In this document: positions 1 to 34,208 of the stretch, in pieces | Layout: the number at the start of each line of letters is the position of its first letter | Position numbering within the stretch: the first letter of the stretch is position 1 | Source of the DNA: Acidobacteriaceae bacterium | Lineage (GTDB): Bacteria > Acidobacteriota > Terriglobia > Terriglobales > Acidobacteriaceae | Length of the DNA stretch: 34,208 bases | Direction of reading: 5' to 3' | Assembly: GCA_003152195.1 (NCBI GenBank) | Contig: PLZN01000067.1 | Span: 908 to 35,115 of the forward strand | Notes under the pieces: generated by a model | What the model was told of the DNA's origin: nothing | Databases searched by the model: none | Seen by the model: only the letters and a program-made list of their open reading frames with translations | Position numbers and translations under genes: made by a program

Positions 1-1
1 G

Positions 2-445
2 GGGCCGCTCAACAATCCCGCCGACCGAGATCACTGTGTCCAGTACATGGTTGCTGTCCCCCTGATCTTCGGTCATCTGACCGCCTCTGATTACGAAGAC
101 TCGTTTGCCGCCGACCCTCGCATTGATGCACTGCGCGAGAAGATCCATTGCAGCGAAGAACCGGCCTACACGGCCGACTACCACGATCCGGAGAAACGCT
201 CCATCGCCAATTCACTTACTCTTTCTCTCGCCGATGGCAGTACCTTAACGGAAACGGTTGAGTATCCCCTTGGCCACCGCCGCCGTAGAAGCGAGGGCAT
301 CCCGCTGCTCGAAGAGAAGTTCCGCACCAATTTGACCCGCCGGTTTGCGCCGCAACGGCAGAAGGCGATATTGCAGGCGTCGCTCAATCAACAGTCACTC
401 GAAAGCATGCCCGTGCAAGAGTATGTGGATCTGTACGCACTATAG
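2..445 (+). CDS. prpD: 2-methylcitrate dehydratase / MmgE-PrpD family, C-terminal part (5' end lies outside window)
   Basis: Open frame runs upstream of the listed ATG (GPLNNPADRDHCVQYMVAVPLIFGHLTASDYED...) and includes DPEKRSIAN, EYPLGHRRRRSEGIPLLEEKF typical of PrpD C-termini. Confidence 0.85.
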   Translation, partial: GPLNNPADRDHCVQYMVAVPLIFGHLTASDYEDSFAADPRIDALREKIHCSEEPAYTADYHDPEKRSIANSLTLSLADGSTLTETVEYPLGHRRRRSEGIPLLEEKFRTNLTRRFAPQRQKAILQASLNQQSLESMPVQEYVDLYAL

Positions 446-457
446 AGACAACTGAAC

Positions 458-568
458 ATGAAGACCTTAGTAACAGGTAGCAGCGGTCACCTGGGCGAAC
501 CGTGGAGTGACAAAGGCGTCTTCGCTGAGGGCTGTATTTGCGAGGTGCTCGGATCGGCCTCTCCGTAG
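458..568 (+). pseudogene. N-terminal remnant of an NAD-dependent epimerase/dehydratase (36 codons then stop)
   Basis: Translation MKTLVTGSSGHLGEPWSDKGVFAEGC...SASP*: a Rossmann GxxGxxG start (VTGSSGHLGE) that departs from the family at once and ends just before a repeat element. Confidence 0.45.
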
Positions 569-583
569 GATTGAGAAAAGAAA

Positions 584-850
584 CCGCAGGTCCCTCCACT
601 ACGCTACGCTCCGGTCGGGATGACAAAGAAATGGAGTGTGCGAGACTGATGGGTCACGTACCCATGACAAAAGGTAGGGTCTTGACCAACGTACGATTTG
701 TCATCCCGACCGGCGCGTACCCGGATTTTCTGCTGCGCGCCCGTAGACATGACCGCGCATGCGGCTTTCCGTGAAGAAAGCCGCATGAAGCTCGCGGAAA
801 CCACTAAATCTGACAGGAAATCCGGGGGAGCGTAGTGGAGGGACCTGCGG
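584..850. repeat. Compound nested inverted-repeat element (REP/MITE-like)
   Basis: Nested inverted pairs: 584-612/827-850 (ccgcaggtccctccactacgct(acgct)cc), 611-627/697-713 (ccggtcgggatgacaaa, 17 bp perfect), 719-732/814-827 (ccggattttctg / caggaaatccgg), 758-768/777-787 (catgcggcttt, 11 bp perfect). Confidence 0.75.
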
Positions 851-964
851 TTCTACCTCTCTATCCCAACATTGTCGCCGGGCACGACCTCTCTATTGCG
901 GAATGACGGCAACGAGTGGCATGTTCCCTTTGCTACCTTTTGCGGGGCTCCCTATAATCCGGCC

Positions 965-2200
965 ATGCCTCTGAGCCGAAGAGCTTTCGTTTCTGGAATG
1001 CTTGCCACTCCACTCGCAGCCGCGTATTCGTCTTTCGCCTCGGCCATCACGCCGATGAAGATCACACGGGTTGAGACGGTCTACTGGAAGTCGCGCGACG
1101 ACGCTCCCTTCTGGCCTCATTGGACATGGCTGAAGATCGACACCGACACAGGCATCTCCGGCATAGGAGAAACCTATCCGCGCAACCCGGTGGAGGCGGC
1201 GATGGTCCACAACGTGGCTCCTTCGCTGATTGGGCGTGACCCTCGGGATATCGAACGGATCTGGGCCGACCTTTACCGTACTTTTGATTTCCAGATTGCC
1301 GGCGGCACGGAAATGCGGGTGCTGAGCGCACTGGATCTTGCACTCTGGGATCTGCTGGGAAAATCGCTGAACGCCCCGGTTTACCGCCTGATCGGTGGCA
1401 AAGCGAACCCGCGGGTCCGCTTGTATAACACCTGCTTTGACTACAAGTACGATTTCAATCGCGAGCCGGAGAAAATCATGCGGGAGCTGATCGACACGCG
1501 GGGTATCAAGGCCATCAAAATATGGCCCTTCGACGGAGCCGCCCAGCGCAACCAGAACGAGTACATCACCTGGCACGATATCGACGAGGCGCTGGTCCCG
1601 GTAAAAAAGCTGCGAGAAACCTTCGGCTATGAGATCGAGATTGCCATCGAGTTTCATGCGCAGTGGAATCTAACTTCTGCCATCCGCATCGCCCATGCTT
1701 TGGAGCCCTTTAAGCCAATGTGGCTGGAAGACATGCTGATGCCCGGCAACTACGACCAATACCACGAGCTCGCGACAGCAACTACTTTGCCGCTTACCGT
1801 CGGCGAGCGGATGGCCGGCAAGATGCAGTTCGAGCGGTTGCTGGAATCGCGTACGCCGAAGTACGTGATGTTCGACGTTACCTGGTGCGGCGGCCTGACC
1901 GAGGCGCGCAAAATCGCCGCCCTCGCTGATGCCCAGGAGCTGCCAATTGCGCCGCACACAGCAGGAGGCCCGCTCTTGTTCTATGCCTCCACGCATCTCA
2001 CGACAGCGTCACCCAACGTATGGATCCAGGAAAGCTGCCAGAGATTTTATGAACACGACTGGCCCCTCATGTTGGAGAATCCCATCGCTCCGAAAGACGG
2101 TTTCATTCAGGTTCCGGAGGAAAGCGGCTTCGGCATGCGGATCAAACCCGAAGCGTGGAACCACCCGGCATCGATCCACGCAGTCACGGGCACGTCATAA
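965..2200 (+). CDS. Enolase-superfamily (mandelate racemase/muconate lactonizing enzyme-like) protein with Tat-type leader
   Basis: MPLSRRAFVSGMLATPLAAA leader; ALDLALWDLLGK, KIWPFDG, EIAIEFHAQWN, WLEDMLMPGN, VGERMAGK, FDVTWCGGLTEARKIAALAD. Start 965 chosen over 872 because of the leader. Confidence 0.85.
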   Translation: MPLSRRAFVSGMLATPLAAAYSSFASAITPMKITRVETVYWKSRDDAPFWPHWTWLKIDTDTGISGIGETYPRNPVEAAMVHNVAPSLIGRDPRDIERIWADLYRTFDFQIAGGTEMRVLSALDLALWDLLGKSLNAPVYRLIGGKANPRVRLYNTCFDYKYDFNREPEKIMRELIDTRGIKAIKIWPFDGAAQRNQNEYITWHDIDEALVPVKKLRETFGYEIEIAIEFHAQWNLTSAIRIAHALEPFKPMWLEDMLMPGNYDQYHELATATTLPLTVGERMAGKMQFERLLESRTPKYVMFDVTWCGGLTEARKIAALADAQELPIAPHTAGGPLLFYASTHLTTASPNVWIQESCQRFYEHDWPLMLENPIAPKDGFIQVPEESGFGMRIKPEAWNHPASIHAVTGTS

Positions 2201-2285
2201 CAACCTGTGAGACTGAATTACGCGATCCAACGTTGCTTCTGCCACACTGTCTCTACCAATGCGGACTTTCCACCGGAGGAAAAAC

Positions 2286-4559
2286 ATGCGTCGAGCTGCC
2301 GCTTCGCTACTTATCTTCACGCTCACCGGTTCTCTGCCTGCGCAGCCGGCGGCAAGCGAGCCACGGGTGCTTGGTTTTACAACGCAGAGTGAGCCGGGCG
2401 AAGTTAGCTGGGAGCAGCGTTTCAAGCTATTGCCCGATCCCCAGCGCATGCGGGCCAACATGGAGCGGCTCAGCGCGCGCCCTCATCATGTCGGTTCACC
2501 GTACGACAAAGAGAATGCCGAGTGGATACTGGCGCAGTATAAGCAGTGGGGATGGGATGCCCACATCGAAGAATTTCAGGTTCTCTTTCCTACGCCGAAG
2601 ATGCGGTTGCTGGAGATGATCGAGCCCTCGAAGTTCTCCGCCAAACTCGAGGAGCCTGCGGTCGCCGTCGATCCAACCTCGAACCAAAAGGACGAGCAGC
2701 TACCCACCTATAACGCTTACTCCCCGGACGGGGACGTGACCGCGCCGCTGGTCTACGTGAACTATGGTTTGGTTGCCGACTACGAGGAGCTAGCCCGTCA
2801 CGGCGTCTCCGCCAAGGGGGCCATCGTCATTGCGCGCTATGGAGAATCGTGGCGGGGGATCAAGCCTAAGCTTGCGGCGGAGCACGGCGCCGTTGGATGC
2901 ATCATCTACTCCGATCCCGCCGATGACGGATTCACCAAGCAGGCCGGCTTTCCCAAGGGACCCATGCGTCCGCCCGACGGGGCACAGCGTGGCAGTGTGC
3001 TCGACGCTCCGCTCTACCCCGGCGATCCGCTCACCCCAGGAGTAGGGGCGACCAAGGAGGCCAAGCGGCTCAAGCTGGAGGATGCCAAATCTATCGCCAA
3101 GGTTCCTGTACTTCCTATCTCTTACGCCGACGCCCAACCGCTGCTCGCGGCGCTGGAGGGTCCGGTCGCACCTGCTCGTTGGCGCGGAGCGCTGCCTATC
3201 ACCTATCGCTTAGGGCCGGGCCCGGCTAAGGTTCATCTCAAGCTTGCTTTCAATTGGGATTTGAAACCTGTTTACGACGTGATCGCGACGATGCGCGGCT
3301 CTGAGGAGCCAGACCTCTGGGTGCTTCGGGGCAACCATCACGATGCGTGGGTCAATGGCGCCGACGATCCGGTTTCCGGTCAGGTCGTGTTGCTGGAGGA
3401 GGCGCGAGCTCTGGGGGAACTCGCGAAGCAGGGATGGAAACCGAAACGCACCATCATCTACGCGTCGTGGGATGGCGAGGAGCCCATGCTTCTCGGTTCG
3501 ACCGAGTGGGTGGAAGAGCACGCGGACGAGCTGCGGCAGCATGCCGCCATTTATATCAATAGCGATGGCAATGAACGCGGTTATCTCGAGGTGGAGGGGT
3601 CACATTCATTGCAGTCGTTCGTCAATGGTGTCGCGAAAGACGTTGAAGACCCTGAATCCAAGGTCTCTGTCTTTAAGCGTCAACGAGCTCACCTTCTGCT
3701 GCATGGGACCCCCAAGCAGCATGAGGAGGCGCGGAGCGGCGCCAACCTGAGCATTGGTGCTCTCGGTTCCGGTTCGGACTTTAGCCCCTTTATCGATCAT
3801 CTCGGCATTGCAACGCTCAATCTTGGATTCGGGGGAGAAGATCCGTCCGGCAACTATCACTCGATCTACGATGACTTCTACTGGTATACGCATTTCTCCG
3901 ACTACGATTTCGTCTATGGACGCGCGCTGGCGCAGACCGCTGGCTTGACTGTCCTGCGCATGGCCGATGCCGATATCATGCCCTATGACTTTGCGGGCCT
4001 CTCGCATACGGTGGCTCAATACATCGACGAGGTGAAAGCGCTGCTCGAGAGCCGCCGCAAGGAAGCGGAAGAGATCAGGCAAAATCTGAACGAAGGCGTG
4101 TATCGGGCGACAAACGACCCGCGAGATCCGACCGTCGCGCCGTCGCCGCAGGAGATTCCGCCGTACCTGAACTTCGCGCCGCTCGACAATGCCGTGGCCG
4201 CTTTGGATCGGGCTGCCGCGGATTACACAAAGGCGCTGGCCAGCGCGCAGAGCAAGCTCCTGCAGCCGGATCGCCTGAAGACGGTTAATCAGGACCTGGC
4301 GATGGCCGAGAGAAAGCTTACCAACCCGCAAGGTTTGCCTCGGCGGCCATGGATGCAGCACCTGCTCTACGCACCCGGTTGGTACACCGGTTACAGCGCC
4401 AAGACATTGCCCGGGGTAAGAGAAGCCATCGAGGAGGGCCGCTACACGGAAGCAGAGGAGCAAGTGGTGCTCGTTGCCCGCGCGCTCCGGGATGAGGCTG
4501 CATGGGTCGAGCAACTTTCCAAAGAGCTTGGTGAGGGCTCCGGCGGCTCTGCTCCCTAG
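2286..4559 (+). CDS. M28-family peptidase, glutamate carboxypeptidase II / transferrin-receptor-like
   Basis: Signal peptide from MRRAAASLLIFTLTGSLPAQ; PA-domain-like region; GNHHDAWVNGADDPVSG, SWDGEEPMLLGSTEWVEEH, YHSIYDDFYW metal/catalytic motifs. ATG 2286 follows ggaggaaaaac. Confidence 0.88.
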   Translation: MRRAAASLLIFTLTGSLPAQPAASEPRVLGFTTQSEPGEVSWEQRFKLLPDPQRMRANMERLSARPHHVGSPYDKENAEWILAQYKQWGWDAHIEEFQVLFPTPKMRLLEMIEPSKFSAKLEEPAVAVDPTSNQKDEQLPTYNAYSPDGDVTAPLVYVNYGLVADYEELARHGVSAKGAIVIARYGESWRGIKPKLAAEHGAVGCIIYSDPADDGFTKQAGFPKGPMRPPDGAQRGSVLDAPLYPGDPLTPGVGATKEAKRLKLEDAKSIAKVPVLPISYADAQPLLAALEGPVAPARWRGALPITYRLGPGPAKVHLKLAFNWDLKPVYDVIATMRGSEEPDLWVLRGNHHDAWVNGADDPVSGQVVLLEEARALGELAKQGWKPKRTIIYASWDGEEPMLLGSTEWVEEHADELRQHAAIYINSDGNERGYLEVEGSHSLQSFVNGVAKDVEDPESKVSVFKRQRAHLLLHGTPKQHEEARSGANLSIGALGSGSDFSPFIDHLGIATLNLGFGGEDPSGNYHSIYDDFYWYTHFSDYDFVYGRALAQTAGLTVLRMADADIMPYDFAGLSHTVAQYIDEVKALLESRRKEAEEIRQNLNEGVYRATNDPRDPTVAPSPQEIPPYLNFAPLDNAVAALDRAAADYTKALASAQSKLLQPDRLKTVNQDLAMAERKLTNPQGLPRRPWMQHLLYAPGWYTGYSAKTLPGVREAIEEGRYTEAEEQVVLVARALRDEAAWVEQLSKELGEGSGGSAP

Positions 4560-4638
4560 CGCGCGAAGAGCCCACCTGCGGAGTGGGTAAATGCTGGTAG
4601 CGTGCACGAGACAGTAGAGTTGGAGCAGGGCGCAAAAG

Positions 4639-4668
4639 AAAACTGCGGGATGGATTTCCTGCGGTTTT
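4639..4668 (+). terminator. Putative Rho-independent terminator downstream of the M28 gene
   Basis: aaaactgcggga-tggatt-tcctgcggtttt: 12-bp stem including two G:U pairs, right arm running into a T5 tract. Confidence 0.55.
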
Positions 4669-4956
4669 TGGTGCAAACTACTGGCAAGCCCAAGAGACTT
4701 TGCTCTGAGAGAACAGGGTGTAACTTGCGTGAGGACTGCACTGCTGGAGTGAAAAACTCGCGACCTCTTGCCCAACTGAGCAACTGTATCCTACCGTTTA
4801 TTGAGATCACGTATCGTCCCCAGGGTAATCAAAAAACATAGCCGGTTGTTGGTAGTTTGTCTGAGCGGTGCAGCAACCTAAGAGCGGGGGAACGCACTTT
4901 TTTTGCGGGCTCTCCCCTCTGAGACTTTTCATTATGTCAACAAATATGAGGAGCTT

Positions 4957-7900
4957 ATGCGGAAAACCCTTTGGAGGAGTGTCGCGTTTTGCGGCGCATT
5001 TGCAGTTGCCGCGCTTCTGTGTCTGTCGCCGGTCCTGGCGCAGCAAACTCTTGGTACGTTGAACGGAACGGTCCTCGATTCATCGAGCGCTTCGGTTCCG
5101 GGCGCTACGGTGACGATCCACAGCGCGCAGACGAACCTCGAGCGAACCGCTACCACGCAACAAAACGGTTTTTTTCAGATATTCAACCTTCCCATCGGTA
5201 CCTACAGCGTAAAAGTGACCCACGAAGGCTTTGACACCACAGAACTGCCCGCCATTGACGTGCAGGAGGCGCGCGCTACTACGGTCCCCGTCACTCTGAA
5301 GGTGGGTCAGACATCGACCTCAGTGACCGTGTCCGCGAGTCCTCTGTTGAATGCGACCGACGCGACCAACGGCTACACGCTGGATTCGGAGCAGATTGCC
5401 ATTACGCCTCTGGCCACCGGCAGCTTCACACAGCTTGCTGTGCTCTCGCCGGGCGTGAGTGCTGAACTGCTCAGCGGCCTCGACAGCAACGCCGGACTAG
5501 GTAACCAGCCTATCTGGGCCAACGGCCAGCGCGACACCTCGAACACCTTCCTGGTGAATGGAGTCGACGTCACCAATCTTTTCAACGGCAAGAGTTCCAG
5601 TGGCGCGACCTCGCAGCGGTACAACTTCAACATTGGTGGTGGCAGCACTTCCAGTTCGTCTTCCGCGGGCTCCGGGGCTATTGGTGGTGCGTCCCAGACG
5701 GGGACTTCGGTCTACGGCTCCAACGGCAACAGCCTGCCTTCGCCGCCCCCTGAGTTTCTGCAGGAGATTCGTGTCAATACGTCCCTCTACGACGCGCAGC
5801 AAGGCGCAACCAGCGGCGCGCAGATTGACGCCAACACTGCGACTGGCGGCAACGCCTGGCACGGCCAGTTCTACGGAACCTTCGCCAACAACTCTTTGAA
5901 CGCTGCACCCTACTTTTTCAACCAGCAGTATCAGCTGGGGACCATTGGGGTCGGCGCATTTCCCGCGTCCCTGGCCAATCCTGCACTTCACCGCTGGACG
6001 ACCGGCGCCACGGTGGGCGGCCCGATCCTTAAGAATAAGTTGTTCTTCTTCGCCGCATACCAGCGCCTCTACGCCTCGGACCAGTCCACTGGTCTGTCGC
6101 AGTTGAACGTGCCGAGCGGGCTTACTGATGACCGCTCGGCTGCGGGTCTGGCGAACGCGGCAGAAAGCTGGGCTGCGGATGGATCGACATTTTCACCCAG
6201 CAAAATAATGCCGATCGCCTCGGCATTGTTGAATGCTAAGCTGGCCAACGGGCAGTACCTGATTCCGTCCGCTCAAGTGACCGGCCCTTATCAATATGGG
6301 GTGCCCAACGTAACCCTTGTGGGGACTTCAGTCCTCACCGGTGACCACGCGAATGCAGCGGTGGACTACAACTTGAGGGGCGCCGATCACTTGTCCGTGA
6401 AGTACTACTATCAGAGTGATCCTGTCACGAAGCCGTACGGTTTTGCCCAAGTGGGTGGTTTTCCGCTGACGCAGAACAATGGCTCGCAAGTGGCTGCGAT
6501 CGGCAACAGCGTCTCCATTGGTTCAAAAATTAACTGGGAGCAGCGTCTGGGCTTTGCGCGCATGGGCTCTTACAGCCACTACACCCAGACGGTCACCAGT
6601 CCAAGCGGTGATCCGACCTTCGGAATTGGCGCCGGATCCACTGGCTACGCTGCTGGTGTCCCCGGTCTGCTGCTCTCCGAATTCGCCGCCGATACCACCG
6701 CCTCCCCAGACCTCAAGGTCGGCCCCTACAGCTCATTCGCTAACACCGGGTTCTATCAAAACCGCGTGAATCCCTCGACCAATGTGATCTTTGCCCTGGG
6801 CAGACACACCATTGTTGCCGGCGGCGGCTACAACTACACGCAGTTGAATATCACCAACAATCGCACCGGCATTGCCCAGGTGAAGACCAAGAACTTTGAG
6901 ACTTTTCTCGAGGACGAAGTCAATAGTTCCAATGTCCTGGAGACTATCGACTCTAAGAGCGGACGGAACAACGCGGATCGCTACTACCGCGCCAATGAGA
7001 TTTCCAGTTACGTTCAGGACAAGTGGCAGGCGCTGCCGAACCTGAGTATCACCGCCGGCGTCCGTTACGACTACCATGGAGGCCTGACCGAAAAGTACGG
7101 CAACGTGTTCAACTTCGATCCGAGTGCCTATAGCGTTTCCGGTGACACCAGCAATGGTTTCACGGTCACCAACGCCGGCTTTGTTGTAGCCCACAACAAT
7201 AAGTACTTTCCGACTGCCGGTGTCAGCGATTCGACGTTGACCGGCCGCCAGTGGGGAATCTCGCCGCGCGTCGGCTTTGCCTGGTCGCCTAAGATGAACC
7301 ATGGAAGTGTGGTCTTCCGCGGCGGCGGTGGCATCTATTACGACCGGGGCGAGCTCTTCAGCCGTCTTTCTCAGCCGGCCGGCAGCGGCAACGGGGGGCC
7401 TTTTGGGGTGACTGAATCTGCTCCTCTGGCAAGTTACGTAGTCGGCAACGGTAAAAGCCTCACGAATCCGTTGGGGACAGCCTTGACCTCTTCAACCTAT
7501 ATCCCGCCCAGCGCCAACCCCGGCACCATCACAGCTGCATTGCAGAATCAACTGAATATCATGACCGGGAATAGCGCGAAATTTGGCAAGAACTGCGGCG
7601 CGGTCGATAACCAGGAAGGCTATACTGACTGCACGGCAACGCTTAACTTTGGCGCCTACGACAAGAACAACGTGTTGCCCTACACCATCAACTACACCCT
7701 GAACATGCAGTGGCAGCCGGCCAACGATCTGGCCGTCACGATCGGCTACACCGGTAACCGCGGCCGCCATGCGGTCATCCCGATTCCATTCAACGAGCCG
7801 GGAATCGCAACCCCCACCAGCCCTATCCATGGGGAGCAATACAGCTACGGTTTCCAGGTGCTCAACCAAAACTCCTTTAACGGTTACGATTACAACAGCA

Positions 7901-9072
7901 TCGCCAACGAGCCATGGAATACGGCCGACGGTGGCAACGCGGACTTCCGTGTACCCTATGTCGGATACAGCCCCAACGCCGCGCTCTTCAGGACGGTCGG
8001 CAACTCCGCATACGACGCCCTCGAGACCCACCTTGAGAAGCGGCTTGCGAATAACTTCCAAGTCGGCGCCAGCTACACCTTCAGCCACACCCTCGACGAG
8101 CAAAGCGACGTTGGCCTGTTCTTCACCGGCGACAATCCAAATAACCTGCGCGATTCGTATGCGTCTTCGGACTTCGATCGCACCAACGTGTTCAGTGCCA
8201 ACTTTCAGGTGGTCGCTCCGAACCTGGCCAAACCGAACTCGCTGCTTTCCTATGTTGCCAATGACTGGCATCTGACCGGAATTGGCATTCTGCAGAGCGG
8301 CGAGCCTTATTCGCTTTATGAGTTCTATGGCGCGGTAGGCAGCATCTACTTCGGCGACTTCCCAACGCTCATGAACCCCGTACTCCCGATCAAGGATGCC
8401 AAGGATCCTAAGAGGGCTTTGACCGGTAACTCGGGCGCGGTCCGTGGGAGCGGCGGCAGCTACATACCCGCCATCGACCCCACCGAAATCAATATCCAAT
8501 ATCTCTCTCCGGGGCAGAAAGGCATTCCGGTTTCAACTGGTAGCGATCCCCAGGATATCTACGAGACAGACTTTGCCCCAGGGCAACGCAACCTTTTCCG
8601 CCAGGCGCCGCAGAAGCGATTGGATATCTCCTTCCGCAAAAGCTTCCGTGCAACGGAGAAGGTTACCTTGCAGTATGCGTTCAACATCTTCAATGTCACC
8701 AACACCACCAGCCTGGATGTGCCGCAGAACCAGACGCAGATTCGCCAGAACTCAGCTTGCTCCAATACTGCGATCGCCGAGGGCAACAATTGCACACCGG
8801 GTGACAACTACTTCGTCAACTACGGCCAGATTGTGACCAGCAACAGCCCGATCGACCAGCAGTCTGTAAAGACAAATCTCGATCAACTGCCCTTTCACAA
8901 CGGAACGGGACGATCGACCAGCATTCCGACGACTCTTGCAACCGGCACCCTCTCGTGCGCTTTAGCTACGATCGCGGGGGGATGCCCGAACAACGGCGCA
9001 AACTTTGGCTCCGTCACTGGCACCATCGGCGGCCCCCGCGTAGTCACCATGGGCCTTAACATTGTCTTCTAA
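4957..9072 (+). CDS. TonB-dependent receptor (Oar-like) with N-terminal carboxypeptidase-regulatory-like domain
   Basis: MRKTLWRSVAFCGAFAVAALLCLSPVLAQ signal; GTLNGTVLDSSSASVPGATVTI...; NGFFQIFNLPIGTYSVKVTHEGF; long beta-rich body; C-terminal ...VVTMGLNIVF. Start 4957 has gaggagctt RBS; ORF-track start 4903 is probably too early. Confidence 0.9.
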   Translation: MRKTLWRSVAFCGAFAVAALLCLSPVLAQQTLGTLNGTVLDSSSASVPGATVTIHSAQTNLERTATTQQNGFFQIFNLPIGTYSVKVTHEGFDTTELPAIDVQEARATTVPVTLKVGQTSTSVTVSASPLLNATDATNGYTLDSEQIAITPLATGSFTQLAVLSPGVSAELLSGLDSNAGLGNQPIWANGQRDTSNTFLVNGVDVTNLFNGKSSSGATSQRYNFNIGGGSTSSSSSAGSGAIGGASQTGTSVYGSNGNSLPSPPPEFLQEIRVNTSLYDAQQGATSGAQIDANTATGGNAWHGQFYGTFANNSLNAAPYFFNQQYQLGTIGVGAFPASLANPALHRWTTGATVGGPILKNKLFFFAAYQRLYASDQSTGLSQLNVPSGLTDDRSAAGLANAAESWAADGSTFSPSKIMPIASALLNAKLANGQYLIPSAQVTGPYQYGVPNVTLVGTSVLTGDHANAAVDYNLRGADHLSVKYYYQSDPVTKPYGFAQVGGFPLTQNNGSQVAAIGNSVSIGSKINWEQRLGFARMGSYSHYTQTVTSPSGDPTFGIGAGSTGYAAGVPGLLLSEFAADTTASPDLKVGPYSSFANTGFYQNRVNPSTNVIFALGRHTIVAGGGYNYTQLNITNNRTGIAQVKTKNFETFLEDEVNSSNVLETIDSKSGRNNADRYYRANEISSYVQDKWQALPNLSITAGVRYDYHGGLTEKYGNVFNFDPSAYSVSGDTSNGFTVTNAGFVVAHNNKYFPTAGVSDSTLTGRQWGISPRVGFAWSPKMNHGSVVFRGGGGIYYDRGELFSRLSQPAGSGNGGPFGVTESAPLASYVVGNGKSLTNPLGTALTSSTYIPPSANPGTITAALQNQLNIMTGNSAKFGKNCGAVDNQEGYTDCTATLNFGAYDKNNVLPYTINYTLNMQWQPANDLAVTIGYTGNRGRHAVIPIPFNEPGIATPTSPIHGEQYSYGFQVLNQNSFNGYDYNSIANEPWNTADGGNADFRVPYVGYSPNAALFRTVGNSAYDALETHLEKRLANNFQVGASYTFSHTLDEQSDVGLFFTGDNPNNLRDSYASSDFDRTNVFSANFQVVAPNLAKPNSLLSYVANDWHLTGIGILQSGEPYSLYEFYGAVGSIYFGDFPTLMNPVLPIKDAKDPKRALTGNSGAVRGSGGSYIPAIDPTEINIQYLSPGQKGIPVSTGSDPQDIYETDFAPGQRNLFRQAPQKRLDISFRKSFRATEKVTLQYAFNIFNVTNTTSLDVPQNQTQIRQNSACSNTAIAEGNNCTPGDNYFVNYGQIVTSNSPIDQQSVKTNLDQLPFHNGTGRSTSIPTTLATGTLSCALATIAGGCPNNGANFGSVTGTIGGPRVVTMGLNIVF

Positions 9073-9097
9073 CGAGCTGCCGCCAAGGGACACCATT

Positions 9098-9120
9098 GAG
9101 GGGCCTATCCGGGGCCCCTC
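9098..9120 (+). terminator. Putative hairpin terminator after TonB receptor gene
   Basis: gaggggcc-tatccgg-ggcccctc perfect 8-bp GC stem 26 bp after the stop; no clear T tract. Confidence 0.45.
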
Positions 9121-9295
9121 GGCCGCTAAGGTGGAGCGCGGACGGTGAGAACCTCAAAGTCGAGTTACCCCAAACTCTGCCAGGCCGATATGCGTGTGTG
9201 CTACAGCTTCAGAGGGCTGCAGCGCGATAGATGCTTTGAGGCTTCCGGATCGTCAGTCCGGCGCTTCTCCCGCAGTTGAGAGAGGCGCCACGATT

Positions 9296-9318
9296 GAGCA
9301 TGCACGGAATGCATGCTC
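9296..9318 (-). terminator. Putative hairpin downstream of the minus-strand isomerase-like gene
   Basis: gagcatgca-cggaa-tgcatgctc perfect 9-bp stem immediately past the minus-strand stop at 9323. Confidence 0.4.
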
Positions 9319-9322
9319 TTCC

Positions 9323-10369
9323 TTAGATCAGCTGTTTTTCTCTCATGACTCCTTTGACATAGGTCAAGTCCCTCCGCATAGCGTCAATCACTTCTTGCTT
9401 CGGAACAGTAAGCGTCTTGTTGCCGTTCTCGGCGCCCCCGAGCTCGGGATATTCAAAGTGCAGTTGCACCGGGCCTGAGAAACCGTTCTTCTTCACAATG
9501 GCAAAGAATCCTGGGAAATTGACCATACCCTGACCTGTTGGACACCAGTGCGGAACCCAAGCGTTTTCGATAGCGAGCGACTTGTCAAACGGATCGGGAT
9601 GGGTGTTCTTCCCTTTGTTCTGCTGCCAAGTGAAGTCCTTAAGGGCGATCCCTCTCATTTGATTCTTAACCAGACGAGAACTCGCGATCCAGCCACCATA
9701 GCCACCTTCGATTGTCGCGTGACCGATGTCATAGTTGATTCCGATCCAGCGAGGATCGAGACCCTGGAACATAGTCCAAAGATCCCAAATTGGCCCCCCA
9801 ACCCGTCCGGGTCCGGACTCCGTGTGATACATTCCGCAGATCTGATGTTCTTCGTTTAGTTCAGCCAGCGCTCTCACCTGCGGCTTCAGTTCATTGAGCC
9901 TTTCCGCAATGCCCTGGTCTGCCGAATAGTTTAAAAAGCCCAATCTATATTGGCGAATACCCAGTCGGTTGGCTGTTTTCAAGACTGCCTCGGCATGGGG
10001 TGTCTTGACGCTCATGATACCCGTCGTAATCATTGGAACTTGCAGGCCGGCGCGGCGAACCATCTCAACTGCCGCTGGAAGATCGGTCTCCACTCGGCCG
10101 GGCAACACGTGACCGCCGGCACGAACCGTAAGGTCAACACCATCGAACCCGATATCCCTCGCAATCGCAGCCGCATCATTGACGCTGGCCCATTGTAAGT
10201 GCTTGGAGAAGATACAAATCTTTAGCTTGCCCGGGTTGCCAGCCCTGGTCTTGACTGCATCTGCGTTCTGGGGAGTATCTTTGGCAAATGCATGCAATGC
10301 GCCGGACATAGCCGCGCCCATCAGCAACGTACGACGCGACATCATACCGTGTGAGAAATCGTTGATCAT
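9323..10369 (-). CDS. Sugar phosphate isomerase/epimerase family TIM-barrel protein, Tat-type leader (copy 2 of tandem duplication)
   Basis: MMSRRTLLMGAAMSGALHAFA leader; DIGFDGVDLTVR, GINYDIGHATIEGGYGGW, HFEYPELGG. About 80% identical by eye to the 11034-12080 protein. Confidence 0.88.
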   Translation of the reverse strand: MINDFSHGMMSRRTLLMGAAMSGALHAFAKDTPQNADAVKTRAGNPGKLKICIFSKHLQWASVNDAAAIARDIGFDGVDLTVRAGGHVLPGRVETDLPAAVEMVRRAGLQVPMITTGIMSVKTPHAEAVLKTANRLGIRQYRLGFLNYSADQGIAERLNELKPQVRALAELNEEHQICGMYHTESGPGRVGGPIWDLWTMFQGLDPRWIGINYDIGHATIEGGYGGWIASSRLVKNQMRGIALKDFTWQQNKGKNTHPDPFDKSLAIENAWVPHWCPTGQGMVNFPGFFAIVKKNGFSGPVQLHFEYPELGGAENGNKTLTVPKQEVIDAMRRDLTYVKGVMREKQLI

Positions 10370-10370
10370 T

Positions 10371-11022
10371 TTAAGTCATCCATTCTGCGCTAGCGCGTGC
10401 AACTCGATCTTTTTGGCTGAGATAGGCGCTGAGATTCTGGATTTGCTCAGGGGTGGCGCTCAGAGGTTTCATCACCGAATGGCTGTCGTCGACGATCGTT
10501 TCTATGTCCTGTGACTGGAGCAAGTGAAACGCTCCATCGAGATCCTCCAATTGCAAGTCAAAATCGGTTCGCCCTCTGGCACCCCGAAGGGTTTGGCCGT
10601 TCCGCAGCGTTACGGTGACCAGGCCGTAGCCAGTAGTAACGTGTTGGTCGGGATGCAACAGCACATTGTGTATCTCTTCCGCTGTCATCCTGCTGCCTAC
10701 ATCCGACTAGATCTGGACCTTTGGACGATCCCTTGCCGTGAACCACTGTGGCAAGAACCACAAGTTCCCTCTCCCCAGAAAAATTTATCGCCCCCGGCCG
10801 CGTCACTGGCGACGACGGTTTGAGGGGCCGGAGCGTTGAGCGAATGGACAAAGGCTGCGATGGCGTCGAGCTGGTGTTGCGGCAGTGCAAACGCAGGCAT
10901 ACCTCCGGCGGGAATCCCTGACTCAATGAGATTCCGCAACTGCTCGGCCGAACGCCTGCGCACATCGGGATTGCCGGTGAGTTTTGGGGCGTGATCGGTT
11001 CCGAAAGTGTCGGCGCCATGGC
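10371..11022 (-). pseudogene. Decayed duplicate of the cytochrome c domain of the 12137-14485 quinoprotein (frameshifted, propeller deleted)
   Basis: Pieces RRRSAEQLRNLIESGIPAGGMPAFALPQHQLDA...GEGTCGSCH and MTAEEIHNVLLHP...NLSAYLSQ match the intact gene but lie in different frames; extra bases near 10698-10716 and 10741-10759 relative to the intact copy; the match stops at NLSAYLSQ. Confidence 0.88.
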
Positions 11023-11033
11023 AAGGTTCCTCC

Positions 11034-12080
11034 TTAGATCAGCTGTTTTTCTCTCATGACTCCTTTCACAAAGGTCAAGTCCCTGCGCATCGCGTCAATC
11101 ACTTCTTGCTTGGGAATAGTAAGATTCTTTTTGCCGTTCTCGGCGCCCCCGAGCCCGGGATATTCAAAGTGGAGCTGCACCGGGCCGGAGAAACCGTTCT
11201 TCTTCACAATGTCAAAAAATCCCGCGAAATTGACCATGCCTTGGCCTGTTGGACACCAGTGTGGCACCCAGGCGTCTTCAATACCGAGCGACTTGTCAAA
11301 CGGATCGGGATGGATGTTTTTCCCTTTGTTCTGCTGCCAGGTGAAGTCCTTAAGAGCAATCCCTCGCATCTGATTCTTAACCAGGCGAGAACTCGCGATC
11401 CAGCCACCATAGCCACCTTCGACCGTCGCGTGACCGATGTCATAGTTGACTGCAAGCCATCGAGGATCGAGCCCCTGGAACAGGGTCCAAACATCCCAAA
11501 TTGGCCCTCCAATCAGTCCGGGGCCGGAATGGGTGTGATACATTCCGCAGATCTGATTTTCTTTGTTTAGGTCAGCCAGTGCTTTCACCTGCGGCTTCAA
11601 TTGGTTGAGTCTTTCCACAACGCCCTCGTTTGCAAGATAACTGAACCATCCCCACCTATATTGACGAATGCCCAGTTTGCTGGCTGTTCTTAAGATTGCC
11701 TCGGCATGCGGAGTCTCGGCACCCATAATCTCCGTCGTAATCATGGGAACTTCGAGGCCGGCGCGGTGAACAGCCTCAACGGCCGCTGGAAGGTCAGTCT
11801 CCACTCGGTCGGGCGAAATGTGGCCGTCGGAACGAACCGTGAGGTCAACACCGTCGAACCCGATATCCCTCGCAATCGCAGCCGCGTCACTGATGCTGGT
11901 CCATTGTAAGTGCTTGGAGAAGACACAAATCTTTAGCTTGCCTGGGTTGCTGGCCGCTGGCTCCACTGCATCCGCACTCTGGGGAGTATCTTTGGCAAGT
12001 GCATGCAAGGCGCTGGACATAGCCGCACCCAGCAACAATGTACGGCGCGACATCATACCTTGTGAGAAATCATTCATCAT
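11034..12080 (-). CDS. Sugar phosphate isomerase/epimerase family TIM-barrel protein, Tat-type leader (copy 1)
   Basis: MMSRRTLLLGAAMSSALHALA leader; same length (348 aa) and motifs as 9323-10369. Confidence 0.88.
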   Translation of the reverse strand: MMNDFSQGMMSRRTLLLGAAMSSALHALAKDTPQSADAVEPAASNPGKLKICVFSKHLQWTSISDAAAIARDIGFDGVDLTVRSDGHISPDRVETDLPAAVEAVHRAGLEVPMITTEIMGAETPHAEAILRTASKLGIRQYRWGWFSYLANEGVVERLNQLKPQVKALADLNKENQICGMYHTHSGPGLIGGPIWDVWTLFQGLDPRWLAVNYDIGHATVEGGYGGWIASSRLVKNQMRGIALKDFTWQQNKGKNIHPDPFDKSLGIEDAWVPHWCPTGQGMVNFAGFFDIVKKNGFSGPVQLHFEYPGLGGAENGKKNLTIPKQEVIDAMRRDLTFVKGVMREKQLI

Positions 12081-12136
12081 TTAAGGCCATCCATTCTGCG
12101 AGATACAAAGCGTGCAGCTCGGTCTATATGCGAGAT

Positions 12137-14485
12137 TTACGGAGACGGCAAGCCGAAGCACAAAAATGCAGAGCCAGCGGCCACCGCTACGAATTGCTTT
12201 CCACCAACTGCATACGTCATTGGAGAGGCTTTCATTCCGACGTTGGTGTCAAAATGCCACAACGTTTTACCTTTCCGCTCATCGACTGCTACGAAGGCGC
12301 CGTTCGGGTCGCCATAAAAAACAAGCCCGCCTGCTGTTGCCAGCACGCCAGACCAGGTCTTCAGGATCACTGGTCCAGTTTGCGGAATTTCCCAGGCCAC
12401 CTCACCAGTATCGATATTGATCGCCCGCATGTATCTCTCGCCAGGTTTGACAGGATCTTCAGACGCCTTCTGACTGTTGGATGCCTCAATCGGATGACAA
12501 TCCTCCAGCGTCATCAGATAGTAGAGGCGGGTCGTCTGACTAAATGCTGTGGAACTCCAGTTGGCTGCGTTGTCCGGACAACCTCTCTCTCGACTCGATG
12601 CCGTTGCAGGTTGCACCGCGAGCTGCGGGCGCCCATCTGGACCAATGCCGGTGGCCCAATTCACGCGATGCAGGAAGGTTTTCGCGAGGAGCACCTCTCC
12701 GTTCGTACGGTCTAACACATAGAAGAACCCGTTCCGATCCGCATGCAGCAGCAGCTTCCTCTGCTTCCCGCGATATTCGGTATCGACGAGGACCGGGGGC
12801 TCGGTTGCGTCGCGGTCTGCCGTATCGTGCGGCGTGAACTGGAAGTACCACTTCAATGCGCCAGTCTGGGGTTTGAGCGCGAGTATGCAGTCGGTGAAGA
12901 GGTTATCGCCGGGGCGGTCGCGATCGTCACGATCCGGCCAGGGATTGCCGGTTGCCCAGTAGAGCGTATCCGTTTCTTTGTCGTATGTCCCGGTCAGCCA
13001 GGTGGAGCCACCGCTCAGCAGCGGCTCTTTGCCCCAGGTTTCAATGCCGGGTTCGCCCTTTGCAGGAAGTGTCCAGTGGCGCCAAACCAGTTCGCCTGTG
13101 TCGGCCTTGTAACAGGCAATGAAGCCGCGCATGCCCCAGTCGCCCCCGGAGACGCCGGCGATGACGGTGTCGTTGACAATCAACGGTGACACCGTCGAGC
13201 CATAATGCTCCTTCTGCTCGGGCATTACGACCTCCCAGATCAAGCTACCCGTCACGCGATTCAACGCCAGCAGATGAGCGTTATCTGTGACCACGAAGAT
13301 CTTGTCGCCGAGTACCGCGACGCCGCGATTCGTGCCGACGGATGCATCTCCAACCAGACCCGGGGTGGGTGGACGGGAATACTTCCAGATCTGGCCCCCA
13401 GTCAGCGCGTCGATGGCGTAGGCCTGGTTATTGCCGGATAGGTACATGACGCCGTCGGCGACGATAGGCGTTGACTCCAGGCCGAAATGGGGCATGGGGA
13501 AGATCCACTTGAGAACCAGATCTTTTACGTTCGATGCATTGATCTGCGTCAGGCCACTGTAGCGATTGCCGTCCAGCTTGCCATTGTAGGTGGGCCAATC
13601 GCCCGGCCGGGGATCGAGGATTCTGGAAAACCCGACGTCTTGCACCTGGGAAGCGTATTGCGCGTTGGGCGCTTTCAACGGTCCCGGCTCGATCCCTGTC
13701 AGTTGGCTGAGATAGGCGCTGAGATTCTGAATTTGATCAGGGGTGGCGCTCAGAGGTTTCATCACCGAATGGCTGTCGTCGACGATCGCTACTATGTCGT
13801 GTGACTGGAGCAAGTGAAACGCTCCATCGAGATCCTCCAATTGCAAGTCAAAATTGGTTCGCCCTCTGGCAAAGCCCCGAAGCGTCTGACCATTCTGCAG
13901 CGTTACGGTAACCAGGTCGTAGCCCGTAGTAATGTGTTGGCCGGGATGCAACAGCACATTGTGTATCTCTTCCGCCGTCATCCGGCTGCCTACATCGGAT
14001 AGATCGGGACCTTTGGACGATCCCTTGCCGCGAACCATGTGGCACGACCCACAAGTTCCTTCTCCCCAGAAGAATTTATCTCCCCCGGCCGCATCACCGG
14101 CGACGACGGTCTGAGAGGCCGGAGCGTTAAGCGAATGGACAAAGGCTGCGACCGCGTCGAGCTGGTGTTGCGGCAATGCAAACGCAGGCATACCTCCGGC
14201 GGGAATCCCTGACTCAATGAGATCCCGCAACTGCTCGGCCGAACGCCTGCGCACATCGGGATTGCCGTCGAGCTTCGGGGCGTGACCGGTTCCGAAAGTG
14301 TCGGCGCCATGGCACCCGGAGCAATTGCTCGCGTACACTGTTTTTCCATCCTGAAGCAGTGTTGACGGCGGAGACTGGGGATTTTGGCACAACAAAAGTG
14401 CAGGCGCGAAGAGAGCGACCAGCAAAAGATAGCGGCCGCTCCCCGGGTCACGCGAAATTCCACACTCGTTGGACTTTATCGTCAT
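12137..14485 (-). CDS. Diheme cytochrome c - PQQ-type beta-propeller quinoprotein dehydrogenase-like fusion
   Basis: Signal-like N-terminus; two CxxCH motifs (CSGCH, CGSCH); propeller motifs DWPTYNGKLDGNRYSGLTQINASNV, GGSTWLTGTYDKETDTLYWATGNPWPD, GDNLFTDCILALKPQTGALKWYFQFTPHDTADRDATEPPVL. Confidence 0.9.
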   Translation of the reverse strand: MTIKSNECGISRDPGSGRYLLLVALFAPALLLCQNPQSPPSTLLQDGKTVYASNCSGCHGADTFGTGHAPKLDGNPDVRRRSAEQLRDLIESGIPAGGMPAFALPQHQLDAVAAFVHSLNAPASQTVVAGDAAGGDKFFWGEGTCGSCHMVRGKGSSKGPDLSDVGSRMTAEEIHNVLLHPGQHITTGYDLVTVTLQNGQTLRGFARGRTNFDLQLEDLDGAFHLLQSHDIVAIVDDSHSVMKPLSATPDQIQNLSAYLSQLTGIEPGPLKAPNAQYASQVQDVGFSRILDPRPGDWPTYNGKLDGNRYSGLTQINASNVKDLVLKWIFPMPHFGLESTPIVADGVMYLSGNNQAYAIDALTGGQIWKYSRPPTPGLVGDASVGTNRGVAVLGDKIFVVTDNAHLLALNRVTGSLIWEVVMPEQKEHYGSTVSPLIVNDTVIAGVSGGDWGMRGFIACYKADTGELVWRHWTLPAKGEPGIETWGKEPLLSGGSTWLTGTYDKETDTLYWATGNPWPDRDDRDRPGDNLFTDCILALKPQTGALKWYFQFTPHDTADRDATEPPVLVDTEYRGKQRKLLLHADRNGFFYVLDRTNGEVLLAKTFLHRVNWATGIGPDGRPQLAVQPATASSRERGCPDNAANWSSTAFSQTTRLYYLMTLEDCHPIEASNSQKASEDPVKPGERYMRAINIDTGEVAWEIPQTGPVILKTWSGVLATAGGLVFYGDPNGAFVAVDERKGKTLWHFDTNVGMKASPMTYAVGGKQFVAVAAGSAFLCFGLPSP

Positions 14486-14528
14486 TTGTCATCCCGATGC
14501 TAAAAGCAGTTGACGAGAACGGAAGCGA

Positions 14529-14538
14529 TGATATATCA
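14529..14538. promoter_or_regulatory. Candidate operator TGATATATCA in divergent promoter of quinoprotein and MFS genes
   Basis: Perfect 10-bp palindrome between minus-strand start 14485 and plus-strand start 14564/14573; same word at 20212 and 25106. Confidence 0.6.
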
Positions 14539-14563
14539 GTTTCTACATGCCGCGCAATGAAGA

Positions 14564-15871
14564 ATGGAGATCATGACCCAGATATCCCAGGTCGAACGTA
14601 TTCCGTATGATGACGGCGCCGGGCGCGCGCGACGTTCCCTGGAGAATTTGACGAACGGTCCGGCCGAGTCCAAAGGCCGCTGGTTGATGCTCGCCTTCGC
14701 CTTTGTCGCCACGGTCATCAATTATCTTGACCGGCAAACGCTTTCGGTTCTTGCCCCGGTGATGCTTGAGCGCTTCAAGATTTCGGCCACGACATACAGC
14801 CACATCATTTTTGCGTTTATGTTGGCCTATACCGTGATGAACGGGGTTTCAGGCCCGCTGCTCGATCGACTGGGAACCAAAATCGGGTATGCGCTAACTA
14901 TCGCGTGGTGGTCCGCGGCCGAGATTCTTCATGCTTTTTCAGGTGGAGCGATCAGCCTGGGAGTATTCCGATTTCTCCTCGGCGTTGGCGAAGCGGGAAA
15001 CTATCCTGCGGGAGTCAAGGTCATCGGGGAGTGGTTTCCACCGCGGGAGCGATCATTAGCATCGGGAATCTTTAATAGCGGCGCAGCGGTCGGAGCGATG
15101 CTCGCGCCTCCCTTGCTAGCGTGGACGGTGCTGCAAATGGGCTGGCAGGCATCGTTCGTCATTGTGGGCGCTTTAGGGTTCGTCTGGTTGGGAGCTTGGT
15201 TAATCTTCTATCGCACACCTCCAGACACCCCCGGAGAAGTTGAATCTCCTCCCCCTGCTGTTTGGGCTCTGGCTAAGTCGCGCTTTGTTTGGCAGTTCAC
15301 GTTGTCCAAGGTCTTCGCGGATCCTGTCTGGTATTTCTACACCTTCTGGTTTCCCCAGTATTTGAAAGTTGGACATGGATTCACCATGAAAGAAATCGGG
15401 GAAACCGCATGGATCCCATTCTTTACCGGAGGCGTTGGGAACTTAGCAGGTGGTTTCTTGTGCAGCTGGCTGCTACGGGTTGGACTATCCCCGCAAACTG
15501 CCCGCCGGGTTGGCGTCTTAATCTTCTCGGCTCCGATGGTAGCGGCTGTACCGGCGGCTATGGTTCATAGCTCGATGTTTGCCATCGGGCTGATATCTAC
15601 AGCCACGTTCGGCTATTGCGGGGCTTTGGCAAACGTTCTTGCCATCCCACGAGACTTGTTCCCCAAGAATGCAGTGGCCTCGATTTGGGGTCTCGCAAGT
15701 ATGGGCTCAGGTTTTGGTGGAATGTTCTTCAGTCTGATTACCGGATGGCTTGTCGACCACTATTCGTTCAAACCAGCCTTCGTGCTATTCGGGCTAACTC
15801 CTATCATCGCGGCCGCTCTAATCTGGTCGCTGCCTAGAGCCATCGTGCCGGCTTTGCGCACCAAAGCTTAG
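14564..15871 (+). CDS. MFS transporter, ACS (hexuronate/galactonate)-like
   Basis: Multi-TM protein with VINYLDRQTLSVLAPVM, GVGEAGNYPAGVKVIGEWFPPRERSLASGIFNSGAAVGAMLAPPL typical of ACS-family sugar-acid transporters. Start may be 14573. Confidence 0.88.
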   Translation: MEIMTQISQVERIPYDDGAGRARRSLENLTNGPAESKGRWLMLAFAFVATVINYLDRQTLSVLAPVMLERFKISATTYSHIIFAFMLAYTVMNGVSGPLLDRLGTKIGYALTIAWWSAAEILHAFSGGAISLGVFRFLLGVGEAGNYPAGVKVIGEWFPPRERSLASGIFNSGAAVGAMLAPPLLAWTVLQMGWQASFVIVGALGFVWLGAWLIFYRTPPDTPGEVESPPPAVWALAKSRFVWQFTLSKVFADPVWYFYTFWFPQYLKVGHGFTMKEIGETAWIPFFTGGVGNLAGGFLCSWLLRVGLSPQTARRVGVLIFSAPMVAAVPAAMVHSSMFAIGLISTATFGYCGALANVLAIPRDLFPKNAVASIWGLASMGSGFGGMFFSLITGWLVDHYSFKPAFVLFGLTPIIAAALIWSLPRAIVPALRTKA

Positions 15872-15995
15872 ATAAATGATTGCCATGCCTGGTAACTATT
15901 TCGTTGAGTTGATGAGAAGCAAATGGGGCAGGAAGGGAAGACACGCTGTGGTAACATTTGGACGATGTGGTTGATTCCACAAGGGTTCAGAGCTC

Positions 15996-16769
15996 TTGTT
16001 TCGGAACAACAATTTAAACAGCGAGGCTGGCTTGAAAAAACCTGCGATAGTATCTACCCGCTCTAAGCCTTCAGGGGAGTCACTCGCCGGAAGGGCATAC
16101 CAGCAGATCCGCGACGAGATTCTAAGAGGTGATCTTTCGATTGGGGATGTGTTGTCACGGCGTAAACTGGCCGATCGGCTTAACATGAGCTTCCTGCCAA
16201 TCACGGAAGCCATGCAGCGTCTGGAGGCAGAGGGTCTGGTCGAAAGCCGGCCGCGAATCGGAACGCGGGTCCGTATACCTACAGAGCAGGACATTAGAAA
16301 TAGCTATGTTATCCGCGAGGCTCTCGAATCGCAGGCAGCACGTCTTTGCGCGGAGCAAATCACGGCGAGCGAAAAGAAGCAGCTTCTCAGAAGTGCCAGG
16401 CACCTCGACGATCTTCATAGGGTTTCAGGACCCGAGGCGGAAGATTCAAGATTCCTGTTTTCTGTACATACCTATCATATGCAATTCCACCTGCGGATTG
16501 CTGAACTAGCCCAATGTCCCGGTTTGTCTAGTGCTATTGAGAAGGCGCAGGTGTTAGTGTTCAACTGGCTTTACGACACCGCTGCGGATAACAACAAAAC
16601 ACCACCGCGATTTCACTCGAATCTAGCGGACGCGTTGTGTTCTGGAGATCCGCTTGTGGCCGACGCCGCCATGCGGACACATATTCGCAACGGCCTTGAC
16701 TGGGTGCTTGAGCGACTGGCCAACTCTGAACATGGCAATAGCTGGCGCCTCAAAAGCGGCAGGAGTTAG
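15996..16769 (+). CDS. GntR-family transcriptional regulator (FadR/FCD-type)
   Basis: AYQQIRDEILRGDLSIGDVLSRRKLADRLNMSFLPITEAMQRLEAEGLVESRPRIGTRVR wHTH followed by an all-helical effector domain. Start is TTG in the ORF track and uncertain. Confidence 0.88.
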   Translation: MFRNNNLNSEAGLKKPAIVSTRSKPSGESLAGRAYQQIRDEILRGDLSIGDVLSRRKLADRLNMSFLPITEAMQRLEAEGLVESRPRIGTRVRIPTEQDIRNSYVIREALESQAARLCAEQITASEKKQLLRSARHLDDLHRVSGPEAEDSRFLFSVHTYHMQFHLRIAELAQCPGLSSAIEKAQVLVFNWLYDTAADNNKTPPRFHSNLADALCSGDPLVADAAMRTHIRNGLDWVLERLANSEHGNSWRLKSGRS

Positions 16770-16917
16770 TGTCCTCGGTTATAAGTCCGTTCACAAAACG
16801 CGGAGAAGCTTCTTCACGCTGAGCCGACCCGGCTGTGAACCCTTTGGTCAGACAGCACACCGGCGCGGCAACGAAATAGATGTTGACGACAATCGTTCGA
16901 TCGCCATATCCTTGCAC

Positions 16918-16927
16918 TGACATATCA
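16918..16927. promoter_or_regulatory. Candidate operator, TGACATATCA (one mismatch to TGATATATCA), upstream of fucosidase 1
   Basis: Context cacTGACATATCAac, ~62 bp before ATG 16990; equivalent position and flanks to the site upstream of fucosidase 2. Confidence 0.45.
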
Positions 16928-16989
16928 ACTGTACGAACATGCGCGGCCCAAAAGAACGTTGGGCTCTTACTGCGATGAGGATCTCGATC

Positions 16990-18525
16990 ATGATGAATAG
17001 AAGAAAGTTTGTTTTAACAGCTGGTGCTCTTGCTCTTGGGTCGTCTGCTCGTCTCAGGGGTCAGGGTAAGGTTCCTGATCCAGGACACCAGTTTTCTCCG
17101 CACGAGCTTAACCCCGTCCCTTACATTGAGGAAAGCCCGGTACCTGAGTACAGCTGGGCCCCTACCAGCGCTTATGAGGCGTTCCGGGATATGAAGTTTG
17201 GTGTACGCCTTCATTGGGGGATCTATTCTATCTGGCACCGGGGGAACGAGTCGTGGCCGTTCCTGAAAATGTCATTCGAAGATCGACAGCAGTACAACGA
17301 TCTGTACAAGACGTGGAACCCCGCTGGATTCGACGCTGACGAATGGATCAGCCTGTTCGACGAAAGCGGCATGAAGATGTTTGCCTTCACCAGCAAACAT
17401 CACGAAGGGTTCTCGATGTTCGACACCAAAACCCGCGTGCGGCAGCGTACGAACTGGGCTGCGGCAGGCGGCCCAAGGATTGAATCCTGCGACCTTGCGT
17501 ACAGCATTATGGAGACCCCGTTTCGCCGTGACGTGATAAAGGAGCTTTGCCGCGCGGCAAATAAGCGGAATATCAAAATCGATCTCTACTTTTCACACCC
17601 CGACTGGTATGATGCCGACTTTCGCCCCTACGTTCAGCATCCCCTGCAGGTTCCTTCATCCGCGAAACTACTCTCCGAGGTGGATATCCGACGCACGCAG
17701 CAAAGCTATGGCGGAAATCCTGTCATCGTGGCGGACCCGTCACCCGCCGAAGTGAAGCGGATGATGGAACGTCACCGCGCGCAGCTGGTTGAGTTATTGA
17801 CGAACTATGGAAAAATCGACATGCTGTGCCTTGACATGTATCTGGGTTCCGCTGTTTGGCCGGAGCTCCGCAAGACTGTGCTCAAGATGAGAGAGATACA
17901 ACCTGACGTCATGCTCCGCGACCGCGGCATCGGTAACTACGGTGATTACTACACCCCCGAGCGTGTCGTACCAAGCGGTAAACCGAGCGCCGGCATACCT
18001 TGGTTTGTCATTTACCCGCTGGGGAGCGACTTTTCCTACGAACCTGATCCCTCGAAACATAAGGGTACGGGCTGGATCATCTCCAATTTGGCCGACTCCG
18101 TTGCTAAAGGGGGCGGTTTCATGGTCGGCGTTGGTCCGAGTGCCAATGGTCAAATACACCCCGAAGCTGCCCGGCAGATGAGAGCAGCCGGCGCCTGGCT
18201 TAAGGTTAATGGTGAGGCGATTTACGCAACCCGGCCCCGTGATGAATCCTGGTCCGAAGGTGAATCGATTCGGTACACGCGAACAAAAGACCGGCAGACT
18301 GCGTATGCGATCAGTTTGCAATGGCCAGGAAAGGAGCTGCTGCTGACGACGTTAAAACCACGCGCCGGATCCGAGATTCGCCTGTTGGGCTACCCAAAGC
18401 CTTTGCAATGGACACTCGACCCAGCCCGTGGCCTTGCGATCGCTATCCCAACCGATTTACAGGATCCTGCGCACCGTCCTTGTGAATTTGCGTGGTGCTT
18501 CAAAATCGCAAGCGATAATGCCTGA
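16990..18525 (+). CDS. Alpha-L-fucosidase-like (GH29), Tat-type leader
   Basis: MMNRRKFVLTAGALALGSSARLRGQ; EAFRDMKFGVRLHWGIYSIWHRGNESW, FAFTSKHHEGFSMFDT, IDLYFSHPDWYDADF, YGKIDMLCLDMY. Confidence 0.88.
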   Translation: MMNRRKFVLTAGALALGSSARLRGQGKVPDPGHQFSPHELNPVPYIEESPVPEYSWAPTSAYEAFRDMKFGVRLHWGIYSIWHRGNESWPFLKMSFEDRQQYNDLYKTWNPAGFDADEWISLFDESGMKMFAFTSKHHEGFSMFDTKTRVRQRTNWAAAGGPRIESCDLAYSIMETPFRRDVIKELCRAANKRNIKIDLYFSHPDWYDADFRPYVQHPLQVPSSAKLLSEVDIRRTQQSYGGNPVIVADPSPAEVKRMMERHRAQLVELLTNYGKIDMLCLDMYLGSAVWPELRKTVLKMREIQPDVMLRDRGIGNYGDYYTPERVVPSGKPSAGIPWFVIYPLGSDFSYEPDPSKHKGTGWIISNLADSVAKGGGFMVGVGPSANGQIHPEAARQMRAAGAWLKVNGEAIYATRPRDESWSEGESIRYTRTKDRQTAYAISLQWPGKELLLTTLKPRAGSEIRLLGYPKPLQWTLDPARGLAIAIPTDLQDPAHRPCEFAWCFKIASDNA

Positions 18526-18551
18526 TTCCAGAAGACCCGAATCTAGATGAG

Positions 18552-18603
18552 CGAAAGTGTTGAACGGCCTACGGGCGAACTCCGTCAAGCGTTCACACTT
18601 TCG
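18552..18603 (-). terminator. Stem-loop at the 3' end of minus-strand fucosidase 2
   Basis: cgaaagtgttgaacg (18552-18566) pairs with cgttcacactttcg (18590-18603) with one bulged base; right arm overlaps the terminal codons. Confidence 0.5.
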
Positions 18604-20144
18604 ATCTTGAACGTCCACGCGCACTGGCAAGGTCGGGCCGCCTCGTTTTGCAGCTGTTCCGGAATGGTGATGGTGAGTCCTTGCGCCGAATCGTACTTCC
18701 ACTTCAACGGCTCGGCGAAGCCCAGCATGTAGATGCTCGATCCTGTTTTTGGTTGGATAGAGCTTAGCAAGAGTTGCTTGCCAGGCCACACGAGCGAGTG
18801 GGCATAAGCCGTACGCCTGTCCTTGGATCGGGTGTAGCGAATGTTGTCGCCTTCAGACCAAAGTAAGCCATCGCGGGCACGTGTCGCATAAATCCCTTCA
18901 CCATTGACCTTAAGCCAATCTCCTGTTGCCCGGAGTTGCCGCGCAGCCTCCGGGTTGAATTGTCCGTTGGCACTTGGACCAACTCCCACCATGAAACCGC
19001 CACCCTTGGCGACCGAATCCACCAGGTTGTCGACGATCCACTTCGTGCCCTTGTGTTTAGCTGGGTCGGGCTCGTAAGAGAAATCGGAACCAAGCGGATA
19101 GATGACCAACCAGGGAACGTCGGACGTGACATGGCCAGAGGGTACAACTCGCTCCGGAGTATAGTAATCGCCGTAGCTGCCGATTCCACGATTGCGCAGC
19201 ATCACGTTTGGCTGGAGTTGCCGCAGCTTGAGAATCGTTTCCCGCATCTGCGGCCATACTTTCGGCCCCCAGTGGATATCCAGACACAGCATGTCGATGG
19301 TTCCATAGTTAGTCAATAATTCCGTCAACTGCTGGCGATGACGCCGCACCATGCGGTCAACCTCGAGCGGGGTTGGATCCGGCACCATGACGAACCTATT
19401 TCCGAGCCGGACTTTTCGCTTTTCCCAGAATGCCTCAACCGATCCATCCGAGGCGCGCCATCCATATAGTTCGGGAGAGTCCGGGACCTGGAGCGGATCT
19501 TCACCATAAGGGCGGAAATCAGCGTCGTACCAATCGGGGTGCGAAAAATAAAGGTCAATCTTGATGTCGCGCTTGTGAGCAGCGTCGCAAAGCTCCTTGA
19601 TGATATCCCGGCGAAACGGAGTTTCCATAATGCTGTATGCGAGGTCGCAGGGCTCTATCTTTGGGCCGCCCGCTGCCGTCCAGTTGACACGCTGCCGCAC
19701 ACGGGTTTTGGTGTCGAACATGGAAAAGCCTTCGTGATGCTTGCTGGTAAATGCGAACATCTTCAGGCCGCTGTCGGCAAATAGATTCATCCATTCGTTA
19801 GCGTCGAATCCGGCAGGGTTCCACGTCTTGTACAGATCGTTGTATTTTTGCCGATCTTCGAACGACATACCCAGGAACGGCCACGACTCTGCCCCTCGGT
19901 GCCAGATGGAATAGAGTCCCCAATGAAGGCGCACACCAAACTTCATGTCACGAAATGCTTCATAGGCACTGTGGGGAGCCCAATGGTATTCAGGGACGGG
20001 TTCCGCCTCCACATACCACTCGCCCTTGATTACATCGGGTGGAAACCGGTGCTCCATAGAAGTGGAGTCCGCATGAACTCTTGACTTGGAAGCCAACGCA
20101 AGTGCAGCAGCGGAAAACAGGAAGTGTCTTCTGTTCATTGTCAT
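18585..20144 (-). CDS. Alpha-L-fucosidase-like (GH29), Tat-type leader; paralogue of 16990-18525
   Basis: MTMNRRHFLFSAAALALASKSRVHA; same GH29 motifs (FAFTSKHHEGFSMFDT, YGTIDMLCLDIHWG) and high similarity to the convergent neighbour. Confidence 0.88.
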   Translation of the reverse strand: MTMNRRHFLFSAAALALASKSRVHADSTSMEHRFPPDVIKGEWYVEAEPVPEYHWAPHSAYEAFRDMKFGVRLHWGLYSIWHRGAESWPFLGMSFEDRQKYNDLYKTWNPAGFDANEWMNLFADSGLKMFAFTSKHHEGFSMFDTKTRVRQRVNWTAAGGPKIEPCDLAYSIMETPFRRDIIKELCDAAHKRDIKIDLYFSHPDWYDADFRPYGEDPLQVPDSPELYGWRASDGSVEAFWEKRKVRLGNRFVMVPDPTPLEVDRMVRRHRQQLTELLTNYGTIDMLCLDIHWGPKVWPQMRETILKLRQLQPNVMLRNRGIGSYGDYYTPERVVPSGHVTSDVPWLVIYPLGSDFSYEPDPAKHKGTKWIVDNLVDSVAKGGGFMVGVGPSANGQFNPEAARQLRATGDWLKVNGEGIYATRARDGLLWSEGDNIRYTRSKDRRTAYAHSLVWPGKQLLLSSIQPKTGSSIYMLGFAEPLKWKYDSAQGLTITIPEQLQNEAARPCQCAWTFKIESVNA

Positions 20145-20173
20145 GTCGGCAGCTGGTCCTCGTAAATTCTATT

Positions 20174-20194
20174 GCCGGGGCAGGAAGCCCCGGC
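20174..20194 (-). other. GC-rich perfect hairpin in the 5' leader of fucosidase 2
   Basis: gccggggc-aggaa-gccccggc between the candidate operator (20212) and the minus-strand start (20144). Confidence 0.5.
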
Positions 20195-20211
20195 CTTTTG
20201 CGTCCGGTCGT

Positions 20212-20221
20212 TGATATATCA
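20212..20221. promoter_or_regulatory. Candidate operator TGATATATCA upstream of fucosidase 2
   Basis: Perfect palindrome, 67 bp before the minus-strand start. Confidence 0.6.
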
Positions 20222-20494
20222 GTGATCATGGTGTTGTCAAGCGAAATTCATTTCAGGCCGAATCAATGCCCCCGCGGGCAATGATACGTTTGGTGAGCTG
20301 GCCCCTCCTGTCTCGGAGAGTTACGGTTATTTCCGCCGGTCCGGGCTGCTGGCATTGCAGTAGCCTCTCCATGCCATACGCGGAAAAGCCCCAAGAAAAT
20401 ACTCTTGACAGCGTTTAGTTTCCTCATCTAATGTCCTACTGCCATATCAAAGAGTAGGCGAACGATCCATTGCTTTTCTTCGAGGAGGTTCTAA

Positions 20495-23400
20495 ATGTCA
20501 GCCATGATCGTGGCCCGTTTCAGCGTCCGTTCAGTCCTTTCTTCAATGAGAGTCGCGATGGCCGTGTTGCTGCTGGTTTGTTCTACCGCGGCAATCAGGG
20601 CCCAGACTACGAGCGCCACGGTGGTGGGAACTCTTACTGATTCTTCTGGCGCACGGATTGCCGGCGGCACCGTGAGCATAAAGAACCTCGCCACTGGGAT
20701 CGAGCACAGCACCACCACCGACACGAATGGTGAGTACGTCGTCCCCGATCTCCCGGCGGCACATTATTCCATTACATTCTCGATGGCGGGCTTTCGGCCG
20801 TTTGTCATGTCCGATGTGGAACTTCTTGTTGCACAGCGGGCGACTCTTGATGCCACGCTCGAGATCGGCGAGGCCACACAGGTCGTGACCGTAAACACCG
20901 CGGCGCCCATGGTGGACACCACCGTCTCTGAAGTTGGCCAGGTGGTCGACACAACAACGATCGAACATGTCCCGCTGAATGGACGAAGCTTTTGGCAGTT
21001 GACGAACATGGTTCCCGGTGTCACCTACACGCCGGCTGGTCAGAATTTAAATCTCAACGGCAGCAGCCTGCGCGCAAGCGTGGTCGATGTCAATATCAAT
21101 GGCGGTCCTCCCAATCAGACCGGCTGGATGCTGGATGGCGCTTTCATCACCGAGATGCAGGGTGGCGGTACGATCATCCAGCCTGAGGTGGATGCTTTGC
21201 AGGAGTTCAACGTTGAGGGTGCGCTGCTTCCGGCCGAGTTCGGGCTGACAGCGAACATGGTCAACGTCACAACAAGGAGTGGGTCGAATCAATTTCACGG
21301 CGAGGTGTTCGAATTTCTTCGCAACTCGGCGCTGGAGGCGGCGAACTATTTCTACGTGAGGCCTGTCGGATCGAATCAGAAGAACGAGCCTTTGCGCCGC
21401 AATCAATACGGATTTACGCTAGGGGGCCCGATCGCCAGGAACAAGGCCTTCTTCTTCGTGGACTACGAGCGAACAGGCCTTCTGGAGGGCCTGGATTATA
21501 GCAATGTGGTTCCAAGTCTAGCGGAGCGCACGGGCAACTTTTCCGATCTCCTGCCAAAGGTAATCTCAGACCCACTTACTGGAAAGCCTTTCCCCGGAAA
21601 CATAATTCCAGCTTCCCGTCTCGCCGCTAACCCTCCAGGGGTATTTTTCTTAAATTATTTGCCACTCCCAAATCAACTGAGGGGAACAACATCCTACAAC
21701 ACAATTGCCCCTTCGATGGTGCAAGCTCTGCAGCGTGGCGATGCCAGGGTCGACTACCACATCAGCGAAAGGAACCAGATCTTTGGCAGGTATTCCATCA
21801 ACGACAATCAGGAAACGGATCCGAACCAATTCACTACGTTAGGCACTCAGCCACTAGAAAGCCGAGGTCAAAATGCCGCGGCTACCTTTACGCATGTTTG
21901 GAATCCGCGCTGGCTTTCAGAGGCACGGGCGTCCTATTACCGGAGTATCTTCCATTTTCGGGGAATCTTACAGGGCACAAACTTCAACCAGGAAGCAGGT
22001 GTGCAAGGTTTTAATGACACCACGCCGATCTTTGGCTTCCCGGAAATCGAAATGACGAATTACGCCTCTTTCCTGGGCTCACCCTCGAACCAACTACCAA
22101 AGTCCAACCAGCACAGAAACCTGCAGTTTGGCCTTAGCACAACGTACTCGCAGGGTCGCCACAACATCAAATTCGGCGCCGGCCTGACTCATGAGCGTGG
22201 AGGCTTTATCAATGGCTCCTCATCGACCGGAATCTTTGATTTTACCAGCATTTATTCAGGCAACGCCTTTGCTGAGTTCTTGCTTGGTATTCCAGAGAAT
22301 GTCACCCGCGATTATTACAAAACGCTGAACGGGGACTTTGGGTACTATATGAATGCTTATGTGCAGGACAACTATCGTGTCAGTGAAAGATTGACGCTAA
22401 ATCTGGGATTTCGGTTAGAGCGCAATACGTTTTACCAAGGTATCAATGGCGGCAAAACCGCGTTTGACCAAGCGACCCAAAAAATTGTCGTCCCGTCAAA
22501 TTTTAGTCCCAACGCGCAACTATTGACTCCCGAACTGCTCCAGCTGTTTCCCGATCGCATCGAGTATACGAAGAGTCTGGGGTTACCGAACTCGATTCAG
22601 CCCGCGGAGTGGGACTATGTACCACGCATTGGCATAGCGTGGCGTCCGCCGGATATATCCAAGAATATGACGAGTGTCGTACGTGCAGGCTATGGGATAT
22701 TTCAGCTATTCACCGATTTCAACAACATTAACAATGAAGTCGCGACTATACCGTTTATCGCGGCGACCACTGTACTGAACAATGCGCCGCCAGCCATACC
22801 GCAGCTCACATGGGCTAATTATTTCCAGGGTGAGCCCAATGCCCTCCCCAACCCGCATCCAGGGCAAGCTTGTTCATTTGGATTAGTCCTGGACAGCTGT
22901 TCTACGCCAAACTCTCAGAATGGTGCTACTTCATGGCGAAACCAGTATGTCCAGCAATGGACGCTAGCATATCAGACCCAGCTCGCATCCCGAGTATCGT
23001 TTGATGTGACGTATTTAGGAACTAAGACCACGCACCTTAATTCTTCCGTAAGCAGCAACGATCCCTCGCCTGGTCCCGGAAACGTCCAGGCACGCCGGCC
23101 GTATCCGCAGTGGGGCGTCATGCTCTACGACAACAACAACAGCCATGCGAACTATAATGCGTTGCAGGTGAAACTCGAAGACCGATCGTGGCACGGGCTA
23201 ACTTTGTTGGCGGCTTACTCTTATTCGAAATGCATGGATCAAGGCAACAATGGGACTGAGTATTTTTTTCTGAGACAGTATGCTGTTTGTGCCTACAATT
23301 TTCCGCAGGTCTTCTCCCCCAGTTTCAATTACGCGTTGCCATTCGGCTCAGGGCAGGCATTTCTCAACCGGGATGGCTGGGTCAACCAGGTCGCCGGTGG

Positions 23401-23872
23401 TTGGGAGATGGCAGGCCTTTGGACTCTGCGCAGCGGTGCGCCATTCACTCCAACCATCGGAACGGATGTCGCCAACACCGGCGTCAGCAGCCAATGGCCG
23501 CTCGTTATTGGAAAGCCCACTCTTGTTCGTAATCCAGACTGCTGGTTTTATGTAGCAGGCAATACAAAGTGCCAAAGCCTTAGCCCAGGAACAGCTCCCG
23601 CATTTAAAGATCCCCCGAAATACACTTATGGAACTCCGGTGAGAAATCTCCTTTATTCCGGTGATCTCAATGAGCTCGACTTCGACCTTCTAAAGATGTT
23701 TCATCTCCGCGAGGGTCTGTCGCTCGAATTCCATGTGGAAGCCTTCAACCTGATGAATCATCCAAGCTTTGCCGCACCTTCCACCAATATCGACTCAAGC
23801 TCGGGAGGCGAGGTAAGCGCCACGATAAACAGTTCCAGAGAACTCCAGTTTGCCCTAAAGATTCATTTCTAG
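20495..23872 (+). CDS. TonB-dependent receptor (Oar-like) with carboxypeptidase-regulatory-like N-terminal domain
   Basis: Signal peptide; SATVVGTLTDSSGARIAGGTVSIKN...; LNGRSFWQLTNMVPGVTY plug; VNVTTRSGSNQFHGEVFEFLRNSALEAANYF; C-terminal ELQFALKIHF. Confidence 0.9.
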   Translation: MSAMIVARFSVRSVLSSMRVAMAVLLLVCSTAAIRAQTTSATVVGTLTDSSGARIAGGTVSIKNLATGIEHSTTTDTNGEYVVPDLPAAHYSITFSMAGFRPFVMSDVELLVAQRATLDATLEIGEATQVVTVNTAAPMVDTTVSEVGQVVDTTTIEHVPLNGRSFWQLTNMVPGVTYTPAGQNLNLNGSSLRASVVDVNINGGPPNQTGWMLDGAFITEMQGGGTIIQPEVDALQEFNVEGALLPAEFGLTANMVNVTTRSGSNQFHGEVFEFLRNSALEAANYFYVRPVGSNQKNEPLRRNQYGFTLGGPIARNKAFFFVDYERTGLLEGLDYSNVVPSLAERTGNFSDLLPKVISDPLTGKPFPGNIIPASRLAANPPGVFFLNYLPLPNQLRGTTSYNTIAPSMVQALQRGDARVDYHISERNQIFGRYSINDNQETDPNQFTTLGTQPLESRGQNAAATFTHVWNPRWLSEARASYYRSIFHFRGILQGTNFNQEAGVQGFNDTTPIFGFPEIEMTNYASFLGSPSNQLPKSNQHRNLQFGLSTTYSQGRHNIKFGAGLTHERGGFINGSSSTGIFDFTSIYSGNAFAEFLLGIPENVTRDYYKTLNGDFGYYMNAYVQDNYRVSERLTLNLGFRLERNTFYQGINGGKTAFDQATQKIVVPSNFSPNAQLLTPELLQLFPDRIEYTKSLGLPNSIQPAEWDYVPRIGIAWRPPDISKNMTSVVRAGYGIFQLFTDFNNINNEVATIPFIAATTVLNNAPPAIPQLTWANYFQGEPNALPNPHPGQACSFGLVLDSCSTPNSQNGATSWRNQYVQQWTLAYQTQLASRVSFDVTYLGTKTTHLNSSVSSNDPSPGPGNVQARRPYPQWGVMLYDNNNSHANYNALQVKLEDRSWHGLTLLAAYSYSKCMDQGNNGTEYFFLRQYAVCAYNFPQVFSPSFNYALPFGSGQAFLNRDGWVNQVAGGWEMAGLWTLRSGAPFTPTIGTDVANTGVSSQWPLVIGKPTLVRNPDCWFYVAGNTKCQSLSPGTAPAFKDPPKYTYGTPVRNLLYSGDLNELDFDLLKMFHLREGLSLEFHVEAFNLMNHPSFAAPSTNIDSSSGGEVSATINSSRELQFALKIHF

Positions 23873-23887
23873 TCCGTCCGCGAGGCC

Positions 23888-23904
23888 CCCCGGTTCTGCC
23901 GGGG
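23888..23904 (+). terminator. Putative hairpin terminator after second TonB receptor
   Basis: ccccgg-ttctg-ccgggg just after stop at 23872; no T tract. Confidence 0.4.
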
Positions 23905-23985
23905 AGGCAGTAGAAGTTTGACAGTTCCGGAAGTATGGGTTGTTCAATACGGCCTGTCAACGGAGGCGCCAGCGCAGTGCAGCGA

Positions 23986-24336
23986 CCGAAGATCATTAAC
24001 ATGGCGTCACAGGCTGGGCACGACGGGGGTGGTGGAGGGTCTTTGGCTTAGGCCGCGTCGAAAGGAGCGCTCATGACTTTTACACGGGCACTTGCAAAGG
24101 AAATGGGACCGCGAAAAATTCGCGTCAATGGGATCTGTCCAGGAACGATTAATGCGGACTTTCACAATATCTTTACGAACGCTGAGGTCCGTGCAAAGGT
24201 GGCTCATTCTACCCCGCTGGGCCGCGAGGGAGAGGCGAAGGAGGTAGCTGATTTAGTAGTATTCTTAGCCTCCAGTCATGCCTCATTTATCAATGGGGCA
24301 AATATCGACATTAACGGTGGGACTGTTTTCTACTGA
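23986..24336 (+). pseudogene. 5'-truncated SDR dehydrogenase with TAG at the catalytic Tyr codon
   Basis: Single frame reads [59 protein letters not shown]...[11 protein letters not shown]; no N-terminal TGxxxGIG region in this frame; TAG at 24049-24051. Confidence 0.8.
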
Positions 24337-24341
24337 GATAT

Positions 24342-25070
24342 ATGCCTGTCTCCATTAGCGGTCAAGTCGTTGTGATTGTCGGCGCTTCCAGCGGTATAGG
24401 CCGTGCGGCGGCGGTGCTCTTCGCACGGGAGGGGGCAAAGGTCGTGGCAGCGGCGCGCCGCGAGAATCGGTTGCAATCTCTTAAGGATGAACTAGCGAGA
24501 GAACAATGCGATATCACGGTTCGACGTGCGGATGCCTCCAACCCAGCGGATATGCAGCAGCTTGCACAAGAGACCCTCGAAGGGTTTGGGAGAATCGATA
24601 TTCTGGTGTTTGCGAGCGGGACAAATACTCCTGATCGAGCGATGGAACGCCTCAGCCCCGAGCTATGGAACTCGGTGCTTGATGTCAATCTGAATGGAGC
24701 CTTTTACGTTACCCATGCAGTTCTTCCCGCCATGCGTACCGCTCGTTCTGGACTTCTGATCTACATTTCATCGATAGGCGGAGTAGTGCCTGATTTATCC
24801 GGGGCTGCTTATCAAGCGTCCAAGCGTGGGGTTCTCGGCCTGGCACATGCGATTCGTATGGAGGAGAAACAGAACGGAATCAGAACCTCTGTAATCTGCC
24901 CTGGTCTCGTAAACACCGAGTTGGTGGAAAAAAGGCCTGTAAAAACGCCGCCCGAGGTACTGGCACAGGCCTTGCAGCCTGAAGATGTTGCGGAAACGAT
25001 CTTGTATATCTCGAAATTACCGCCCCGGGCTGTTATACCGGAGCTGCACTTGCTGCCGGCATCCTTATAA
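24342..25070 (+). CDS. SDR-family oxidoreductase
   Basis: VVIVGASSGIGRAAA, YISSIGG, AYQASKRGVLGLAHA, VICPGLVNTEL. Confidence 0.88.
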   Translation: MPVSISGQVVVIVGASSGIGRAAAVLFAREGAKVVAAARRENRLQSLKDELAREQCDITVRRADASNPADMQQLAQETLEGFGRIDILVFASGTNTPDRAMERLSPELWNSVLDVNLNGAFYVTHAVLPAMRTARSGLLIYISSIGGVVPDLSGAAYQASKRGVLGLAHAIRMEEKQNGIRTSVICPGLVNTELVEKRPVKTPPEVLAQALQPEDVAETILYISKLPPRAVIPELHLLPASL

Positions 25071-25105
25071 GTGTCATCCCGCTTCCTGGCAGAGAACTTT
25101 GATCC

Positions 25106-25115
25106 TGATATATCA
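25106..25115. promoter_or_regulatory. Candidate operator TGATATATCA upstream of SDR gene
   Basis: Perfect palindrome in the gap between the SDR ending 25070 and the SDR starting 25147/25162. Confidence 0.55.
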
Positions 25116-25146
25116 CGTGAATAATCTGCGGCAGGTATTCGGCCGT

Positions 25147-25911
25147 ATGGTGGAGGCTCGAATGGATTTGAAAGGAAAAGTCTGTTTAGTAACTGGGGGT
25201 ACCAGCGGTATTGGGGCCGCCACTGCTCTCACCCTTGCACGAAAAGGCGCTCACGTAGCCAGCGTTTCCAGAAGGGCCGTTCAGGCGCCAGACAGTCTTC
25301 TCTCTGCCGTCGAGAGCCACGGCACAACGGTCCGGTTCCTGGAAGGCGACATGGCCGACCCCGTAGCTTGCCGCAAGTGTGTTGGCCAGGTAGTCAAAGA
25401 CTTTGGCCGCCTCGATGTTCTGGTGCATTCGGCGGGAGGCCCCGTCCCAGGCGGCTTTTATGCGGTCACGGAGGAGAGCTGGATGAACGCCTTTGCTGTT
25501 CACGTGCACTCCATCTTTCACCTCACCCGAGCCGCGGCGCCGCACATGGCACAGCAGGGCGGGGGAGCGATCATCCTGCTGGGATCAGCGGCGGGCCTGC
25601 GCGGTTGCCTGGGAGCAGCCGCCTACGGTGTGGTGAAAGGCGCTTTGCCGCAGTTCGCCCGCGTCCTCGCCCGCGAACTGGCCGATCAGCACATCCGGGT
25701 CAACTGCGTCTCTCCCGGCGTAATTCGCACTCCCTTTCATGATTCTCTCTCCCCCGAACAGGCAAGAAACAATATCGAGAATCGCATCCCATTGCACACA
25801 GAAGGCAAGCCAGAGGATGTTGCTGAGCTGATCGCCAGCCTGGTTGAAAATGACTTCATCACTGGAGAGAACATGGTTATTGACGGCGGAATGACCATGC
25901 GCATTGTCTAG
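25147..25911 (+). CDS. SDR-family oxidoreductase
   Basis: KVCLVTGGTSGIGAATALTLARKGAHV, ILLGSAAG, AYGVVKGALPQFARVLARELA, INCVSPG-like RVNCVSPGVIRTPFHD. Start 25147 or 25162 preferred; ORF-track start 24985 overlaps the previous gene. Confidence 0.87.
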   Translation: MVEARMDLKGKVCLVTGGTSGIGAATALTLARKGAHVASVSRRAVQAPDSLLSAVESHGTTVRFLEGDMADPVACRKCVGQVVKDFGRLDVLVHSAGGPVPGGFYAVTEESWMNAFAVHVHSIFHLTRAAAPHMAQQGGGAIILLGSAAGLRGCLGAAAYGVVKGALPQFARVLARELADQHIRVNCVSPGVIRTPFHDSLSPEQARNNIENRIPLHTEGKPEDVAELIASLVENDFITGENMVIDGGMTMRIV

Positions 25912-26170
25912 TGTCCTGAGAGAGATCACCAATGGGCCCGGCGCACTGCCGTCCTGGCGGAATCATCGCGCCGCTTCTGCTCCAGCTTGGTGGACGAATC
26001 ACATGCAAAGCTCCAAAATGAATCGTTGAGGCGCCACGGTTGGTGCCTTGTCACGCGTTGCATCCATGGTAAGGGGCTTTGGAGCGGTTTCACTGTAGGC
26101 GTAGACCACCTTGGTTTGATTCCGGGAACGCTCAGGTCATGAAATGATGGCTAGCGACGGAGGTATTCAC

Positions 26171-26911
26171 ATGTTTCAACTCACCGGCCAAGTGGCCATT
26201 GTTACGGGGGCCGCCACCGGAATTGGCGCGGCGATTGCAAGCCGCCTGGCTAGAGCGGGCGCTACGCTCGTGATTGTCGATTTAAATCTGAAGGGTGGGA
26301 AGCTCGTTGCGGAAGCTCTCGGCAACGGTTCGTTTGCGCTTGAGGCCGATGTGTCTGCCGCCGATTCCGTGCTCGCCGCGGTGGATGCTGTGCTGGCGCG
26401 GACAGGACGAATAGACATTCTGGTCAACAACGCGGGGATCGCGGGCCCCGCTGCTCCCGCCTGGGAGCAGACCGATGAAAACTGGCAACGGAACATCGCC
26501 GTCAATCTGACCGGGGTATTTAATTGCTGCCGTGCCGTAGTGCCGCACATGCGCGGTCGCGGCTACGGGCGCATTGTCAACATCGCCTCAATCGCCGGCA
26601 AGGAGGGCAATCCAAACATGTCTCCGTATTCGGCGACCAAGGGTGCGGTCATCGCGTTCACCAAATCCCTTGGCAAGGAACTGGCGACCGACGGAATATG
26701 CGTGAATGCCGTTGCCCCGGCGGTCGTTCAGACCGAAATCCTCGATCAGCTGACCCCGGCGCAGGTCTCGTACATGACAGACCGAATTCCGATGAAGCGC
26801 ACCGGGAAGCCGGAAGAGATTGCCGCGGTGGTCCACTTCCTTTCCAGTCCTGACTGCTCTTTCGTCACCGCCCAGTGCTACGATGCGAGCGGCGGCCGCG
26901 CGACGTACTAA
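26171..26911 (+). CDS. SDR-family oxidoreductase (FabG-like / sugar-acid dehydrogenase-like)
   Basis: MFQLTGQVAIVTGAATGIGAAIASRLARAGA, NNAGIAG, NIASIAG, YSATKGAVIAFTKSLGKELA, CYDASGGRATY. ATG 26171 follows ggaggt. Confidence 0.88.
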   Translation: MFQLTGQVAIVTGAATGIGAAIASRLARAGATLVIVDLNLKGGKLVAEALGNGSFALEADVSAADSVLAAVDAVLARTGRIDILVNNAGIAGPAAPAWEQTDENWQRNIAVNLTGVFNCCRAVVPHMRGRGYGRIVNIASIAGKEGNPNMSPYSATKGAVIAFTKSLGKELATDGICVNAVAPAVVQTEILDQLTPAQVSYMTDRIPMKRTGKPEEIAAVVHFLSSPDCSFVTAQCYDASGGRATY

Positions 26912-27011
26912 CTGAACGCGGCCGTTCCGCCGAAGAATGGCCGCACGTAGCCAATCCCACCACATCACCGTGATAGTAAAAATGCCCTAGGGAAGCGAGT
27001 GCAAAGGACCA

Positions 27012-28100
27012 ATGACAGGTGAATCAGGCGGACGGCCCGGAGCTGAGGTCACCGGCAAACCCGCGCAAGACAAATTCCAAGCCATGGTGACGGCGACCGC
27101 GAAGGTCGATCTCAAGCTCAGCGACTACCATCCCCGCAGCATGCTGGTGACAGCTGAGCACACCGTGGGGCGGCCCAGCGTCCCGGCCATCGACTATCAC
27201 AACCACGTGGACTCTCTCGATCCCCGCGAAGTGCTCACCATCATGGACGAATGCGGAATCGAGCGCATCGTGAACATCACGATGCAGACCGGCGATGAGG
27301 CGCTGGCGGTCCTTCATCGCTTCCACTCCGCCGCACCGGGCCGCTTCAGCACGATCGGCTGGATGGATTGGAGCGGGATAGAGCAGCCGGACTTCTTTCG
27401 TAAAAGCGTCGACCGTCTGGAGCGGCTCGTCGAACACGGTGCGTGCGGGCTGAAGATGTGGAAGGACTTGGGCCTGACCGTTCGTGACGCCTCGGGGCAG
27501 CTATTGCGCATCGACGATGAGCGCCTGGCGCCCGTGTTTGAAAAGGCCGCGGAGCTGCGAATTCCTGTGATGTTTCATACTGCGGACCCCGACGCCTTCT
27601 TCGTTCCTATCGATCCGTACAACGAACGCTTTGAGGAGTTGGCAGCCCACCCCGAGTGGAGCTTCTATGGAGCTGAGCGCGGGAAGCAGGAGCTGCTGGA
27701 CCAGCGCAACCACGTATTCGCCCGGCATCCGGGCACTACCTTCGTCGCGGCCCATATGGGCGAGTCGGCCGAGTGCCTCGGCCGCGCCGCGGAAATGCTG
27801 GAGACTTACGCGAACGTGTCCATCGATATGAGCGCTCGCGTTGCCGAGCTGGGCAGGCAGCCGTATACCGCCCGCGAGTTCTTTCTGCGCTATGCCAGCC
27901 GCATTCTCTTTGGCGCGGATCTGCTTCCCGATAGGGAAATGTATCGCCTCCATTACCGCTTTCTGGAGACGGCGGACGAGTACTTCGACTACCCGTCGCA
28001 CGCATCGAGGCAGGGCCGCTGGCGCGTCCACGGCCTGCATCTGCCGCAGGAGGTCCTACGGCAGATCTACCGCGAGAACGCCGCTGCTTTTCTCCCGTGA
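27012..28100 (+). CDS. Amidohydrolase-family TIM-barrel metal-dependent hydrolase
   Basis: AIDYHNHVDSLDP, GLKMWKDLG, IPVMFHTADPDAFF, TFVAAHMGESAE, ILFGADLLPDREMY. Start uncertain. Confidence 0.82.
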   Translation: MTGESGGRPGAEVTGKPAQDKFQAMVTATAKVDLKLSDYHPRSMLVTAEHTVGRPSVPAIDYHNHVDSLDPREVLTIMDECGIERIVNITMQTGDEALAVLHRFHSAAPGRFSTIGWMDWSGIEQPDFFRKSVDRLERLVEHGACGLKMWKDLGLTVRDASGQLLRIDDERLAPVFEKAAELRIPVMFHTADPDAFFVPIDPYNERFEELAAHPEWSFYGAERGKQELLDQRNHVFARHPGTTFVAAHMGESAECLGRAAEMLETYANVSIDMSARVAELGRQPYTAREFFLRYASRILFGADLLPDREMYRLHYRFLETADEYFDYPSHASRQGRWRVHGLHLPQEVLRQIYRENAAAFLP

Positions 28101-28197
28101 GCCAGCAACTCAGGATCCCTTGTTGGGAGATGTGGGATCAAATGACGGAACGACTTAGCGTCCGCGGAATCCACATCTGGCACAAAGAACATGTCAG

Positions 28198-28306
28198 ACC
28201 CGGATCTCCTGTACGCGGCACCACCCATGGTCGCGTGTGCGGTCCCGGCCAGCCGGGACCGCATGAAGTTCGTTGATCCCGACAGGCCCAACAGGAAATC
28301 CGGGGG
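28198..28306. repeat. Second copy of the ~110-bp palindromic module of 719-828
   Basis: acccggatctcctg ... tgcggtcccggc/gccgggaccgca ... gcatgaagttcg ... acaggaaatccggggg; same order and near-identical length as 719-828. Confidence 0.75.
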
Positions 28307-28342
28307 TATGGGGCGTGAAGGCTTTGTGGTTGATTAGACCGT

Positions 28343-29218
28343 TTAGCCGTGACTTGCATAGCCCATGCCGGCCAGAACGCCTCGCATATAAGCGAAGCTG
28401 GTGGCGACGCCGGGCATCGGATCGTCAGCGTGAACCTCATATTCCAGATCGACAAAGCCCTTATAGTTATTCGCGATCAGTGCTTCAAAGATCCGCAGCA
28501 CAGGCATCTTGCCGTCCCCGACAGCAACCTGGCTTTCCTTGGACTGGAAGTCCGTAAGGTCCTTGATGTGCATGTTGAACAGCCGCGGACCCACCTGGTG
28601 AATTGCCTGCACGACGTCGATGCCGGTACGCGCCGTGTGTCCCACATCGATGCAGCATCCCATGCGCGGGTCCATTTTGCCCACTGCTCTTAATACATCC
28701 AGGGGCGAATGCCATAACTTATCTTCCGGCCCGTGATTGTGGATCGCGAAGCGTATGTCGTACTCTTTCACAAACTTCTCGATACGCGGAAGAGTCTCCG
28801 GCGCCGGGTCTCCAGCAACAATCACGGAGATACCTGCCCGCTTGCAATACTCGAACTTGCTCCGGATATCATCATCTTCGTCCTTGGGGAAGTAGAGTGT
28901 TCCGGCAGCATGCAGCTTAATACCGGCGGCACGATAGTCTTTGAGCGCCTTCGCCTCCTCCGGCGGATCCATCGGGAGATGATCTTTGACGTCCTTCGCA
29001 TTCAGCGCGAGCAGGTTGAGCTGCTTCATGAAGCCGATCAGCTGCGCACGGTCGAAGTTACGAAAGGTGTAACTGGCAAGGCCCAAATGGACCGGAGATT
29101 CTGTGTCGATGGACGGCACTTTCTGCGCTGCCGCGGGCAAGGAGCTCGATGTAGCGTACGCGGCCGCGGCAAGGGCGCCGGAGCGAACGAAATTGCGGCG
29201 GGACAAGATGCTTTTCAT
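28343..29218 (-). CDS. Sugar phosphate isomerase/epimerase family TIM-barrel protein, Tat-type leader
   Basis: MKSILSRRNFVRSGALAAAAYATSSSLPAAAQ; HLGLASYTFR, FAIHNHGPEDK, CCIDVGHTARTG, FVDLEYEVH. Confidence 0.87.
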   Translation of the reverse strand: MKSILSRRNFVRSGALAAAAYATSSSLPAAAQKVPSIDTESPVHLGLASYTFRNFDRAQLIGFMKQLNLLALNAKDVKDHLPMDPPEEAKALKDYRAAGIKLHAAGTLYFPKDEDDDIRSKFEYCKRAGISVIVAGDPAPETLPRIEKFVKEYDIRFAIHNHGPEDKLWHSPLDVLRAVGKMDPRMGCCIDVGHTARTGIDVVQAIHQVGPRLFNMHIKDLTDFQSKESQVAVGDGKMPVLRIFEALIANNYKGFVDLEYEVHADDPMPGVATSFAYMRGVLAGMGYASHG

Positions 29219-29278
29219 GGGCGGTAATTAATTGCGCTTTCTTTAAATTGTTTATCTGTCTCACCAGGACCCTTCGGT

Positions 29279-30598
29279 CTAGATGTGCGGAGCCCATCCT
29301 TTTTCGTACTCGCGCCCCCACATCTTCATGGCCTGTGGATCGCCCTGAACCCGTCCGTCCTTCGCGTCGAGCTGTAACTCGCGGTTTACTTCCCAGGCGA
29401 TATTGGAAAGTTGCAGGATGGTTACCGAGACGTTGCCGATGGAGATAGGAGCGTTTAGTTTTTCTCCCTTGCATATGGCCGCGATGAAGTTCGCGAAATG
29501 CGCATCTGTCATCGAATCGCGGCCGAGGAGATCGGAAGACGAGGTCTTATCGCCCGTCTTAAATTCGCTTGTCTTCTTTCCCTTGAGATCATAGATCTCA
29601 TAGCCGTCGCGATCGACGAGCACCGAGCCCGTGGTCCCCATTATCACCGCACCTCGGTCGCGGTTGTAGTACTTCATCCCCTGACAGCTCTTACCCTCCC
29701 ACGCGATCATTTTGTCCTGGTAATCAAAGCTCGTCACCAGGGTGTCGTAGAACTGCCAATCGTCCTTGAACTGGTATCTCCCGCCGCTGGAGGTGATCCG
29801 CAGCGGATAGTCGACACCAAGCGCCCAGCGGCAAACATCGACTTCGTGCGTTCCATTATTGAGCGCTTCGCCCGTGCCATAGATCCTGAACCAGTGCCAG
29901 TTGTACGGCTGCACGTTGTCGGTATATGGTCTGCGGGGCGCCGGGCCCTGCCACAGATCCCAATCGATCTGGGCTGGTACGGGGGCTTCCTTGCCGGTCC
30001 CAATCGATTTTCTTGTGTTGCTGTACCAGGCTTTGGCGAAGTAGGCCCTGCCAATGAGGCCGCCATGAATCTTGTCGACGATCTCGATGGTATGGGGCGA
30101 CGAGCGCTGCTGTGTGCCCATTTGCACCACCTTGCCATACTTCTGCTGGGCCTCAACCAGAAGCGCCCCTTCGGCAGGGTTGTGGCTGCACGGCTTCTCT
30201 ACATAGACGTGCTTACCGGCCTGCAGCCCGGCAATCGCCATTGGAGTGTGCCAGTGGTCGGGGCTGGCGATGGAGATAGCGTCCACATCCTTCAGCTCGA
30301 GAATCTTGCGAAAGTCTTTTTCACACGCGGGAGCATAGCCCAGCGCTTGCTGTGCACCGTCAGCGAATTTTCTCATAATGTCGCTGTCTACATCGCACAC
30401 GTGTGAGAGCCGCGCGCCGCCTTCGTTTGCCTTGAGCGCCGAAAGGTGCGCATAGCCGCGTCCGTTGAGGCCGATCACCGCGAAGTTGAGGCGATCGTTG
30501 GCGCCGAGGATCTTACCGTAGCTCTTGGCGCTGGCTCCGATCGCCAGGCCCGCTGCTCCCGTTGCAAGTGCGTCGAGAAACTCACGTCGATTTACCAT
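29279..30598 (-). CDS. Gfo/Idh/MocA-family oxidoreductase, Tat-type leader
   Basis: MVNRREFLDALATGAAGLAIGASA; NFAVIGLNGRGYAHL, ISIASPDHWHTPMAIAGLQAGKHVYVEKPCSHNPAEG. Confidence 0.92.
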   Translation of the reverse strand: MVNRREFLDALATGAAGLAIGASAKSYGKILGANDRLNFAVIGLNGRGYAHLSALKANEGGARLSHVCDVDSDIMRKFADGAQQALGYAPACEKDFRKILELKDVDAISIASPDHWHTPMAIAGLQAGKHVYVEKPCSHNPAEGALLVEAQQKYGKVVQMGTQQRSSPHTIEIVDKIHGGLIGRAYFAKAWYSNTRKSIGTGKEAPVPAQIDWDLWQGPAPRRPYTDNVQPYNWHWFRIYGTGEALNNGTHEVDVCRWALGVDYPLRITSSGGRYQFKDDWQFYDTLVTSFDYQDKMIAWEGKSCQGMKYYNRDRGAVIMGTTGSVLVDRDGYEIYDLKGKKTSEFKTGDKTSSSDLLGRDSMTDAHFANFIAAICKGEKLNAPISIGNVSVTILQLSNIAWEVNRELQLDAKDGRVQGDPQAMKMWGREYEKGWAPHI

Positions 30599-30678
30599 GC
30601 TTCACTCCTGCTGCGGCTGTTGTCCCGCCAATCCTAAGAAATCACACCATCACGATAACTTACGCCATTTGTATGACA

Positions 30679-30692
30679 TAGATCCGGATCTA
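30679..30692. promoter_or_regulatory. 14-bp perfect palindrome in divergent promoter region
   Basis: tagatccggatcta between divergent genes 29279-30598(-) and 30798-31880(+). Confidence 0.4.
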
Positions 30693-30797
30693 AGACTGGC
30701 GTACAATGGTAGATTCGTCTCCGCTCAACGTGGCTGATTGTCTAAGTTTGCCTACATCGCCTGCGCCAAGTGGACAGTCAACATTGAGGGAAGCACC

Positions 30798-31880
30798 ATG
30801 AAGACCCGCAGCGATGATCCTTCTTCCAATGCGACGCTTGACCGTCGTCACTTTTGTGCGATAACAGGGGTTGCCGCGTTGGGAAGCTTCCTGGGCCGCA
30901 AAGCACATGCCGGTACAACCGGAGAGGAGCGTTCTTTGGACTCGATCCAACTTCAGACTGGCAATGGTGAATGGACTTACCACGTGGTTCCGCATTGGGG
31001 GCAATTGCCGGAAGGAAGAGAGTTCGGCGGCACTCATGGAGGCATCGCTACCGACAAAGCCGGGCTTCTCTATGTCAGCACACAGAGTGTCACGGGTGTG
31101 CTCGTCTATGACCGGGACGGAAAGCTGCTGAAGACCATCGCCAATGAATATCCTGAAATTCATTCGATGACTTACTCGGACGAAAACAATGAAGAGTATT
31201 TTTACGTCACGGTGCAGAAGGGAACGCCGAAAGAGAACTGGCTTTTTGTCAAGATGAAGACGGATGGAACCGTCGTCCAGAAAATCACCGCTCCGGCCCA
31301 AGCGGGTTTTCATGCGCCGAACGAATGGCGCCTCACCGCCGCCGTGCCAGGACCAGACGGTTCCATCTATATTGCCAATGGCTATGGCGATTCGCGCATC
31401 TTCAAGTTCGATAAAAGCGGCAATTATCAGACGAGCTTTTCCGGGAAGGGAATGGCGGATGGTCAATGCAACTGCAGCCATGGGTTGACGGTGGACACGC
31501 GTTACGAGCAGCCACTTCTGCTCGTGTGCGACCGCGAAAACCGGCGGCTCAGTCATTACGACTTTGAGGGCAAGTTTGTGGATAATGTAACGCTCCATCT
31601 ACGTCGTCCTTGCCAGGTTAGTTTCTGGGGTGACTTCGCCGTGGTCTCTGAGCTCGAGGGGCGAGTCACCATTCTCGACAAGAACAATGCGCCAGTAGCC
31701 TTCTTAGGTGACAATCCACACAAGGACCAGTGGGCAAACTATAAATTGCGCCCGGTCGATATTGCTCCGGCATGTTTTAGTGCGGCGCACGGATGTTACA
31801 TCGATCAGGATGCCAACATTTATGTGTCGGATTGGAATCAATCTGGACGCGTGTCTAAGTTGGCTAGAGTCAGAGCGTGA
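30798..31880 (+). CDS. NHL/6-bladed beta-propeller protein, Tat-type leader
   Basis: LDRRHFCAITGVAALGSFLGRKAHA; repeated GPDGSIYIANGYGDSRIFKFDKSGNY, DQDANIYVSDWNQSGRVSKL. ATG 30798 preferred. Confidence 0.8.
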   Translation: MKTRSDDPSSNATLDRRHFCAITGVAALGSFLGRKAHAGTTGEERSLDSIQLQTGNGEWTYHVVPHWGQLPEGREFGGTHGGIATDKAGLLYVSTQSVTGVLVYDRDGKLLKTIANEYPEIHSMTYSDENNEEYFYVTVQKGTPKENWLFVKMKTDGTVVQKITAPAQAGFHAPNEWRLTAAVPGPDGSIYIANGYGDSRIFKFDKSGNYQTSFSGKGMADGQCNCSHGLTVDTRYEQPLLLVCDRENRRLSHYDFEGKFVDNVTLHLRRPCQVSFWGDFAVVSELEGRVTILDKNNAPVAFLGDNPHKDQWANYKLRPVDIAPACFSAAHGCYIDQDANIYVSDWNQSGRVSKLARVRA

Positions 31881-31902
31881 TATTTCCAGCGGTCGTGATC
31901 TT

Positions 31903-31937
31903 CCATCCTTGAACCCAACGACGGGGTTCAAGGATGG
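31903..31937. terminator. Bidirectional hairpin between convergent genes
   Basis: ccatccttgaaccc-aacgacg-gggttcaaggatgg: 14-bp perfect stem located between plus-strand stop 31880 and minus-strand stop 31986. Confidence 0.65.
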
Positions 31938-31985
31938 GAGAAATCCGGGTTAATTGTTCTGCGATCCGTACACTCGAATGCGCGT

Positions 31986-32588
31986 TCAGTAGGTTCCGTT
32001 ATTCCAGTCGATTCGGTTGCCGTCTGCGGCGACGGTTCCTCCGATACCGTTCCCATTCCAGTTGGTCGTAAGGTGCCGTCCTCCGTCCATTTGGCCGCTT
32101 GCGTTATCATCGGACTCATTGCTGAGCTGGAGGTTTTTACCACGCTGCCGGATGAAGCAGGACTGGGAGCGATCCCCTTGGGCATACCATGTCCCGGTCA
32201 GGTTCAGACGGTTATGCCCTCCCCCGCCGCCCGTGTTGCATCGTGCCCAGAACGTACCGTTCGACCAGTTGATCTGGCTGCCGTCCGGGGTGAGGGTACC
32301 GTTCACGAATTGCCATCCTGGCGCGACGATGCCGTTTTGCCCCTGAAGTTGTCCCGTGGAGGTACTCCCGCTCTCATTGGTCAAGGTGAGAAAGGCCCCG
32401 TTATTGCCGATCGAGGCATGCTTCGTGGGATCTCCCTGGACGCACCACGCGCCAGTAAAGGCAGAGGCCTGCGACCGGTTCGGCGGAAACTGAGCCAGGG
32501 CTTCCTTCACGCTCAGCGAAAGACTGATTGCCAAGGCCACTCCGCATAATAGCGTGATGACTGCCGTTGCACGTCCTGGACGCGTCAC
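31986..32588 (-). CDS. Small exported protein with two tandem ~65-70 aa repeats, unknown function
   Basis: N-terminal hydrophobic segment; repeats FTGAWCVQGDPTKHASIGNNGAFLTLTNESGSTSTGQLQG..TLTPDGSQINWSNGTFW and LTGTWYAQGDRSQSCFIRQRGKNLQLSNESDDNASGQMDG..TVAADGNRIDWNNGTY. Confidence 0.8.
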   Translation of the reverse strand: MTRPGRATAVITLLCGVALAISLSLSVKEALAQFPPNRSQASAFTGAWCVQGDPTKHASIGNNGAFLTLTNESGSTSTGQLQGQNGIVAPGWQFVNGTLTPDGSQINWSNGTFWARCNTGGGGGHNRLNLTGTWYAQGDRSQSCFIRQRGKNLQLSNESDDNASGQMDGGRHLTTNWNGNGIGGTVAADGNRIDWNNGTY

Positions 32589-32854
32589 AATTCTTCTCCT
32601 TCAAAACGTATCGGGATTTGGGCCGCGAGAGCTGTCGCGCGCGGGAAGAGCGAGAGACGGGAGACGAACCCGGCCGCCAGCCCGCGACGAATCGGCTACG
32701 ATTATAGGACCGCTTTCTTGTACCGACTTCGTTTTCTTCGGCATCGGTTGCACTGTGGGCGACTTGAGAGCGGATCTACCCGGGTCTCTCACCAGGACTC
32801 GATTGAGAGAGCAGGGCTTGAAACTAGCGGCATGCATCGAAAGGATTGATAAGC

Positions 32855-34102
32855 ATGGAGAAACGCGCAGGCGATCACAGCCACTCCCATCACGACCATG
32901 CACACGGCCATTCGCATGGGCATGATCACGCGCACTCACGTCCGCACAATCATGTCGCCAGCGATGGCCACACCTCGCGTCGCGATTTCCTTCGCGTGCT
33001 GATGGGGGGCGCCTTGGCCGGGGCGTCAATTCTGGAACTTGCCTACCATCGCGCTGCGTGGGCTCGTGCAGCAGCTCCCAACGCCGATGCCAACCTATTC
33101 GACATCCAAAAGGTCGCAAACGGCATTTATTTCGCTCATGCACGTCCCCAGGCCATGATCAACTGCAATGCCGCCATATTCGTGAGATCGAAGGATGTGG
33201 TCGTGGTCGACGCGCACTCCAAGCCATCGGCGGCCGCTTCTCTGATTGGCCAGATAAAGCGGAAAATTACGACGAAGCCGGTGCGCTACGTAATCAACAC
33301 GCACTTTCATTGGGACCACACGCAAGGCAATCACGCCTATCGCTTGACCGGTGAAAAGGTGGACTTCATCGCCAGCGCAGCCACCAAGCAGCTGATGGAG
33401 AACTTGGCGATCGTCAGGATGAAGGCCTCGGTGGGAGCAGTGCCGCAACAGATCGACACACTCCGCAGCCAGGCCGCACGCTCAAGCTCGGCTGCCGAAA
33501 AGGCTTTCTGTGCCGACCAGATCCGGCAACTGGAGGCATACCAGGCGGAGCTCAAGGACTACACTCTGGAGCTGCCGACGATCACTTTCGACAAATCATA
33601 TTTACTGCAGGATCCGGTGCATGATCTGCACATCGAGTTTCACGGGCACGCCCATACCGCTGGGGACGTCGTCGTCTTTTGCCCGCAAGAGCGCGCGATT
33701 GCAACCGGGGACGTGATTCATGGCTCTCTGCCTTTCATCGCGGATGGCTTTCCCCGGATCTGGCCGGGCACGATCGACTCTATCGGCCGCGCCGGCTTCA
33801 ACACCATCATGCCCGGCCATGCCGGGCTGCAAACGGGCCGCATGGTGATGACCAACATGCGCAACTATATCGAGGAATTAACCGGGAGAGTTGAGGAAGG
33901 CAAGAAGGCCGGCCTGACCGTGGCCGAGATGCAACAGCGCATCACTGTGGCCTCACTCAAGTCGCTCCAGGCCAACGACTATGAAGGGTACCTGATGCGA
34001 ACCAGCGAGCAAAGCCACTCGCATTTCGCGAAGATTGCTCCGTTGCAGACCGGGGTAAACGTTAATATCGGCGACATCTATACCAACCTCAACCGAGTTT
34101 AG
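32855..34102 (+). CDS. Metallo-beta-lactamase-fold hydrolase with His-rich leader and Tat motif
   Basis: MEKRAGDHSHSHHDHAHGHSHGHDHAHSRPHNHVASDGHTSRRDFLRVLMGGALAGASIL; NTHFHWDHTQGNH, EFHGHAHTAGDVVVF, IMPGHAGLQ. Confidence 0.9.
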   Translation: MEKRAGDHSHSHHDHAHGHSHGHDHAHSRPHNHVASDGHTSRRDFLRVLMGGALAGASILELAYHRAAWARAAAPNADANLFDIQKVANGIYFAHARPQAMINCNAAIFVRSKDVVVVDAHSKPSAAASLIGQIKRKITTKPVRYVINTHFHWDHTQGNHAYRLTGEKVDFIASAATKQLMENLAIVRMKASVGAVPQQIDTLRSQAARSSSAAEKAFCADQIRQLEAYQAELKDYTLELPTITFDKSYLLQDPVHDLHIEFHGHAHTAGDVVVFCPQERAIATGDVIHGSLPFIADGFPRIWPGTIDSIGRAGFNTIMPGHAGLQTGRMVMTNMRNYIEELTGRVEEGKKAGLTVAEMQQRITVASLKSLQANDYEGYLMRTSEQSHSHFAKIAPLQTGVNVNIGDIYTNLNRV

Positions 34103-34122
34103 CTGTGAGATCGCGGCTCTAT

Positions 34123-34179
34123 AGGCTGCGGAAAAACTCTCTGGTTCGAAGGGTACGGGCTTTACAGGCTGCGGAAAAA
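34123..34179 (+). repeat. Short direct repeat, aggctgcggaaaaa x2
   Basis: Identical 14-mers at 34123-34136 and 34166-34179, close to the window edge. Confidence 0.55.
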
Positions 34180-34208
34180 GTCGGGATTCGGGTGAAATCG
34201 GCGGAAAG

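Follow-up and report, generated by a model that had tools for sequence, protein, structure and literature searches.

REPtrons and TIRtrons consist of genes for RAYT or TIRYT tyrosine transposases together with flanking palindromes or inverted repeats, and TIRtrons have been reported from Acidobacteria among others (PMC2817692; PMC3733652). From Pseudomonas, composites of a REP and an unrelated stem-loop have been reported in hundreds of copies (PMC3733652). Bacterial MITEs are defined as non-coding elements of 70–300 bp that have inverted-repeat ends of ~15 bp, many copies and small target duplications (PMC3733652), and REP palindromes are known as targets of insertion sequences (PMC1525189). 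Hairpins are also subject to template switching during replication, which homogenizes their arms and can invert their loops (PMC8794818; PMC8604942).

We analyzed a stretch of 34,208 nucleotides from the genome of an Acidobacteriaceae bacterium (hereafter the window), in which two copies of a hairpin module of ~109 bp are found. The module is dispersed in many copies, is nested precisely at fixed points of REP-like palindromes that also occur empty, and keeps the pairing of two helices. As in REPtrons and TIRtrons, one locus of this genome (i.e., L144) has a RAYT gene flanked by palindromic repeats in inverted orientation, of which many further copies are dispersed. In contrast to REPtrons and TIRtrons, a single 109-bp stem-loop is nested here at fixed points in at least four palindrome families and also lies in unique DNA, has inverted-repeat ends of its own and is accompanied by empty sites. 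A RAYT gene flanked by inverted repeat copies, as is typical of REPs and REPINs, was found at L144 only; the module itself is not a palindrome of 20–40 bp with a GTAG-type end tetranucleotide, and it was not filed as a REP because it is ~109 bp long with CCCGG ends.

The module resembles bacterial MITEs in being short (~109 bp), non-coding and gene-free, with terminal inverted repeats (13 bp), many dispersed copies (104 with intact ends) and, at REP sites though not consistently in unique DNA, small apparent duplications. It differs from them in having no known parent insertion sequence, in the strong structure covariation of its inner hairpin and ends and in being mostly nested in REPs. Like the insertion sequences that target REP palindromes (PMC1525189), it inserts into REP palindromes, but what is inserted is a short gene-free palindrome. 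Simultaneous two-sided stem changes and loop inversion are likewise features of template-switch mutations in hairpins (PMC8794818; PMC8604942). Those reports concern RNA genes and coding inverted repeats, whereas the module is a mobile DNA family, and they do not describe the swap of an entire 16-nt tip between families of elements.

One genome thus combines many element copies, target palindromes with and without the module, a linked transposase, two-sided changes and apparently exchanged tips. Two questions can therefore be tested directly. The first is whether palindromic elements choose each other as targets while folded as single strands; the second is whether selection or template switching gives rise to the compensatory changes in the stems of mobile hairpins. 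The family is well suited as a natural system for studying the spread of hairpin DNA and the maintenance of its fold.

Two homologous modules and their family

The features of the two modules in the window are as follows.

719–828, + strand: copy 1 of the module, whose inner tip is the common S1
758–787, + strand: inner hairpin of copy 1, CATGCGGCTTTC...GAAAGCCGCATG
28198–28306, + strand: copy 2 of the module, a non-autonomous hairpin element whose inner tip is the rare S2
28199–28211, + strand: left terminal inverted repeat of copy 2, CCCGGATCTCCTG, outer helix
28238–28263, + strand: inner hairpin of copy 2, TGCGGTCCCGGC-CA-GCCGGGACCGCA, with tip S2
28292–28305, + strand: right terminal inverted repeat of copy 2, CAGGAAATCCGGGG, outer helix

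The two segments (109 and 110 bp for copies 2 and 1, respectively) are true homologues that align end to end, as an earlier note made from the letters of the window had stated. Both carry CCCGGAT[T/C]T[T/C]CTG at the left and CAGGAAATCCGGGG at the right; between these lies a strong hairpin, after which comes CATGAAGYTCG. The same note had observed that the inner stem differs on both sides at once, which proved correct: the arms are exactly complementary within copy 1 (758–769/776–787) and within copy 2 (28238–28249/28252–28263), and their sequences differ between the copies on both sides. As single-stranded DNA (+ strand), both segments formed far better folds than their shuffles, with z of -5.3 and -5.1. 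No Rfam family matched at its gathering score anywhere in the window. Copy 1 has as neighbors genes for a PrpD C-terminal fragment and for a mandelate racemase/muconate lactonizing enzyme-type protein. The genes around copy 2 converge and encode an amidohydrolase and a xylose-isomerase-like protein.

The family to which both copies belong is gene-free and has a 13-bp terminal inverted repeat (CCCGGATTTCCTG/CAGGAAATCCGGG) that encloses a strong inner hairpin of 9–12 bp, beside which lies a weak left hairpin, in ~109 bp altogether. Its own genome is a fragmented assembly (6.8 Mb in 631 contigs, 77% complete), in which more than 360 first-look candidates were obtained for either copy. Perfect ends at the right spacing were found at 104 places, compared to none for a reversed control pattern, so the similarity within the family is not due to chance. 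In a 660-kb sample of this genome we counted 48 copies, which extrapolates to several hundred; this total is probably somewhat high because some contigs were included in the sample for the copies already seen in them. None of 398 other genomes of the class showed the intact-end pattern; among named genomes it occurs only in BP_1, an Acidobacteriaceae MAG with three good copies. The copies analyzed below were collected with two queries and are thus not a random sample. As judged from crude ORF calls, the copies showed no preference for convergent gene pairs of the kind that a terminator-like use would give.

Nested insertion into palindromic host repeats

The two copies interrupt or adjoin the following palindromes.

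581–627, - strand: intact (empty) inverted REP1 palindrome adjoining copy 1
697–719, + strand: left half of the REP1 palindrome that hosts copy 1
829–852, + strand: right half of the REP1 palindrome that hosts copy 1
28170–28198, + strand: left part of the REP2b-type palindrome that hosts copy 2
28307–28314, + strand: right part of the REP2b-type palindrome that hosts copy 2

The earlier note had described copy 2 as standing alone without outer arms. This description does not hold: copy 2 interrupts a REP2b-type palindrome, and its flanks, when joined, match an empty REP2b at L103:8675–8719 of the same genome with three substitutions. At copy 1, what had been taken for outer arms A and hairpin B of an element at 584–850 are really pairings between two REP1 copies. 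The view that the element is modular survives in part, given that the module is found in several host repeats and in unique DNA, although copy 2 is not the arm-free example it was thought to be.

With a host-repeat score threshold set at the 99th percentile of 300 random positions, ~80% of the collected copies lie inside REP1, REP2, REP2b, REP3a or REP3b (70 of the 78 copies with tip S1 and 4 of the 13 with tip S2). The insertion point is essentially constant within each REP family, with a few REP1 variants off by some bases. Empty hosts occur as well: 43 exact REP1 palindromes were counted, and the 660-kb sample contained 16 REP1, 3 REP2, 4 REP2b and 5 REP3 without a module. Comparisons of empty with filled sites gave apparent duplications of TA/GTA (REP1 and REP3a), GA/CGA (REP3b) and GA/GGA (REP2), while copies in unique DNA had no consistent target duplication. 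The modules of BP_1 use the same REP3b site and REP1-like repeats. At L131:7389–7633, a module inside REP1 has the loop of its own inner hairpin interrupted by additional sequence, which contains another partial module-like end; palindromes are thus nested three deep at this locus.

A fixed insertion point within each REP family could also arise if the module had entered each family once or a few times and then multiplied passively in composites moved by RAYT, with little or no mobility of its own. Module subfamilies do cluster by host repeat (24 changes on the body tree, compared to 51.5 for shuffled labels), and a RAYT gene is flanked by REP2 plus module. The distances among modules and among their host REPs were, however, not significantly correlated (REP1, r = 0.19, p = 0.07; REP2, r = -0.06, p = 0.60), and co-spread, which we had considered on the basis of distance correlation, is not shown for this reason. 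Passive multiplication is improbable given that repeated independent insertion is needed to account for the host sites, which number at least five, for the different offsets within REP1-like repeats, for copies hosted by a second hairpin family (E2, described below) and for copies in unique DNA.

Pairing and two-sided changes

RNAalifold applied to 63 aligned copies recovered the outer helix and the inner hairpin, with two-sided changes at nine pairs. That covariation would extend to further copies, as the earlier note implied, was borne out with 106 distinct copies: standard pairs made up 96.9% of the pair cells, two-sided changes were present at 16 of the 24 pairs (6.7 in shuffles and 6–10 in slid controls), and the covariation score was 0.200 vs. 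0.111, all in an alignment that was fitted to the structure and hence leans towards it. A sequence-only alignment of 13 looser-relative elements from three genomes gave independent support, with two-sided changes at 19 of 26 pairs. Complementarity is maintained via two-sided changes in both helices, within as well as between genomes, and true single-pair changes also occur among S1 copies (e.g., L063 and L045). These results support the part of the earlier note's claim of compensatory change according to which the folded state matters for the element. The difference between the two copies on which that claim was based, in contrast, appears to be mostly block replacement of the hairpin tip.

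The looser relatives in BP_1 and in G026, which is from another family of the same order, have different ends and inner stems and retain both helices, with altered pairs such as CCCGAGTTCGTCAC/GTGACGAACTCGGG, GCAGCTTTCCTG/CAGGAAAGCTGC and GTGGTTCTC/GAGAACCAC. That the fold persists there after both helices have changed in sequence suggests that spreading depends on it. The two copies in G026 (L159:1501–1616 and L162:1501–1616) share their flanks; their inner hairpin is nearly that of the module, while their 14-bp ends (CCCGAGTTCGTCAC/GTGACGAACTCGGG) are quite different. Elements with ends like AGAGCGGATTTCC and the same two-helix fold were also found in BP_1 (L207–L211) and in the module's own genome (L131:2080–2184 and L137:7004–7108). 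A pattern search for elements bounded exactly by TAGAGCGG...CCGCTCTA returned none; the looser relatives exist nevertheless.

Apparent exchange of hairpin tips and the E2 family

The inner hairpin carries either the common tip S1 (CTTTC...GAAAG), as in copy 1, or the rare tip S2 (TCCCGGCCAGCCGGGA), as in copy 2; S2 is present in 13 of the 91 full copies. Judged from the sequences, the stem difference between copies 1 and 2 appears to be the exchange of a 16-nt tip as a block rather than stepwise covariation. Because S2 is scattered over element bodies and recurs in E2, this striking two-sided change is mostly block replacement, and one such replacement of the tip supplies most of the two-sided cells in the inner stem. 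Outside the hairpin, the closest relative of each S2 copy is an S1 copy, a result that is weak by itself since S1 copies dominate. On the body tree, which is poorly resolved, S2 required 11 changes against 12.4 expected from shuffled labels and thus had no extra clustering, whereas tip orientation was clustered (9 changes vs. 18).

The second family of dispersed hairpins, E2, has ends of the type AGAGCGGTTTCACA...TGTGAAACCGCTCT and an inner hairpin GTGGTTTTC...GAAAACCAC. Its usual tip, TTTTC...GAAAA, was found in 45 exact hairpins in the same genome and in one elsewhere among 200 relatives.

L100:1500–1660, L117:8980–9180, L127:830–950, L178, L181 and L189: loci of E2

Three E2 copies carry the S2 tip and some host nested modules; another (L149:1388–1501) is located within the 5' portion of a gene for a Y1 transposase and probably disrupts this gene.

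The exact 20-nt core of the S2 tip occurs 13 times in the genome, 10 times in modules and three times in E2, and is absent from 150 relatives. The full S2 hairpin with its GCGG stem was found only inside modules. We therefore rejected the idea that the S2 stem is a free-standing repeat, as well as an S2 hairpin match in G036 (L009), where the GC-rich sequence is unrelated and its second arm is imperfect. The tip replacement could in principle be an assembly effect, but S2 recurs in 13 places and two families. Nine of the 13 S2 copies and 8 of the 78 S1 copies are in unique DNA (Fisher p = 1.5e-5, with biased collection queries), and the same contrast in the 660-kb sample had p = 0.14 with hand-assigned counts; given this bias and the non-significant contrast, a preference of S2 copies for unique DNA is not claimed.

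Tentatively, the tip may be a transferable cassette, in which a near-invariant 16-nt palindrome (TCCCGGCYRGCCGGGA) would have taken the place of the native tip in many independent events, both in E2 and in element bodies with differences of up to ~28% elsewhere in their sequence, through exchange between folded hairpins (i.e., by template switching or hairpin-to-hairpin strand exchange).

Compensatory change alone does not show selection, because template switching homogenizes the arms and can invert the loops of hairpins. Two-sided changes of purely mutational origin, with template switching at replicating hairpins keeping the arms complementary without any selection on the fold, are possible although we consider them the less probable case. 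Consistent with such an origin are the exchange of S2 as a block, the template switching documented in other hairpins (PMC8794818; PMC8604942) and the occurrence of tips in two forms, A and B, related by reverse complement: for 17 of the 21 form-B tips, a form-A tip exists that is their exact reverse complement. Shuffling of the columns, however, gave 14.6 such matches on average and reached 17 in 267 of 5000 trials, so loop inversion is suggestive rather than proven; the persistence of the two-helix architecture in BP_1 and G026 after sequence change in both helices also argues against a purely mutational origin.

Transposase genes and the proposed mobilization of the module

Eight Y1 transposase genes were identified, of which only that at L144 is flanked by modules. 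It encodes a REP-associated tyrosine transposase (NF047646, 119.1 bits with a cut-off of 80) and bears an inverted copy of REP2 plus module on either side. Both of these modules have an altered left end (CCCGTATTTCCTAT), and one has the matching right-end change TACGGG.

With middling confidence, we regard the module as a MITE-like, non-autonomous hairpin element that is nested in, and probably spread with, RAYT/REP systems, and whose pairing is maintained by template switching and/or hairpin recognition. Recognition and movement would involve the single-stranded hairpin form, and the enzyme would most likely be a RAYT-type Y1/HUH transposase, which could act on the element itself or on the REP that carries it, such that composites would spread together. 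Template switching at the replicating hairpin may be part of what preserves the complementarity of the arms; it would also explain the inverted-looking tips and perhaps the block exchange between copies 1 and 2. This reading is favored by the 104 copies with intact ends, the empty and filled palindromes, the use of the same REP3b site and of REP1-like repeats in BP_1, the two-sided changes, the RAYT gene of L144 with REP2 plus module on its flanks and a second RAYT-like gene beside two inverted REP3 copies. Against it are the apparent long terminal inverted repeats and target duplications of the module, neither of which is known for Y1/IS200-type transposases (PMC2817692), the fact that modules flank only one of the eight Y1 genes, the non-significant correlations between module and host-REP distances and the inconsistent duplications of copies in unique DNA.

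These same ends and duplications are what an ordinary MITE would have, that is, an element left over from a DDE insertion sequence and mobilized in trans by a transposase, which would recognize the sequence of the terminal inverted repeats and duplicate 2–3 bp, with insertion into REPs as a target preference and the inner hairpin as incidental. The 13-bp inverted ends, the apparent TA/GTA and GA/CGA duplications at empty/filled pairs and the known insertion of insertion sequences into REPs (PMC1525189) agree with such an origin. We nevertheless consider it the less probable origin, given that no autonomous parent element with the same ends was seen in the ~0.7 Mb of the genome that was read, that the duplications are inconsistent at unique sites, and that relatives with entirely different ends retain the fold, which recognition of a specific end sequence would not require.

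A second, shorter RAYT-like gene at L150 scored 62.9 bits, which is below the cut-off of 80. Directly downstream of it are two inverted REP3 copies (L150:1946–2126) in a REPIN-like layout without a module. At L144:1113–1230, the reading frame of the RAYT gene continues through the flanking REP2 into the module; module sequence may therefore be annotated as protein in such genomes.
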